64,000 nt of DNA, taken from assembly GCF_000428105.1 (NCBI RefSeq), contig NZ_ATZH01000017.1, forward strand, positions 1-64,000, in the 5' to 3' direction. Positions 1-64,000 of the stretch are shown here, one piece after another (the stretch's first letter is position 1; every line of letters begins with the position of its first letter). A model generated the notes under the pieces. That model saw only the letters and a list, made by a program, of their open reading frames with translations, was not told the DNA's origin and did no database searches. The position numbers and the translations under genes are program-made. The DNA is from Bacteroides pyogenes DSM 20611 = JCM 6294 (GTDB lineage Bacteria; Bacteroidota; Bacteroidia; Bacteroidales; Bacteroidaceae).

Positions 1-618
1 GACGGAATGCGCATGCTCATCCAGGGAGAAAACGACATGCGTATGTCAAACCGTACGCACCGACTCATCAAAAATGCCCACTTCCGTTATACAGTAGCGC
101 CGGGTGAGATAGCTGCTGATTCAGCACGCGGCATAGATCAGTCGTTGCTCAATGAGGTTGCCACATGCGATTACATCAGACATGGCTATCCCATCATCAT
201 TACAGGCCCTACTGGTACAGGTAAGAGCTGGTTAGCATCAGCTCTTGGCCACCATGCCTGCCTATGTGGATACAAGGTTCGCTACTACAATGTGATGAAA
301 CTTTTTGAGGAGCTTACAATGGCCCGTATAGAAAGTAGACTTCCCAAACTCTTCGAACGACTCTCGCAGTATGACCTGCTGATACTCGATGACTTTGCAA
401 TAAAGAAGCTAACCACAGAACAGGTAATCGACCTAATGGAAATCATAGAAGACAGACACGGAAACAAGTCTACCATCTTTGCAAGCCAGCTGCCTGTAGC
501 AAATTGGTACGAAACTCTCGATAGTAATGTCTCTGCCGCTGATGCTATCTTGGATAGAGTAGTCAATACCGCATCTAGATTTACATTGAAAGGAGACAGT
601 TTAAGAAAAAAACATTAA
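1..618 (+). CDS. istB: IS21-family helper ATPase IstB (5' end outside window)
   Basis: This is the AAA+ ATPase that assists the IstA transposase of IS21-type elements. The visible 203 residues from the first in-window ATG (position 7) carry a Walker A motif GPTGTGKS, a Walker B segment DLLILDDF and the family ending with ILDRVVNTASRFTLKG. The frame is open to base 1, and the family is usually about 245-260 residues, so the N-terminal 40-50 residues and istA lie to the left. It is followed by duplicated terminal repeats of the element. The identification is firm; whether the element is complete cannot be seen. Confidence 0.93.
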   Translation, partial: DGMRMLIQGENDMRMSNRTHRLIKNAHFRYTVAPGEIAADSARGIDQSLLNEVATCDYIRHGYPIIITGPTGTGKSWLASALGHHACLCGYKVRYYNVMKLFEELTMARIESRLPKLFERLSQYDLLILDDFAIKKLTTEQVIDLMEIIEDRHGNKSTIFASQLPVANWYETLDSNVSAADAILDRVVNTASRFTLKGDSLRKKH

Positions 619-634
619 CTTTGCCTCGTCAAAA

Positions 635-680
635 CTGTAACAGCATGGCCGTTTTTGCTGTAACAGTCTACTCCGTTTTT
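635..680. repeat. IS21-type right-end direct repeats
   Basis: Two direct repeats lie just after istB: 635-656 and 658-680. Both begin CTGTAACAG and end CCGTTTTT, with a variable middle. Multiple terminal repeats of this kind are typical transposase-binding sites of IS21-family elements. The outer tip of the element probably lies within about 20-60 bases further right, but without the left end it cannot be placed exactly. Confidence 0.6.
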
Positions 681-755
681 ACCAGAATGCTAATATGTGA
701 TTGGAATTGGCACTTGGGTATGTTGAATGTGAGTTCCGAGAAAAAGAAAAAAAAC

Positions 756-1409
756 ATGATATTAAAATGGATATTTGATAGGATTGTTGCCCTGATAGGT
801 TTGTTCTTCCTTTGGCCTGTGTTATTAATCGTAGCCATAATGGTGAAAGTAAAAATGCCGGGAGGGCCTGTATTCTTTGTACAGAAACGTGTGGGTAAAG
901 GTGGCAAGTTATTCAACTGCCACAAGTTCCGCTCAATGACTGTAAAGCATAATGGCTCATCAGTATCTGTAGCAGGTGACAGCCGCATCACGCCTTTCGG
1001 AGCAACATTGCGTCATTATAAATTGGATGAACTTCCCGGATTATGGGATGTTCTCATCGGAAACATGAGTTTCGTGGGGCCTCGTCCTGATGTTCCTGGC
1101 TATGCTGATAAACTCGAGGGCGATGATCGTGACGTGCTGAAACTGAGACCAGGTATCACTGGTCCTGCTACATTGAAGTATCGTTTGGAAGATGAAATGA
1201 TTTCTGAGTATGTGGCCAAGAAACAAGCTGAGGGTGACATGCGAGAGGCTCAAGAAATAGCTGTGGAGTATAATGACAATGTTATATATCCTGATAAGGT
1301 GCGATTGAATTGCTACTATTATCGCCACTACTCATTCATCAAAGATATAGAAATGATATTCGCTACAGTGCTTGGTAGAAAAATAAAATTTGCAGGAGAA
1401 GAATTCTAA
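756..1409 (+). CDS. Undecaprenyl-phosphate sugar phosphotransferase (initiating glycosyltransferase)
   Basis: Bacterial sugar transferase family: transfers a sugar-1-phosphate from a nucleotide sugar to undecaprenyl phosphate at the inner membrane, the first step of capsule or O-antigen unit synthesis. I chose ATG 756 (217 residues), because the upstream in-frame TTG at 621 lies inside the IS end. A hydrophobic segment at about residues 5-27 is followed by the family's basic and acidic motifs (QKRVGKGGKLF, HKFRSMT, LDELPGLWDVLIGNMSFVGPRP, KLRPGITGPATL). The short form lacks the extra membrane helices of WcaJ/WbaP, so it is PglC-like. The IS21 element lies directly upstream, so its native promoter may have been displaced. 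Confidence 0.9.
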   Translation: MILKWIFDRIVALIGLFFLWPVLLIVAIMVKVKMPGGPVFFVQKRVGKGGKLFNCHKFRSMTVKHNGSSVSVAGDSRITPFGATLRHYKLDELPGLWDVLIGNMSFVGPRPDVPGYADKLEGDDRDVLKLRPGITGPATLKYRLEDEMISEYVAKKQAEGDMREAQEIAVEYNDNVIYPDKVRLNCYYYRHYSFIKDIEMIFATVLGRKIKFAGEEF

Positions 1410-1439
1410 ATTGAGATTAATATAATTCAACATAATATT

Positions 1440-2726
1440 ATGTCAGAAGAACGTAAAACAATTTATCTCTGTCTCGCTCACATGAGTGAAGAGGGATGGG
1501 AGCAAAAGTATATAAAGGAAGCTTTTGATACGAACTGGGTGGTACCCATGGGACCTAATGTGAATGCTTTCGAGCAGGATTTGGCAGAGTTTGCCAACAA
1601 CAAGACGGATGGAAGTGACGCCCTCGACCGTAAGGTGGTGTGTTTGTCTGCCGGTACTGCCGCCGTACACCTTGCTTTGATTGCTTGTGGCGTACAGGCT
1701 GGTGATGAGGTATGTGTACAGAGCTTTACATTCTGTGCTTCTTCACACCCAATCACTTATCTGGGGGCAAAGCCTGTATTCGTCGGTTCTGAGAAGGAGA
1801 CTTGGAATATGGATCCGGAACTGCTGGAGAAAGCCATCATCGACCGTAAGGAGAAAACCGGTAGGTATCCAAAGGCAATCGTACCGGTAGCTCTTTATGG
1901 TATGCCTTATCAGATTGATAAGATTATGGCCATTGCCGATAAGTATGGCATTCCTGTCATTGAAGATGCTGCTGAGGGGATGGGATCTCGCTTCGACGGT
2001 CAGGTGCTCGGTACATTCGGTAAGTTCGGTGTGCTCTCATTCAATGGTAATAAGATGATCACTACTTCCGGTGGTGGTGCGTTGATTTGTCGCAATGAAG
2101 AGGATGCAAACACTATCATGTGGTATGCAACCCAGGCTCGTGACGCATACCCTTACTATCAGCATACTGCTATCGGTTTCAACTACCGGATGAGTAATGT
2201 CTGTGCAGGTATCGGGCGTGGTCAGATGACTGTTCTTGAACAGCATATTGCTCACCACAAACACGTGCAGCATCTCTATGAGGAGTTGATGAGGGACATC
2301 CCTGGCATTAAGATGAACCGTCAGCCGGATGATCCTCATTATGACAGCAACTACTGGCTTTGTACCATGACTCTCGATCCTTCTTTGAAAGTGAAGGGGC
2401 AGGAGAATGCCTACAAGGAGGTGATCAAGACTGCGGTGGGGGGTGCTGCCGGTGTGATCCATGCCGTGGATTCACCAACCACAGATTGTCAGCCAAACGA
2501 TAATGTGGAGGCAATGCGCGTGTTTATGTTGAGCAAGAAGGTAGAGTGCCGCCCGGTTTGGAAACCTATGCACAAGCAGCCTGTCTATGCTGATGCGCCA
2601 GTGTACACCAATGGTGTAGAGGAAGAGCTCTTCAAGATTGGTATGTGTCTCCCTGCAGGGCCTTATGTGACTGACGATGATGTGCGTTACATTGTGGAGT
2701 GTATCAAGGAAGCGATAGTGAAGTAA
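1440..2726 (+). CDS. DegT/DnrJ/EryC1 PLP-dependent sugar aminotransferase
   Basis: A 428-residue nucleotide-sugar aminotransferase of the PglE/DegT type, making an amino sugar for the polysaccharide unit. The PLP Schiff-base lysine is Lys205 in SFNGNKMITTSGGG; the upstream IEDAAEGMGS segment holds the family's cofactor-binding acidic residue. It follows the sugar transferase by 30 bases in the same direction. In Campylobacter the pair PglC/PglE works on UDP-bacillosamine precursors, so a di-amino sugar is a reasonable but unproven guess for the substrate. An acetyltransferase and dehydratase would be expected nearby but are not in view. Confidence 0.88.
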   Translation: MSEERKTIYLCLAHMSEEGWEQKYIKEAFDTNWVVPMGPNVNAFEQDLAEFANNKTDGSDALDRKVVCLSAGTAAVHLALIACGVQAGDEVCVQSFTFCASSHPITYLGAKPVFVGSEKETWNMDPELLEKAIIDRKEKTGRYPKAIVPVALYGMPYQIDKIMAIADKYGIPVIEDAAEGMGSRFDGQVLGTFGKFGVLSFNGNKMITTSGGGALICRNEEDANTIMWYATQARDAYPYYQHTAIGFNYRMSNVCAGIGRGQMTVLEQHIAHHKHVQHLYEELMRDIPGIKMNRQPDDPHYDSNYWLCTMTLDPSLKVKGQENAYKEVIKTAVGGAAGVIHAVDSPTTDCQPNDNVEAMRVFMLSKKVECRPVWKPMHKQPVYADAPVYTNGVEEELFKIGMCLPAGPYVTDDDVRYIVECIKEAIVK

Positions 2727-2764
2727 GATACACTGGGTTTTTCTTCTTTTTCCAATATGTCTCC

Positions 2765-2795
2765 TTTGGCAATATGGCATTTATTAGTATATTTG
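2765..2795 (+). promoter_or_regulatory. Bacteroidota promoter for wza-wzz
   Basis: TTTG at 2765-2768 and TATATTTG at 2788-2795 match the -33 and -7 consensus (TTTG, 19 nt, TAnnTTTG) with the canonical 19-nt spacing. The start of transcription would be near 2802, giving a leader of about 110 nt before the export gene. This suggests that the export and chain-length genes are transcribed separately from the sugar-transferase pair. Confidence 0.7.
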
Positions 2796-2911
2796 CGCCT
2801 GGTAAAATGATCGTGTAAAGCGGTAGCTCTCCGTCTTCCGATGGCTGCGGTGATATGCAAAAACTAAAGGGTGAAATAGAATTTAATATAAATTGATAAT
2901 TTGAATCAAAT

Positions 2912-3706
2912 ATGAAGACAGTAAACCGAACCTTATGCGGCTTGTTGATGCTGATGTTGTTCACAGCCTGCCACTCGTACAAGAAAGTGCCTTACCTGCA
3001 AAATGTGGAGGCGTTGGACCCCGAAGCGCAAGGGGAGGAGATGTACGACGCGAAGATCATGCCGAAGGATTTGCTTACCATCGTGGTGTCGTGTACGAGC
3101 CCGGAACTGGCCGCACCTTTCAACCTGACGGTGGCGACACAGTCGAACGCGAACCTGAGTTATACGACCACGCAGCCGGTGTTGCAGCAGTATCTGGTGG
3201 ACAATGAGGGGAAAATAAATTTCCCGGTGTTGGGCGAACTGTATGTGGGGGGCATGACGAAGAAGGAAACGGAACAGGTGATTGTAGACCGGCTGAAGCC
3301 GTATATGAAGGAGGTGCCGATCGTGACGGTGAGGATGGTGAACTACAAGATTTCGGTGATCGGGGAGGTGGCCCGCCCGGGGACTTTCACGATCAACAAC
3401 GAGAAGGTGAACTTGCTGGAGGCGCTCGCGATGGCGGGGGATATGACGGTGTACGGAAAGCGCGACAACGTGAAGCTGATACGGGAAGACGCCGGAGGAA
3501 GACGGGAGATTGTCACGCTCGACCTGAACAGGGCGGAGACGATACTGTCGCCGTATTATTATTTGCAACAGAACGACATCGTATATGTGACGCCGAACAA
3601 GGCGAAGGCGAAGAGTTCGGATATCGGAACGAGCACGAGCCTGTGGTTCTCCGCTACCTCGATTTTGGTGTCGGTGGCGAGTTTGTTGGTTAATATCTTA
3701 AAATAA
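2912..3706 (+). CDS. Wza-like polysaccharide export lipoprotein
   Basis: Outer-membrane polysaccharide export protein, 264 residues. The N-terminus is a lipoprotein signal with lipobox-like FTAC (Cys20). A Poly_export domain spans roughly residues 45-135 (SYTTTQPVLQQYLVDNEG then INFPVLGELYVGG), an SLBB-type domain covers about 145-225 (ISVIGEVARPGTFTINNEKV, LLEALAMAGDM), and a hydrophobic helix ends the protein. It forms the exit channel with the Wzz-kinase encoded 15 bases downstream. Length and order are those of Bacteroides capsule and EPS loci. Confidence 0.92.
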   Translation: MKTVNRTLCGLLMLMLFTACHSYKKVPYLQNVEALDPEAQGEEMYDAKIMPKDLLTIVVSCTSPELAAPFNLTVATQSNANLSYTTTQPVLQQYLVDNEGKINFPVLGELYVGGMTKKETEQVIVDRLKPYMKEVPIVTVRMVNYKISVIGEVARPGTFTINNEKVNLLEALAMAGDMTVYGKRDNVKLIREDAGGRREIVTLDLNRAETILSPYYYLQQNDIVYVTPNKAKAKSSDIGTSTSLWFSATSILVSVASLLVNILK

Positions 3707-3721
3707 GAAGAATAGCGATTT

Positions 3722-6097
3722 ATGAAAGAAGAAATTTCGAGGGGAAATTTGAGAGAGAAGGAGGAAGAAAATATTAATTTGCGGGAGACGCTGTTTAAGT
3801 ACATCATTCACTGGCCTTGGCTGGCGGGAGCGGTGGCGGTCTGTCTGATCGCCGCTTACGCGTATCTGTACGTAACTCCGCCGGTGTATAATGTGTCGGC
3901 GACGGTGCTGATAAAGGACGATAAGAAGGGCGGAGGAAATAACGCGATGGCAGGGCTCGAAGGGCTGGGGCTGACGGGAATCATGAGCTCGTCGCAGAGC
4001 TTGGACAACGAGATGGAGGTGTTGCGTTCCAAAAGCCTGGTGAAAGAGGTGGTGGAACAGCTGAACCTTTACGTGGCTTATCGCGATGAGGATCCGTTTC
4101 CGGAGCAGGAGCTGTATCTGACGTCGCCGGTATTGATGAGCCTGACGCCGCAGGAGGCTTCCGAATTGAAGCAACCGATGGTGGTGGGGATGGTGTTGCA
4201 TCCCGAAGGCGCCTTGGAGGTGAACGTGGAAGTGGGGGAGAAGAAGTATGAAAAGCGGTTCGAGAAGTTGCCTGCCGTATTCCCTACGGACGAAGGCACG
4301 CTGGCTTTTTTTGCTTCGGGCGACTCGCTGAAGAAAGAGAAGCGCTACATCACGGCGACTGTCAAGCGTCCGATGCAGGTGGCGAAAGCATATTCCACGG
4401 CTTTGAACATTGCTCCGACCTCTAAAACGACTTCGGTGGCGGTGATTTCGCTGAAAGATACGGATAAGCAACGCGGAAAGGACTTCATCAACAAGTTGGT
4501 GGAGATGTACAACCGCAACACGAACAACGATAAGAACGAGATCGCGCAGAAGACGGCGCAGTTTATCGATGAGCGCATCGGCATTATCTCGAAGGAGCTG
4601 GGGAGTACGGAGGCGAATCTGGAGGCGTTCAAGCGGAGCGCGGGGATTACCGACCTGAGCAGCGACGCGCAGATAGCATTGACGGGAAGCGCGGAATATG
4701 AGAAGAAGCGGGCGGAGAACCGTACGCAGATCAATCTGGTGCAGGACCTCCGGAAATATATGTTGCGCAACGAGTACGAGGTGTTGCCGAGCAATGTGGG
4801 GTTGCAGGACGCCGCGCTGACGGCTTCGATCGACCGCTACAACGAGATGCTGATCGAGAAAAAACGATTGTTGCGCACGTCGACGGAAGATAACCCCGCC
4901 ATCGTGAACCTGAACACGAGCATTCAGGCGATGAAGGCGAATGTGCAGGCTACGCTGGACGGCACGTTGCAGGGACTGATGATTACGAGGGCCGATCTGG
5001 ACAGGGAAGCGGGACGTTTCTCGCAACGCATCAGCAATGCGCCGGGACAGGAGCGGGAGCTGGTAAGCATCTCGCGCCAGCAGGAGATCAAAGCGGGATT
5101 GTACCTGATGTTGTTGCAGAAGCGGGAGGAGAACGCCATCACGCTGGCGGCTACGGCCAACAACGCGAAGGTGATCGACGAGGCGATTGCGGACGACCTG
5201 CCGGTGGCTCCGAAAAAAAGCATGATTTATCTGTTGGCTTTGATGCTGGGGCTGGCGATTCCCGTGGGAGTCATTTACCTGCTCGACCTCACGAAGTACA
5301 AGATCGAGGGACATACGGATGTGGAGAAGTTGACCTCGGTGCCTATCGTAGGGGATATCCCGTTGACGGGCGAGGGTGCCAAGCAAGGCTCCATTGCGGT
5401 GTTCGAGAACCAAAACAACATGATGAGCGAGACATTCCGCCACATCCGCACGAACTTGCAGTTTATGCTGCAAGACAAGCAGGTGATCCTGTTCACTTCG
5501 ACGGTGAGCGGCGAGGGAAAATCGTTTGTTTCCTCCAACCTGGCGCTCAGCCTTTCTTATTTGGGCAAGAAGGTGGTGATCGTGGGGTTGGATATCCGCA
5601 AGCCGGGATTGAACAAAGTGTTCCGCCTCTCCACCAAGGAAAAGGGAATCACGCAGTATCTGGCGAACCCGTCGATGGATATCATGGAACTGGTGCAGCC
5701 TTCGGACGTGAGTGGCAACCTGTACATCCTGCCCGGAGGAATGGTGCCGCCCAACCCGACGGAGCTGTTGGCGCGCGAAGGCTTGGACAAGGCGATAGCT
5801 ACCCTGAAAGCGAAGTTCGATTACGTGATTCTGGATACCGCGCCCATCGGCATGGTGACGGATACGTTGCTCATAGCCCGTGTGGCGGATGTGTCGGTGT
5901 ATGTATGCCGTGCCGACTATACGCGCAAGGCTGAGTTCCTGCTGATCAACGATCTGGCGAAAGAACAGAAGCTGCCTAACTTGTGCACGGTAATCAACGG
6001 CATCGACCTGAGGAAGAAGAAATACGGCTATTATTACGGATACGGCAAGTACGGATATGCCCGTCATGCCGGGTACGGACAGGAGCCGGAAAGATAA
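3722..6097 (+). CDS. Wzz chain-length determinant fused to BY-type tyrosine kinase
   Basis: A 791-residue inner-membrane co-polymerase that controls polysaccharide chain length and export. Layout: short cytoplasmic N-terminus, first membrane helix at about residues 27-45, a long periplasmic coiled-coil region, second helix at about 500-520 (IYLLALMLGLAIPVGVIYLL), and a cytoplasmic kinase with Walker A STVSGEGKS (Lys600), GLDIRKPGLN and YVILDTAPIGMVTDT. The last 25 residues are rich in Tyr and Gly (KKYGYYYGYGKYGYARHAGYG), the usual autophosphorylation cluster. The last bases of this gene reappear near 10641, 4.5 kb away, as part of a repeat. Confidence 0.95.
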   Translation: MKEEISRGNLREKEEENINLRETLFKYIIHWPWLAGAVAVCLIAAYAYLYVTPPVYNVSATVLIKDDKKGGGNNAMAGLEGLGLTGIMSSSQSLDNEMEVLRSKSLVKEVVEQLNLYVAYRDEDPFPEQELYLTSPVLMSLTPQEASELKQPMVVGMVLHPEGALEVNVEVGEKKYEKRFEKLPAVFPTDEGTLAFFASGDSLKKEKRYITATVKRPMQVAKAYSTALNIAPTSKTTSVAVISLKDTDKQRGKDFINKLVEMYNRNTNNDKNEIAQKTAQFIDERIGIISKELGSTEANLEAFKRSAGITDLSSDAQIALTGSAEYEKKRAENRTQINLVQDLRKYMLRNEYEVLPSNVGLQDAALTASIDRYNEMLIEKKRLLRTSTEDNPAIVNLNTSIQAMKANVQATLDGTLQGLMITRADLDREAGRFSQRISNAPGQERELVSISRQQEIKAGLYLMLLQKREENAITLAATANNAKVIDEAIADDLPVAPKKSMIYLLALMLGLAIPVGVIYLLDLTKYKIEGHTDVEKLTSVPIVGDIPLTGEGAKQGSIAVFENQNNMMSETFRHIRTNLQFMLQDKQVILFTSTVSGEGKSFVSSNLALSLSYLGKKVVIVGLDIRKPGLNKVFRLSTKEKGITQYLANPSMDIMELVQPSDVSGNLYILPGGMVPPNPTELLAREGLDKAIATLKAKFDYVILDTAPIGMVTDTLLIARVADVSVYVCRADYTRKAEFLLINDLAKEQKLPNLCTVINGIDLRKKKYGYYYGYGKYGYARHAGYGQEPER

Positions 6098-6202
6098 GAA
6101 AAACGACCTGACGAATAGCGAAAATAATTGATAAATAAGCGGCTGATCTCTTGGGATTCAGCCGCTTATTTATTATCTTTATCGAATACTTACGAAGAAA
6201 AA
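6066..6202. repeat. Wzz-tail/terminator repeat, copy A
   Basis: The first and longest copy of a sequence found four times between 6.06 and 10.76 kb. It spans the final codons of the Wzz-kinase gene, a strong hairpin and an A-rich right arm. Bases 6066-6182 match copy D (10641-10757) over 117 nt with 4 differences. Bases 6095-6193 match copy B (8781-8879) over 99 nt with 4 differences. Bases 6179-6202 match the fragment copy C (10427-10450) with 1 difference. It bounds the restriction-modification cassette on the left. Confidence 0.92.
6131..6173 (+). terminator. Terminator after wzz-kinase
   Basis: Perfect 16-bp inverted repeat (6131-6146 with 6158-6173), core AAGCGGCTGA/TCAGCCGCTT, loop of 11 nt, followed by an AT-rich run. 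The stem has A-rich and T-rich outer halves and can act in both directions. It is the core of the repeated element; the stem is perfect in copy D (10706-10748) and carries a mismatch and a wobble in copy B (8817-8859). Confidence 0.85.
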
Positions 6203-6235
6203 ATACATTCATAAGAAGAATACAAAGTTTTTTTA

Positions 6236-6243
6236 TAATTTTG
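6236..6243 (+). promoter_or_regulatory. -7 element of the methyltransferase gene
   Basis: TAATTTTG matches TAnnTTTG and its last base is only 5 nt from the methyltransferase ATG at 6249. In Bacteroidota, transcription starts a few bases after this element, so the mRNA is predicted to be leaderless or nearly so. No convincing -33 TTTG at 19 nt is visible. Confidence 0.55.
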
Positions 6244-6248
6244 CAATT

Positions 6249-7805
6249 ATGAATATAAGCTGGTCTGAAATAAAGCCTTATCAGGATGAATTACCTACCC
6301 ACTATGCCGATAGAATAGGCAAACTATATGCTGATACGGTTAGCGCTACTTTCAAAAAAAGTAATGGTCAGTTTTTTACACCTATATCTATCGCTCACTT
6401 TATGAGCAAACAAATCGATTGTGACAAAGATTCCATTACCATATTAGATCCGGGATGCGGAACTGCTTTGTTGTCCTGTGCGGCAATTGAGAGACTGGTT
6501 TTGCAATCAAAGGTAAAACGAATAGAGCTAGTTGCATACGAAACCGATGAAAATCTTATGCCGGCATTACAAAGGGTGCTGGAATATCTAACAACATGGG
6601 GAGAGCGTCATAATGTTCGCATTGATTGTCATTCATTTTGTAAGGACTTTATTTTGTCCAATTATTCAGTTTTATATGCTGATACGATTTACGAAAAAGT
6701 AGACAATTTACAGAAATTTGATTTAATCATATCGAATCCCCCTTATTTCAAACTTTCTAAGGAAGATAAAAGGGCAAAGGCGGCTCAATGCATTATAGAC
6801 GGACAACCCAATATTTATTCGATATTTATGGCTGTGTCCGCCTTACTGCTTACTGAACAAGGTCAGATGATATATATCACTCCAAGAAGTTTTACTTCGG
6901 GAAGATATTTCCGTTTGTTCCGTAATTTTTTGTTCGAGCATGTGCAGATCGACTTTATTCATCTCTTCAATACAAGGAAAGATACATTCTCAAAAGATAA
7001 TGTGCTTCAGGAAACACTTATAATGAAGTGTTCCCCTAAAAAAGAAACGGATTATAATATTATATTATCATATAGCGAAGGACTTTTTGATCTAGCTGCT
7101 TCTGTAATTAGAACTGTACGGCAGAAAGAGATTATTGACCTTACTTCAAAAGAACAGATATTGCATTTGCCCGTCAATCTCCGAGACGAGAAAATTATTA
7201 AACTATTCAAGTCATGGAATGGTAACTTGAATAAATACCATATTCAGATTTCTACCGGTCCGGTAGTGGCTTTTCGGTCAAAGGAACAATTATGTGATAC
7301 TGCCGAAGAGGAGACTACTTCATTATATTGGCTGCATAATGTGGTAAAAATGCTGGCAGATCATCCTGTTGTAAAAGAAGGAAAACCGCAATTTATCCGT
7401 ATAAATGCAAGCTCTGTATCAACTTTATTGCCGAATAAGAATTATGTCCTTTTGCGGCGTTTTAGTTCCAAAGACGATAGTAGCCGGTTAATTGCCGCAC
7501 CTTATTTTGGCAATATGACTTCTTGCGGCTACGTAGGAATAGAAAACAAACTGAATTATATTTATCGTCCTAAAGGACATTTGAATCGTATGGAGGTAAT
7601 GGGAATAGCCGCTTTATTGAATAGCGATTTGTTTGATAATTATTTCAGGACATTCAACGGGAATGTAAATGTCAGTGCTACGGAACTGAGAGAAATGCCC
7701 ATGCCTCCTCTTGAAGTTATTAAGAGTATTGGGAAAGACTTAATTGCCACGAATGATTATTCTATGGTGAACGTAAATAAAATTGTAAATAAATATTTCA
7801 TGTAG
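6249..7805 (+). CDS. Eco57I-like adenine-N6 DNA methyltransferase
   Basis: A 518-residue N6-adenine methyltransferase, the modification half of a type II-like system. Motif I (SAM binding) is DPGCGTA starting at Asp67; the catalytic motif IV is NPPY at residues 163-166 (DLIISNPPYFKLS). The C-terminal half is a target-recognition region with the family's LLNSDLFDNYFRTFNGNVNVSATELREMP segment. One base separates its stop from the nuclease gene's ATG. Codon use is AT-rich against the GC-rich Wzz gene, which supports acquisition. Because the nuclease partner is interrupted, this may now act as an orphan methyltransferase. Confidence 0.93.
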   Translation: MNISWSEIKPYQDELPTHYADRIGKLYADTVSATFKKSNGQFFTPISIAHFMSKQIDCDKDSITILDPGCGTALLSCAAIERLVLQSKVKRIELVAYETDENLMPALQRVLEYLTTWGERHNVRIDCHSFCKDFILSNYSVLYADTIYEKVDNLQKFDLIISNPPYFKLSKEDKRAKAAQCIIDGQPNIYSIFMAVSALLLTEQGQMIYITPRSFTSGRYFRLFRNFLFEHVQIDFIHLFNTRKDTFSKDNVLQETLIMKCSPKKETDYNIILSYSEGLFDLAASVIRTVRQKEIIDLTSKEQILHLPVNLRDEKIIKLFKSWNGNLNKYHIQISTGPVVAFRSKEQLCDTAEEETTSLYWLHNVVKMLADHPVVKEGKPQFIRINASSVSTLLPNKNYVLLRRFSSKDDSSRLIAAPYFGNMTSCGYVGIENKLNYIYRPKGHLNRMEVMGIAALLNSDLFDNYFRTFNGNVNVSATELREMPMPPLEVIKSIGKDLIATNDYSMVNVNKIVNKYFM

Positions 7806-7806
7806 T

Positions 7807-8748
7807 ATGAGTAAGATAAGTGAAGCACAAGAAATATTGTCTGTATTGGGGTTACCACCCGCACAGCAGAATGAAATTTCCGCTCTGACTTTACTTGCGT
7901 CATGCGGATTGAAGGAGAAGGATAAGTGGACAGATACTACTCGCAACAGCTTAAAAATCAGTAAGGATATTATGGCGTTTGTCAATAGGAACTATAAAAA
8001 GGAACAACCGTATGCTCCTAACACACGGGAAACTTTCAGACGCCAGGTGCTTCATCAGTTTTTGTAAGCACGTATTGTAGATTACAATCCTGATAATCCG
8101 GCTTTACCGGTAAATAGCCCGAATGCCCATTATAAATTGACCGAAGAAGCTTGTGAAGTGATAAAATCATATAATACCGGAGAATGGAAAACTAAAGCTC
8201 AGAGCTTTAATAATGCTGTCGGACGATTGATTGAGGAATATGAGAAAAATCGTATGATGGAAATGATACCGGTCACCATTGAAGATGTGGAGTTTAAATT
8301 ATCTCCGGGTAAGCATAATGAAATACAAGCAATGGTCATTAATGAGTTTGCCCCTCGTTTTGCGTCAGGTTCGAAGGTTCTTTATATCGGTGATACGGCC
8401 AATAAAGATCTTTATTGCAACAAGGAGCTTTTAAAAGAAATCGGCATTCCAATAACCGAACACAGCAAATTGCCTGATATTGTTATTTATGATAGCTATA
8501 AAGAGTGGCTGTTTTTAATTGAGGTGGTTACCTCACACGGTCCGGTATCTCCGAAACGTGTAATTGAGTTGGAAGATTTCACAAAAGAATGTAAAGCGGG
8601 GAAAGTGTATGTTACAGCTTTCCCTGATAAGACTGAATTTAAGAAACATGTGGCAGACATTGCATGGGAAACAGAAGTTTGGATCGCAGAAAATCCGGAT
8701 CATATGATTCACTTCAATGGAGATCGGTTTATCGGACCAAGAAATTAG
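7807..8748 (+). pseudogene. BsuBI/PstI-family restriction endonuclease, interrupted by an in-frame stop
   Basis: The reading frame from ATG 7807 to the stop ending at 8748 is 313 codons plus stop, the length of BsuBI/PstI-type nucleases, but codon 87 (8065-8067) is TAA. The frame continues without shift as ARIVDYNPDNPALPVNSPNA. Gln (CAA) would be restored by a single T-to-C change, and the surrounding text fits this family. The nuclease core is intact after the stop: PDIVIYDS (from residue 223) and LIEVVTSHGPVSPKR (Glu239). The protein would be cut to 86 residues without catalytic domain unless the stop is read through or is a sequencing error. Confidence 0.88.
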
Positions 8749-8780
8749 TTTATTGATTGGATGAGCATAGCATTTCCGGA

Positions 8781-8879
8781 TAAGAAAAACGACCTGACGA
8801 ATAGCGAAAATAATTGATAAATAAGCGGATGATCTCTTGGGATTCAGTCGCTTATTTATTATCTTTATCGGATGCTTAC
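8781..8879. repeat. Wzz-tail/terminator repeat, copy B
   Basis: This 99-nt copy lies between the restriction-modification and AbiE cassettes. It lacks the Wzz coding tail but keeps the hairpin region and the first part of the right arm (ends CTTAC). It differs from copy A at four positions, two of them in the stem (GCGGATGA against TCAGTCGC), giving a mismatch and a G-T wobble. It sits between two convergent genes and can still fold as a terminator for both. Confidence 0.92.
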
Positions 8880-8895
8880 TGCTTACCATACAAGA

Positions 8896-9723
8896 TTATC
8901 CCATTTTCATCATCCCAGCCAACTGCACGAAATAATCATTTGACCAAATATCAAGTTCTTTTGGATTGCGGACGAAAGGCAATACATCTTCTTTCACTTG
9001 CTTTATATCAGCTGTAGAGAGGCACTCAATGAGTTTCTCCTTAAATAACTCTGGAGTAATATTCTCATTGTTGAACTGCTTGCATCGTTCTGCCAAATGA
9101 GTAAAATCCAGCGGAACATTATGGCGTACATACCATTCAAAATCGTACCAATCACGGCCTTTAACCCTATTTTTCCATGCACGGTAGACCAATGCGTGCA
9201 TCTTGCCGGCAAACAGATCGGGAAGTATAAAACAATGAGTCATAAATGAGTGTGGCAGAAGCAATAGTTTCTGTTCTGTCTTAAAGTTCAATGGTGGACA
9301 AGTATCTACTTCAATCTTTATCTTTATTGACTTCTCGGTTTGGAAAGTTACATCATACACATCAGTATTATCTTTAAGAAATGCCGATTCGACCTTTCTG
9401 AAATTCTTTTTATCTTTTTTCTTTATTTCAACCTCACGACCTACCATTGCAAAAGCATCAATGATAGCAGGAAAATATTTTGTAAAATCGAAATTGTCAT
9501 CATGCGCAAGTAACGAAAAATCCATATCCTCACTGAAACGTTGCAGGCCATGAAAGATTCTTAAACAAGTACCTCCATAGAACGCTGCTGACTCAAAAAA
9601 GCCCCCAGAATAAAGTCCAGCAAGTATCACCTGTTGGTTAACTTCAAATATGGCGTTTCTTTTATGTTGCTCCGTCGTCAAGTCATAGCGGGATAGCATA
9701 TTGTCAAATATCTCATTCTTCAT
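8896..9723 (-). CDS. abiEii: AbiEii/AbiGii-type nucleotidyltransferase toxin
   Basis: Toxin of a type IV (AbiE) toxin-antitoxin and abortive-infection system, 275 residues. The nucleotidyltransferase core shows GGTCLR followed by EDMDFSLL (DxD metal site). The conserved later Lys/Asp segment lies in DLFAGKMHALVYRAWKNRVKGRDWYDFEWY. AbiEii proteins modify RNA acceptors with nucleotides and stop growth when free of the antitoxin. The gene overlaps its antitoxin by 4 bp (ATGA), the usual arrangement. It is convergent to the restriction nuclease and separated from it by repeat copy B. Confidence 0.92.
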   Translation of the reverse strand: MKNEIFDNMLSRYDLTTEQHKRNAIFEVNQQVILAGLYSGGFFESAAFYGGTCLRIFHGLQRFSEDMDFSLLAHDDNFDFTKYFPAIIDAFAMVGREVEIKKKDKKNFRKVESAFLKDNTDVYDVTFQTEKSIKIKIEVDTCPPLNFKTEQKLLLLPHSFMTHCFILPDLFAGKMHALVYRAWKNRVKGRDWYDFEWYVRHNVPLDFTHLAERCKQFNNENITPELFKEKLIECLSTADIKQVKEDVLPFVRNPKELDIWSNDYFVQLAGMMKMG

Positions 9724-10346
9724 CGTCTCAGTAATTTTAATAGTATAGAGATTGAATCAGCCTTTTTGCCAACCTTTATATAGTCTTCGAATATAGTTTC
9801 ATCCATCTTATAGAACTCATCCATATCCATACGGATATCTTGTTCAAGATATATTTCCACATCTTTCATATAGCGAAGATAGACCTTTGAGGAATTGGCA
9901 ATCAAATCACACAAAGCCTTTTCCGGTGATGCAATAAGAAATGCATAATCACCCTTATGCATACTCCTTACTCCTATCGAAAATGCCTCTCTTGAAATAT
10001 ATTTGTAGTCATAAATGCCGACTGGAGTTTGAAAGCTACGAGAGTGCTTTACTGTCATTGATTGATTAACATATACAGCCTCGGGAATAAGTCCATAATA
10101 TCGTAGCGCAGTAGACATTGAAACATATGAAGGGGTATAGAGGTGATTGGCAATCAATTCACTCGATAGAATCTTTCCTGAATGTTCGGGGTTGACTACA
10201 TAAAGTCCTCGCTTCAGCCTGATAATATAGCCTTGCTTCTCGAGCCAGGTTACTTTCTTGTTAGCAGACTTAAGTTCTGGATATAACGATTCAATGATTG
10301 AAGTCGTTACTGGAATAATTCCTATTTCGCTTAATTGTCTATTCAT
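9720..10346 (-). CDS. abiEi: AbiEi-type antitoxin and repressor
   Basis: Antitoxin of the AbiE pair, 208 residues. The N-terminal ~70 residues form a winged helix (VTWLEKQGYIIRLKRGLYVV) that in AbiEi proteins binds the promoter and represses the operon. The C-terminal domain (YAFLIASPEKALCDLI and following) is the antitoxin part. It is first in the operon and overlaps the toxin by 4 bp. A TATTTTTG -7 element stands 4 nt before its ATG, so repression and leaderless initiation would occur at the same place. Confidence 0.92.
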   Translation of the reverse strand: MNRQLSEIGIIPVTTSIIESLYPELKSANKKVTWLEKQGYIIRLKRGLYVVNPEHSGKILSSELIANHLYTPSYVSMSTALRYYGLIPEAVYVNQSMTVKHSRSFQTPVGIYDYKYISREAFSIGVRSMHKGDYAFLIASPEKALCDLIANSSKVYLRYMKDVEIYLEQDIRMDMDEFYKMDETIFEDYIKVGKKADSISILLKLLRR

Positions 10347-10350
10347 ACTG

Positions 10351-10358
10351 CAAAAATA
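10351..10358 (-). promoter_or_regulatory. -7 element of the abiE operon
   Basis: On the minus strand TATTTTTG ends 4 nt before the abiEi ATG (10346), again predicting a leaderless mRNA. The AT-rich stretch 10359-10426 upstream would hold the AbiEi operator; I see short A/T-rich near-repeats but no clean palindrome. Confidence 0.5.
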
Positions 10359-10426
10359 GAAATAATTTGAACAATAAAAGAAATATAACTTCTTTTTCTA
10401 TTCAAAATATTACTATTAAAACAGTT

Positions 10427-10450
10427 TTATCGGATACTTACGAAGAAAAA
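10427..10450. repeat. Wzz-tail/terminator repeat, fragment copy C
   Basis: Only the right arm of the repeat, from TTATCGGATACTTACG to AAGAAAAA, is present, with one difference from copy A (6179-6202). The hairpin is missing. It separates the abiE promoter region from the broken DUF4143 gene. Confidence 0.8.
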
Positions 10451-10640
10451 TGTTACTTCCTGCTGGTACGTAAGATTTCCAACGGCGGTTAAGATCATTT
10501 GGGATGATGGTGTCTTCAGCTTGTCTGTATCAATGGTAGAGGCAAACTTGGTGAGTGTTGCTGCATCGGCTTCAATGAATGCCCAAAACTGCCGTAGCGA
10601 TGGATGGATCGACGTAGTAACGAGTGTCACGTAGAAGTGT
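10451..10640 (-). pseudogene. DUF4143 ATP-binding protein, internal-deletion remnant
   Basis: Two pieces of one protein family are readable on the minus strand in different frames. Bases 10640-10572 give LRDTRYYVDPSIATAVLGIH, matching the RYFVDPS.A.A.LG part of DUF4143 ATPases (ATP-binding proteins of unclear role). Bases from about 10588 down give IEADAATLTKFASTIDTDK then MILTAVGNLTYQQE, matching the family's C-terminal end. About 60-70 residues between them are missing and the frame shifts. The first piece starts exactly where repeat copy D begins and the last one runs into copy C, so both ends are cut by the repeats. Confidence 0.65.
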
Positions 10641-10757
10641 ATGCCGAATACGGACAGGAACCGGAAAGATAAGAAAAACGACCTGACGAATAGCGAAAAT
10701 AATTGATAAATAAGCGGCTGATTTCTTGGGATTCAGCCGCTTATTTATTATCTTTAT
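10641..10757. repeat. Wzz-tail/terminator repeat, copy D
   Basis: This 117-nt copy matches copy A at 6066-6182 with four differences, all transitions. It includes a duplicated 3' end of the Wzz-kinase gene (ATGCCG..TACGGACAGGA) plus the perfect 16-bp-stem hairpin at 10706-10748. After it the sequence departs from copies A, B and C and leads into the DUF4248 gene. It may be the original right border of the locus, with everything from 6.2 to 10.6 kb inserted later. Confidence 0.92.
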
Positions 10758-10783
10758 AGGGTAAAACCTATGGAAAAGACAGT

Positions 10784-11008
10784 ATGGAATTGAATGATTT
10801 TGTAGTAAAATGTTATGATAAAAACGAACTGGCGAGAATGTATTTCCCCGACCTCGAAGCGGGGGTGGCGGTGAACAAGCTGAGGCGGTGGATGCGCCGG
10901 TGCGAACCGTTGATGCAGGAGATGCGCCAAACGAATTACCATCCGAAAACAAAGGCTTTCACGGCCAGAGAGGTGAGGCTGATCACCCGCTACCTGGGGG
11001 AGCCTTGA
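10784..11008 (+). CDS. DUF4248-family small protein
   Basis: A 74-residue protein resembling the DUF4248 family, common beside capsule loci and mobile elements in Bacteroides. It begins MELNDFVVKCYDKNELARMY and has the helix-rich pattern NKLRRWMRRCEPLM and FTAREVRLITRYLG, compatible with a small DNA-binding fold. Function unknown. Its last 19 bases overlap the 3' end of the convergent amidase gene. Confidence 0.8.
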   Translation: MELNDFVVKCYDKNELARMYFPDLEAGVAVNKLRRWMRRCEPLMQEMRQTNYHPKTKAFTAREVRLITRYLGEP

Positions 11009-11448
11009 AGGTATTCGTACTCTTTCCGGGCGTCGAAGCAGGGACAGGCTTTGCGGATGTCGGCGGTGACCTGGTTGTGTCCCACGATCAGGGCATCGGG
11101 GTATTGATAGGTCAGGATGCTGAGAAGGTCGGCCAGCGCCAGCCGTTGCATGCGGGTGCGAGTGTCTGCGGGGCGTCCTTGCTCATCGAGCCCGCCTTCG
11201 TAGCAGATGCCGATGCTGTGGCGGTTGAAGCCCCGTACATGCGCTCCGGGCTCGCTCACGGGTCGGCAGTGGTGCAGCCTGCCGTCACGGGTGATGTAGA
11301 AGTGGTAGCCGATGTCGCGGAAACCTCGTGCGAGATGACTTTCACGAAGACGCTCGACAGGGAAGGGAACATTGCAGCGCGTGGCGCTGCAATGGATGAC
11401 CAGTAGCTTGATCTCACGGGGGAGATATTGTTCTGCGGACTGTTTCAT
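10990..11448 (-). CDS. N-acetylmuramoyl-L-alanine amidase (Amidase_2/PGRP fold)
   Basis: A 152-residue zinc amidase cleaving the MurNAc-L-Ala bond. Visible signature: VIHCSAT, GYHFYITRDGRLHHCRP, NRHSIGICYEGG and VGHNQVTADIRKACPCFD, which hold the zinc-binding His/His/Cys-type set. No signal peptide is evident, so release may need lysis or a holin-like partner; the smalltalk gene immediately upstream in the same operon is a frequent neighbour of such amidases. This phage-like pair is a standard capsule-flank feature in Bacteroides. Confidence 0.93.
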   Translation of the reverse strand: MKQSAEQYLPREIKLLVIHCSATRCNVPFPVERLRESHLARGFRDIGYHFYITRDGRLHHCRPVSEPGAHVRGFNRHSIGICYEGGLDEQGRPADTRTRMQRLALADLLSILTYQYPDALIVGHNQVTADIRKACPCFDARKEYEYLQGSPR

Positions 11449-11459
11449 GGCACGAACGA

Positions 11460-11558
11460 TTAATGGCCCATACAGGAGACTACTCCGATGGCGGAGATGA
11501 TGGCTGTGGCTACTGTGATGATGAACTGGAGAATGTTTTTGACGACTTGTTTTTTCAT
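11460..11558 (-). CDS. Smalltalk-type micro-protein
   Basis: A 32-residue ORF starting MKKQVVKNILQFIIT and ending SCMGH, with one hydrophobic helix (about residues 9-27). The sequence pattern and its position directly upstream of the amidase fit the smalltalk family of Bacteroides micro-proteins. It ends 11 bases before the amidase start. A membrane role, possibly linked to export or action of the amidase, is an inference from size and context. Confidence 0.85.
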   Translation of the reverse strand: MKKQVVKNILQFIITVATAIISAIGVVSCMGH

Positions 11559-11707
11559 GTTTTTTTAAGATTAAGTTTTTACTTGTGTTCTGTACTTTTC
11601 TCTTTCGCCTCGACTTTGGAGGTCAAGGCGAAGGAGAGGGATTATAATCTTCGTCGATAAAGAGGATATAGAGATAGACGGACGAAGGTTAATGCGAGAG
11701 AGAGGGA

Positions 11708-12202
11708 TTATAATCCCGGGTCGGGAGCTTCGGAATGTCCGCTTCCGCTGCCTCCGTGCGCATTTTCACCGCTTGTTGCGGGCGGTTTCGGTTTTCCTTC
11801 CGTTTCGGCTTTGGCGTCGGGCTTGTAGAGGGTGAAGTCCATCGTCTTGCAGAGTTTGCGGAGGTCGTTTCCGGGATAAAACAGTACCCGTCCCTGTTTG
11901 ATGCACGAGGTGGTGAATTCTTTTTCGGTCTTGGTGGGTGTTCCGGTTTTGATGGACATGCGGAAGTTTCCCAAGTCGCCCAGTTGCACGATGTTCCCTT
12001 CGCTCAGCACGTTCAGTATTTCGAGAAGGAATTCGCCTATGCAGCCTTCAAGTTCTCCCTTCGAGTACGACGACCGTTCGGAGATGCGTTTGCAGACGTC
12101 TTTGACGCTGACTTTGCGGCCACTTCGCGCCATGGCGTAGAACTTGGGGGCTTCCTGCGGTTTTTGCAGGTTTTTACGGGATACGACAATGTAATTTTGC
12201 AT
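11708..12202 (-). CDS. HU-family DNA-binding protein with disordered tail
   Basis: A 164-residue HU/IHF-like protein of the Bacteroidales long type. The HU domain occupies roughly residues 25-125 (VSVKDVCKRISERSSYSKGELEGCIGEFLLEILNVLSEG, GDLGNFRMS). The last ~30 residues are low-complexity with Gly, Ser, Pro and Glu (SGENAHGGSGSGHSEAPDPG). Such HU paralogues sit next to amidase/smalltalk genes in capsule flanks. A TATCTTTG -7 element lies on the minus strand at 12260-12267, about 60 nt upstream. Confidence 0.9.
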   Translation of the reverse strand: MQNYIVVSRKNLQKPQEAPKFYAMARSGRKVSVKDVCKRISERSSYSKGELEGCIGEFLLEILNVLSEGNIVQLGDLGNFRMSIKTGTPTKTEKEFTTSCIKQGRVLFYPGNDLRKLCKTMDFTLYKPDAKAETEGKPKPPATSGENAHGGSGSGHSEAPDPGL

Positions 12203-12259
12203 AATGATTTGTTTTTAGTTAAACATGGGTTTTGAGTACGTTGGTAATCGATTACATGG

Positions 12260-12267
12260 CAAAGATA
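12260..12267 (-). promoter_or_regulatory. -7 element of the HU/smalltalk/amidase group
   Basis: Minus-strand TATCTTTG with transcription expected near 12253. The leader would be about 50 nt. No clear -33 TTTG at 19 nt is seen. Confidence 0.5.
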
Positions 12268-12355
12268 GTATAGCGGGATGCGGGCGTGACGCTCAATGAC
12301 GTTCATTGACGGGGTGGGAAAAAGAAAAACCGGAGACTGCGGATGGAAAAAAGTC

Positions 12356-12504
12356 GGCGGGCTTTGCCATCGAACACGGCGGGCTTTGAAAAAAAGGCGG
12401 CGGGCTTTGCCATCGAACACGGCGGGCTTTGAAAAAAACACGACGGGCTTTACCATCAAACACGGCGGGCTTTGTGATCCAACTCCGCAGGCTTTAAGAA
12501 AAAC
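12356..12504. repeat. Alternating 22/21-bp tandem repeat array
   Basis: Seven head-to-tail units all contain GGCGGGCTTT or a near variant. Units alternate: 12356-12377 (22), 12378-12398 (21), 12399-12420 (22), 12421-12441 (21), 12442-12463 (22), 12464-12484 (21), 12485-12504 (20, degenerate). Odd units continue CCATCGAACAC, and the first two even units continue GAAAAAAA. The real period is thus about 43 bp. It fills most of the 414-bp gap between the HU gene and the VirE/DUF3987 gene. There are no spacers of unrelated sequence, so it is not a CRISPR array. Confidence 0.9.
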
Positions 12505-12616
12505 GTTTGAACGCATTTTCGTTTGTAATAATAGTTTACTATTTGTCGAAGGTTTTCCCCGGGACGTTCGGAGAAGCGTCCCGGGGATTTTTTGAAAATT
12601 TGAAAACGCCAAAACG

Positions 12617-14959
12617 TCAAAAAGTCACTATGTCCCCTTTTTTTTGCAACTTTTCATAGACTCCATGCTTTATTTTGTTGATTTTCAGTCCGTTTAACCC
12701 CTTTAGCAGCCTTGTGACAGTGCGTTTGCTCACTCGGGTGTTTGCAGCGACTTCATACGCTTCTTCGGTGGTGAAAACAGCCGGGAGATGGTTGAAGAAA
12801 TCCGCATATTTGTCAGGATTATTCAAAGGTTCTGTTTTCTCGCAGGTCATGGACGAGAGCAGCAGCCGGCTGTGTTCGTAGCAGCAGAGCACGAGCTGCA
12901 TCGCATGCTCGAAGTCGACGTCGGAACAGTAGATTTCGGGGGCCGTATCGAGGTTCTCGAACTGCCGTATCCGGGTTTGAATCATGCTGACACGCATCAC
13001 TATGAAGGCATAGCGCTTCACCACAGCCTGCAAATCGTCGTTGCTGGCAAGCACGGTGTCTTCGAGCAGGTCGGCAAAAGTGCGGTTCAGGTGCCTCCAC
13101 TGTTTGGGCGTGAAATGAAACAACAGGGGATGTTCGAGGCAGAAACGGTATAGCTCGCTGACGCGCCGGGCGAGGGGAATGAAACGGTCTTCGAGCGATT
13201 CGCTCTGGTCGCCCATCTCTTTCCAGCGGGGCGCTTCCCGGTAGGTGTAGTAGAGGATGCGGCTTGCCAGCCCGTTTTCCGAACTGTTGAGCAGGGTGGC
13301 GAGCTGTCCCGGCGTGCCTGTGAGCAGCATGGCGAGCTTGGGGTGCGAGATGCAGATGGGGCGCATGCCGTTGCTCTTGAACGAGGAGTCGATATTCTCG
13401 TGTTCGAAAGCTTTGCGCAACATATCGTCGAAGTTGCCGCAATCGAGGTGGTTGGCTGTGGAGAGCGACTGGGCTTCGGTGTCGAAGATGATGCTTCCCA
13501 TGCTGCCGTTGTCTTGCATCTGCATCTGCATGCGCGTGTAGCTGGTGGTGGCGGGGATGATGAACATCTTGAAGGGCGGGCGTTCGGGTTCGGGCTGTTC
13601 CGCTTGCTCCGTCTTCTTCTTGCGCTTCCGTACGTTCGCCAGCCATGCGTCGTGCGCCTGTTCGTAGGCTTTCATCGCCCGGTCGCTCTGGCGCAGGATG
13701 TCGCGGTGCAGTTCTTCGATGAGGTAACGCCCGGTCTGCACGATACTCTTTCCGCTGCCTGCGGGGGCGATGACGACGCTGTAGAGGTGCGGCGAGTATT
13801 TCTTGTGGTTGTACACGCCGAAAGTGCAAGGCAGGGCGGCGCTGAGCGCAGTGAGGTCGGCAAGGAAAGAGATGTCGCGTTGCCTCAGGTCCTCTTCTTC
13901 CACGATGCATTCGCTGAGCATTTTGGGAAGATTTTTAAACAAATCTTCGGGAAAGAAAGGGGTTGTTTTCCGAAGTTCTTCTCCTTCCCAGTAACGTTCC
14001 GACTCGTTTTCATCGTTTGTAAAACAGTCATAGGGGCGTTTTGGCGTTTTGACGTTTTCAAAAACGTGCTTTTGGCGGGCGTTCTGTTCCTCTTTCGATT
14101 CATTAACTTTCTGATAACCAGCCGAAAGAACCCTTTTAATCTCGTTTTCGGAGAAGTCCGTACCGCTGAATCGAGGCAAAATTTCACGGAAAACGGCTTT
14201 TTCGGGATACCGTCTCCGGGAGGCTTCGCAGGCCAGTTTGAAGAGGTTGGTATGACGCATTCCGGGTGTCAGCGGATTTAAGAAAATATAGGACATCAGG
14301 AACTGCTTCAGGTCGGCTGTCGCCTCTTCTTTTTCCGGCCATTCGTCGGCGCCACCCGTTTGGGGTAGGGCAGGGCCTTCCGGGCACAGGCAAGGTTCGG
14401 CTTCGGGCAGCACGAAAGGTTCGAACCACGTGGATAGGTATCCGCCGGGCGAGTAAGTGAAATAGCAGAGGCGGCTCTCGTCTTTGCAGGCGGGATCGCT
14501 CTCCATTCCCAGCAGGCGGTCGTAATAACGGCTCACGAGGCGTTGCGCTTCGCGGTATCGGCCCTCGATGTTGTCTACGTAGGCGAACACCTTCAGTCCG
14601 TCGGTGGGGCTTTCGAGCGCGGCTACCGTGTGCGGATCGTCGGCGCAGAGGCGGATGAGCGCGTGACGGTCGGGCACATGGTCGTAGTCGAGCCCCACGA
14701 TGTGGCTGGGCTTGCGGAAGTTGCGGACGGCATGCGCCCCCTCGAACGTGCCGGCGGGCGTGAAGCAGGGCAGGGCGCGCTTGAGCCGTTGCGCCGCTTC
14801 GTTGTCGCCTTCGGCGTGATACCTCCGGATGGTTTCCACAGCCGAAGCATGTACGGGTTGGATACAGTCGCTCATCACTTGCCGGAAAGAGCTCGTCCGC
14901 GGTTCGCGGGAATACACGCTTCCGTATACGGAAACGAAAATCTCATCAATAGTTTTCAT
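12617..14959 (-). CDS. VirE_N/DUF3987 primase-helicase-like protein
   Basis: A 780-residue protein with the Bacteroides architecture BT4734/VirE-type N-terminal domain (about residues 40-190: FEGAHAVRNFRKPSHIVGLDYDHV, SPTDGLKVFAYV) and a DUF3987 P-loop region (APAGSGKS at about residue 400, then FDTEAQSLS). The C-terminal ~60 residues form a winged-helix-like segment (VSKRTVTRLLKGLNGL). Related proteins resemble replication or mobilization functions of mobile elements, but a role at capsule loci is not established. Strong GC-rich codon use matches the chromosome backbone. Confidence 0.85.
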   Translation of the reverse strand: MKTIDEIFVSVYGSVYSREPRTSSFRQVMSDCIQPVHASAVETIRRYHAEGDNEAAQRLKRALPCFTPAGTFEGAHAVRNFRKPSHIVGLDYDHVPDRHALIRLCADDPHTVAALESPTDGLKVFAYVDNIEGRYREAQRLVSRYYDRLLGMESDPACKDESRLCYFTYSPGGYLSTWFEPFVLPEAEPCLCPEGPALPQTGGADEWPEKEEATADLKQFLMSYIFLNPLTPGMRHTNLFKLACEASRRRYPEKAVFREILPRFSGTDFSENEIKRVLSAGYQKVNESKEEQNARQKHVFENVKTPKRPYDCFTNDENESERYWEGEELRKTTPFFPEDLFKNLPKMLSECIVEEEDLRQRDISFLADLTALSAALPCTFGVYNHKKYSPHLYSVVIAPAGSGKSIVQTGRYLIEELHRDILRQSDRAMKAYEQAHDAWLANVRKRKKKTEQAEQPEPERPPFKMFIIPATTSYTRMQMQMQDNGSMGSIIFDTEAQSLSTANHLDCGNFDDMLRKAFEHENIDSSFKSNGMRPICISHPKLAMLLTGTPGQLATLLNSSENGLASRILYYTYREAPRWKEMGDQSESLEDRFIPLARRVSELYRFCLEHPLLFHFTPKQWRHLNRTFADLLEDTVLASNDDLQAVVKRYAFIVMRVSMIQTRIRQFENLDTAPEIYCSDVDFEHAMQLVLCCYEHSRLLLSSMTCEKTEPLNNPDKYADFFNHLPAVFTTEEAYEVAANTRVSKRTVTRLLKGLNGLKINKIKHGVYEKLQKKGDIVTF

Positions 14960-15013
14960 AATACGATGATTTTTTTAATAATAAGGTTAAATAATTTATT
15001 CCTCACGGGAGTC

Positions 15014-15072
15014 CGCCCTTCCCCGCATTTGTTTGCGGGCAGGGCGTTTCCCGTTTTCCGGCGGCAAATATA
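15014..15072 (-). promoter_or_regulatory. Promoter and leader hairpin of the VirE/DUF3987 gene
   Basis: Minus-strand TATATTTG at 15065-15072 is a good -7 element. Almost at the predicted 5' end of the mRNA lies an interrupted stem: CGCCCT (15014-15019) with AGGGCG (15041-15046) outside, and CCCGC with GCGGG inside, loop of 8 nt. The start codon is about 55 nt further. A very stable 5' hairpin could protect the message or reduce readthrough. It is also possible that it is only a relic of another terminator. Confidence 0.45.
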
Positions 15073-15087
15073 AGTCGGTGATTTTTA

Positions 15088-15116
15088 AAAACAGTTCCGG
15101 CGTGTGGAACTGTTTT
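15088..15116. terminator. Bidirectional terminator-like hairpin
   Basis: Eleven-bp stem AAAACAGTTCC/GGAACTGTTTT (15088-15098 with 15106-15116), loop of 7, with T runs on both strands. No gene ends here on either strand, so it may insulate the divergent VirE/DUF3987 and small HTH-like genes. The remainder of the 14960-15319 gap shows a 15-nt inverted repeat at 15262-15276 and nothing else I can name. Confidence 0.6.
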
Positions 15117-15261
15117 TATTTATTTTTTTATTATGGGAGGGGCTTTTTCGGGGAGGTTTTTGTGCAGAAAATCACTTGAGAATTCAGAAAAAAGATCATT
15201 CATCTCCCATGATATACGGGCAAAAGCATGAATTGCATAAAAAATCGTCCGATGAGCTTGT

Positions 15262-15276
15262 AAGTTTCGAAAACTT
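15262..15276. promoter_or_regulatory. Inverted repeat upstream of the small HTH-like gene
   Basis: AAGTTT-CGA-AAACTT is an exact 6-bp inverted repeat with a 3-nt centre, 44 nt before the start codon of the HTH-like gene. It could be an operator, possibly for self-control. A TATATTTC sequence (one base off a -7 element) lies between it and the gene. Confidence 0.35.
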
Positions 15277-15319
15277 GTTTTATTTTTACATCTATATTTC
15301 GAACAAACACGCATAGACA

Positions 15320-15664
15320 ATGGATTTTTTTCGTTACGATTCGATTTCGAAACTGGTGGTGGCTTTCATGAACGCCGACCGCCTGATTACTTATAACTAT
15401 TTGGCGGACGAGCTGCATATCCGAAAAGCTACCGTGAGCGCGGCGAAGAAAGGGGGCGACCTGCACGTCGGCCAATACGTCCGTATCATTCGCCTGATGG
15501 CGGAAACTGTTCAGATAACCCTGCTTATGCCCGTGCTGGTGAGGCAGATACGCAAGGCGCTGGCAGAACACCGCAATGTGGTGGTGGGCACTGTTCCCGC
15601 CAACGAACAGGGAAAAAGCGAGCCCGACGACTGGGAAGTGATGATGAAATGGCGGGATGTTTGA
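15320..15664 (+). CDS. Small protein with HTH-like N-terminal half, function unknown
   Basis: A 114-residue protein. The segment YNYLADELHIRKATVSAAKKGGDLHVGQYVRIIRL (about residues 29-63) reads like a helix-turn-helix with recognition helix near KATVSAAKK. The C-terminal part is a basic helix and an acidic end PDDWEVMMKW. I do not recognise a named family with certainty. It has GC-rich backbone codon use. A second short ORF ending LPEDWDMIMDNL follows (15710-15772) and echoes its C-terminus. Confidence 0.6.
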   Translation: MDFFRYDSISKLVVAFMNADRLITYNYLADELHIRKATVSAAKKGGDLHVGQYVRIIRLMAETVQITLLMPVLVRQIRKALAEHRNVVVGTVPANEQGKSEPDDWEVMMKWRDV

Positions 15665-15709
15665 AACCCGACAGAGCAAGCCTCTCACAGATAAACAACA
15701 TGCCCAATG

Positions 15710-15772
15710 ATGGTCTTTGCCATAACGGACGGACTGCCTGAGGATTGGGACATGATAATGGATAATTTGTAA
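15710..15772 (+). other. Possible remnant repeating the HTH-like protein's C-terminus
   Basis: A 20-codon ORF (starts MVFAITDG, ends LPEDWDMIMDNL) resembles the last residues of the preceding protein (PDDWEVMMKW). It may be the tail of a decayed tandem duplicate or an alternative C-terminus. Too short to call a gene. Bases 15773-15870 show only a small TTTACC-AAGA-GGTAAA hairpin. Confidence 0.25.
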
Positions 15773-15870
15773 CCCCCGGATTAAACTTCTTTTTACCAAG
15801 AGGTAAACCTTGTCAAGAGAAAACATTACGATATAAAGAGAGAGTGTTGAGATGTTTTATATAAATAAGC

Positions 15871-15911
15871 TCGTGTTTTCTTTGGCGAAAACACGAAAAA
15901 ACATACTTTTG
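15871..15911 (+). promoter_or_regulatory. Promoter of the TcmP island with operator-like palindrome around -33
   Basis: TTTG (15881-15884) and TACTTTTG (15904-15911) form a consensus Bacteroidota promoter with exactly 19 nt between. The TTTG lies in the 6-nt loop of a perfect 10-bp inverted repeat, TCGTGTTTTC (15871-15880) with GAAAACACGA (15887-15896). A dimeric repressor on this palindrome would cover the -33 element. It could also be a terminator stem shared with the promoter. Confidence 0.7.
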
Positions 15912-15951
15912 TAAGGATTTGGAGCAATAAAGTTCAAAATAGCCTAGAATA

Positions 15952-16056
15952 ATGATATTACAAGCCGACGCTCTCCGCTACGAGGCTCACCTGAAAGAGC
16001 AGGAAGCCATTGCAATGATGGAAGCGGTAATTCAAGGAAGAATGTTGAATTTTTAA
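15952..16056 (+). CDS. 34-residue ORF leading the tcmP operon
   Basis: The first ORF after the island promoter, starting MILQADALRYEAHLKEQE and ending QGRMLNF; a single amphipathic helix is likely. It ends 19 bases before tcmP. No Shine-Dalgarno-like sequence is evident. It could be a leader peptide, a small partner protein, or the C-terminal scrap of a lost gene. I cannot assign a family. Confidence 0.35.
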   Translation: MILQADALRYEAHLKEQEAIAMMEAVIQGRMLNF

Positions 16057-16075
16057 AAGATAAGGAGAAATAACT

Positions 16076-17194
16076 ATGGCGAGTATAGACCATCACAGCA
16101 AAGCATTTGATGAGGCTACTTTAACGAAACTCATAATATTTGAGGATTATGCAAAAGAGTGGATACCTACTTTTGTAATGGGTGGATACAAAGAATTATG
16201 GATTTTTGACTTCTTCGCAGGTCCAGGTTATGATAAAAAGTGTGTTGAAGGCAGCCCAATACGTATTTTGAGGCAGATTAAAAATCAAATAGGAAATATA
16301 TTTCAAAAGAATACAAAAATCAATTTATGTTTTAATGAGTTTGATAAGACTAAATTCGAAAAACTTAAAAAAGCCTGTGAAACATATATGCAAAACAACC
16401 CGGAACTTAGGAGAGCTAATGTTCATATTGAATATTGCAATAAAGACTTTGAAGTTTTATTTTTCGAGAAAATTTCGACCATAAAAAACAAACCATCTCT
16501 TGTTTATTTAGATCAAAATGGTGTTAAATTTTTGTCCGATAAATATTTTTTAGAATTGGCCAGCACAAACACGACAGACTTTCTATACTATGTAGCTTCA
16601 TCGTATTTTCTGAGATTTGGGAATGAACCAGAATTTAAAGAGAATATCAATATAGATATTGAAAAAGCCAAAAAGGACCCTTATAAGTATATACATAAAA
16701 GTATCTTAGAACAGCTGAAGAGTCGTTTGCCTCAAAATACAAAACTATCTTTATACCCATTCACTATAAAAAAAGGAACTAATATATACGGAATAATTTT
16801 TGGAGCCACGCATCCTCGTGCCGTCGATAAATTTTTGAAAACAGCATGGAAACGTAACGAATTGAACGGAGAAGCGAATTTTGACATTAATAATGATGAA
16901 GAAAAATCTCTGTATCAGCAAGATCTTTTTGGAAAACCTATATATAATAAAATAGAAGAATTTTCAATAAAACTACGAGATACGATTTTAAAGGGTGAAA
17001 TCAATAATAATAAAAAAGCATACGATTTTACATTAAAAGAAGGACATATCGACAAACATGCATCAGAGGTAATACTACAATTAAAAAAGGATAAATTGAT
17101 AACATTTGAGGGGAAAAGTCCGTTAGTTAATTATGAACAAGTGTACAAAAACAGACGAATTATTAATTTTGAGATTGTAAATAGGAAGCAATGA
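16076..17194 (+). CDS. tcmP: Three-Cys-motif partner protein TcmP
   Basis: A 372-residue protein with the TcmP signature: HSKAFDEATLTKLIIFEDYAKEWIPTF near the start and the methyltransferase-like motif IFDFFAGPGYD at about residues 42-52, then LCFNEFDKTKF and LVYLDQNGVKF. The family takes its name from its steady pairing with a Gp37/Gp68 (DUF5131) three-Cys-motif protein, here encoded next with a 4-bp overlap. The layout suggests a Rossmann-like, SAM-binding or nucleotide-dependent domain, but the reaction is unknown. AT-rich DNA and accessory surroundings suggest a phage or defence origin. Confidence 0.9.
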   Translation: MASIDHHSKAFDEATLTKLIIFEDYAKEWIPTFVMGGYKELWIFDFFAGPGYDKKCVEGSPIRILRQIKNQIGNIFQKNTKINLCFNEFDKTKFEKLKKACETYMQNNPELRRANVHIEYCNKDFEVLFFEKISTIKNKPSLVYLDQNGVKFLSDKYFLELASTNTTDFLYYVASSYFLRFGNEPEFKENINIDIEKAKKDPYKYIHKSILEQLKSRLPQNTKLSLYPFTIKKGTNIYGIIFGATHPRAVDKFLKTAWKRNELNGEANFDINNDEEKSLYQQDLFGKPIYNKIEEFSIKLRDTILKGEINNNKKAYDFTLKEGHIDKHASEVILQLKKDKLITFEGKSPLVNYEQVYKNRRIINFEIVNRKQ

Positions 17195-17946
17195 AAACAA
17201 CCAAAATAGAATGGACGGATAAAACTTGGAATCCGATAACTGGCTGCACAAAGTTCTCGGCAGGCTGTCAACATTGTTATGCAGAAGTTATGGCTCGTAG
17301 ATTGCAGGCTATGAGGCAAGAAAAATATAAAAATGGCTTTGCTCTTACTCTACATGAAGCTAATTTGCAAGAACCTTTATTATGGAAAAAATCTCATACA
17401 ATTTTTGTGTGCTCGATGAGTGACTTGTTTCATAAAGATGTTCCTATCGAATTTATTGATAAGGTCATGAATATTATCAAACAAACACCTCAACACAGAT
17501 ACCAAATTCTCACAAAAAGAGCAGAGAGAATGAATGAGTATTTTAGCAATCGGGAGATTCCCAAGAATGCTTGGTTAGGAGTTACAGTAGAAAATATAGC
17601 ATCAAAAAGCAGAATAAATATTCTTAGAAACCTTGATGCTCCTATTCGTTTTCTATCTTGCGAACCTCTTTTAGAAGATTTGGGAAATCTTGATTTAAAT
17701 AATATTGACTGGGTTATTGTTGGCGGAGAAAGTGGAGTAAATGCGCGACCAATGCTTGAGGAATGGGTTCTTTCGATTAAGGAACAATGTGAAAGACAAG
17801 AAACCGCATTCTTTTTTAAACAGTGGGGTACATGGGGGAGTGATGGCATAAAACGGAATAAGCATTTGAATGGCAAAACGATAAAAGGAAAAATATATCA
17901 GGAAATGCCTGTTAAATCATCATTGCCAGGGACTGTCAAAACGTAA
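17191..17946 (+). CDS. Three-Cys-motif Gp37/Gp68 family (DUF5131) protein
   Basis: A 251-residue protein of the phage Gp37/Gp68 family. The three cysteines Cys19, Cys26 and Cys29 lie in GCTKFSAGCQHCY, spacing C-x6-C-x2-C, after the family start KIEWTDKTWNPITGC. Other family motifs are ICSMSDLFHKDVP-like (FVCSMSDLFH), ILTKRAERM, WLGVTVEN, CEPLL and WVIVGGESG. The cysteines resemble an iron-sulfur site of radical-SAM type, though the spacing is not the classical CxxxCxxC. It is translationally coupled to tcmP (ATGA overlap). Confidence 0.92.
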   Translation: MKTTKIEWTDKTWNPITGCTKFSAGCQHCYAEVMARRLQAMRQEKYKNGFALTLHEANLQEPLLWKKSHTIFVCSMSDLFHKDVPIEFIDKVMNIIKQTPQHRYQILTKRAERMNEYFSNREIPKNAWLGVTVENIASKSRINILRNLDAPIRFLSCEPLLEDLGNLDLNNIDWVIVGGESGVNARPMLEEWVLSIKEQCERQETAFFFKQWGTWGSDGIKRNKHLNGKTIKGKIYQEMPVKSSLPGTVKT

Positions 17947-17986
17947 AACAGGGCGAAGGCGAACATGGCAAGTTTTACAAAATGTA

Positions 17987-18076
17987 ATGACAAAGAGGAA
18001 GATTGAGTTCGAGAGTTATGACACACGTGTTTTTGTAAAGAACTGCAAATCTATCGGGTATATTACAAGCAATTAG
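17987..18076 (+). pseudogene. Possible start of a decayed four-helix-bundle gene
   Basis: A 29-codon ORF (MTKRKIEFESYDTRVFVKN..) resembles the opening of the small four-helix-bundle proteins often carried as cargo in Bacteroidota genomes, then stops. Nothing coherent follows in 18077-18284, which otherwise has no gene I can support. The assignment is weak, by eye only. Confidence 0.25.
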
Positions 18077-18284
18077 ATCTTTTATGAGCTTGGGTTGCCC
18101 CCACAGGTTTCTGCCATGTTGTAAATAGAGGCAATCAAAGATAAAAAAGTATCAAGCGAAGCCATTCTGATACACACCAGCTAATAGTTGTAAAAAGCTG
18201 CTTGAGTTGTTGTCCAATATCAATTCTTCGTGAAACATATAACGTGATTTTTAATATTTACATTAACTTCCAAATACGAAGTAT

Positions 18285-18920
18285 ATGCGTCAGAATAAAT
18301 TTAAAAAAATCGAAAAGGAGAAAAGGAAACTTGCTTTTGAAAAAGCCCACGAGATTAGAAAGTTTGAAATAGGGCTTTATTGGAAACGAGCCACTTATTT
18401 TTGGGCCTTTATAGCCTCTGCCTTTGTCGCTTATATTGCAGTTATATCTTCCAAAAACGAAGCATTTGAGGATAAGGACAATTATGCTTTCATTATAACA
18501 TGCATTGGTCTCATCTTTTCTTTTAGTTGGTATCTTGTCAATAGAGCCAGTAAACATTGGCAAACCAATTGGGAGAAGATTATAGATGATTTAGAAGATG
18601 AATTTACAGGAGACTTGATGAAAAGGCATATAAAGAATAATAACAAGTGGTATGAACTGACACTATCGTATAGATTCTCCGTATCAAGAATTAATCAGAT
18701 TATAAGCCTTTTTATTACTGTAATATGGTTCATATTCTTATGCTCTTCTGGTTATAAAGTTCTCTGCATTTCCACATTTTCCTTATTTGGCAGTTGGCTG
18801 CTCCCTATATTTTCTTTTGTAACTCTTATTTTCATAGTTGTCCTTATCAAATACGGGATATCAGGAAAACCGGAAGAAAAGGTTTCTCTTAAACCTCCGT
18901 ACGAGAAAAGAATGTACTAG
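18285..18920 (+). CDS. Four-helix membrane protein, possibly RipA-like
   Basis: A 211-residue integral membrane protein. A charged N-terminus of about 35 residues is followed by hydrophobic helices near residues 41-57, 65-83, 142-158 and 170-192. The helix pairs are split by an acidic loop (EKIIDDLEDEFTG). The pattern YWKRATYFWAFIASAF recalls RipA-family octameric membrane proteins and the general SLATT-like layout, which occur in accessory regions. Function is unknown; it may or may not belong with TcmP, since 338 bases lie between. Confidence 0.55.
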   Translation: MRQNKFKKIEKEKRKLAFEKAHEIRKFEIGLYWKRATYFWAFIASAFVAYIAVISSKNEAFEDKDNYAFIITCIGLIFSFSWYLVNRASKHWQTNWEKIIDDLEDEFTGDLMKRHIKNNNKWYELTLSYRFSVSRINQIISLFITVIWFIFLCSSGYKVLCISTFSLFGSWLLPIFSFVTLIFIVVLIKYGISGKPEEKVSLKPPYEKRMY

Positions 18921-18993
18921 GGAAAGAACAATTAACTGATACCTTTATTGATTAACAGGTTCTTTCGCTTCGCAAGGGATCTTTTTTTACTCT

Positions 18994-19371
18994 TTAACAG
19001 GAACTTGAGGAGAAGTAGTCGAAAAATCTATTACTTACGCCATTTTGAGGCAATTTTTCCTTTTTCCATAAAAATGCATATTCCGGAGTATATCTTTGCT
19101 TCATTCTGAACAGCGCAATGCCTTGTAAGCGTTTAATCTCATTATTATGGATATTGTTTTTGCCGATCGAATTTTCTATTGAATGTAATAACTCATAGGA
19201 TTTTTTATATTGTTCTATGTGTAAAAAGTTTTTAGCCACATTTATTTGAGTTGATATGTTCATGTCGTGAAATGCAATATCTTCAATACACTGGTTGGCA
19301 AGTGTCTGGTATTTAATAAACTTCTTATACAACGATAGTTGATTCGCATTGGCTTGCTTTTTGTTTTTCAA
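18994..19371 (-). CDS. Hypothetical 125-residue protein
   Basis: An AT-rich minus-strand ORF with helical, TPR-like spacing (QINVAKNFLHIEQYKKSYELLHSIENSIG) and a Phe/Ser-rich end. Its start lies about 5 bases from the manC -7 element on the other strand, which leaves an unusual divergent arrangement. It could be the C-terminal rest of a larger gene interrupted at the edge of the island. No family recognised. Confidence 0.4.
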   Translation of the reverse strand: MKNKKQANANQLSLYKKFIKYQTLANQCIEDIAFHDMNISTQINVAKNFLHIEQYKKSYELLHSIENSIGKNNIHNNEIKRLQGIALFRMKQRYTPEYAFLWKKEKLPQNGVSNRFFDYFSSSSC

Positions 19372-19376
19372 AAGCG

Positions 19377-19384
19377 TACTTTTG
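19377..19384 (+). promoter_or_regulatory. -7 element of manC
   Basis: TACTTTTG with transcription expected near 19391 and a leader of about 25 nt. A TTTG at 19360-19363 is 13 nt away, not the usual 19; CTTG at 19353-19356 gives 20. The backbone appears to resume at this promoter after the AT-rich island. Confidence 0.5.
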
Positions 19385-19415
19385 CAGGTAAAACCATTTC
19401 TAAATTTCTGTAAAG

Positions 19416-20459
19416 ATGGAAAATCACATTGTAATTATGGCGGGCGGCGTAGGCAGCCGTTTCTGGCCGATGAGCACGCCCGAACGCCCGAAGCAGTTTA
19501 TCGACGTGACGGGATGCGGACGCACGCTGATTCAGATGACGGTAGACCGCTTTGCGGGTATATGCCCTCAAGAGAACGTGTGGGTGGTGACTTCGGAGCG
19601 ATATACGGGGTTGGTGAAGGAGCAGCTTCCCGAGGTGCCGGAGGAGAATATTCTGCCGGAGCCTTGCGCGCGGAATACGGCGCCCTGTATCGCTTACGCC
19701 TGCTGGAAGATTAAGAAGAGGCACCCCGACGCCAACATTGTGGTGACTCCCGCCGACGCGCTGGTGATAGACACTACGGAGTTCCGCCGCGTGGTGAACA
19801 AGGCGCTCGCCTTTACGCAACGCAGCAGCGCCATCGTGACGCTGGGCATTCGTCCCACGCGTCCGGAAACGGGATACGGCTATATCGCCGCCGCGCATCC
19901 GATAGCCACCGACAAGGAGATATGTACGGTAGACGCCTTTAAGGAGAAGCCCGACAGGGAGACGGCGGAGAAGTATCTCGCCGAGGGCAATTATTTCTGG
20001 AACGCGGGCATATTCGTATGGAACGTGCGCACCATCACGGCGGTGATGCGCGTGTATGCTCCGGGTATCGCGCAGATATTCGACCGTATCTTCCCGGCTT
20101 TCTACACTGCGCAGGAGCGGGAGATGGTGGAGCAGCTGTTCCCTACCTGCGAGAAGATTTCCATCGACTATGCGGTGATGGAGAAGGCGCAGGAGATTTA
20201 CGTGCTGCCCGCCTCTTTCGGATGGTCGGACCTGGGTACGTGGGGCGCTCTTCACGGCCTGCTGCCGCAAGACAAAGCGGGAAACGCCGTCGTGGGACCC
20301 GACATACGCCTGTACGAAAGCAAGAACTGCATCGTGCATGCCCCCGACGAAAGGAAGGTCGTGGTGCAGGGGCTCGACGGATACATCGTTGCCGAAAAAG
20401 ACCGCATGCTCCTCATCTGTCGTTTGGATGAAGAGCAGCGGATCAAGGATTTTTATTAA
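19416..20459 (+). CDS. manC: Mannose-1-phosphate guanylyltransferase
   Basis: Makes GDP-mannose from GTP and mannose-1-phosphate for polysaccharide synthesis. The 347-residue, single-domain form begins with the nucleotidyltransferase signature VIMAGGVGSRFWPMSTPERPKQF. Later motifs are ILPEPCARNTAPCIAYAC, GYGYI, FKEKPDRETAEKYL, YFWNAGIF and SFGWSDLGTWGAL. It lacks the C-terminal isomerase domain of bifunctional ManC/AlgA. Its last bases overlap the end of the convergent fimbrial gene by 4 bp. Confidence 0.95.
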   Translation: MENHIVIMAGGVGSRFWPMSTPERPKQFIDVTGCGRTLIQMTVDRFAGICPQENVWVVTSERYTGLVKEQLPEVPEENILPEPCARNTAPCIAYACWKIKKRHPDANIVVTPADALVIDTTEFRRVVNKALAFTQRSSAIVTLGIRPTRPETGYGYIAAAHPIATDKEICTVDAFKEKPDRETAEKYLAEGNYFWNAGIFVWNVRTITAVMRVYAPGIAQIFDRIFPAFYTAQEREMVEQLFPTCEKISIDYAVMEKAQEIYVLPASFGWSDLGTWGALHGLLPQDKAGNAVVGPDIRLYESKNCIVHAPDERKVVVQGLDGYIVAEKDRMLLICRLDEEQRIKDFY

Positions 20460-22078
20460 TTGCTTACCGGCATGTTGACCGGGGTGCAGTAGTCTATCGT
20501 CACCACCATGGTTTCGGCAGAAACGGCACGGTTGGAGAGGAACTCAAGGGGGATTGCCACTCCCCGCTCCGTGATGGTGTAGATATATGCGGGAGTTTGG
20601 TCGATTATCGTGAGTCGCATCGGATTTGCCGGAGCCGGGAAGAAGTTGGCGGTCTTGAAACGGACTTCCAGCGGCAGCAGCTCCTTGGGGAACGTTCCGG
20701 GAAGCATCACCCGGGCATGCATCGTAGCGCCTTGCGTAGCGGGAACCGTGCCCACCTGCCAGGCTTGGAAGGTGAAGTTCGGACGGACGACTACCGTCAC
20801 CGAGCGGTATAGCCTCACGGGGGTGATGCCGTCTTCATACTCTACTTGGACAACGATTTTCGACCGGAGCTCGCCCGAACCGGGGATGCTGTGGAGCGTA
20901 ACCGATACATGGCCGGTGGAGGAGTTGATAACGGCGTTGCTCACCGCCGCTTCGTAGCCCTCGACGGGTTTGAGGCTTACGCTCATTTTTCCGTTGTCCG
21001 TCACCCAGCTCTCTCCGGAGCGCACGGAATAGGTGGCGGTGAAATTGCCCGATTGAGAAGGCTCGGTGACCACGATGAAGTTTTTGTCCACTTCCAGCTT
21101 GCGTATGCCGTCGGTGATGGAAGGAAATACCTCCAGCGACGGGTCGAGCGAGAAGTTGGTGTTGTCGGCGGCAGACGCGATGGCGCTTTCTATATCGGGA
21201 TGCCCTATGTTGGTCACGTTGCTTACGTTAATGTGGTAACTGTTGTTGCGCCGGATGTCTTGCCTCTCTTCATCGGTGTTCACGATGTCGATCTTGTAGT
21301 ACGTGGTTTGTCCGCTGAATTCTCCTTTGACAATCATGCAGGAATAGTCGTTCCCTGCGGACGCGTTGTCGCGCTCGAAGGTAAAGACGGCGCCTCCCGT
21401 CATGGGTTGGAAATCGGAGAGCGAAGGCACTTTCAGCTCCGCGTCGGCAGGAACGGTAATGGCGTTTTCATCGAAAACGTGCCCGTCGGTTCCTTCCGCG
21501 CGCGGATTGAATGTGGCGATGGTTCCGCGGTCGTAATTGTAAATGGCGAACGAAACGTTCTCCAGACCGCTCTGCACGCTGAGTGTGAACTTCGCCATAT
21601 TGCAAATCATTTCGACGGGGGTGTCGCCGAAAGGTTGCTGCTGTGTGATGCCTTCGCTTAGTTCGATACGCTTCCATGCGGTAAACTGTGTGGTGGAGAT
21701 GCCTGCCAGCGCTTCGCGGGCGTCTTTGCCGATGAGCTCGTCGTTCCATCCCGTCCAATCGTAATTGGCGATAAAGTGTACGATGCGCGGGTCGTTGGAA
21801 TAAGTTACTTGGGCAGTGTATGTCCCGGAGCCGTTGTGTACGGTGGATGCTTTCTCCAATATCCGTTCCGCGTCATCGCACACCAGCAGGTCGATACGAT
21901 TGATGGTGAAATCGCCTCCGGAGCGCGATGGCGGAATTTGGGGCGCACGGATGGTAAAGGAGATGGCTCCTTGGGGAGATGGGGGTTGAACCGCAGGTTC
22001 TTCTCCCGAACTGCATCCCTGCGCCATTGCCAGAAGTAACAGGGGTATATACGATAGTAACTTTTTCATACGATTCAA
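20456..22078 (-). CDS. FimA/Mfa1-type fimbrial accessory or tip lipoprotein
   Basis: A 540-residue lipoprotein, last gene of the fimbrial operon. The signal ends at lipobox AQGC (Cys22). The N-terminal domain has the pilin pattern (GAISFTIRAPQIPP, INRIDLLVCDD, IVHFIANYDW, DTPVEMICNMAKFTL). A Ser-Arg-Ser-Gly site near residue 52 matches the Arg processing sites of type V pilins. The C-terminal third is a further beta-rich domain. Position at the operon end and length suggest an accessory or tip subunit, but the exact type is uncertain. Confidence 0.7.
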   Translation of the reverse strand: MNRMKKLLSYIPLLLLAMAQGCSSGEEPAVQPPSPQGAISFTIRAPQIPPSRSGGDFTINRIDLLVCDDAERILEKASTVHNGSGTYTAQVTYSNDPRIVHFIANYDWTGWNDELIGKDAREALAGISTTQFTAWKRIELSEGITQQQPFGDTPVEMICNMAKFTLSVQSGLENVSFAIYNYDRGTIATFNPRAEGTDGHVFDENAITVPADAELKVPSLSDFQPMTGGAVFTFERDNASAGNDYSCMIVKGEFSGQTTYYKIDIVNTDEERQDIRRNNSYHINVSNVTNIGHPDIESAIASAADNTNFSLDPSLEVFPSITDGIRKLEVDKNFIVVTEPSQSGNFTATYSVRSGESWVTDNGKMSVSLKPVEGYEAAVSNAVINSSTGHVSVTLHSIPGSGELRSKIVVQVEYEDGITPVRLYRSVTVVVRPNFTFQAWQVGTVPATQGATMHARVMLPGTFPKELLPLEVRFKTANFFPAPANPMRLTIIDQTPAYIYTITERGVAIPLEFLSNRAVSAETMVVTIDYCTPVNMPVSN

Positions 22079-22119
22079 TTTTTATGTGGTATTTCGATGT
22101 TGTATAGCTGTCTCTTTTT

Positions 22120-24108
22120 TTAATTGTCGAACGGAGGGGCCTTTATATCCCGTACGCAGCGAACGTGGGCCCAGTATGAAGTTGCGTTGCCTGTGGCCGT
22201 CGGTAGCGTAATCTTGATGGCTGCGGAGCTGAGTCCCGACCAATAATACTTTCCGGTCATGATTTCGGTGACGGCTGTGCCTTGTTGCTGCATTTGGTCG
22301 ATCAGCTGAATCTCCGCGCGGGTGGGCAGCCGCCAATCGTCCAATATCACCTCTTGACCGTTTTCCACACGGGTTTCGGTGTAAAGGGCGCAAGTGTGAA
22401 GCGCATACCGCTCGTCTTGATTGTTGCTGTAATACTTCAGATATCCATTGCTCGACCATGTCTCCTTATAATATAATGGTATAGTAGCTCCCAGCTGCGA
22501 TGCCAGTTCGAAATTGGGTGAAATCATACAGGCGGCTTCTTCGCTGTCCTCGGTAATGTAGTCGGTATGCTTTAGTACGTAGGTGTAGTTTATCCAAGTA
22601 AGAATACGTTCATAAAACCCTACCTCTGTGGTCGGCGGGAATGCCAGCACCGTGTTCGGAGGCAGTTGGCTCGGAACCAGGTTCGTAATGCGGTAAATGG
22701 ATTTGTTGTTAAGTCCCGGAGCCAGTGTTCCGTCCGGTCTCCAGCTCGACCTGATGCCTGTGGTGTTGGTGATGAACGTGGCCGGATACTGCCAGAGAGT
22801 GACCTCTATGGGGTCGATGCCGGTAGAGGCTTGATGGCCGATGGTGAAAGTAATCTTTTTGGGGATGTAGTTCTCCGGAACCTTCGAATATACCTTGATT
22901 TTGCTTCCCGCCTGAAGCGTGACTTGCGGAATCTGGTCGCCGGTGCAATCTTCAATCACCGGCTGCCCCGTCTGGTTGCTTACATAGATAAACTTTCCCT
23001 TCACGTCGGTTATCGCCACCGGATCTGAGGTGGAGTAGCCGATGAAATACGTATCGATGTTTTTCATTTCCACATACGTTTCGGATACCATGAGGTAATG
23101 CGGCGCCTTGATTTCGGAGACCATCAATTTCTCCTCCCAGTTTTTCACGCTGAAGAAGGCGTCGACCGGCGCGGGGTCGGCGGGGTCGAGGCTTCCCAGT
23201 TTGCTTACCGCCACCGTGATTTCGTAAAGATGGTTGGCTTTGACGGATGTTTCGCTTCCGTTCAGCGGCACCCGGTAGTAATAGTTCTTTTCCTCTCCCG
23301 TGGATGTTTTGGTGATGGGCAAGGTCAGGAGAAAATAAGTCGATTCGTCGATGTCGCTCCAGAAGTTGGGATAGCTGTAGAACGGCGCGGACGGCGTGCC
23401 GTTGAAAGCGATTTCCGCTTCGTCCGAATCGGAATACTCGGCATCGTCGGGCAATGCTTCGTGGTCCAGATAGCCCCGGTCGGTGACGTTCTTCAATCGG
23501 ATCGTGGGTTGCCCCAAGGTGTATCCGCCTCCCGTGATGGAAAACGTTGTCAGCTTCACGCGCGCCTTTACGGCTGCCCGTTTCAGTTCGAAATTCCCGA
23601 TCCGGTTGTCGCTGCTGCCCAATTTCAGGTTAGCTGCCGGAACCACGGACGCCATCATCACAAAGTCGCCGTTTGTGACGGAGCCTATCGCCTTGCTTAC
23701 TACGTGCTGCTTGAATTCGGTGAGTGTTTTGCCCCACAATTCGTCGTCCAGATTGGCTACGGCATACACCGTGTAGCTCACATTGCCCTGGAAGAGGTCG
23801 ACGTAGGTGTCTTCTATCGGCAGCAGTATGTCCGTGTTTTCGGCAATGGGCGGAACAATGGCAGCCCGGTATTTCATGGTTTCGCCTTCGAAGAAGTACA
23901 GCTTCAGCGAAGTGATGGTGTTTTCGTTGCCCACGCCCGGCTCGTCGGCACGCGTAATCACGGCAGACTTGGGTACCTTGATTTGCAGGGAGAGTTTTCC
24001 GCAGTCGGCGCAGCCGCAATCTTCGAGATTGTCGCTCAGGCACGACGCGAAAACAAAAACACTCAACGCGGCGAATAATGCGTAAAATATATGTTTTGCT
24101 TTTTTCAT
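22120..24108 (-). CDS. Fimbrial tip-like lipoprotein (DUF4906-like) with C-terminal lectin-like domain
   Basis: A 662-residue lipoprotein (lipobox FASC, Cys23), with CGCADCG just after the signal and a TRAD processing-type site near residue 54. The middle holds DUF4906-like beta domains. The last ~80 residues (LDDWRLPTRAEIQLIDQ, GKYYWSG, YWAHVRCVRD) read like the C-type-lectin-related Fib_succ_major or FGE-like fold. A large multidomain pilin with a terminal lectin-like module is what one expects of an adhesive tip protein such as Mfa5 or FimD partners; the ligand is unknown. Confidence 0.72.
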   Translation of the reverse strand: MKKAKHIFYALFAALSVFVFASCLSDNLEDCGCADCGKLSLQIKVPKSAVITRADEPGVGNENTITSLKLYFFEGETMKYRAAIVPPIAENTDILLPIEDTYVDLFQGNVSYTVYAVANLDDELWGKTLTEFKQHVVSKAIGSVTNGDFVMMASVVPAANLKLGSSDNRIGNFELKRAAVKARVKLTTFSITGGGYTLGQPTIRLKNVTDRGYLDHEALPDDAEYSDSDEAEIAFNGTPSAPFYSYPNFWSDIDESTYFLLTLPITKTSTGEEKNYYYRVPLNGSETSVKANHLYEITVAVSKLGSLDPADPAPVDAFFSVKNWEEKLMVSEIKAPHYLMVSETYVEMKNIDTYFIGYSTSDPVAITDVKGKFIYVSNQTGQPVIEDCTGDQIPQVTLQAGSKIKVYSKVPENYIPKKITFTIGHQASTGIDPIEVTLWQYPATFITNTTGIRSSWRPDGTLAPGLNNKSIYRITNLVPSQLPPNTVLAFPPTTEVGFYERILTWINYTYVLKHTDYITEDSEEAACMISPNFELASQLGATIPLYYKETWSSNGYLKYYSNNQDERYALHTCALYTETRVENGQEVILDDWRLPTRAEIQLIDQMQQQGTAVTEIMTGKYYWSGLSSAAIKITLPTATGNATSYWAHVRCVRDIKAPPFDN

Positions 24109-24126
24109 AGTTTTTTCCCTCCTGTA

Positions 24127-25485
24127 TTAATGGTCGTCTTGTGTGATTAAAATCTGCGTATCGGGTTGCCCGTTTACTAATTTTATGCGTTCCGCCGTTC
24201 CGTTGGCCGGATTGGTGACGGTGATGTAAAAGTGTGTGGTGCGTGTCACAGCCGGATTGTACGGTTTCAACGGCTTGATGGTTATGGTCTTCGTTTCGCC
24301 TATCCCTCCGTATGTTTGGGTGATGTCTCCGAATCCGAACTCCAGCCCGTTGTCCAGCGAGGCTTTCCATGTGGCGCCTTCGGGACCTGCGGTGAGCGTA
24401 AAGTCGAACGTGAGGTTGTTTTCGATGGAAGTGACATTCCCTTCCACAGTCGTGAATTCGGGTATGACGTTAATTTCGGGATTTTCGTCTTCGAACGACT
24501 GCTCGCTTTCTACCAAATCCCACGGTATGGTTTTGCATTGCAACAGCAGTCCGTCATAGTCTTCGCCTATGGAGTTGACGGTTGCCGTGAGCATGTAGTG
24601 ATGATTCCGCTTGAGGGAATAGTTGTGGTCGTCGGCGTCCGAGTTTTCATCGTTGATGTAGGCCCTGTAGCGGGCGTTCACGTTGTTGTATAAGGCGTCT
24701 ATGACGATGTAGGCGGCCCGGTTGAGCGTGTCGCTCACCGATCCGATGTTTTCATACACATATACGGGTTTCCTGCTGCCGCCCCACACATCGGTGCCGC
24801 CGGCAGTCACTGCAAAGCCATCCACTTCCGTATCGTTGTGGTTCCAGTAAGTTTGTCCCGGCACGTTTTCGCCTTCCCACAGCGCCGCTTTCGCCGTCGC
24901 CCGGTAGAGGCGTACTCCCTTCAGTACAATGGGGATGCCGTTCGATTCGGGGTGGGGCCCCTTCTTTATCTTTAACGTAAGTTTTGCCACCAGGCGTGTC
25001 AGGTCTATCGTCACCGAAGCCGGAGTTCCCGGAACAACGGCGATGTCTACAGGCTTGTAGCCGGTCATCGTGAAAGGTTGCTCCATCGGGATGGAGACGG
25101 CGGGAGTAATAAGACCTTTCAGCGCGTTGAGCGTGGTGACGCCGTCGAGTGCGGCGGTGAGCGCGGCAGGCTCATTGGCTACCACATAGATGGTTTTCGG
25201 ACCGGTGGTGGTTTGTATCCTGAACGGATTCTGAAACTCTTCTTCGCCCGAACTGAACACCTGCATTTCGTCCACATAGTTGCCTCTGAATACGTAAACG
25301 CGTATTTGGGTGATGAGCTCTTCGCCGGCATACAGATCTCCTCCCCGGGTTTGAATATTATTCATCGATAAAGATATGACTGCCGGTTCGCCTTTATCGC
25401 CCGATGGGTCGTCGTTATTGCATGCCGTGTTCCAAAGAAGCGCGGCCGACAATAAGAAAAATATCTTGTAAATTGGTTTCATCAT
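24127..25485 (-). CDS. FimA/Mfa1-family fimbrial subunit (minor pilin)
   Basis: A 452-residue lipoprotein pilin with lipobox NTAC (Cys22). A Thr-Arg-Gly-Gly site near residue 48 (NIQTRGGD) is followed by the pilin core: ITQIRVYVFRG, TIYVVANEPAAL, VTIDLTRLVAKLTLKIKKG. The first strand up to the Arg would be removed on maturation so that the next subunit's C-terminal strand can insert. Encoded between the Mfa2-like anchor and the tip-like gene, so an accessory subunit (Mfa3/4 or FimC/E-like role) is likely. Confidence 0.78.
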   Translation of the reverse strand: MMKPIYKIFFLLSAALLWNTACNNDDPSGDKGEPAVISLSMNNIQTRGGDLYAGEELITQIRVYVFRGNYVDEMQVFSSGEEEFQNPFRIQTTTGPKTIYVVANEPAALTAALDGVTTLNALKGLITPAVSIPMEQPFTMTGYKPVDIAVVPGTPASVTIDLTRLVAKLTLKIKKGPHPESNGIPIVLKGVRLYRATAKAALWEGENVPGQTYWNHNDTEVDGFAVTAGGTDVWGGSRKPVYVYENIGSVSDTLNRAAYIVIDALYNNVNARYRAYINDENSDADDHNYSLKRNHHYMLTATVNSIGEDYDGLLLQCKTIPWDLVESEQSFEDENPEINVIPEFTTVEGNVTSIENNLTFDFTLTAGPEGATWKASLDNGLEFGFGDITQTYGGIGETKTITIKPLKPYNPAVTRTTHFYITVTNPANGTAERIKLVNGQPDTQILITQDDH

Positions 25486-25500
25486 ACTTTATCGTTTTTA

Positions 25501-26418
25501 TTAATATTCTACATCCTGATAAATCACACCCCACGGAGTGACTACCACTTTAATACTGAGATCCGCCCAGAAGTCGATGACGATATTCAGTGTTTTTCCG
25601 ACCACGGGAATAAATTCTTTGCCGTCGGAACCCTGGGTGAAAGAGTACAGTAAATTGCCTTTTTTGTATATTTCGAGCACGTAAGACTCATTCCCGGCGG
25701 TAGGGAACGTGTTGAACAGCGAAGTAGCCAGCTTGTTGTCTCCGACAGCCGAGATCGCCGGTTTGTAATTCACCATGTTTCCGCTCAGCTCTCCGTTGGA
25801 GTCGTAGGTATCGGGCGACTCGCGCAAGATGAAAGAGTAGTCCGACAGCGATTCGCCTGCGGGAAACTTGCGGGCGGTGATGATGACCGAGGCCGTTTTA
25901 CGGAAGATCTGCACCTCGTGCGACCGTCCCATTTCGGTGCTTCCGAACTCCACCTCCACGTCGTGCGAGCCGAAGAACAAATCGCCCGGCGATTGCGCGA
26001 CGGTAATCATGTTTCGGGTGACTTGCCCCGATTTCAGCTTCACATACAAGTCCGTCAGTTGCTGCACGGTGTTGATTTGCGAATAATCCACTTTGCTGTC
26101 CAAGTTTGCCCATGCGGCAAATTTCAACGATTTGTATCCCGGAAATTCCATCCGGATATCTATGGGCTTGCGTTGCTTTACCTCGTTGGCGGTCATTGTG
26201 AATGTTTTGAAAATCTGTTGATTTTCATCAAACACAAACAGAATAACTTGCTCTACGTCTCCCGATTCGGTTATGTCATTCCCATCGGCATCCACTGCCT
26301 TGACGGTGACTTGAAACGGTCGAGGGCAATCTGCAACATTTTCTTTGAGGCAACTGCTTAGCAAACCGGTAAGCAATAATGCTACAAGTAAAAAGCAGTA
26401 TTTGTTTGTGTTACTCAT
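25501..26418 (-). CDS. Mfa2/FimB-family fimbrial anchor lipoprotein
   Basis: A 305-residue lipoprotein (lipobox LSSC, Cys23), a length typical of Mfa2/FimB anchors. Core patterns are VEQVILFVFDENQQIFKTF, YKSLKFAAWANLDSKV and FFGSHDVEV; the C-terminus ends FWADLSIKVVVTPWGV. Unlike its neighbours it lacks an Arg processing site near residues 45-55, which fits an anchor that stays lipidated and limits fimbria length. It lies directly after the major pilin gene. Confidence 0.82.
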   Translation of the reverse strand: MSNTNKYCFLLVALLLTGLLSSCLKENVADCPRPFQVTVKAVDADGNDITESGDVEQVILFVFDENQQIFKTFTMTANEVKQRKPIDIRMEFPGYKSLKFAAWANLDSKVDYSQINTVQQLTDLYVKLKSGQVTRNMITVAQSPGDLFFGSHDVEVEFGSTEMGRSHEVQIFRKTASVIITARKFPAGESLSDYSFILRESPDTYDSNGELSGNMVNYKPAISAVGDNKLATSLFNTFPTAGNESYVLEIYKKGNLLYSFTQGSDGKEFIPVVGKTLNIVIDFWADLSIKVVVTPWGVIYQDVEY

Positions 26419-26554
26419 ATCCTTATTTTTTGGGTTATTTTTATTTCCGTGGGGGAGATTGCTCTCCGCCCACGGTATCTGCCGTCAAAGCGGCAGGATG
26501 GTTGTGTTATCGGTTCGGGGGTAAACGCACCGAATGGTTGATTCACACAACTGA

Positions 26555-27721
26555 TTAGTACACTACATTTTGTCCTACAACTTCCCACTCTGCAACTTCC
26601 ACTTTCACATCGAGCGTTGCGGCTTCTGTAGGCGGATCGGTAGGATCGTCTTTACCCAAGTGCTTGATGGTAACAGAGATGTTGTATTTGGTGTTGCGGA
26701 GTATCTTACTGTCTTTGGGAGTATCTCCTTCATAGGTATAGCCTTCTTTATTCGCGTTTACTACGATGGAATAGTAGGTGTAACCTTGACTGTCAATGGC
26801 GCCGGGGAACTCGGTGGCAGTAGCATAGTCATCATCGGCTGAGCTTTTTTTGATTTTTCCTTTGATGGAGAGTACAGTGGGTTGTACGGAAGCGTCGTTT
26901 TCGAAAACATAATAGTATACCTGCTTTTCGCTTAAGATATCTAAACTTTCAAAGGGGTCTTTCAAGTAATCTGCCGTCTCCCATGCAGCCGGTTTCAATG
27001 GCCCGCCGAAACTACTCAAATCAACTCCTGAAAGCAATTCGGTTCCTGCTACCAAAGCTCCTGGATTGCCGAAATATTTGGATTGTTTTTTGGCATTGAA
27101 CAGGAATATTTCTTCCGGTTCGAATGTGAATTCTGCGTACGAGCCGGTGAATTGAGTTACAGCATTTACCAATGCTACGCGGGCGGGTACACGCGTCAGT
27201 TTCACCGGTACGCCTACGCTGATTTCGTTACCTGCAGGAGTTTGCCCTGCCGCATATCCATAATAATTCTTACCGGCTTGAATGGTGAATTCCTCGGTTA
27301 CTTCGCTGGTCATCAGCAGGCCGTTTTCTAAAGTTTGGGCTGCCAAATCGGAAGCAACTTTACCCAGTAATGCAGCTTTCGAGGTAATGGTTCCCATGTC
27401 GGCGGTAGCGTTGGCCACCACCACCATTGTGCGTGAACCGGTAGTTACGGCAATGTCTTTAACTTCGGTGACATCCTCACCGGTCGCTTGTTTATGCCCG
27501 TCCACAGCATCGCCGTTGAATACGAACACATCGAGCCTCTTGATTTTGCTTTCGCCTGCAGTGATGTCATCGGGAATTCCGATTGCGCGAGTGCCGCCTT
27601 GTACGATTTTCAATGACATTGTGGCGTTTTTCGCCTGTTGAACAACCGGTGTGTCCTCGTTGCTACAAGCTGCCAGCCCAAAGGCAATGGCTCCTAGTAA
27701 AAAAAGTTTTTCCAGTTTCAT
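26555..27721 (-). CDS. Mfa1-type major fimbrial subunit
   Basis: A 388-residue major pilin precursor of type V fimbriae. Lipobox LAAC (Cys19), Arg processing site QGGTRAIG near residue 49, pilin core KIKRLDVFVFNGDAV and TMVVVANATADMG, then the Mfa1-type second domain, and the C-terminal donor strand VEVAEWEVVGQNVVY. It is preceded by a 96-bp gap and followed by a 136-bp gap, the largest gaps in the operon, which fits separate strong expression of the main subunit. Confidence 0.87.
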   Translation of the reverse strand: MKLEKLFLLGAIAFGLAACSNEDTPVVQQAKNATMSLKIVQGGTRAIGIPDDITAGESKIKRLDVFVFNGDAVDGHKQATGEDVTEVKDIAVTTGSRTMVVVANATADMGTITSKAALLGKVASDLAAQTLENGLLMTSEVTEEFTIQAGKNYYGYAAGQTPAGNEISVGVPVKLTRVPARVALVNAVTQFTGSYAEFTFEPEEIFLFNAKKQSKYFGNPGALVAGTELLSGVDLSSFGGPLKPAAWETADYLKDPFESLDILSEKQVYYYVFENDASVQPTVLSIKGKIKKSSADDDYATATEFPGAIDSQGYTYYSIVVNANKEGYTYEGDTPKDSKILRNTKYNISVTIKHLGKDDPTDPPTEAATLDVKVEVAEWEVVGQNVVY

Positions 27722-27817
27722 ACATTAAAAGTTTTAAGAATGAATAAAATTAATTAGTTAACTCGGTTTTTTTTAAAGTTTCTAAATATTGGTTTTTGTT
27801 CTCAAGTACGTTTGTTT

Positions 27818-29287
27818 CTATAAATTGTCTTCGATGTATTTTTGGTATTGGTCCGCATTGTGTGCGGCATCGGCGTTCCCTTTCCGGGCGGCTTTGCTGA
27901 AAGCCGCCTTGGCAAGCGGTTCCTCGTTTTTCATGGCGTGGGCAATCCCCATCACATTCAATGCCTTGTCGTTCTCCGGAAAGTTTCTCACCCTTTTCAG
28001 GGCGGCATCGGGATTGTTTTTCAGCAATTCGCCTACGGCGGCGTTGATGCCTGCCACTTCGCTTTCGGGGAATGTATCGGCAGCGATGTCGAACACCTCT
28101 TTATATTGGGGGCTGTCTTGCGGATAAGTTTCGGCAACCAGGAACATTTCGTTCAGGCTCAAGAGCTTGGGCTTCGTCTTTAGCACCTGCTTCGCTTCCT
28201 CCACATTGAACGGGCGGGAGACGAAGGCGATGTCGTAGTCGTTGCGGCGCAACGGCGGGTAAAACTCGGTGAGCAAGAGGTTGTAGGTCTCTCCGTTGTC
28301 CAAAGCCTTCAAGCGCGTGTCGCGGGCATCCCATCCGGGCTCTTTGTCGATGATTTCCACTATGGCGTCTTTGTTGGGCAGGGTAGAGGCGACTACCGCC
28401 TTGCGCAGCCCTTTCCAGTCTTCTCCGAACCACTCCACCTTGAATTGTTGCTGCGTGTATCCGTGTTTCTTCTTCAGATAGCGCGCGAATGTCTCCGCCC
28501 GCCGTTGCGAAAGCAGCATGTTGCGTTGTTCGGTGTCTTCGGGCGAGGCATATCCCGAGACGGTGAAGTGGGTGATGTTCAGGTCTTTGTCCGTTTTCAG
28601 CTCTTGTACGATCTTGTCGACCTTCGCCAGCTCGGCGGCGTTGTTTTCGAAATCGGTCAGCAAGTCGTACCGTCCCACCTTGTAGTTCAGGTGCGCGCTA
28701 TGGCGTTTGCTTCGCTGCTTCACGGGTTCCACTTCGGGAACGATGTATGCGAAACGGTAATCGGGCTTAAAGAAGTCGGGCAGTACTTTTTCGACCACCG
28801 ATTTCTCCTCTTTCCCCACGCCGCAATCGGCGCAACCGAACACTTCGGTGAAGAACAGCAACCTTGCCGCCCGTTGCCAGTCGGCATACCGGCAAGCGGC
28901 TTCGTAAGGAATGCTTTGCGAAGCGCCTTTGCGGTGTACCACTTCCGCCGCCGGCTCCGGTTCGAAAACTATTTTCCCTTTCCACCGGAAGGGGCGTTTC
29001 AGCACTTTGTCGCGGGTGGTTCCCTTGATGACGACCGGAGGCAACGCTTCGGTATCGGCTCCGGAGAGCGAGCTGATGACGGGAGTCAGTACGATGAGAT
29101 GGTTTCGCTTGATATCCAGTTCGCTCAGGTCGATGTCCATCGTCACCCTCGTGACGCCTGCTTTCTTATGGACAGCCAAATTTTGAACGCTGATTTGATC
29201 GGCATAATTTGTCTGCGCTTCCGTTTTTTCGATACACAAGGCAGTTGCCGCTATGATTGACAAGATATGTATGTATTTCAGTTTCAT
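27818..29287 (-). CDS. DUF3868/OmpA-like protein of the fimbrial locus
   Basis: A 489-residue secreted protein, signal peptide ending near residue 24 (EKTEAQ). Residues ~30-150 are the DUF3868 domain (VTRVTMDIDLSELDIKRNHLIVLTPV). It contains a GCADCG segment like that of the tip-like protein. Residues ~225-300 match an OmpA-like peptidoglycan-binding domain (FTVSGYASPEDTEQRNMLLSQRRAE), and the C-terminal part is TPR-like. It is typical of Bacteroides fimbrial loci next to DUF3575 and may link the fimbria base to the periplasm. Confidence 0.82.
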   Translation of the reverse strand: MKLKYIHILSIIAATALCIEKTEAQTNYADQISVQNLAVHKKAGVTRVTMDIDLSELDIKRNHLIVLTPVISSLSGADTEALPPVVIKGTTRDKVLKRPFRWKGKIVFEPEPAAEVVHRKGASQSIPYEAACRYADWQRAARLLFFTEVFGCADCGVGKEEKSVVEKVLPDFFKPDYRFAYIVPEVEPVKQRSKRHSAHLNYKVGRYDLLTDFENNAAELAKVDKIVQELKTDKDLNITHFTVSGYASPEDTEQRNMLLSQRRAETFARYLKKKHGYTQQQFKVEWFGEDWKGLRKAVVASTLPNKDAIVEIIDKEPGWDARDTRLKALDNGETYNLLLTEFYPPLRRNDYDIAFVSRPFNVEEAKQVLKTKPKLLSLNEMFLVAETYPQDSPQYKEVFDIAADTFPESEVAGINAAVGELLKNNPDAALKRVRNFPENDKALNVMGIAHAMKNEEPLAKAAFSKAARKGNADAAHNADQYQKYIEDNL

Positions 29288-29308
29288 AACTACAAGAATG
29301 CTTAAATG

Positions 29309-29887
29309 TTATTTCATAAAATAGATGAGAGAAACAGCCGCTTTGGTGACTCCGAAATAGTGCTTGTGGTTGCTTCCTATTTTGCTGCCGCATTTCACGC
29401 AGGGATATTTGTCGTAAGTGAGATATACGTACCCCGCGCCCAAGTTCAGTTCGAAGTTCCATCTGGGAGACAAGATCCATTGATAGCCGTAGCTGAGTCC
29501 GCCTCCATAAGCGAAACCTTCGTACCGGTAATCTTTCAATTTAGACAGTCTTCCTATGGGAATATCCCATCCCCCCATGTTGTATTCGCCCGCGAGGGCA
29601 TGCACCCCGAAGAAATGTCCGTTGAAACTTTCGCATAGCCAATAGCGCAACTCGGGCATCACTATCCAATGCTTCGCCTTTTTAGTGTCTGAAAAATTGA
29701 AAGGATTATAACCGCCGCCTATCTCGAGCGTGTATTTCCGATTGAAAGAAAACTCTATACCTATATTAGGGGTACCCGCAGCCGCCCAATGGGCTAAATT
29801 CGTTTTTACCCCTGCCGATTGGGCGCGCGCTACTCCGCCCCCTATAATAAATAGGCTTAGCAGAAGAGAAAAAAGAGTTTTATTCAT
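29309..29887 (-). CDS. DUF3575 outer-membrane protein of the fimbrial locus
   Basis: A 192-residue secreted beta-rich protein, signal peptide cleaved after about residue 22 (GGGVARAQS). The family patterns KTNLAHWAAAGTPNIGIEFSF, YTLEIGGGYNPF and LRYWLCESFNGHFFGVHALAG indicate a small outer-membrane beta barrel. First gene of the fimbrial operon and a constant partner of DUF3868 proteins. It contains a CVKC motif near residue 158. Its role in assembly is not defined. Confidence 0.85.
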   Translation of the reverse strand: MNKTLFSLLLSLFIIGGGVARAQSAGVKTNLAHWAAAGTPNIGIEFSFNRKYTLEIGGGYNPFNFSDTKKAKHWIVMPELRYWLCESFNGHFFGVHALAGEYNMGGWDIPIGRLSKLKDYRYEGFAYGGGLSYGYQWILSPRWNFELNLGAGYVYLTYDKYPCVKCGSKIGSNHKHYFGVTKAAVSLIYFMK

Positions 29888-30000
29888 AGCAATTTATGTT
29901 TGATGTTAAGTGTCCGTTTCGGGCGAAATGCTAGGCTTTTTCGCTTAAAGATTGGTCTAAAAGTACACGAATCTAAACAAGAGTGAAAATATTTTAGGTA

Positions 30001-30039
30001 GACAAATGGGTGGACAGGGGGTGGACAAATGGGTGGACA
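30001..30039. repeat. Duplicated 16-nt site in the fimbrial control region
   Basis: GACAAATGGGTGGACA occurs at 30001-30016 and again at 30024-30039, 23 bp apart, about two helical turns. It lies upstream of the DUF3575 gene on one side and the TPR-HTH regulator on the other. Two equal sites on the same face of the helix would suit binding of a regulator. No inverted repeats bounding an invertible promoter were found in 29888-30382. Confidence 0.6.
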
Positions 30040-30174
30040 AGGTATCGGATAATCCGAGATGAGGTTAATAACTATCAGATTGTTAACGATTTGCAAAATG
30101 AGGTGGGCTTTCACTGTATCGAATACATTTTTGATATTTTTCTCGAAAAGTGTCTGATATATCGTTTTTTTATT

Positions 30175-30182
30175 TATATTTG
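30175..30182 (+). promoter_or_regulatory. -7 element of the fimbrial regulator gene
   Basis: TATATTTG; transcription would begin near 30189, leaving a leader of about 195 nt. No TTTG stands at 19 nt. A 9-bp AT-rich hairpin (TTTATTGTT 30318-30326 with AACAATAAA 30338-30346) lies 36 nt before the start codon. Confidence 0.45.
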
Positions 30183-30382
30183 TAGAGGTAGTGAAAGCGT
30201 ATTTCCTTATATAATAAAAAAAAGGGACGCGAACCTGCGATTCGTTGTCAGATGTTTTGACCGAATGATGAGGTACATGCCGGCAGGTTTGCAACGATGG
30301 AGACACAGACAGTAATTTTTATTGTTTTATTTATAATAACAATAAATAGACATAGTTAATTGAATAACAAATCGAGCCTATT

Positions 30383-32074
30383 TTGAAACAACTTATTTAT
30401 TCGATATGGATAAGTGTGCTTGGTATTTGTACGGTGTCTTTTTCATCTGCGGGGTATGCGCGTGGCATAGATAAGAAAGAATTTGAACGCATTGTCCGGA
30501 AAAGCGACTCTATATCGGACACGCTCGGACTGCGGACCTACTTCGACAGACAGATCGACGCATGCCCGGGGGAACATAAACAAATGCTGCGATGTGCATA
30601 CTACGTGCGCCTTGCCCAATTATGGGCGCAACAGGAGGATGGTGTGAACGAAAAAAGCGATTCGCTCTTCAAAAAAGCGTTGAGGGTGTTCCCCTTGAAC
30701 GGAAACAAGGGATTCAGGGCATGGCTCAACACGCAGTACGGATTCTACTATTACTCGTTCGGCCAATACACCCGGGCCCTTCCGCATTTTGTGACCGTGG
30801 CGAGAATGATAGAAGATTTCCCGTTCAACAAATGCGAGTTGTACATGGTTGGCGAGACCTACCGTCTCAACGCTTATTACAGGGGCACCCTCGGCGACGA
30901 TGAAACTTCTTTGTCGTACCTGCTTACTTCGCTTATATATACCCCCGAAACGGATAAAAAACACTGTGAGCTATTAAATAATATAGGAACAATCTACCAT
31001 CGCCAAGGCAAGTTGGACGAGGCATTGAAGTTTCATGAAAAAGCGATCAGAAACGCGCTTGCGCACAAAGATTCGACGCATTACGCCAAAGCGTTGGGTG
31101 AAATCGCACAGATTCATGTAGCCCATGGCGAATACGACATCGCTCTCCGGATGCTGACGCGGGATATCGCCATTTCTCGGAAAATCGGCGATGAAGGCAA
31201 CACCATGTACGCGTCGATGCAAATGGCTAAGGTTTATTTGTGGAAAAACGATTTTGAATCGGCCAAGAGCTATTTGACAGAGGTGTACGCCTATCTGAAC
31301 AGCAAGAAATATTTAGCCGATTGCGCGCTGCGTTTTGCCGAGCTGATAGAAGAAATCGATACTAAGGAGCGAACCGTTGAAAACGCGTTGAAAATTCTGA
31401 GGAAGGTGAACGGATTGCAACCTTTCCTGTCTGCCACCGACGGCGAATTGATGCTGAAATACATCAATCTGGAGATACAAAAAGACGAATTCGCGTATCA
31501 GCTCCGGATGGAGAAAAGCAACCGACGGATCGAGGTACACAGAAACATCGTTTTATCGTTGTTCGCTTTCTGCCTGTTGGTGTGCCTTGTTTTGGTGTTT
31601 TTCCGTGTGGCGGGGATGCTGAAAAACCAGAAATTCCATTATAAGAAAAGAATCTTGTCGCTGCAGAGCGACAAGGACTCTTCGGAGAAAGAGCTCGAAA
31701 AAACATACAACTCGCTTGTGGCTTATCAAAACTACTTGGATGAGAAGAATAAGCAGATTGTCCGCTTGGAGGCGGAGATAAAATACATGGTGTCCACATC
31801 GCCGGGAGGCGGTCCGGAAATGGAAAAACTGCTGACTTCGCACCTGATGACCAAGGAGAATTGGCAAAGCTTCAAGGAGATGTTTATAAAGGGAAACTAC
31901 GAAGCGTATAGCGCTGTGTTGAACGAATTTCCCGAAATCAGCGAGGCGGCGCTGCGTATCGAGCTGGTGCAGAAGCTGGGGTTTACGAATGCCGAGACTG
32001 CACGAATTCTGGGAATCACGGTGGATGCGGTGAAGAAATCGAAACAACGTTTGCGTAAGAAGCACCCATGCTAA
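30383..32074 (+). CDS. Membrane-spanning TPR-HTH transcription regulator
   Basis: A 563-residue protein starting at a TTG codon; the start is chosen because it alone supplies a signal peptide (about residues 1-28). Residues ~60-340 are helical TPR-type repeats in the periplasm (NNIGTIYHRQGKLDEALKFHEKA). One membrane helix is at about 389-411 (IVLSLFAFCLLVCLVLVFF). Then comes a cytoplasmic coiled coil and a C-terminal HTH (IELVQKLGFTNAETARILGITVDAVKKSKQRLRKK). This layout permits direct sensing across the membrane. It is divergent from the fimbrial operon and is the likely regulator of it. Confidence 0.82.
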   Translation: MKQLIYSIWISVLGICTVSFSSAGYARGIDKKEFERIVRKSDSISDTLGLRTYFDRQIDACPGEHKQMLRCAYYVRLAQLWAQQEDGVNEKSDSLFKKALRVFPLNGNKGFRAWLNTQYGFYYYSFGQYTRALPHFVTVARMIEDFPFNKCELYMVGETYRLNAYYRGTLGDDETSLSYLLTSLIYTPETDKKHCELLNNIGTIYHRQGKLDEALKFHEKAIRNALAHKDSTHYAKALGEIAQIHVAHGEYDIALRMLTRDIAISRKIGDEGNTMYASMQMAKVYLWKNDFESAKSYLTEVYAYLNSKKYLADCALRFAELIEEIDTKERTVENALKILRKVNGLQPFLSATDGELMLKYINLEIQKDEFAYQLRMEKSNRRIEVHRNIVLSLFAFCLLVCLVLVFFRVAGMLKNQKFHYKKRILSLQSDKDSSEKELEKTYNSLVAYQNYLDEKNKQIVRLEAEIKYMVSTSPGGGPEMEKLLTSHLMTKENWQSFKEMFIKGNYEAYSAVLNEFPEISEAALRIELVQKLGFTNAETARILGITVDAVKKSKQRLRKKHPC

Positions 32075-32083
32075 GCCGAAAAA

Positions 32084-32113
32084 GGGCTGCGTCGTTCTGT
32101 CACGACACAGCCC
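32084..32113 (-). terminator. Terminator of pyrG-yidC
   Basis: Twelve-bp stem with one mismatch (GGGCTGCGTCGT with ACGACACAGCCC) and a 6-nt loop. On the minus strand it is followed by a T run (32079-32083). It separates the convergent yidC and regulator genes. Confidence 0.75.
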
Positions 32114-32147
32114 CAATCATGGTTTGAGAAACTTCTTGCGGAGTCTC

Positions 32148-34013
32148 TTATTTCTTGTTCCGGTTTTGCTTTTGCTGACGTTCTTTCATCAGTTGTTCCT
32201 GCTGTTTTTGCATCGCTTCCAGACGGGCGGCGAATCCGGAGGTTTTCATTTGCTTCGGATCTTTCTTCTTCGCTTCGAGAATGGCGAGGAGTTTCTCTTC
32301 GTCGGTCGTCCTGCGGAGCATGATGGTGGTTCCCACGCTGATGAGTGTAGAGAGGAAATAGTAGTAGTTCAAGCCCGCAGGATAGCTGTTGAGCACGAAC
32401 AGCAACATTACCGGCATGAGGTACATCATCCATTTCATCGCCGCCATCTGCGGTTGCGCGCCGGTGTCCTGCATGGACATGGTGTACTTGGTGTTCAGGA
32501 TGTTGGTCACCGTCATGAGCACGCAGAACAGGCTGAGGTGGCTGCCCAGGAACGGGATGTGGAACGGGAAATGGATGAACGCGTCGTAGGTAGAGAGGTC
32601 GTCTGCCCAGAGGAAACTTTCCTGACGCAACTCGATGGCGCTCGGCACGAACATGAACAACGCCATCAGGATGGGGAACTGGAGGATCATCGGCAGGCAT
32701 CCGCCCATGGGGCTCACCCCGTACTGGCTGTAAAGCGCCATTACTTCCTGTTGTTTCTTCATGGCGTCTTCCTGTTTGGGGTATTTCTTGTTGATCACCT
32801 CGATTTTAGGCTTCAGCACACGCATCTTGGCGGACGACATATACGTCTTCCACGTGGCGGGATAGACCGCCGCTTTCACTAAGAGGGTGAGGATGAGCAG
32901 AACGACACCCATGCTCAGCCCCCAACGGGTGAGCCAGTCGAACACGTTGATGGTGATGTACTGGTTGATGGTGCGCACGACGGGCCATCCGAGATAAACC
33001 AGCCGGTGCAGTTTCCATTTCTCTTCGCGTCCTTTGTCGAGTGCTTTCAGCGTTTTGAAATGGTTGGGCCCCAGATAGAAGAACAGTTCGGTAGGCCTCG
33101 CCCCCGTAGGGTCGAAGAACGTGTTCATCTCGGCGGAGTAGTCTTTGACGTATCCGCTTCCCTCTTTCTGTAACTTGGAGCGTACCGATACCTTGTCGAA
33201 ATCCTGTGCGGCGATGAGCGCGGAGGAGAAGAACTGGTTCTTGAAGGCGATCCAGTCGGCGCGTCCTTCGAGTTTCTTCTCGTCGTCTTTGGCAGCGGAG
33301 AGATTGTCCACCTTTCCTTCGCTCAGCTTATAAGTCAGTTCGGCGAGGCGGTTTTCGAACCCGAACCCTTTTTCGAGCTGGCGCGCTTTCTGGCTCCATT
33401 CGATATCGACATATTCCGTGTTCGCCAGCTTGTCCGCCATGCCGGTGGCCTGAATGCGGAAATCCATCAGGTAGCTGTCTTGTTTGAGCGTATAGATGAA
33501 GTCGATATAGCTGTCCGCATCCGCTTCGAGACGCATCACCACGCTGCTGTCGGTCTTGTTGACAGGCGTAAAGTAGTAGTCTTTGGTCTGTATGGCCCCC
33601 TGCTTGTTATAGAAGTTGAAGCTCATGGCGGCGTCTTCTTCGTTGAAAAGAACGACAGGCGTCTGTTTGTCCTGCCCCTTATATTCTTTCAGCATAGCCG
33701 ACCGTACCCGTCCGCCTTTGGTGGTGAGGGTGATTTCGGCCACATTGTTGGCGATGATGACCGGCGATTCGGTTCCCTTTGCCGCGTTGAAGAAGAGCGA
33801 AGAAGAGTCTCCGGCGAGCGCGGCTTTCTTTTCGTTGGCGAGCGCCGCTTCGGTTTTGGCTTTCAGCGCTTCTTCCTGCTGCTGCACTAAAGCGATAGAG
33901 TCGTAGTATCTCTTTTGCGCGGCAAGCTGCTCCTGACTCGGGCGGCTCAGTATGCTGAACCCGATGAGCAGGATGCCTATCAGCACGAGACCTGTAATGG
34001 TGTTTTTATCCAT
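32148..34013 (-). CDS. yidC: Membrane protein insertase YidC
   Basis: A 621-residue inner-membrane insertase of the Bacteroidota type. First helix at residues 6-23 ([17 protein letters not shown]), a large periplasmic domain to about residue 360, then the conserved core helices ([67 protein letters not shown]) and a charged Lys/Gln-rich C-terminus. It follows pyrG by 19 bases in the same direction. Confidence 0.96.
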
Positions 34014-34032
34014 CTTTGTTGATTATAGAGAA

Positions 34033-35667
<1,635 letters not shown>

Positions 35668-35711
35668 TTAAATTATGTTTACTTATGTAGTATGATCGGA
35701 ATTAAAAACTG

Positions 35712-35719
35712 CAAAATTA
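35712..35719 (-). promoter_or_regulatory. -7 element of pyrG-yidC
   Basis: Minus-strand TAATTTTG, transcription expected near 35705, leader about 50 nt. No TTTG at 19 nt. Confidence 0.5.
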
Positions 35720-35812
35720 TAAAAAAAAGAGGAAGTCGGAGAGTTTCGCCCTTACAAAATTATTAAAAAATGCAATTTTAAAAGATTGCTATGAATTCTA
35801 AACAAAATAATG

Positions 35813-35820
35813 TATTTTTG
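35813..35820 (+). promoter_or_regulatory. -7 element of the DUF3078 gene
   Basis: TATTTTTG, with transcription expected near 35826, only about 15 nt before the ATG at 35841. This position decides against the earlier in-frame GTG at 35820, which overlaps the element. Confidence 0.6.
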
Positions 35821-35840
35821 TGCCAAAATTTAGGAATATC

Positions 35841-37265
35841 ATGAGGAGAAGTTTTTTTTTACCGGCAGTTTTTGCATGCCTCTTTGCTTCGGCGTTTTCT
35901 TTACGCGCCGCAGATACTGCCGGAACCGCGATAAGTAAGGCGGATTCGCTTTCCACCGGATTGAGCGGATATCTGATGCTGAAACTGAACATGAACGGAA
36001 ACACTCCGAAAATGGATACCGTCTCCATATTATATAATAAACATATCGGACAGCTCGACTACCTGAACGACCCTTCGGTGCCCGAACGTTACATCGCTTC
36101 GGACCCTGTTTATTTCCGTCTTTTTACCCTGCCGGCCTATTACTATTCGCCGATAGCCCGCTATTCGACGGTGGAGTGGACGCCCCTGCGCCCATATGAG
36201 CCTCAGGAGCGGTTGGAAGGTGTTTTCCCCGCTTTCGACGATACCGAATTTACCCGCTACAAAAGGGTGAACGAGGTGGTGGACAAGGCGTTGATGAGCC
36301 TGTATCTGAACTGTCCGGAGCTGGTGGTGACCACCGAAGACCGGATTATGAGCCGCGATGTGTTCCGCAGCGACCTGAAACCGAAAATTTCTTCCAAAGC
36401 CAAAGTGATTCATCTGTTCGAACCGGAAGAAATGAGCGAGGATGTGGGGCAGGCGGATATCTTGATCAGGAAGCCGAACTGGTGGACTACCGGGGGGAGC
36501 GGATCGTTGCAGATCAGCCAGAACCATGTTTCGAACAACTGGTATAAGGGAGGGGAGAGCAACTACTCCGGACTGGCTACTTTGCAGTTGTTCGCCAACT
36601 ATAACGATAATGAAAAAGTGCTGTTCGAAAACCAAGTGGAAGCGAAGCTGGGCATGAGTTCCACCCCTTCGGACAAGTTTCACGACTACCTGATTACCAC
36701 CGACCAGTTCCGGATGACGAACAAGCTGGGATTGCGGGCGGTAACGAACTGGTATTACACCATTTCGTCGGAGTTCAAGACGCAGTTCTGCCACGGATAC
36801 AAGGCCAACAGCGAAGAGCTGATCTCGGCTTTTCTGGCTCCGGCCGACCTGTCGGTCAGTATCGGTATGGACTACAAACTGAAGAAAAAGAAATACAACC
36901 TTTCGGTATTCATCGCTCCGTTGATGTATAACCTGCGCTATGTGGGAAACAGGGATGTGAATGAGGTGAAGTTCGGTCTGGAAGAGGGGAAATACTCGAA
37001 GAACGATTTCGGTTCGCAGATTAAGCCTACGCTCAACTGGACAATGGCCCGTTCGGTGACGCTGGAGTCGCGCCTCAATTATCTGACCAACTACAAATGG
37101 GCGCGCGTGGACTGGGAGAATACGTTTAATTTCGTGCTGAACCGTTATCTGTCGACGAAACTTTATATTCACGCGCGCTTCGACGACAGCGCCAAGCCTG
37201 TAGAAGGCGACAGCTATTTCCAGTTGAAGGAATTGCTGAGCTTCGGCATCAATTATAAATGGTAA
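35841..37265 (+). CDS. DUF3078 outer-membrane protein
   Basis: A 474-residue secreted protein. Signal peptide about residues 1-22 ([18 protein letters not shown]). The DUF3078 domain is visible in the middle: [53 protein letters not shown], with alternating strands and a C-terminal FGINYKW typical of a beta barrel ending in an aromatic residue. Exact function in Bacteroidales is unknown. Confidence 0.85.
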
Positions 37266-37275
37266 GTTGAGGGAA

Positions 37276-37701
37276 ATGACGGATCATACCATAACACATT
37301 CGGGTATTGTGGAAAACATACAGGGTTCTCATCTTTCGGTGAGGATTGTCCAGACCTCGGCATGCGCTTCCTGTAGCGTAAAGGGGCATTGCTCTTCTGC
37401 CGACAGCCGGGATAAAATAATCGATATTTACGACGCCGGCGCCGCTTCGTACCGTGTGGGCGAGGAGGTGACGGTGATAGCCGCCACGTCGACGGGGATG
37501 AGGGCGGTGGCGTTGGCTTTCGTGATTCCTTTCGCGCTTCTGATTGTTTCGCTGTTTCTGCTGATGGCATGGACAGGAAGCGAACTGTACGCGGGGATCG
37601 GGGCGTTGGCCGTATTGTTGCCTTATTACCTTATTTTGTGGCTGAACAAATCGCGTTTGAAGCGAAATTTTTCATTTACTGTAAAACCAATAAATAACTA
37701 A
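37276..37701 (+). CDS. rseC: SoxR-reducing-system RseC/MucC-like protein
   Basis: A 141-residue membrane protein placed just before rnfB, as in many bacteria where RseC and Rnf/Rsx act together in redox control. The N-terminus has the cysteine cluster TSACASCSVKGHCSS; two membrane helices lie at about 78-98 and 104-122. I prefer ATG 37276 to the TTG at 37267, since it gives a start at MTDHTITHSGIVE. It ends 8 bases before rnfB and is probably in its operon. Confidence 0.88.
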   Translation: MTDHTITHSGIVENIQGSHLSVRIVQTSACASCSVKGHCSSADSRDKIIDIYDAGAASYRVGEEVTVIAATSTGMRAVALAFVIPFALLIVSLFLLMAWTGSELYAGIGALAVLLPYYLILWLNKSRLKRNFSFTVKPINN

Positions 37702-37709
37702 AAAACATT

Positions 37710-38573
37710 ATGAATTTGATTCTGATTGCAGTAGTTTCGCTGGGAGCCATAGCGCTGGTGCTCGCTGCCGTGCTTTATGCGGCTTCCAAGAAATTTGCTG
37801 TGTATGAAGATCTGCGGATTGCCCAGGTGGGGGAAGTGTTGCCTCAAGCCAATTGCGGCGGATGCGGCTACCCCGGATGCAGCGGTTTTGCCGACGCTTG
37901 TGTGAAAGCGGGTTCGCTCGAAGGAAAATACTGCCCTGTGGGCGGACAGCTTGTCATGGCGCAGATTGCCGACATTCTGGGACTGGCGGCTACTGAAAGC
38001 GAACCGAAGGTGGCGGTGGTGAGATGTAACGGCACCTGCGCCAACCGTCCGCGCATCAACCTGTACGACGGTGCCCCAAGTTGCGCGATCGCCGCTTCGC
38101 TCTACGGTGGAGAAACGGGATGCAGCTACGGTTGCCTGGGATGCGGAGACTGTGTGGCAGCCTGCCAGTTCGACGCGATTCACATGAATCCGGAAACGGG
38201 ATTGCCGGAGGTGGACGAAGATAAATGTACGGCTTGCGGGGCTTGTGTGAAAGCTTGTCCGAAGATGATTATCGAAATCCGTCCGAAAGGGAAGAAGTCG
38301 AGACGCGTCTACATCTCGTGCGTGAATAAAGACAAGGGAGCGGTGGCGCGCAAAGCATGCGAGGTGAGCTGTATCGGCTGCGGCAAGTGTGTGAAGACTT
38401 GCCCGTTCGAAGCTATTACGCTCGAAAACAACCTGGCTTATATCGATCCGTACAAATGCAAATCGTGCCGCAAGTGCGTGGAAGTTTGTCCGCAGAACAG
38501 CATCGTGGAGTTGAATTTCCCTCCGCGTAAGCCGAAAGAAGCGGAAGTAGCGGTCGGAGAAACGGCGAACTGA
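37710..38573 (+). CDS. rnfB: Rnf complex iron-sulfur subunit RnfB
   Basis: A 287-residue electron-transfer subunit of the sodium- or proton-pumping ferredoxin:NAD oxidoreductase. An N-terminal membrane helix (LIAVVSLGAIALVLAAVLYA) is followed by the cysteine cluster NCGGCGYPGCSGFADAC and several 4Fe-4S ferredoxin motifs (CLGCGDCVAACQFDAI, CTACGACVKACPKM, CIGCGKCVKTCPFEAI, CKSCRKCVEVCPQNSI). First gene of rnfBCDGEA. Confidence 0.96.
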   Translation: MNLILIAVVSLGAIALVLAAVLYAASKKFAVYEDLRIAQVGEVLPQANCGGCGYPGCSGFADACVKAGSLEGKYCPVGGQLVMAQIADILGLAATESEPKVAVVRCNGTCANRPRINLYDGAPSCAIAASLYGGETGCSYGCLGCGDCVAACQFDAIHMNPETGLPEVDEDKCTACGACVKACPKMIIEIRPKGKKSRRVYISCVNKDKGAVARKACEVSCIGCGKCVKTCPFEAITLENNLAYIDPYKCKSCRKCVEVCPQNSIVELNFPPRKPKEAEVAVGETAN

Positions 38574-38663
38574 GACGTCGGGGCATAGCGAACAGCCGGC
38601 CTCAGAAAAACATCCGGCTTTAAAAAAAAAGAAGAAATCAACAGAATTATAATACAGAATTGT

Positions 38664-40001
38664 ATGTTAAAGACATTTTCAATCGGTGGAGTTCATCCAC
38701 ACGAAAATAAACTGTCGGCACATCAACCCATTATCACGGCGGAAGTGCCCAAAAAGGCGGTCATCCTGCTGGGGCAGCATATCGGCGCTCCCGCCCGCCC
38801 TGTGGTAGGCAAGGGAGATATGGTGAAGGTGGGGACGAAGATTGCCGAACCTTCCGGTTTCGTTTCGGCTGCCATCCATTCTTCCGTGAGCGGAAAGGTG
38901 GTGAAGATAGATACGGTGGTGGATGCCAGCGGCTATGCGAAGCCCGCCATTTATATAGATGTGGAAGGCGACGAGTGGGAAGAGACGATAGACCGCAGCG
39001 CAACGCTGGTGAAGGCGTGCGAGCTGTCGGCGGAAGAGATTGTGAAGAAAATTGCGGACGCAGGCATTGTTGGATTGGGAGGCGCTTGTTTCCCCACCCA
39101 GGTGAAGCTGACTCCGCCGCCGTCGTTCAAAGCGGAATGCGTGATTATCAACGCCGTGGAGTGCGAACCGTACCTGACTGCCGACCATCAGTTGATGCTG
39201 GAGCATGCGGAAGAAATCATGGTGGGCGTTTCCATCCTGATGAAAGCGGTGAAAGTGAACAAGGCGTTCATCGGTATCGAGAACAACAAACCCGACGCCA
39301 TCGAGCTGATGACGAAGGTGGCTTCGACGTATGCGGGCATCGAGGTGATTCCGCTGAAGGTACAGTATCCGCAGGGCGGTGAGAAGCAACTGATAGACGC
39401 GATTACGAAGCGGCAGGTGGCGAGCGGCGCGCTTCCCATCTCGACGGGCGCGGTGGTGCAGAACGTGGGAACCGCTTTTGCCGTGTACGAGGCGGTGCAG
39501 AAGAACAAACCCCTGTTCGAACGGGTGATTACGGTGACGGGAAAATCGGTGGCGAAACCTTCGAACTTCCTGGCACGTATCGGTACGCCGATGAGCCAGC
39601 TGATAGACGCTTGCGGCGGACTGCCCGAAGATACCGGAAAGGTGATAGGCGGCGGACCGATGATGGGAAAGGCCTTGATGAATATCGAGGTGCCCACTGC
39701 GAAAGGAAGTTCGGGCATCCTGATCATGAACCGGAAAGAGGCGAAACGCGGCAAGGTGCAGACCTGCATCCGCTGCTCGAAGTGCGTAAGCGCTTGCCCG
39801 ATGGGCTTGGAGCCTTATCTGCTCGGAGCTTTGTCGGAAAACGGAGATTTTGAAAGAATGGAAAAAGAAAGAATCATGGATTGCATCGAGTGCGGGTCGT
39901 GCCAGTTTACCTGTCCCGCCAACCGCCCCTTGCTGGACTATTGCCGTCTGGGCAAAGGAAAGGTGGGAGCGATGATTCGCGCACGTCAAGTTAAAAAATA
40001 A
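38664..40001 (+). CDS. rnfC: Rnf complex NADH-binding subunit RnfC
   Basis: A 445-residue peripheral subunit that carries FMN and the NADH site plus two 4Fe-4S clusters. Visible: GLGGACFPTQVKLTPP (nucleotide-binding region), the SLBB-like section (VTVTGKSVAKPSNFLARIGTPMSQL), and C-terminal CIRCSKCVSACPMGLEP and CIECGSCQFTCPANRPLLDY. It is 90 bases after rnfB and 6 bases before rnfD. Confidence 0.97.
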   Translation: MLKTFSIGGVHPHENKLSAHQPIITAEVPKKAVILLGQHIGAPARPVVGKGDMVKVGTKIAEPSGFVSAAIHSSVSGKVVKIDTVVDASGYAKPAIYIDVEGDEWEETIDRSATLVKACELSAEEIVKKIADAGIVGLGGACFPTQVKLTPPPSFKAECVIINAVECEPYLTADHQLMLEHAEEIMVGVSILMKAVKVNKAFIGIENNKPDAIELMTKVASTYAGIEVIPLKVQYPQGGEKQLIDAITKRQVASGALPISTGAVVQNVGTAFAVYEAVQKNKPLFERVITVTGKSVAKPSNFLARIGTPMSQLIDACGGLPEDTGKVIGGGPMMGKALMNIEVPTAKGSSGILIMNRKEAKRGKVQTCIRCSKCVSACPMGLEPYLLGALSENGDFERMEKERIMDCIECGSCQFTCPANRPLLDYCRLGKGKVGAMIRARQVKK

Positions 40002-40007
40002 AGGAAT

Positions 40008-41000
40008 ATGGAAAATAAATTGATCGTATCACTGTCGCCCCACGTGCATAGCGGAGACAGCATACAGAAAAACATGTACGGGGTGCTCATCGCGCTTGTG
40101 CCGGCTTTTCTGGTGTCTCTCTATTTTTTCGGGCTGGGAGCCCTCATCGTAACGGCTACTTCGGTGGCGGCTTGCCTGTTTTTCGAATGGGCGATCGTTA
40201 AATTCTTAATGAAGCAACCGGAAACCACAATACTCGACGGTTCGGCAATGATTACGGGCGTGCTGCTCGCGTTCAACCTGCCGTCGAACCTGCCCCTCTG
40301 GATCATCGTTCTGGGCGCTTTGTTCGCCATCGGCGTAGGGAAAATGTCGTTCGGCGGACTGGGTTGCAATCCTTTCAACCCGGCATTGGCAGGGCGTGTG
40401 TTCCTGCTGCTCTCGTTTCCCGTGCAGATGACCAGCTGGCCGGTAGCGGGACAACTGACGGCTTATACCGACGCTACTACGGCGGCTACTCCGCTGGCGT
40501 TGATGAAGCAGGCGATTCACGGAAATACAGCCGCTTTGGCCGAGTTGCCCGACGCTTTGAGCCTGCTGCTGGGACAAAGCGGCGGATGTATCGGCGAGGT
40601 GAGCGCGCTGGCGTTGCTGCTCGGACTCGTTTACATGCTTTGGAAGAAGATCATCACCTGGCATATTCCCGTATCCATTCTTGCCACCGTGTTCGTGTTC
40701 GCGGGGTTGATGCATCTGGCTGACCCCGTGAAATACGTGTCGCCGGTGATGCAGCTGCTTTCGGGAGGCTTGATGCTGGGAGCGGTGTTTATGGCTACCG
40801 ATTACGTGACTTCGCCGATGAGCAAGAAAGGAATGCTGATCTACGGTGTCTGCATCGGTCTGCTGACAGTCGTTATCCGCCTGTTCGGCGCTTATCCCGA
40901 AGGAATGTCGTTCGCGATTCTCATCATGAACGCGTTTACTCCGCTCATTAATACCTATTGTAAACCTAAACGCTTCGGGGAGGTGGCGAAGAAGAAATGA
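40008..41000 (+). CDS. rnfD: Rnf complex membrane subunit RnfD
   Basis: A 330-residue membrane subunit with about ten hydrophobic helices. It has the GGLGCNPFNPALAGRVFLLLSFP signature and the segment DATTAATPLALMK, where RnfD proteins carry a covalent FMN on a threonine, and the PEGMSFAILIMNAFTPLI ending. It overlaps rnfG by 4 bp. Confidence 0.96.
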   Translation: MENKLIVSLSPHVHSGDSIQKNMYGVLIALVPAFLVSLYFFGLGALIVTATSVAACLFFEWAIVKFLMKQPETTILDGSAMITGVLLAFNLPSNLPLWIIVLGALFAIGVGKMSFGGLGCNPFNPALAGRVFLLLSFPVQMTSWPVAGQLTAYTDATTAATPLALMKQAIHGNTAALAELPDALSLLLGQSGGCIGEVSALALLLGLVYMLWKKIITWHIPVSILATVFVFAGLMHLADPVKYVSPVMQLLSGGLMLGAVFMATDYVTSPMSKKGMLIYGVCIGLLTVVIRLFGAYPEGMSFAILIMNAFTPLINTYCKPKRFGEVAKKK

Positions 41001-41734
41001 AAAAGTTACAATCATCTTTAAAGAATATGCTGCTCGTACTGACGGGCGTCACGGTGGTTTCGGTGGCTTTGCTCGCTTGGGTGAACGAACTGACGAAGGG
41101 ACCGATAGCCGAAGCCAATGCCAAAGCTTTGAATCAGGCGTTGAAAGAAGTGCTTCCGGAATTCACCAACAATCCGGTGGAAGAAAGCGATACGATTTTC
41201 GACGAGAAAGACGGTAAAAAGATCGTAAACTTTATTGTGTATCCCGCCAAGAAAGACGGAGAATGGATAGGCAGCGCGGTGGAGTCGAAGTCGATGGGAT
41301 TCGGCGGCGAACTGAAAGTGCTGGTGGGCTTCGATGCCGAAGGCAGAATTTACAACTATTCGTTGCTGGCTCATGCCGAAACGCCGGGACTGGGCTCGAA
41401 AGCCGACAAGTGGTTCGGGGCCTACTCTCCGTCGAAAGGGGAGTCTGCGGTGAGGCACGAAGAGAGCCGGAAGTCGATTCTGGGGCTGAACCCCGGAGAG
41501 AATGAACTGAAAGTGAGCAAAGACGGCGGACAGGTGGATGCCATCACGGCGTCGACCATCACTTCGCGCGCGTTTCTGAGCGCTGTGAATGCCGCTTATC
41601 TTGCTTATCTCGAAGGTGAATCGGAAACGAACGCCGTTACCGGGGCGTCGCATAAAAACGAACCCGCCGTCGCGCCCGGAGATGAGACCGCCAATGATTC
41701 TATCACGAAGAAAGGAGAAGACAGCTATGAATAA
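40997..41734 (+). CDS. rnfG: Rnf complex FMN-binding subunit RnfG
   Basis: A 245-residue subunit with one N-terminal membrane helix ([20 protein letters not shown]) and a periplasmic FMN-binding domain. The flavin attachment region reads [18 protein letters not shown], where the conserved Thr takes FMN through a phosphoester. The C-terminal ~30 residues are a polar tail longer than in many homologues, reaching into rnfE (8-bp overlap). Confidence 0.95.
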
Positions 41735-42311
41735 CTTGAAAGTAATGATGAACGGGATTATCAGAGAGAATCCCACTTTTGTGCTCCTGCTTGGTATGTG
41801 TCCTACGTTGGGTACGACCTCTTCCGCCATCAACGGTATGGGTATGGGGCTGGCTACCATGTTTGTGCTTATCTGTTCGAACGTGGTGATTTCGTCGGTG
41901 AAGAAACTGATTCCCGATATGGTGCGTATTCCTTCGTTTATTGTGGTTATCGCTTCGTTCGTGACTCTGCTTCAGATGATTATGCAGGCTTATGTGCCCG
42001 AACTGTATGCTACCTTGGGGCTTTTCATCCCGCTGATCGTGGTGAACTGTATCGTACTGGGGCGTGCCGAAGCTTTTGCCGCCAAGAACAATCCGCTCTC
42101 TTCGATGTTCGACGGCATAGGGATGGGGCTCGGCTTCACGTTCGCGCTGACGTTGCTGGGAGCCGTGCGCGAGTTTCTGGGAACCGGCAAAATTTTCAAT
42201 CTGGCGATTCTGCCCGAAGAGTACGGCATGCTGCTGTTCGTACTGGCTCCGGGCGCATTCATCGCGCTGGGATACCTCATCGCGGTGATCAACAGCCTGA
42301 AAAAAGCCTGA
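41727..42311 (+). CDS. rnfE: Rnf complex membrane subunit RnfE
   Basis: A 194-residue six-helix subunit. The start ATG 41727 ([15 protein letters not shown]) is preferred over an earlier in-frame ATG at 41589 because that extension lies wholly inside rnfG and is hydrophilic. Family motifs [21 protein letters not shown] and [15 protein letters not shown] are present, as expected of the half of the membrane core paired with RnfA. Confidence 0.96.
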
Positions 42312-42345
42312 ATGTAATTGATAACTAGATAATTAGGAATTCATT

Positions 42346-42918
42346 ATGGAATATATATTGATTTTTATCTCGGCAATCTTTGTGAACAACATCGTATTGT
42401 CGCAATTCCTGGGAATCTGCCCGTTTCTGGGCGTTTCCAAGAAAGTAGAAACGGCGATGGGGATGAGCGCGGCGGTTACGTTCGTGCTGACGATAGCCAC
42501 CATTGTCACCTTTCTGATCCAGAAATTCGTGCTGGACGCTTTCGGACTGGGGTATCTGCAAACCATCACGTTCATTCTGGTCATTGCCGCCCTGGTACAG
42601 ATGGTGGAGATTATCCTGAAGAAAGTGTCGCCCGCCCTGTATCAGGCGTTGGGCGTATTCCTTCCGTTGATTACGACCAACTGCTGTATCCTGGGGGTAG
42701 CCATTCTGGTGATTCAGAAAGACTATGACCTGCTGACCGGCGTGGTGTATGCCTTTTCCACCGCTTTGGGCTTCGGACTGGCTCTGATTCTCTTTGCGGG
42801 GCTGCGCGAGCAGATGAGTCTGGTGAAAGTGCCGAAAGGCATGCGGGGTACTCCTATCGCCCTGATTACCGCCGGTCTGCTGGCAATGGCATTCATGGGA
42901 TTCTCGGGTGTAGTATAA
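42346..42918 (+). CDS. rnfA: Rnf complex membrane subunit RnfA
   Basis: A 190-residue six-helix subunit homologous to RnfE and inserted in the opposite orientation; the two hold a 2Fe-2S centre between them. Motifs FVNNIVLSQFLGICPFLGVSKK and TTNCCILGVAILV contain the conserved cysteines. Last gene of the Rnf operon. Confidence 0.97.
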   Translation: MEYILIFISAIFVNNIVLSQFLGICPFLGVSKKVETAMGMSAAVTFVLTIATIVTFLIQKFVLDAFGLGYLQTITFILVIAALVQMVEIILKKVSPALYQALGVFLPLITTNCCILGVAILVIQKDYDLLTGVVYAFSTALGFGLALILFAGLREQMSLVKVPKGMRGTPIALITAGLLAMAFMGFSGVV

Positions 42919-42978
42919 AAAAAAGAGGTTATTTGATAACATTTTGCGTAATATGATTGGTTTTTCATTTTATTTCTA

Positions 42979-42986
42979 TATTTTTG
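42979..42986 (+). promoter_or_regulatory. -7 element of galE
   Basis: TATTTTTG with transcription near 42992, leader about 44 nt. A proper TTTG at 19 nt is not seen. Confidence 0.5.
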
Positions 42987-43035
42987 TAAATCAAACAGAA
43001 AAACCGATGAAATAAATCGCACGATATAGATATTT

Positions 43036-44070
43036 ATGAAAGAAAGAATTTTAGTAACGGGGGGAACGGGATATATCGGCTCTCATACCGTTGTAGAGCT
43101 GCAAAACAGTGGATATGAGGTTGTTATTATAGATAATCTGTCGAATTCGAGCGCCGATGTGGTTGACAACATCGAAAAAGTGTCCGGCATCCGTCCTGCT
43201 TTTGAAAAACTGGACTGTCTGGATTTCGCAGGACTTGACGCTTTGTTTGCCAAATACAAAGGAATTAAAGCGATCATTCACTTTGCCGCCAGCAAGGCGG
43301 TGGGCGAATCGGTAGAGAAACCGTTGCTTTATTATCGCAACAATCTGGTTTCCCTGATCAACCTGCTCGAGTTGATGCCCAAACATGGGGTGGAGGGGAT
43401 TGTCTTTTCTTCTTCGTGCACGGTATACGGTCAGCCGGACGAATTGCCGGTGACGGAGAAAGCGCCGATTAAGAAGGCTGAGTCTCCCTACGGAAATACG
43501 AAACAGATCAATGAGGAAATTATTCGCGATACGGTGGCTTCGGGGGCTCCGATAAACGCGATCATGCTGCGCTACTTCAATCCGATCGGCGCGCATCCCA
43601 CGGCATTGTTGGGCGAGCTGCCCAGCGGAGTGCCGCAGAATCTGGTTCCTTACCTCACTCAAACGGCGATCGGTATCCGTGAAAAACTGAGTGTGTTCGG
43701 AGATGATTACAATACCCCCGACGGGTCTTGCATCCGTGATTTCATCAATGTGGTGGATTTGGCAAAAGCGCATGTGATAGCTATCCGCCGCATCTTGGAG
43801 AAGGGGCAGAAAGAGAAAGTGGAAGTTTTCAATATCGGTACGGGACGCGGAGTTTCCGTATTGGAGTTGATTCGAGGTTTTGAGAAAGCTACCGGAGTAA
43901 AACTGAATTATCAGATTGTAGGCCGCCGTGCGGGAGATATCGAGAAGGTGTGGGCCAATCCGGACTTTGCCAATAACGAACTCGGGTGGAAAGCGGTAGA
44001 AACGTTGGAAGATACGTTGCGGTCTGCCTGGAACTGGCAATTGAAACTTCGAGAAAGAGGTATACAATAA
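43036..44070 (+). CDS. galE: UDP-glucose 4-epimerase
   Basis: Interconverts UDP-glucose and UDP-galactose, 344 residues. NAD-binding Rossmann motif GGTGYIGSH near the start; catalytic Ser/Tyr/Lys in SSSCTVYG and SPYGNTK; RYFNPIGAHP and GDDYNTPDGSCIRDFI are strongly conserved. It supplies UDP-galactose for surface polysaccharides. Confidence 0.97.
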   Translation: MKERILVTGGTGYIGSHTVVELQNSGYEVVIIDNLSNSSADVVDNIEKVSGIRPAFEKLDCLDFAGLDALFAKYKGIKAIIHFAASKAVGESVEKPLLYYRNNLVSLINLLELMPKHGVEGIVFSSSCTVYGQPDELPVTEKAPIKKAESPYGNTKQINEEIIRDTVASGAPINAIMLRYFNPIGAHPTALLGELPSGVPQNLVPYLTQTAIGIREKLSVFGDDYNTPDGSCIRDFINVVDLAKAHVIAIRRILEKGQKEKVEVFNIGTGRGVSVLELIRGFEKATGVKLNYQIVGRRAGDIEKVWANPDFANNELGWKAVETLEDTLRSAWNWQLKLRERGIQ

Positions 44071-44230
44071 TAATTTCAGAATAAGGGCTCTTGGGCTCTT
44101 GTAACCGATCGGGATCGGACCGTCAGTGTATATGTGAATATGTGTTGAGGGTAGCTGTGCCTCCCCGGCACGAACATCCTGATTGAGTAGTAGTTTTGTC
44201 GTGTTTTATTTTGTGTTTGTGTTGTGACGG

Positions 44231-44265
44231 TACTCCGATGTGAATCGGAGTATCGTTTTTTTTTT
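44231..44265 (+). terminator. Terminator between galE and the sigma-factor gene
   Basis: Perfect 9-bp stem TACTCCGAT/ATCGGAGTA (44231-44239 with 44244-44252), loop GTGA, then a run of ten T (44256-44265). It ends 15 bases before the sigma-factor ATG (44281), so it may also attenuate transcription entering the glycan locus. The rest of 44071-44230 shows nothing I can name. Confidence 0.8.
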
Positions 44266-44280
44266 GATAGTAGCTTGGAT

Positions 44281-44859
44281 ATGAAAGATATGTTATCGAT
44301 GGAGGAAAAAACGTTAGTGGTACAGCTGAAGCGTGGCAATTGCCTTGCTTTTACTGTGATTTACAAGAAATATGCCCGGCAGGCTTACATCTTGTCTTTT
44401 AAATATCTTTGTAATAAGGCATTGGCGGAAGATGCCGTTCAAAACTTATTTATGAAGTTATGGCTTAAGCGGGAAGATCTGCGAGAGGATATTCCTATCA
44501 ACCGTCTTCTGTTTACTATGCTAAAGAATGATTTGCTGAATATTTTACGTGATTCGAAAACGAACATTTTTGTATTAGAAGATTGCCTTGAGATGTTGAA
44601 CTATATTGATGGTGGTGATGCTGAAGAGCAAGAGCTGGAACAAGAACAATTGGAGTTGATTAAGCATGTAGTGGATAAACTTTCGCCCCAAAGAAAGAAA
44701 ATCTTTTTTATGAAAATATCCGGAAAATATTCTAATCAGGAAATTGCCGATGTACTGGGACTTTCGGTGAACACAATTAAATTTCAATACAGCCAATCGC
44801 TCAAACAAGTTAAAGTTTGGATTCGCGAAGCCTCTACATTATGTTTGCTCCTTCTATAA
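44281..44859 (+). CDS. ECF-type RNA polymerase sigma factor
   Basis: A 192-residue sigma-70 family factor of the SusC/SusD-linked ECF group. Region 2 (FTVIYKKYARQAYILSFKYLCNKALAEDAVQNLFMKLW) and region 4 (LSPQRKKIFFMKISGKYSNQEIADVLGLSVNTIKFQYSQSLKQVK) are clear. I chose ATG 44281, since earlier in-frame starts lie across the terminator hairpin. It should be held by the FecR protein encoded next and released when SusC meets its ligand. Confidence 0.93.
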   Translation: MKDMLSMEEKTLVVQLKRGNCLAFTVIYKKYARQAYILSFKYLCNKALAEDAVQNLFMKLWLKREDLREDIPINRLLFTMLKNDLLNILRDSKTNIFVLEDCLEMLNYIDGGDAEEQELEQEQLELIKHVVDKLSPQRKKIFFMKISGKYSNQEIADVLGLSVNTIKFQYSQSLKQVKVWIREASTLCLLLL

Positions 44860-44879
44860 TTTTTTTGATTTTTATATCA

Positions 44880-44887
44880 TACTTTTG
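44880..44887 (+). promoter_or_regulatory. -7 element upstream of the anti-sigma gene
   Basis: TACTTTTG, 38 nt before the FecR start, suggesting the anti-sigma factor and downstream genes may have their own start site. Confidence 0.45.
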
Positions 44888-44924
44888 GTTTTTCTTTGTG
44901 TATTATATATAAAGATTCGATGAA

Positions 44925-45860
44925 ATGCATAAAAGGAAGAAATATAGCATAGACAGTGAAATCATAGATTACATCGAACGTTATCTTGACAAAGATGTGA
45001 ATTTGATATTGGAAAACAAACCTTTGGATCTAGGCAAAAAGACTCTGCCGGAATTTGACGAGTTTGAGGTGTACGATCATATTTATGCACGGATGAAAAA
45101 AAGGAAGCGTCATTCGTTGGCTTTTCTGTTGAAATGGACTGCAGTTGTTTTGCTGATGGTCGGTAATGTCGGGTATTTTACTTACAACTTTGCGGGTCGC
45201 TCGAAAAAGCCTCTAAGCCGGGAAGTAGCAGTTTTGAAAGGAGATAAAATAATAGTCATGTTGACTGACGGAAGTCGTGTATGGCTGAATTCGGATACCA
45301 AGCTGACATATCCGGAACAGTTTGTGGGAAATGAGCGGAGGGTAGCTCTCGAAGGTGAGGCTTATTTCGAAGTAAAGAGTGATCCCGAACATCCTTTTTA
45401 TGTAACTGCCGGAGATTTGCAAGTGCAGGTGACAGGAACAAGCTTCAATATTTCGGCTTACCCAAGCGATGAGGAGGTTATTACAACTTTGGATGAGGGG
45501 CAAATCAGTATAGGGCGTTTTATGGAGAATGCGGCTTTGTATGTCATGAGACCCGGACAAACTGCAGTATACAACAGAGTGCATGGTAGCTGTAAGATTT
45601 CAATGAATGAATATTATAAGGAAGCTTCTGGGTGGAGGGAAAATCGCCTGACATTTCGAAATGCCACCTTGGAATCTGTTTTGAAAGTGCTTTCCAGACA
45701 GTTTGATGTCTCGTTCGAGATTGAAAACGATAAGATACGAGGCTATACGTATAATTTGTCAACCAAAGGAGGGGATCTTAGCAATGTGTTGAAGATGATG
45801 GAGTCTATTACTCCTGTTCGAATCATAAAAAAATCAGAATACGCGTATGTGATAAAATAA
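44925..45860 (+). CDS. FecR-family anti-sigma factor
   Basis: A 311-residue inner-membrane regulator. The cytoplasmic part (about residues 1-65) binds the sigma factor, a single helix (SLAFLLKWTAVVLLMVGNVGYFTY) spans the membrane, and the periplasmic FecR domain reads LPDGSRVWLN-like (LTDGSRVWLNSDTKLTYPEQF) and GEAYFEVKSDPEHPFYV. The DUF4974 C-terminal domain (RNATLESVLKVLSRQFDVSF) would contact the STN domain of SusC. Confidence 0.95.
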   Translation: MHKRKKYSIDSEIIDYIERYLDKDVNLILENKPLDLGKKTLPEFDEFEVYDHIYARMKKRKRHSLAFLLKWTAVVLLMVGNVGYFTYNFAGRSKKPLSREVAVLKGDKIIVMLTDGSRVWLNSDTKLTYPEQFVGNERRVALEGEAYFEVKSDPEHPFYVTAGDLQVQVTGTSFNISAYPSDEEVITTLDEGQISIGRFMENAALYVMRPGQTAVYNRVHGSCKISMNEYYKEASGWRENRLTFRNATLESVLKVLSRQFDVSFEIENDKIRGYTYNLSTKGGDLSNVLKMMESITPVRIIKKSEYAYVIK

Positions 45861-45895
45861 AGTCCATAAATCTAATAATTACAAAATTTTTATTC

Positions 45896-48800
45896 ATGGA
45901 AAAAAAACACTTTTTTTCATACATCCGATTGTGGTGTATGGTAGGCGGATTTTGTTTTTTCATTCCGCTTTCCGCCTTGGCTCAGAGCCAGAAAATTTCT
46001 GTTAAAATGCGGGATGTTTCTTTGGAAAAGGCCATGCAAATTATTGGCAAACAGTCTTCGATGGATGTGGCTTACAGTAAAGAGTTTGTAGATCCGAACC
46101 TTAAGGTTAGCTTGAATGTGAGAAATAAAGCCCTTGAGAAGGTGCTTCAGGATTTATTTCGAAATACAAATGTGGGATTTCGTTTTCAGGAAAGTTGTAT
46201 TTTACTTTTTAACAAGGTGGTACAAAAGGGTAGATTAGATGATAAGAATAAGGTGCATATTAAAGGCAGGGTGACCGATAGACAAACAGGCGAACCTATT
46301 GTTGGAGTTACCGTTTTTGTGCCTGGAACATCGCATGGCACCACAACAGATATTGACGGTAATTATTCACTCAATGTGCCTTTGGGAAGTACGGTTACAT
46401 TTTCTTATATAGGATATGCGGATTTTAATCGGGAAGTTCGTGCAGAAGGAGTGTTGGATGTCGTTCTTATAGAGGATGCTGTGACACTGGATGATGTAGT
46501 CGTGGTGGGTTATGGTATTCAAAAGAAAGTAAACTTGACGGGAGCCGTATCAATGGTAAAGGGCGATGCCCTGGAAAACCGTCCGGTGGCCAATCTGAGT
46601 TCGGGTTTGCAAGGTCTTCTTCCAGGAGTAACCGTTACTTCTTCATCCGGTCAACCCGGTGCTGCTCCGGATATTAAGATCCGTGGCGTAAATACCATTA
46701 ATAGCAGTACCTCGCCTTTGATTTTAATTGATGGAATAGCCGGCGGGGATATGAACTTGCTGAATCCGAGCGATATTGAAAGTATATCGGTACTCAAGGA
46801 TGCGGCTTCGGCAGCTATTTATGGAGCTCGTGCGGCCAATGGCGTGATTTTGATAACAACAAAGAAAGGTCGCAAGCAAGAGAAAGCGCAGATAATCTAT
46901 ACAGGCTATGTGGGGTTCCAAGCGCCTACCGCATTGCCGGAACAGGTGAACGGAAGACAATACATGGAATTGTACAATGAGGCGATGAGTGCGGCGGGTT
47001 TCTCTAAACCTTACGGTGAAGATGCTTTTGCAAAGTACGATTCGAGAGAATCTCCCAATGAATATTTCAATACCGATTGGGTAAATGAACTTTTTAAAAA
47101 GAACGCATTGCAGACGGGACATTCTATCAGTATACGCGGTGGCGGTGAAAAAAGTGGTTATTTCATGTCATACGGTTATTTGAATCAAGACGGTTTAGTA
47201 GTAGGAGATGCCTTTAAGTCGAGACGTCATAATGCACGCATCAGCGTAAATACAGAATTGAATAATCGGTTGAAATTAAATGGAACAGTCAGTTTTGTAG
47301 ATTATTATCGGACTACATCCGGATTTTCCGGAACATCCGGGGTGTTTAGGTTGGCCCAACGTATGTCGCCATTGTTGCCCGTTAAGTGGAAAAAGCAAGA
47401 TGAAAACGGGATGTGGCATGATACTTCTTATTGGGCGACCGGTTCTGTGACAAATCCCCTATATGTAGCTTATGAAGGTGGAACAGAAAACAGAAAGTCA
47501 AGAACATTAAACGCTATCGTAGAAGCCAATTTTAAGATTATGGAGGATCTTTATCTGAATGGTCAATATTCAGCCAATTATTACTTCCGGGAGACCGACC
47601 AATTCCGCCCTACTTTGCCGGAATTCGATCCGAACGGGGTACCAGATCCGGATAATGAGGCAATGAAAAATTATGTGTATCAAGGTCATCAAGACGCACT
47701 GACACAAAGTCTGCAACTGACACTGAACTATAAAAAAAACATCAAGAAACATGAACTTGGAGCTTTGTTGGGATACTCCCAAGAGTGGTATGACTATAGC
47801 GAGTTGGATGGAAGCCGCAAGAATATTCTATTAGACAATATCTTTGTTCTGGATACCGGGACTGAGGATCTGACCAATGGAGGTAATAAAAAAGATTGGG
47901 CACTTCAATCTTATTTTGGACGTTTCAACTATGCATACGATGAAAAGTATTTATTTGAAGCTAATATGCGTATAGATGGTACTTCTCGATTTGCCAAGAA
48001 TAATCGTTGGGGATATTTTCCATCATTCTCCGCAGGATGGAACTTTACCAAAGAAAGTTTTATGCAATTTGCCAAACCTGTTTTGGAATCGGGAAAACTG
48101 AGAGTATCATGGGGTGAATTGGGGAACCAGAATGTAGGTGATAGTTTCTATCCGTATCTTACTCCAATTGAACGTGTTGAAAAGTCATATCCTATAGGTG
48201 GACTTAACAATGTAGGATTTGTGCAGAAAAAACTCGGTAATAAAAACATCAAGTGGGAAACAATCCGTATGCTGAATACGGGTGTGGACTTGAATTTTAT
48301 GAATAACCGACTTATTATGTCGTTTGACTGGTTTAAGAAAGAGAATGTGAATGCTTTGGTAAAACCTGTATATCCTACTATTGTGGGTGTGACTAAATCT
48401 GCTTTTCTGCCTTTTGAAAACATGGGTAAAATTGAAAATAAGGGTTGGGAGATCGACCTCGCTTGGCGTGACCGCATAGGGCAGGTAAAATATGGCGCCA
48501 ATTTTAATATATCCGATTCAAAAAATAAAATTACGGATTTGGGGTCCAGTGAACCGACTTTAGGCAATAAGATCCGTAGGGTAGGAGATGCGATCGGCGC
48601 TTATTATGGCTATCTGACTGATGGATTGGCTCAAATTTCAGATTTTGAAGGAAAGAATGATGACGGTAAGTATATTAATCCGAATTTTGTAGTTCCTAAA
48701 GCGAGCGCAGGTATTGTACAACCGGGTGATATTAAATATAGAGACATCAGTGGTCCGGAAAATGTTCCTGATGGAATAATTGATGAATACGATAAGGTTG

Positions 48801-49291
48801 TATTCGGTGATCCGTTTCCTCATTACACTTACTCTTTCAAAGGTTATCTATCATGGAAAGGATGGGATTTCAGCTTCTATTTGCAAGGTGTGGGAAAGGT
48901 GAACGGGTATTTGGAAGAAGAGGCACGCCATTGCTTTATTAACGACTACTCTACTCCGAAGGTTGAACACTTGGATAGATGGACACCCAACAATCCGAGC
49001 GCTTCTTACCCAAGACTTTATCAGGGACAGACCCACAATTTATTATTTAGCGATTATTGGTTGGAAGACGCTTCTTACCTTCGTCTGAAAAATATACAGC
49101 TAGGTTATACTTTTCCCAAAAAATGGTTGGTCCGTTTGGGTATTTCTAATTTGAGAGCATACGTTTCTGCCGATAATTTATTGACTTTTACCAATTATTT
49201 CGGCGCTTACGACCCGGAGGTACGAGAAACATCAGGAGCCTCTTATCCTCAGGTGAAAACTTATGTGCTTGGTATGTCTGTAACATTTTAA
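45896..49291 (+). CDS. SusC/RagA TonB-dependent transporter with STN signalling domain
   Basis: A 1131-residue outer-membrane importer. Signal peptide about 1-30; STN domain ~36-105 (ISVKMRDVSLEKAMQIIGKQSSMDVAYSKEF); carboxypeptidase-regulatory-like domain ~122-205 (IKGRVTDRQTGEPIVGVTVFVPG); plug starting at VVVVGYGIQKK with LILIDGIAGGD; then a 22-strand barrel ending KTYVLGMSVTF. The STN domain shows that it signals to the FecR/sigma pair encoded before it. It partners the SusD protein 21 bases downstream. Confidence 0.97.
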   Translation: MEKKHFFSYIRLWCMVGGFCFFIPLSALAQSQKISVKMRDVSLEKAMQIIGKQSSMDVAYSKEFVDPNLKVSLNVRNKALEKVLQDLFRNTNVGFRFQESCILLFNKVVQKGRLDDKNKVHIKGRVTDRQTGEPIVGVTVFVPGTSHGTTTDIDGNYSLNVPLGSTVTFSYIGYADFNREVRAEGVLDVVLIEDAVTLDDVVVVGYGIQKKVNLTGAVSMVKGDALENRPVANLSSGLQGLLPGVTVTSSSGQPGAAPDIKIRGVNTINSSTSPLILIDGIAGGDMNLLNPSDIESISVLKDAASAAIYGARAANGVILITTKKGRKQEKAQIIYTGYVGFQAPTALPEQVNGRQYMELYNEAMSAAGFSKPYGEDAFAKYDSRESPNEYFNTDWVNELFKKNALQTGHSISIRGGGEKSGYFMSYGYLNQDGLVVGDAFKSRRHNARISVNTELNNRLKLNGTVSFVDYYRTTSGFSGTSGVFRLAQRMSPLLPVKWKKQDENGMWHDTSYWATGSVTNPLYVAYEGGTENRKSRTLNAIVEANFKIMEDLYLNGQYSANYYFRETDQFRPTLPEFDPNGVPDPDNEAMKNYVYQGHQDALTQSLQLTLNYKKNIKKHELGALLGYSQEWYDYSELDGSRKNILLDNIFVLDTGTEDLTNGGNKKDWALQSYFGRFNYAYDEKYLFEANMRIDGTSRFAKNNRWGYFPSFSAGWNFTKESFMQFAKPVLESGKLRVSWGELGNQNVGDSFYPYLTPIERVEKSYPIGGLNNVGFVQKKLGNKNIKWETIRMLNTGVDLNFMNNRLIMSFDWFKKENVNALVKPVYPTIVGVTKSAFLPFENMGKIENKGWEIDLAWRDRIGQVKYGANFNISDSKNKITDLGSSEPTLGNKIRRVGDAIGAYYGYLTDGLAQISDFEGKNDDGKYINPNFVVPKASAGIVQPGDIKYRDISGPENVPDGIIDEYDKVVFGDPFPHYTYSFKGYLSWKGWDFSFYLQGVGKVNGYLEEEARHCFINDYSTPKVEHLDRWTPNNPSASYPRLYQGQTHNLLFSDYWLEDASYLRLKNIQLGYTFPKKWLVRLGISNLRAYVSADNLLTFTNYFGAYDPEVRETSGASYPQVKTYVLGMSVTF

Positions 49292-49312
49292 TCAATTAAA
49301 TATCAGAATATT

Positions 49313-51043
49313 ATGAAAAGATATAGTTGTATAGGAGTTTTATTGATGGGCTTGTTTATAAGTTCGTCGTGTTCGGACTTCTTGGACAAATATCCTCAGG
49401 ATTCGGTGACCAATGAAACTTATTGGAAGAATGAGGAGCAATTGCGTGCTGCCTTGTATCCTTGTTACAACGCTTTCGATTATGAAACATTGATCAAGTG
49501 GGCAGAATCTACTGCTGAAACTGTGATGTGGGGCAATATTACGAGCGGACTGAGCAAAGTGTCGGGAGGAAAACATACTTATACCGACGGATTTCCGTTT
49601 ACTTCTTATTGGAGAAATGCATATGAATATATTTATATCTGCAACAATTTTTTAGATAATTATAATACAGCGAAAGTCGATCAGTCTGTGAAAGATATAT
49701 ATGCTGCTGAAGTGAAGGTAATTCGCGCTTTTGAATATTTTATGTTAACTACTTTTTTCGGTGATGTGCCTTGGGTTGATCACGTCATTACAGCAGACGA
49801 AGCTTATGTTCCACGTAATCCGAGAGAGCAAGTCATAGACTATGTATTAGCTGATTTGGATTGGGCTGCACAAAAATTACCTGCTGAAAGACAGTTGGGC
49901 AGAAATGTGGGACGTATTGACCGTTGGGGAGCTTTGGCGATGAAAGCGCGTGTTGCTCTTCAGAACGAACGCTATGAGGTGGCGAAAGCTACTTGTGAAG
50001 AAATTATCAAGAATAGCCCTTATGGATTGTATGATTATGCAAAGCTTTATCAGGATGAAGGGGATGTGGAAATTAATCCCTCCAACAATGAATCGATCAT
50101 ATATAGTCTATATATAAAAGACGTGCGTATGCATAATACGTCAAGGGAAATTTGCGCACCTGTTGACTATGTGCGTTTTATGGCTTCTAAAACATTGGTA
50201 GACGCTTTTTTGTGTATTGATGGCAAACCGGCGAAAACGGGATTGGAGTATTACAAGAATGATAACGTAGTTACATCCGATTTGTATACATATCCTGAAA
50301 AGCATTATGCAGACTATTTTAAAAATAGGGATCCGCGTATGAAAATGACCCTTTATACTCCGGGAGACAAATGGCCGGGTGGTGATGACGGAGACCCCGA
50401 TATTGATAAGATAAATTTAATTTTCAATTTACCCCGATTTGCTTCATTGAGTGGAAATAATCGAAATGGAGCCAATTCTTATACAGGTTTTTATTTTAAA
50501 AAATACAGTGTAATGAGTATGACCGGTGTCAATAAAGCGCATAATAACCTGAATGTGATACGTTTTCCGGAAATTCTCTTGACGTATGCCGAAGCGCTTT
50601 ATAAACTAAATGGTACTCTTACACAATCAGAGATTGATAATACGGTAAATAAGTTGCGAGATCGTGTGGGAATGCATCGCATGAATCTGGATGAATTAAA
50701 ACGTTGGAATATGGATCTTTGGACAGAGCTGAAGCGTGAGCGACGTATTGAGATGACCTTTGACGGTATGCGTTATGCCGATATTATACGTTGGAAAGAA
50801 GGAGAACTTCGTTTTGGACGTGCCATTACCGGTCCCAGTGAAATTGTATGTCTCAATGATTTGGGCAAGAATCCGTATCCGGATACCGGCTTGGATGAAT
50901 TTGGAGATGTTATCCATGAAAAATCGACAGCCGAGGGTGGAGTCCGTTATTTTGATCCGAAGAAGCATTATCTTTGGCCTGTACCTTATGAAGAACGGGT
51001 AAAAAATCCTCTTTTGGGACAGAATCCCGGGTGGGAGGAATAA
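49313..51043 (+). CDS. SusD/RagB surface glycan-binding lipoprotein
   Basis: A 576-residue lipoprotein (lipobox SSSC, Cys20) lidding the SusC channel. Family features: SDFLDKYPQDSVTNETYWKNEEQL, AALYPCYNAFDYE, TPR-type helices (EVKVIRAFEYFMLTTFFGDVPWV, RWGALAMKARVALQNERYEVAKA) and the C-terminal ERRIEMTFDGMRYADIIRWK. The ligand cannot be read from sequence; the downstream enzymes point to alpha-GlcNAc-containing glycans. Confidence 0.96.
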   Translation: MKRYSCIGVLLMGLFISSSCSDFLDKYPQDSVTNETYWKNEEQLRAALYPCYNAFDYETLIKWAESTAETVMWGNITSGLSKVSGGKHTYTDGFPFTSYWRNAYEYIYICNNFLDNYNTAKVDQSVKDIYAAEVKVIRAFEYFMLTTFFGDVPWVDHVITADEAYVPRNPREQVIDYVLADLDWAAQKLPAERQLGRNVGRIDRWGALAMKARVALQNERYEVAKATCEEIIKNSPYGLYDYAKLYQDEGDVEINPSNNESIIYSLYIKDVRMHNTSREICAPVDYVRFMASKTLVDAFLCIDGKPAKTGLEYYKNDNVVTSDLYTYPEKHYADYFKNRDPRMKMTLYTPGDKWPGGDDGDPDIDKINLIFNLPRFASLSGNNRNGANSYTGFYFKKYSVMSMTGVNKAHNNLNVIRFPEILLTYAEALYKLNGTLTQSEIDNTVNKLRDRVGMHRMNLDELKRWNMDLWTELKRERRIEMTFDGMRYADIIRWKEGELRFGRAITGPSEIVCLNDLGKNPYPDTGLDEFGDVIHEKSTAEGGVRYFDPKKHYLWPVPYEERVKNPLLGQNPGWEE

Positions 51044-51115
51044 AATGTATATTATTAAATTTAAGAGTCAAGTCTGCAGAAATGTAGGCTTGACGATTTA
51101 AAACATCAAACAGCT

Positions 51116-51967
51116 ATGAAAAAGATTTTATTAGCAGTAACTTACTTTTGTTGTGCTTTGGTTGGATGTGGAAGCGGTAATGACAAAGAAATTCCAGGCG
51201 GAAACGGTTGGGATGATGATCCGGAGGAAAAGGTCTATCTTGCTGTCATGAGTTATAATGTTCGTCATTGCGCACCTTATTATGGTTCGGGAGTTCCATC
51301 GGATGCCGAGGTGAATAATATAGCCAAAGTATTGAAAGAAAAGAATCCGGATGTCGTACTTTTGCAGGAAGTAGACTCTTGTACCAGCCGGAGCTTTGGT
51401 ATAGACCAAGTAGAAGAACTTTCTAAATTGTCCGGATTCAAATATTATTATTTTTTTAAGCAAAAGACTTATGGAAAAGGTGCCTATGGCGCCGGAATCT
51501 TGTCTAAATATAAACTGAGCTCTATCGTTAACCACAAACTTCCTACAGAAATAGACGGACAGCAAATAAAAGGAAGTAATGTATTAGGAAGTGCTCGAAT
51601 AACTTTTAAAGGAAAGGATATTTATTTGGCTACAACGCATTTGTCTGTAACGGAATCGGAACGTGTAAAGCAATTCCCATTTGTTTTAGCCGAACTGAAT
51701 AAGCTGACAGGAGCTCCCGTAATCTTAGGAGGCGATTTTAATTCAAAACCGGATCACTCTGTTATTTCTTCATTAGACAGTAATGGCTTTAAAAGGACCA
51801 ATAATGATCCAACCAAGTTTACTATTCCTTCCGACAAACCCAACCGCGAGCTCGATTACATTGCCTTTAAACCCGATAATGCGTTTAATGTAATTTCTCA
51901 CACTGTTTTTACAGGGATTAATGCTTCGGATCATTTGCCTATTGTATCTGTATTGAAACCTTTATAG
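51116..51967 (+). CDS. Endonuclease/exonuclease/phosphatase-family lipoprotein
   Basis: A 283-residue EEP-fold hydrolase anchored as a lipoprotein (lipobox LVGC, Cys18). Metal-site motifs are complete: MSYNVRH, VVLLQEVD, TTHLS, LGGDFNSKP, ELDYIAF and ASDHLPIV. Secreted EEP proteins cut phosphodiesters in nucleic acids, sphingomyelin, inositol phosphates or glycans; being in a SusC/SusD locus, a glycan or glycolipid phosphodiester is more likely than DNA. The following gene begins with a paralogous domain. Confidence 0.9.
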   Translation: MKKILLAVTYFCCALVGCGSGNDKEIPGGNGWDDDPEEKVYLAVMSYNVRHCAPYYGSGVPSDAEVNNIAKVLKEKNPDVVLLQEVDSCTSRSFGIDQVEELSKLSGFKYYYFFKQKTYGKGAYGAGILSKYKLSSIVNHKLPTEIDGQQIKGSNVLGSARITFKGKDIYLATTHLSVTESERVKQFPFVLAELNKLTGAPVILGGDFNSKPDHSVISSLDSNGFKRTNNDPTKFTIPSDKPNRELDYIAFKPDNAFNVISHTVFTGINASDHLPIVSVLKPL

Positions 51968-51976
51968 CTTATTGGT

Positions 51977-54835
51977 ATGAAAAAAAACATATTGTTTTTT
52001 ATTTTTGTCTTGCTGACGGTCAGTCTGTATGCCAGTGAACCTTTGAGAATACGCGTGATGACTTATAATCTGCGTTTTGGAGAGCTGGCCTCTTTGGAAG
52101 AATTGGCTATGCATATCAAATCTTTTTCTCCTGATTTTGTGGCTTTGCAGGAAGTAGACTGTAATACACAGCGTGAACGTGCTCCGAAACAGAACGGTAA
52201 AAATTTCATCTCCGAACTGGCATATTATACCGGTATGTTTGGCTTGTATGGCAAGACCATTGATTATAAAGGAGGATATTATGGTATCGGAATACTTTCC
52301 CGTTATCCGTATATCAGTAGCCAAAAGACTTTATTACCTCACATTCAAAAAAATGTTGAGCAACGCGCCGTACTTGAAGGGCTTTTCGAGATGGATGGAG
52401 ATACGCTGGTTTTTGCTTCTACACATCTTGATGCTCAAAGAGCCGATGCGCGTGAATTACAAGCCGATTTTATTTGCAACCATTTTATGAATGTGAAGTA
52501 TCCGCTTATTTTGGGAGGTGATTTTAATTCCATTCCTTCATCCAAGGTGGTGAAAACAATGGAGAAGAATTGGTTTTCCGATCCGGATGTTAGACCAACT
52601 ATTCCCTCTTCAAATCCTGTTCGAAGAATCGACTTTTTGTTTGCTAAGCCGATGAAAGGATGGAAGGTAATTCGAAGCCAACCTGTTTTTTCCACTCTTT
52701 CCGATCATTTACCTGTTGTGACTGATTTGGAATATCATAAAATTAAGTCGAGTACTGAAGTTCGTGCTGCCCGTGATGTTATCTATAGGCAAATAGGGAG
52801 TCGGGCAGCAGATATAAATTTGAAAATCATTCCTGCTGTTGAGAACAGAGATGTTTATGAAATAAAAGCAGAACATGGTAATTTGACCTTGAGTGGCAGT
52901 AGCAGTGTAGCTCTATGTTATGCTTTTCATAGCTATATGAAAAAAGCTTGTCATTCATTGAAAACTTGGGGAGGAGAGCATTTCCAGTTACCGGATCAAT
53001 GGCCTGATTTTGGTGAAAAACAGACTTCGCCGTATGAGTTCAGGTATTTCCTCAACGTTTGCACTTTTGGTTACACAACACCTTATTGGGATTGGGACCG
53101 TTGGGAACGAGAAATTGATTGGATGGCACTTCGAGGTGTGAATATGCCTCTTGCCACTATTGCCAATGAAGCTATTGCTGAACGGGTGTGGATGAAGATG
53201 GGATTAAAGAAAGAAGAAGTACGTATGTTCTTTACCGCACCTGCTCACTTACCGTGGCATCGTATGGGGAACCTGACTACATGGGAAGGTCCTCTTTCTG
53301 ACGAATGGATGGAAAAGCAGGTGAAACTGCAACACAAAGTTCTTGATCGTATGCATGAGCTTGGAATGAAACCCATTGTTCCCGCTTTTGCAGGTTTTGT
53401 GCCGAAAGCCTTTGTTGATCAACATCCTGAAATAAGTTTTAAACATTTAGAATGGGGTGGTTTTCGACCTAAATATAATGCTTACGTGCTACCACCCGAC
53501 TCTCCTTATTTTGAAGAGATAGGTAAACTGTTTGTTCAGGAATGGGAAAAGGAATTCGGCAAACACACTTATTATCTTTCGGATAGCTTTAATGAAATGC
53601 GCCTTCCGGTTGATAAAAGCGATGTGGAAGGGAAACACAAGTTGCTCGCTCAATATGGCGAATCTATTTATCGATCTATTGCAGCAGGAAATAAAGACGC
53701 TGTTTGGGTCACGCAAGGATGGACTTTCGGGTATCAACATGATTTTTGGGATAAAGAAAGTTTGAAAGCTCTTCTAAGTCATGTTCCTGATGATAAGATG
53801 ATTATTGTTGATTTGGGAAATGATTATCCTAAATGGGTATGGAATACCGAGCAAACTTGGAAAGTGCACGATGGATTTTATGGTAAAAAGTGGATATTTA
53901 GTTATGTCCCTAATTTTGGAGGAAAAACTCCGATGACCGGTGATTTGCAGATGTATGCCTCTTCATCTTCGATGGCACTTCATACCTCGAATAAAGGCAA
54001 CCTGGTCGGCTTCGGCTCTGCCCCCGAAGGTTTGGAGAACAATGAGGTAGTTTATGAGCTTTTGGCAGACATGGGCTGGACTGACGAACCTATTCATTTG
54101 AATTCTTGGATTGACAACTATGGTAAGGCGCGTTATGGCTCTTTCCCTCCAAAGATGAAAATGGCATGGAATATCTTCCGGCAGACAGCTTATTCGAGCT
54201 TATATTCTTATCCGCGCTTTACTTGGCAAACGGTTGTCCCCGATACTCATAGGTTAAGCAAAATAGATGTTGGCGACGATTTCTTACATGGAGTTGAATT
54301 GTTTTTGGATTGCGTCGATAGTCTGAAAGGCTCCCGGCTTTATGTTAATGACGCTATTGAGTTTGCAGCTTATTATCTAGCGGCAAAAGCTGACAAAGCC
54401 TATATTGCAGCATTAAGAGCGGATTCTGTAGGACACAAGGAAAATGCCCGGGATAACTTGAAAATAGCTGTTGACATTTTGTTGAAAGTAGATCGTCTTT
54501 TGGCTTCTCATCCGTTATATCGTTTGGAACCTTGGGTAAAGATGGCCCGTGATTATGGCGTTACTTCTGATGAGAAAGTCCATTATGAGAAGAATGCGAA
54601 GCGTCTTGTTACAACTTGGGGAGGGCGTCAACGAGATTATGCCGCACGTTTTTGGAGTGGATTGATAAAAGATTACTATATTCCGAGAATGGAGCTATAT
54701 TTTTCTTCACATCGCGATCAACTTCAAAATTGGGAAGAAGAATGGCTTTCTCTTCCTTGGAATAATAGTACGCAACCTTTTGAAAATGCATTGGACGCTG
54801 CCATAAAAGAAGTAAATAAACTACGTAATATGTAA
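51977..54835 (+). CDS. Fusion of EEP phosphodiesterase and GH89 alpha-N-acetylglucosaminidase
   Basis: A 952-residue secreted protein (signal peptide about 1-20) with two enzymes in one chain. Residues ~24-252 are a complete EEP domain (MTYNLRFG, ALQEVDCNTQ, ASTHLDAQRA, LGGDFNSIP, RIDFLFA, LSDHLPVV). Residues ~262-952 are NAGLU/GH89: FGYTTPYWDWDRWEREIDWMALRGVNMPL, acid/base Glu540 in SDSFNEM and nucleophile Glu684 in SAPEGLENNEVVYE, with TWGGRQRDYAARFWSGL near the end. There is no stop or frameshift between. It would remove alpha-linked GlcNAc and break a phosphodiester on the same substrate. Confidence 0.92.
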   Translation: MKKNILFFIFVLLTVSLYASEPLRIRVMTYNLRFGELASLEELAMHIKSFSPDFVALQEVDCNTQRERAPKQNGKNFISELAYYTGMFGLYGKTIDYKGGYYGIGILSRYPYISSQKTLLPHIQKNVEQRAVLEGLFEMDGDTLVFASTHLDAQRADARELQADFICNHFMNVKYPLILGGDFNSIPSSKVVKTMEKNWFSDPDVRPTIPSSNPVRRIDFLFAKPMKGWKVIRSQPVFSTLSDHLPVVTDLEYHKIKSSTEVRAARDVIYRQIGSRAADINLKIIPAVENRDVYEIKAEHGNLTLSGSSSVALCYAFHSYMKKACHSLKTWGGEHFQLPDQWPDFGEKQTSPYEFRYFLNVCTFGYTTPYWDWDRWEREIDWMALRGVNMPLATIANEAIAERVWMKMGLKKEEVRMFFTAPAHLPWHRMGNLTTWEGPLSDEWMEKQVKLQHKVLDRMHELGMKPIVPAFAGFVPKAFVDQHPEISFKHLEWGGFRPKYNAYVLPPDSPYFEEIGKLFVQEWEKEFGKHTYYLSDSFNEMRLPVDKSDVEGKHKLLAQYGESIYRSIAAGNKDAVWVTQGWTFGYQHDFWDKESLKALLSHVPDDKMIIVDLGNDYPKWVWNTEQTWKVHDGFYGKKWIFSYVPNFGGKTPMTGDLQMYASSSSMALHTSNKGNLVGFGSAPEGLENNEVVYELLADMGWTDEPIHLNSWIDNYGKARYGSFPPKMKMAWNIFRQTAYSSLYSYPRFTWQTVVPDTHRLSKIDVGDDFLHGVELFLDCVDSLKGSRLYVNDAIEFAAYYLAAKADKAYIAALRADSVGHKENARDNLKIAVDILLKVDRLLASHPLYRLEPWVKMARDYGVTSDEKVHYEKNAKRLVTTWGGRQRDYAARFWSGLIKDYYIPRMELYFSSHRDQLQNWEEEWLSLPWNNSTQPFENALDAAIKEVNKLRNM

Positions 54836-54841
54836 ACCGTT

Positions 54842-55981
54842 ATGAGAAAGATTGTACTGGCTTTCGATTCCTTTAAAGGGTCTGTGAGCGCTTCGGATAT
54901 AAGTGACTCTCTGGCTTTAACCATCCGCCGACTGTGGCCGGAATGCGAGGTGAAGTCATTCCCTATAGCCGATGGAGGAGAAGGAACGGCCCGGGCGATA
55001 GGCAGGTATCTGCCTGTAGAAACCCTTTCCTGCCGGGTCCATGGTCCTCTTATGGAAGAGCGGAGCGCTTCGTATGTTGTTTCACAAGATGGTACGGCGG
55101 TTATTGAAATGGCAGCTGCCGCCGGTTTACCGCTGGTGCCTATGGACCGCCGGAATCCCATGAATACGACAAGCTATGGAGCAGGGGAGCTGATAGCCCA
55201 CGCGTTGGATAAAGGATATCGGAAGTTTGTCATCGGATTGGGAGGCAGCGCTACCAACGATGCCGGTACGGGAGCGATGCGGGCATTGGGCCTGCGTTTT
55301 CTCGATGAAGCCGGTGATGAACTCCACCCTATCGGGCGGAATCTGGGAAAAATAAAGCGGATCGATTTTTCGCGTTTGAGACCGGATTTGAAAGAGGCTT
55401 CGTTTGTCATAGCGTGCGATGTGAGCAATCCGTTTTACGGCAAGGAGGGCGCTGCATACGTGTATGCTCCTCAGAAGGGAGCTTCTCCGGAAGAGGTCGA
55501 CCTGCTCGACAGAGGACTTCGGCATTATGCGGAGGTGCTGTTGAGAGAAACGGGGCAGGATGTAGCCACTCTTTCGGGTGCCGGTGCGGCCGGAGGGATG
55601 GGAGGCGGCTTGCTTCCTTTCATGGATGCTACGTTGAAACCCGGTATCGATATCGTACTTGATCTTATCGGCTTCGACAAGGAGGTGGCGGATGCGGATG
55701 TGGTGCTGACCGGTGAGGGAAAGATCGACGCTCAAACAGGTATGGGCAAGGCATTGAGCGGTGTATTGGGCAGGGCTGTAGCCAAACAGGTTCCCGTTGT
55801 CGCTTTGGGCGGTTGCATAGAGGAGGTGGAAAAATTGAACGAATTGGGCTTTACGGCTGTTTTTTCCATTCAGTCGTCGCCGCTTTCGTTGGAGAAAGCC
55901 ATGCGGAAAGAAATGACTTTAGAGAACCTGAACCGGACGGTTGTTCAGATCTTGCGATTGATGCTACGTGTGAAATCTTGA
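54842..55981 (+). CDS. Glycerate kinase (GlxK/GarK family)
   Basis: Phosphorylates D-glycerate to 2- or 3-phosphoglycerate, 379 residues. It begins KIVLAFDSFKGSVSASDIS, with the signature PIADGGEGTA, GLGGSATNDAGTG, GAAGGMGGGL and GEGKIDAQTGMGKA. Seven bases after the fusion gene and 16 before the permease, so in the same operon. It links the locus to use of glycerate or a compound converted to it. Confidence 0.95.
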   Translation: MRKIVLAFDSFKGSVSASDISDSLALTIRRLWPECEVKSFPIADGGEGTARAIGRYLPVETLSCRVHGPLMEERSASYVVSQDGTAVIEMAAAAGLPLVPMDRRNPMNTTSYGAGELIAHALDKGYRKFVIGLGGSATNDAGTGAMRALGLRFLDEAGDELHPIGRNLGKIKRIDFSRLRPDLKEASFVIACDVSNPFYGKEGAAYVYAPQKGASPEEVDLLDRGLRHYAEVLLRETGQDVATLSGAGAAGGMGGGLLPFMDATLKPGIDIVLDLIGFDKEVADADVVLTGEGKIDAQTGMGKALSGVLGRAVAKQVPVVALGGCIEEVEKLNELGFTAVFSIQSSPLSLEKAMRKEMTLENLNRTVVQILRLMLRVKS

Positions 55982-55997
55982 TAAAACGACAAATGAA

Positions 55998-57251
55998 ATG
56001 TATACGACTCTGGGTGCCTTGCTAGGTTTATTGCTGGCTATTTGGCTTATTATAAATAAAATCCACCCTGTATATGGGCTGATGACGGGTGCTTTGGCTG
56101 GTGGACTTGCTGGTGGGCTTTCGCTTATAGAAACGGTTAATGTGATGGTCGATGGCGTCAGAGATGTGTCTCCGGCTGTAATTCGCATCTTGTCAGCAGG
56201 AGTGTTGTCTGGCGTTTTGATTGAAACGGGAGCAGCTGCTAAGATTTCCAATACTATTATTTTACGTTTAGGCAGGAAGCATATTTATTTAGCCTTATCT
56301 TTCGCCACCTTCTTATTGTGTGCGGTAGGGGTGTTTATCGATGTGGCAGTTATTACAGTAGCACCGATAGCTTTGTCTATTCATCAGCGGTTAGACATCC
56401 CGACCTCCTTTTTATTACTGGCTATGATAGGCGGAGGAAAGTCGGGAAATATCATTTCTCCTAACCCAAATACCATTATCGCTGCTGAGAATTTCAACAC
56501 CGATTTATCATCGGTAATGTTTGCAGGTATAATTCCAGCATTTATTGGATTAGTAATGACGATGATTCTTGTTGAATGGATATCTCAAAAAAAACAGGTT
56601 TCGAAAGAATTTGTTTTTGAAGTTAAAGATGAGTCACATGAACAACTTTCTCTTTGGTCTAGTCTGATGGCTCCTTTGGTTACTATTGTTTTGCTGGCAT
56701 TACGTCCGTTGTTCGGTGTCGTTATTGATCCCCTTATTGCTTTGCCTTTAGGTGGAGTTGCAGGCATTCTCAGTATCCGGTGTTGGAAAAAGGTGCCCCA
56801 AATACTTGAGTTAGGACTACAAAAGATGGCACCTGTAGCTACATTGCTTATTGGCACAGGAACTATTGCTGGAGTTATCAAAAACTCGGATCTTAACAGC
56901 TTTCTTCTTTGGTTTTTGAACTATTGTCATTTAAGCGATTCTATAGTAGCCCCGGTTTCGGGAGCTTTGATGTCGGCAGCTACTGCATCTACCACAGCTG
57001 GAGCGATGTTGGCATCCGCGTCTTTTGCCGATACGCTCATATCAGTCGGAATTTCTGGTGTATGGGGAGCTTTGATGGTAAATGCCGGTGCTACGGTATT
57101 AGATCATTTGCCGCATGGCTCGTTTTTCCATACTACAGGAGGCGTGTGTGGATTGATTTTTAAGGACCGATTGAAGTTGATTCCTTATGAGACATTGATA
57201 GGAATGATATTAGCCGTTTCTTCAGCATTACTTTACTTTTTTATTTCTTGA
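55998..57251 (+). CDS. GntP-family permease
   Basis: A 417-residue inner-membrane symporter of the gluconate/GntP family with about twelve helices. Typical segments are GLLLAIWLIINKIHPVYGLMTGALAGG, GGGKSGNIISPNPNTIIAAENF and SAATASTTAGAMLASASF. GntP members carry gluconate, D-serine, glycerate and related small hydroxy acids. Adjacent glycerate kinase makes glycerate the favoured guess. It overlaps the next frame's upstream region, and the GH89 gene follows within 25 bases. Confidence 0.9.
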   Translation: MYTTLGALLGLLLAIWLIINKIHPVYGLMTGALAGGLAGGLSLIETVNVMVDGVRDVSPAVIRILSAGVLSGVLIETGAAAKISNTIILRLGRKHIYLALSFATFLLCAVGVFIDVAVITVAPIALSIHQRLDIPTSFLLLAMIGGGKSGNIISPNPNTIIAAENFNTDLSSVMFAGIIPAFIGLVMTMILVEWISQKKQVSKEFVFEVKDESHEQLSLWSSLMAPLVTIVLLALRPLFGVVIDPLIALPLGGVAGILSIRCWKKVPQILELGLQKMAPVATLLIGTGTIAGVIKNSDLNSFLLWFLNYCHLSDSIVAPVSGALMSAATASTTAGAMLASASFADTLISVGISGVWGALMVNAGATVLDHLPHGSFFHTTGGVCGLIFKDRLKLIPYETLIGMILAVSSALLYFFIS

Positions 57252-57274
57252 TTTTATTCTATTATTTTTATTTT

Positions 57275-59431
57275 ATGACTCGAATATATTGTTTATTATT
57301 GATAAGTTTGACATGTCTTCCTTTGTCGGCATTATCCGATGAGGCAGTTGTGGTAACGAATTTAGCTAAACGTTTGATTCCCGAATATACTGCCTACTTC
57401 TGTTTCAGTCAAGAGAAGAAAGAAGATGGAAAGGATTCTTTTACTTTGGAAAGTAAAGATGGAAAAATCTTGATTCGTGGCAATTCCGCTAATTCGATGG
57501 CAGTAGCGCTTAACTATTATCTGAAGTATTATTGTAAAACTACAGTTTCTTGGTATGCTGATATTCCTGTAGAGATGCCGGAAGTGCTTCCTATCATACC
57601 TTATCCGATTCGGAAAGAAGCGAAAGTGGAACGACGCTTTTTCCTTAATTATTGTACTTATGGTTATACTATGCCTTTTTGGAAGTGGAGCGATTGGGAA
57701 CGGTTAATTGATTGGATGGCACTGAACGGTGTCAACATGCCGTTGGCTATTACCGGACAAGAAGCTGTGTGGTATAAAGTGTGGAGTAAACTGGGGCTGA
57801 CCGATGAAGAAATCCGATCGTATTTTACAGGACCGACTTATCTCCCTTGGCATCGTATGGCCAATATTGACGGTTGGAATGGACCTTTACCAAAACATTG
57901 GTTGGATACTCAGGTAGAACTTCAGAAGAAAATATTGGCACGTGAACGTGAATTAAAAATGCGACCTGTACTTCCCGCTTTTGCAGGACATGTGCCCGGA
58001 GCCTTGAAACGTCTCTATCCCCACATAAATATTAAATATTTGAGTAAATGGGCAGGGTTCTCAGATGCAAATCGTTGTCATTTCTTAAATCCTGAAGAAC
58101 CTTTGTTTGCGGAAATTCAACAATTATTTCTGCATGAGCAGAATATGCTTTTCGGTACTGATCATATTTATGGAGTAGATCCGTTTAATGAGGTAGATCC
58201 TCCCAGTTGGGAACCGGATTATTTGAAGCAGGTCTCATCCGATATGTATAAGACTCTGACGCAAGCTGATCCGAAAGCAGAATGGATGCAAATGACCTGG
58301 ATGTTTTATTTTGATCGCAAAAAATGGACTCCATCCCGTGTCGAGGCTTTATTGACAGGTGTTCCTCAAAATAAAATGGTGTTATTGGATTATCATTGCG
58401 AGAATGTAGAGCTTTGGAAAACGACAAAAAGTTTTCATGGACAGCCTTATATTTGGTGCTATTTGGGAAATTTTGGAGGTAATACGACTCTTACGGGTAA
58501 TGTGAAGGAAAGTGGTGAGCGCCTTAATAATGCCTTGCTGAACGGCGGAAGCAATTTGTGTGGTATTGGTTCTACTTTGGAGGGATTGGATGTGGTTCAA
58601 TTTCCTTATGAATATATTTTTGAGAAGGCATGGACTGATTGTCTGACTGATGAACAATGGGTTAATGCTTTAGCAGACAGACATGTGGGAGGGATATCTA
58701 AGAAAGCTCGTGAAGCCTGGCAAATCCTCTTCAATGATATTTACGTACAAGTACCAAAGACATTAGGAGTGTTGCCCAATTTGAGGCCAGTCATGGATAA
58801 AAAGAACAAGCGGACGGTAATAGAGTATGATAATGACCGTTTGTTTGAGGTCTGGAAGCTATTGGTCTCTGCAAACATCTCTCAAAGGGATGCCTTACAG
58901 CTTGATATTATTACTGTGGGTCGACAATGGATGGGGAATTACTTTCTGGAATTAAAAAACAAATTTGATAAGGCCTATCACGCAAAGAATAAAGCAGACT
59001 TACAGAAATATATTTTGAAAATGCAAGATTTGTTGACCGATATCGACAAACTTACTTCTTTCCATCCGTTTACTTCTATACACCATTGGTTGAATAAAGC
59101 TCGTGAGTATAGTGAAAATGTTGTATTGGCTGATTATTATGAATTGAATGCACGCAACTTGATTACTACTTGGGGTGGAAGTTTGAACGATTATGCGAGT
59201 CGTACTTGGTCAGGATTAGTGTCGAATTATTATACTTACCGATGGAATTTATATTTTGATGCGGTAATTGATGCTATAGAACACAATAAGTCTTTTGATC
59301 AAGGACAACTTGACAGACAAATAAAAACTTTTGAAGATTCTTGGGTGAAGTCGACTGCATATATTAAAACTAATCAGAAAGGAGATTTACAGGAATTTGT
59401 TTCTTTATTGATAAAAAAATATGAGAAATAA
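57275..59431 (+). CDS. GH89 alpha-N-acetylglucosaminidase (second, divergent)
   Basis: A 718-residue secreted enzyme. I chose ATG 57275 rather than the TTG at 57248, since MTRIYCLLLISLTCLPLSALS forms a proper signal peptide. It has the GH89 layout NYCTYGYTMPFWKWSDWERLIDWMALNGVNMPL, acid/base Glu306 (VDPFNEVDP) and nucleophile-position Glu436 (GSTLEGLDVVQFPYEY). The residues after the nucleophile differ from the NEVVY found in the fusion protein, so substrate preference may differ. The last gene of the operon. Confidence 0.92.
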   Translation: MTRIYCLLLISLTCLPLSALSDEAVVVTNLAKRLIPEYTAYFCFSQEKKEDGKDSFTLESKDGKILIRGNSANSMAVALNYYLKYYCKTTVSWYADIPVEMPEVLPIIPYPIRKEAKVERRFFLNYCTYGYTMPFWKWSDWERLIDWMALNGVNMPLAITGQEAVWYKVWSKLGLTDEEIRSYFTGPTYLPWHRMANIDGWNGPLPKHWLDTQVELQKKILARERELKMRPVLPAFAGHVPGALKRLYPHINIKYLSKWAGFSDANRCHFLNPEEPLFAEIQQLFLHEQNMLFGTDHIYGVDPFNEVDPPSWEPDYLKQVSSDMYKTLTQADPKAEWMQMTWMFYFDRKKWTPSRVEALLTGVPQNKMVLLDYHCENVELWKTTKSFHGQPYIWCYLGNFGGNTTLTGNVKESGERLNNALLNGGSNLCGIGSTLEGLDVVQFPYEYIFEKAWTDCLTDEQWVNALADRHVGGISKKAREAWQILFNDIYVQVPKTLGVLPNLRPVMDKKNKRTVIEYDNDRLFEVWKLLVSANISQRDALQLDIITVGRQWMGNYFLELKNKFDKAYHAKNKADLQKYILKMQDLLTDIDKLTSFHPFTSIHHWLNKAREYSENVVLADYYELNARNLITTWGGSLNDYASRTWSGLVSNYYTYRWNLYFDAVIDAIEHNKSFDQGQLDRQIKTFEDSWVKSTAYIKTNQKGDLQEFVSLLIKKYEK

Positions 59432-59565
59432 ATTTCTGTATTGAAATTCAGTATCAGTACTTGGAATAAATATATCGTTGCAATATTATGGTTCATTCTT
59501 TCTTTGGGTTTTGTTTTTATAAAAAAGAGGTTTTTCTTTTTGATTCCTTGACTTTTCAGCTACTC

Positions 59566-60390
59566 TCATAGCACTCCTTGAAAAGTAAATGTTTCGGGGC
59601 CAAAAGAGAAAGAGGGGATGATGGCTTCCGGCTCGAAAAGCCCGAACACTGAAGAGCCGGAGCCGCTCATCGACGCATAAACGGCACCCGAGCGGTAAAG
59701 TTCCCGTTTGATTTCACCGATGACGGGGTATTGCGGAAATACGCTTGCCTCGAAATCGTTGACCAGCTTCTCTTTCCATTCGCGCACGGGAAGGGAGACC
59801 GTTTCTTTCACCGCATACTGCGGGCGGTGCGGGCGGATGGCTGAAAAAGCTTCGCGGGTGGAGACAAAAACATCGGGCTTGACGATTGCTATGCGGTATC
59901 CTTTGAGTGAAAGGGATACCGGTGAGAACCGATTGCCGATGCCTTCGGCAAAGGTGGGCCTGTTGCGGATAAAAAAAGTGCAATCGGCACCCAGCATGGC
60001 GGCATAGGTTTCCAAACTCTCTTCGGACAGATGAAGCCGGCAATACTCATTAAGGAGCTTGAGCGTAAATGCCGCGTCGGACGACCCGCCGCCCAGTCCT
60101 GCTCCCGAAGGGATGTGCTTATAGAGACGGATATCGAGCGGAGGGAGGTCGAAATCGTTGTCGAGTAGTTTGCAGGCTTTGATTACCAAATTGTCTTCGG
60201 GGTTGCCGGCAATCTTGGTTCCATACTGCGTGAGCCGGAATTTTTCTCCGTTTCGGGATGAAGTGTTGATTTCCAACGCATCTTCCAATGCGACAGGGTA
60301 AAAAACAGTTTCGAGGTTGTGGTATCCGTCGGGGCGTTTTTCTGTGACAGACAGTCCTAAATTTATTTTAGCGTTCGGAAAACAGATCAT
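59566..60390 (-). CDS. ispE: 4-diphosphocytidyl-2-C-methyl-D-erythritol kinase
   Basis: GHMP kinase of the MEP isoprenoid pathway, 274 residues. It begins [30 protein letters not shown] and has the ATP loop [21 protein letters not shown]; the C-terminal [10 protein letters not shown] completes the GHMP pattern. A 134-bp region without features lies between its end and the GH89 gene. Confidence 0.96.
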
Positions 60391-60536
60391 GACAGTTGAA
60401 GATTGATTATTGACAGTCGGCCGTTACTGACCGGCATTGCCTGTACGGCATTTATGAACCGAATAATGAACAATGCTTGTGAATGCAAAAATAATAAAAA
60501 CTTTGATGCCCGCTACTATTCTTCGTTATTATGTTT

Positions 60537-60544
60537 TATCTTTG
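60537..60544 (+). promoter_or_regulatory. -7 element of dnaB
   Basis: TATCTTTG, about 86 nt before the dnaB ATG. The rest of the 60391-60630 gap shows no gene; a 60-codon ORF there has no support. Confidence 0.5.
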
Positions 60545-60630
60545 TCATCCCTTACGTGGGAGAAGATTTTTATGAGTCTTGCTAATTTAGTGAATCGTAT
60601 ATTGTAAATTGTAAAATCTCAACTGTCTGG

Positions 60631-62184
60631 ATGGCCGAACAAAGAAGAAATACCCGTAGCACAAAATCGACAAAAGTACAACCGGTCAATGATTATGGCC
60701 GCCTTCAACCGCAGGCTCCGGAGCTGGAAGAAGCGGTATTGGGCGCTTTGATGATTGAGAAAGACGCTTATTCGCTGGTGAGCGAAATCCTGCGTCCGGA
60801 CTCTTTTTACGAACGCCGGCATCAGTTGATCTACGCTGCTATTACCGATCTGGCGGTAAATCAGAAGCCGGTGGACATTCTCACGGTGAAGGAGCAGCTC
60901 AGCAAGCGCGGGGACCTGGAGGAAGTGGGAGGTCCGTTCTACATCACTCAGCTAAGCAGCAAGGTGGCTTCTTCGGCGCACATCGAGTATCATGCCCGGA
61001 TCATTGCGCAGAAAGCGTTGGCACGCGAACTGATAACGTTTACGAGTCATATTCAGAGCAAGGCATTCGACGAGACGCTGGACGTGGACGATCTGATGCA
61101 GGAAGCGGAAGGCAAGCTGTTCGAGATTTCGCAGCAGAACATGAAGAAAGACTATACCCAGATCAATCCGGTGATTGACGAAGCGTATAAGCTGATTCAG
61201 AAGGCTGCCGCGCGGACGGATGGGTTGAGCGGTTTGGAGAGCGGCTTTACCAAACTCGACAAGATGACTTCGGGTTGGCAGAATTCCGATCTGATTATCA
61301 TTGCCGCCCGTCCCGCAATGGGTAAAACGGCTTTCGTTCTTTCCATGGCGAAGAATATTGCCGTGAATTACAGGAATCCGGTAGCTTTATTCTCTCTCGA
61401 GATGAGCAATGTGCAGCTGGTGAATCGTCTGATATCGAACGTCTGCGAGATTCCGAGCGAGAAAATCAAGAGCGGACAGTTGGCAAGTTACGAGTGGCAG
61501 CAGTTGGACTATAAACTGAAGGATCTGCTGGATGCTCCGCTGTATGTGGACGATACCCCTTCGTTGTCCGTTTTCGAGCTTCGCACAAAGGCGCGCCGGC
61601 TGGTACGCGAACACGGTGTGCGTGTGATTATTATCGACTACCTTCAGTTGATGAACGCCAGCGGCATGGCTTTCGGAAGCCGTCAGGAAGAGGTGAGTAC
61701 GATCTCACGCTCGCTGAAGGGATTGGCGAAGGAACTGAATATCCCCATCATCGCCCTGTCGCAGTTGAACCGTGGGGTGGAGAACCGGGAAGGTATCGAC
61801 GGGAAGCGTCCGCAGTTGAGCGACCTGCGTGAATCGGGAGCAATAGAGCAGGATGCCGATATGGTTTGTTTCATCCACCGTCCCGAATACTATAAAATTT
61901 ATCAGGACGACCGTGGAAATGACCTTCGCGGCATGGCGGAGATTATTATTGCCAAGCATCGTAACGGTGCGGTGGGCGATGTGTTGCTTCGATTCAAAGG
62001 GGAGTTTACCCGCTTCTCGAATCCGGAGGACGATATGGTGATTCCCATGCCGGGCGATCCTGCGGGAGCCATGCTGGGATCGAAACTGAATTCGGGTTCC
62101 GCGCCTCTTCCGCCTTCACCGGATTTTGTTCCGCAGACGGACAATCCGTTCGGAGCGCCGGGCGACGGGCCGTTGCCTTTTTAA
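60631..62184 (+). CDS. dnaB: Replicative DNA helicase DnaB
   Basis: Hexameric replication-fork helicase, 517 residues. N-terminal DnaB domain (QAPELEEAVLGALMIEKDAY), linker, and RecA-like domain with Walker A AARPAMGKTAFVLSMAKN, VALFSLEMSNVQLVNRL, VIIIDYLQLM and LSDLRESGAIEQDADMVCFIHR. A Pro/Gly-rich C-terminal tail of ~40 residues is normal for the phylum. No intein. Confidence 0.97.
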   Translation: MAEQRRNTRSTKSTKVQPVNDYGRLQPQAPELEEAVLGALMIEKDAYSLVSEILRPDSFYERRHQLIYAAITDLAVNQKPVDILTVKEQLSKRGDLEEVGGPFYITQLSSKVASSAHIEYHARIIAQKALARELITFTSHIQSKAFDETLDVDDLMQEAEGKLFEISQQNMKKDYTQINPVIDEAYKLIQKAAARTDGLSGLESGFTKLDKMTSGWQNSDLIIIAARPAMGKTAFVLSMAKNIAVNYRNPVALFSLEMSNVQLVNRLISNVCEIPSEKIKSGQLASYEWQQLDYKLKDLLDAPLYVDDTPSLSVFELRTKARRLVREHGVRVIIIDYLQLMNASGMAFGSRQEEVSTISRSLKGLAKELNIPIIALSQLNRGVENREGIDGKRPQLSDLRESGAIEQDADMVCFIHRPEYYKIYQDDRGNDLRGMAEIIIAKHRNGAVGDVLLRFKGEFTRFSNPEDDMVIPMPGDPAGAMLGSKLNSGSAPLPPSPDFVPQTDNPFGAPGDGPLPF

Positions 62185-62227
62185 TAATTTTCTCTGTAAA
62201 CGTTTCCCGCCAACCGAAAAATCTTAT

Positions 62228-62235
62228 TAACTTTG
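62228..62235 (+). promoter_or_regulatory. -7 element of pheT
   Basis: TAACTTTG, with transcription expected near 62241 and a short leader of about 32 nt. No leader peptide or T-box-like structure is visible. Confidence 0.5.
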
Positions 62236-62272
62236 CAAGTCTTTTGAGAAACAATATAAAATTAATGATGAT

Positions 62273-64000
62273 ATGAATATCTCTTATAACTGGCTGAAAG
62301 AGTATGTCGATTTTGAGCTGACTCCCGAAGAGACGGCTGCGGCGTTGACCTCTATCGGCTTGGAAACAGGTGGTGTAGAAGAAGTGCAGACCGTGAAAGG
62401 CGGTCTGGAGGGACTGGTCATCGGCGAGGTGCTGACTTGCGTGGAGCATCCCAACTCCGATCACCTGCATATTACTACCGTTAATTTGGGAGAGGGTGAT
62501 CCTGTACAAATCGTATGCGGCGCACCGAACGTGGCTGCCGGTCAGAAAGTGGTTGTCGCCACCTTGGGGACGAAGCTTTACGACGGAGACGAATGCTTTA
62601 CCATCAAGAAATCGAAAATCCGCGGTGTGGAGTCGATCGGTATGATATGTGCGGAAGATGAAATCGGTATCGGTACGAGCCATGACGGAATCATTGTGCT
62701 GCCTGCGGATGCCGTGCCCGGTACGCTTGCCAAAGATTACTACAACATAAAAAGCGACTACGTGCTCGAGGTGGATATCACGCCCAACCGTGCCGATGCC
62801 TGTTCGCATTACGGGGTAGCGCGCGACCTGTACGCTTACCTGATTCAGAGCGGAAAAAAGACGACACTGAAACGTCCGTCGGTGGAAGGATTCAAGGTGG
62901 AAAACCATGATTTGGATATTGCGGTGAAGGTGGAGAACAGCGAAGCCTGTCCGCATTACGCCGGTGTAACCGTGAAAGGAGTGACGGTGAAGGAGAGTCC
63001 CGAATGGTTGCAGAACAAACTGCGTCTGATCGGTATACGCCCTATTAATAATGTGGTGGATATCACGAATTATATCGTTCATGCATTCGGTCAGCCGCTG
63101 CATTGCTTCGATGCCGGCAAGATAAAAGGCAACGAAGTGGTTGTGAAAACAATGCCCGAAGGTACCTCGTTCGTCACGCTGGACGGCGTGGAACGCAAAC
63201 TGAATGAACGCGACCTGATGATTTGCAACAGCGAGGAAGGGATGTGCATTGCCGGTGTGTTCGGCGGCTTGGATTCGGGTTCTACGGAAACCACCACCGA
63301 TGTATTCATCGAGAGCGCTTATTTCCATCCTACGTGGGTGCGCAAGACTGCCCGCCGCCATGGTTTGAATACGGACGCTTCGTTCCGTTTCGAACGCGGA
63401 ATCGATCCGAACGGCGTGGTCTATTGCCTGAAACTGGCGGCTCTGATGATTAAAGAGCTGGCGGGCGGTAGCATTTCTTCTGAAATCAAAGACGTATGCG
63501 CTGCTCCGGCGGAAGACTTCGTGGTGGAGCTGCCGTACGAAAAGGTGAATACCCTGATCGGCAAAGCGATTCCTGCGGAAACCGTGAAGAACATCGTAAC
63601 CGCCCTGGAGATGAAGATTATGAATGAGACGCCGGAAGGACTGACGTTGGCGGTTCCCCCTTACCGGGTGGACGTGCAGCGCGACTGCGACGTGATTGAA
63701 GATATCCTCCGCATCTACGGATACAACAATGTGGAGATTCCGTCGACACTGAAGTCGAGCCTGACGACGAAGGGCGAGCACGATAAATCGAACAAATTGC
63801 AGAACCTGGTTGCCGAGCAGTTGGTGGGATGCGGGTTCAATGAAATACTCAACAATTCGCTGACCCGTGCCGCTTATTACGACGGGCTGGAAGCTTATCC
63901 GCCGCAACGGCTGGTGATGCTGATGAACCCGTTGAGCGCCGACCTTAATGCCATGCGTCAGACGTTGTTGTTCGGAGGTCTGGAAAGTATTGCCCACAAT
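62273..64000 (+). CDS. pheT: Phenylalanyl-tRNA synthetase beta subunit (3' end outside window)
   Basis: The first 576 codons of PheT, of about 820 in the family, are present and the frame is open to the last base. The start is MNISYNWLKEYVDFELTPEE. An EMAP-type tRNA-binding domain follows (residues ~45-150: LVIGEVLTCVEHPNSDHLHITTV, VCGAPNV), then B3/B4 editing domains (DITPNRADACSHYGVARDLYAY, RPINNVVDITNYIVHAFGQPLHCFDA) and the B5 region (RVDVQRDCDVIEDILRIYGYNNV). The ATG at 62273 is fixed by the family start. Confidence 0.96.
   Translation, partial: MNISYNWLKEYVDFELTPEETAAALTSIGLETGGVEEVQTVKGGLEGLVIGEVLTCVEHPNSDHLHITTVNLGEGDPVQIVCGAPNVAAGQKVVVATLGTKLYDGDECFTIKKSKIRGVESIGMICAEDEIGIGTSHDGIIVLPADAVPGTLAKDYYNIKSDYVLEVDITPNRADACSHYGVARDLYAYLIQSGKKTTLKRPSVEGFKVENHDLDIAVKVENSEACPHYAGVTVKGVTVKESPEWLQNKLRLIGIRPINNVVDITNYIVHAFGQPLHCFDAGKIKGNEVVVKTMPEGTSFVTLDGVERKLNERDLMICNSEEGMCIAGVFGGLDSGSTETTTDVFIESAYFHPTWVRKTARRHGLNTDASFRFERGIDPNGVVYCLKLAALMIKELAGGSISSEIKDVCAAPAEDFVVELPYEKVNTLIGKAIPAETVKNIVTALEMKIMNETPEGLTLAVPPYRVDVQRDCDVIEDILRIYGYNNVEIPSTLKSSLTTKGEHDKSNKLQNLVAEQLVGCGFNEILNNSLTRAAYYDGLEAYPPQRLVMLMNPLSADLNAMRQTLLFGGLESIAHN

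Follow-up and report, generated by a model that had tools for sequence, protein, structure and literature searches.

Behind the capsule operon of Bacteroides pyogenes DSM 20611 lies a stack of small defence modules separated by repeats, and the question is whether these repeats are a device for acquiring modules or a trace left by their acquisition. The window analysed, i.e., the whole stretch of DNA under study, is the first 64,000 nt of contig NZ_ATZH01000017.1 (GCF_000428105.1). In it the stack occupies the interval between the operon's final gene, wzz, encoding a Wzz-type chain-length determinant fused to a tyrosine kinase (3722..6097, + strand; Pfam Wzz, GNVR, and AAA_31 over cut-off), and a DUF4248 gene, the first to its right (10784..11008, +; PF14053, 4e-29).

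The four copies that had been reported from the letters alone were all recovered. Copy A (6066..6182, +; 6066-6202 including its arm) consists of 27 nt from the 3' end of wzz followed by a 90-nt terminator unit, T (6093-6182), and copy D (10641..10757, +), the native right-hand copy before DUF4248, likewise carries the Wzz tail and T. A and D are 97% identical over 117 nt with the four transitions already noted (E 1.9e-50, within-genome comparison). D is flanked by TATCTTTATAGGG, which is common to the window and B. pyogenes DSM 19673. Copy B (8779..8879, +) has T without the Wzz tail (8779-8868) and the arm (8864-8879). Its agreement with A was also borne out, at 96% identity (E 1.0e-41, same comparison), and extends over 101 nt, i.e., T and the next 11 nt. 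With these E-values neither match can be ascribed to chance. Copy C (10426..10450, +) is an arm only, as claimed, without terminator: it consists of the 16-nt end described below (10426-10441) and GAAGAAAA, and has 96% identity to the arm of A. The original prediction of one repeated sequence made of Wzz tail, terminator and arm thus holds for the terminator (A, B, and D) and the tail (A and D), while the arm turned out to be the end of an IS66-family transposon.

By fold computation the hairpin of T reaches -27.7 kcal/mol in A (z -6.9) and -27.5 kcal/mol in D (z -6.8), and is weaker in B (-18.5 kcal/mol, z -3.3), where two stem positions are changed and uncompensated. T was missed by a consensus terminator scan, probably because the scan wants a T run right after the stem; the hairpin is nonetheless supported by the fold. 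The suggestion that terminator copies insulate the cassettes finds no favour here, as the two uncompensated changes in B speak against selection for insulation.

The borders of the modules coincide with the repeats as foreseen, with a restriction-modification (R-M) pair between A and B, an AbiE pair between B and C, and a DUF4143 gene relic between C and D. HMM and homology searches agree with these original assignments, with two amendments: the restriction gene is interrupted, and the DUF4143 gene is frame-changed as well as truncated. The R-M pair has an N6-adenine DNA methyltransferase gene (Eco57I/N6_Mtase; 6249..7805, +; PF07669 1e-16, PF02384 1e-9; PADLOC MTase_II 4e-107) and a BsuBI/PstI-type restriction endonuclease gene (7807..8748, +) split by an in-frame TAA at 8065-8067, with PF17728 and PF06616 on separate halves. 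The domains of a type II R-M system of the BsuBI/PstI kind are present and the adjacent methylase is intact, but the endonuclease is not. Since the endonuclease gene has this in-frame stop and its ortholog in B. pyogenes DSM 19673 is uninterrupted, the copy in the window is probably methylase-only. The AbiEii nucleotidyltransferase toxin gene (8896..9723, - strand; PF08843 6e-33; PADLOC AbiEii 1e-114) and the adjoining AbiEi antitoxin gene (9720..10346, -; PADLOC AbiEi 1e-74; Pfam AbiEi_4 below cut-off) overlap, and together would make up an AbiE (type IV) toxin-antitoxin system. The relic (10451..10640, -) comprises two stretches in different frames that match a 427-aa DUF4143-type AAA ATPase (tblastn 2e-9 and 2e-7), and a genus search found the corresponding region in proteins of 426-500 aa. 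Its N-terminal part is gone, an internal deletion changes the frame and its 3' end is cut by the IS66 end; as a single frame it had no match in Pfam, NCBIfam or PADLOC, and it was recognised by frame-by-frame comparison. A TAnnTTTG box lies just upstream of the start of the methylase gene and of the AbiE pair, for the former as TAATTTTG at 6236. Such a box fits the -7 element of Bacteroides promoters, and the methylase and the AbiE pair may be self-promoted. The interval contains no recognisable recombinase or transposase gene.

The identity of the arm is central to reading the stack. The sequence common to A, B, and C ends precisely at TTTATCGRATRCTTAC, a 16-mer with 38 exact matches in 159 genomes of the genus Bacteroides (this locus and its sister account for four) vs. 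one for the reversed control. Thirty of these loci were fetched and three belonging to this locus or its sister set aside; IS66-type proteins were encoded within 1.5 kb at 21 of the remaining 27. Inverted pairs of the 16-mer were fetched in six cases, five of which enclose elements of 2576-2939 bp flanked by perfect 8-bp duplications, and the 2576-bp element, from genome G147, encodes an IS66 transposase (E 6e-98). IS66 elements have been described as 2.7-2.8 kb long with 8-bp duplications (PMC3281130). The sixth pair is a 42-bp palindrome (L267; G092:C98:14349-14390), two IS66 ends face to face with no interior, which resembles a minimal remnant. Judged by these matches, the arm is the terminus of IS66-family transposons in Bacteroides. 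The arm also reads FFFVSIR-stop, which raised the possibility that the DUF4143 gene ends in it; this was rejected, as full-length homologs end VVPIGCLKD-like and the arm matches IS66 ends. Nor is the terminator a portion of the IS66 end, the IS66 interiors beside the end being unrelated to it.

At copy A the IS66-type end (6178..6193, +; exact match to IS66-family ends) is followed directly by GAAGAAAA (6194-6201), and because the end at C is followed by the same sequence, the simplest reading is that both derive from a single end by copying. The three ends in the window are all right ends in the same orientation, no opposite (left) end was found within 5.5-11.5 kb, and neither the window genome nor DSM 19673 has an IS66 transposase. 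The two inverted ends, transposase and 8-bp duplication of an IS66-family transposon are not found here; the IS66 ends of the stack are orphans, a relic rather than an element.

Relatives indicate to which partner the repeats belong. AbiE homologs with 89% identity occur in three genomes (G007, G193, and G137) and an R-M homolog with 83% identity in a fourth (G120), all in unrelated surroundings. Their homology ends near the repeats of the window (8891-10422 for AbiE, 6199-8742 for R-M), and no direct repeats were found around any of them. Because homologous modules elsewhere lack the repeats, these belong to the target site, and the possibility that the modules themselves carried them is rejected; moreover, part of wzz, its 3' end, is included in both A and D. 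In B. faecis, B. congonensis and a further genome (G059), wzz is followed by DUF4248 after about 200 nt with neither insertion nor T. The fully empty site is thus seen in other species only, and there it shares with the window only the core TATCTTTAT(A/T)G. The same unit at other capsule loci of the genome had been envisaged as homology for shuffling. T is found at this locus only, which leaves no homology between capsule loci, and among the 159 genomes of the genus it occurs in one other, that of B. pyogenes DSM 19673. Confinement to this site is what the original prediction had itself named as counting against it. A weak match in G147 (77% over 56 nt), preceded by a gene which we take, from reading by eye, to be purH, is probably an unrelated terminator. 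The same genome has a DUF4248 gene whose 3' end lies about 220 nt from one terminus of the complete 2576-bp IS66 element (L264; G147:C1:3634917-3637932), and the amidase neighbouring that element was matched only in part.

In B. pyogenes DSM 19673 the order is wzz, a counterpart of copy A (A'), an IS66 end, GAAGAAAA, the R-M pair, a single copy of T, and DUF4248. The stretch exactly between B and D (window 8880 to 10640) is absent, and the single right-hand copy is a hybrid: its left flank is that of B and its right flank that of D, it matches A perfectly over 90 nt, and it is without the 27-nt Wzz tail that D carries. Because both R-M joints match between the two genomes, the left one being the same and the right one corresponding (the 32 nt before B are 84% identical), one R-M insertion event for both is suggested. 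Identity between the genomes is 81-93% in the last kilobase of wzz, 94% in A, 97-100% in the R-M pair, and about 97% downstream of D. As identity jumps right after A, the alignment puts a recombination breakpoint, separating the capsule allele from the cassette, at or near this copy, and the jump (window 5000-6200) reads as a capsule allele exchange with its breakpoint near the repeat.

Taken with the directly observed copies, their nesting and the empty sites of relatives, these data make it reasonably probable that three nested insertions occurred between wzz and DUF4248 and that the repeats mostly arose by duplication of the target as each insert came in. First, a DUF4143 ATPase gene interrupted by an IS66-family transposon would have arrived on a segment whose entry duplicated 117 nt, i.e., the Wzz tail and the terminator, giving A and D; the body of the IS66 element would then have been lost, perhaps at a common CTTTAT, so that its outer 16 nt remain. 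Second, the R-M pair would have entered and duplicated 101-109 nt comprising the terminator and the IS66 end (A and B), the 109-nt version including the GAAGAAAA that now stands behind C. Third, AbiE would have inserted into the IS66 end with a 16-nt duplication (the arm of B and C). Repeats indeed stand at every module border with nested lengths of 117, about 101-109, and 16 nt. Once several terminator copies were present, ordinary homologous recombination could delete what lies between them, and the DSM 19673 allele would be a homologous deletion between B and D. Its A' with the IS66 end and GAAGAAAA, which in the window borders the DUF4143 relic, is as expected if the rest was once present.

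This scheme postulates both a loss of the IS66 body and the enzymes that would have acted. The order of the insertions and their polarity (gain or loss) are read from the nesting, because the unit is present in two genomes only; the order fits in that the innermost relic, DUF4143, is the most decayed of the modules. At 16 nt, the duplication around AbiE is short, and a deletion at a second IS66 end could have produced it. With respect to polarity, import of the segment from AbiE to D from another strain fits too, since D has the 27-nt Wzz tail that is missing from the hybrid.

Nested insertion with target duplication has a precedent. R-M insertion with long target duplication was described in Helicobacter (Nobusato, Uchiyama, Ohashi and Kobayashi, Gene 2000, as cited in PMC1643837, PMC4978471, and PMC3031569), and passages of PMC3031569 summarise the "long and variable target duplications" of R-M genes and propose similar behaviour for toxin-antitoxin systems. 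The present locus is similar in having a long direct target duplication, recognised by comparison of close genomes, around an insert without transposase, and here too direct copies of the target, tens to hundreds of nt long (117 nt for A/D, about 101 nt for A/B), flank the inserts. The relative lacking the B-D insert keeps one copy, a hybrid. The differences are that there are three nested events, one of them AbiE with just 16 nt duplicated, that an orphan IS66 end lies in the target, and that a fully empty allele is available from other species only, where T is lacking. On this reading the locus is the known R-M long-target-duplication pattern in nested form. Its unusual points are that three events are nested, that AbiE is among the inserts, and that an orphan IS66 end is present.

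The original prediction, in which homologous recombination favours the conserved terminator behind wzz and there adds defence cassettes or exchanges them between strains, is unlikely, but it accounts for part of the data. Cassette borders coincide with copies of T, the segment from B to D behaves as one unit, present whole or missing whole, with the hybrid copy standing in its exact place in the sister genome, and the step in identity just past A, the best remaining support for use of the repeat in recombination, lies at or near it. On the other hand the unit appears to be duplicated target and not a docking sequence borne by cassettes, it is confined to this site and one other genome, the two genomes that have it hold no alternative cargo between the repeats, and the stem in B is decaying. 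The corollary that every addition leaves a new terminator copy applies to the R-M pair, which left B, but not to AbiE, which has no T on its right and lies between two 16-nt IS66 ends. The locus resembles a defence island or insertion hotspot in that R-M and AbiE adjoin at one permissive intergenic site that is vacant in relatives; it differs in having no carrier mobile element and in being known from two genomes. It is tempting to speculate, with still less confidence, that in the B. pyogenes group the capsule terminator is a standing recombination hub, where immune modules would come and go between T copies by homologous recombination without integrase or transposase, linked to capsule allele exchange with its breakpoint at the same repeat.

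It is quite improbable that IS66 activity, composite or one-ended, carried or inserted the cassettes and copied the terminator along. An IS66 end does mark the left border of all three modules, and the arms are identical to the outer 16 nt of IS66 ends, but the ends face the same way with no opposite partner, no transposase is encoded in either genome, and no 8-bp duplication pairs two ends; A and C, moreover, share 8 nt outside the end, as copies of one end would and independent events would not. A composite element was rejected on the missing left end and transposase. That T is an att or attC-like site of an integrase (integron, satellite or island) is highly improbable, for although the modules are set apart by direct repeats with a hairpin, as integron cassettes and att-flanked islands are, none of the proteins encoded in the interval is an integrase, the repeat is a host gene end plus terminator whose length differs by cassette instead of a uniform core site, and searches of phage records, plasmid records and viral contigs yielded no copy of T.

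Read as nested target duplications, the stack would be a legible fossil record of small defence modules piling up at one chromosomal point with no visible mobile element, made up of three duplications nested in one another, a transposon end without its partner, and a hybrid repeat in a sister genome that resembles a deletion product. The R-M long-target-duplication pattern would thereby gain a toxin-antitoxin pair and a case in Bacteroides, and the locus cautions that neat repeat-delimited cassettes can be target duplications with no docking system behind them. Elsewhere in the window, an IstB-like IS21 helper ATPase gene adjoins the capsule genes (7-618), and tandem 43-nt repeats (GGCGGGCTTTGCCATCGAACAC...) lie at 12344-12494, between an HU-type gene and a DUF3987 primase-like gene.
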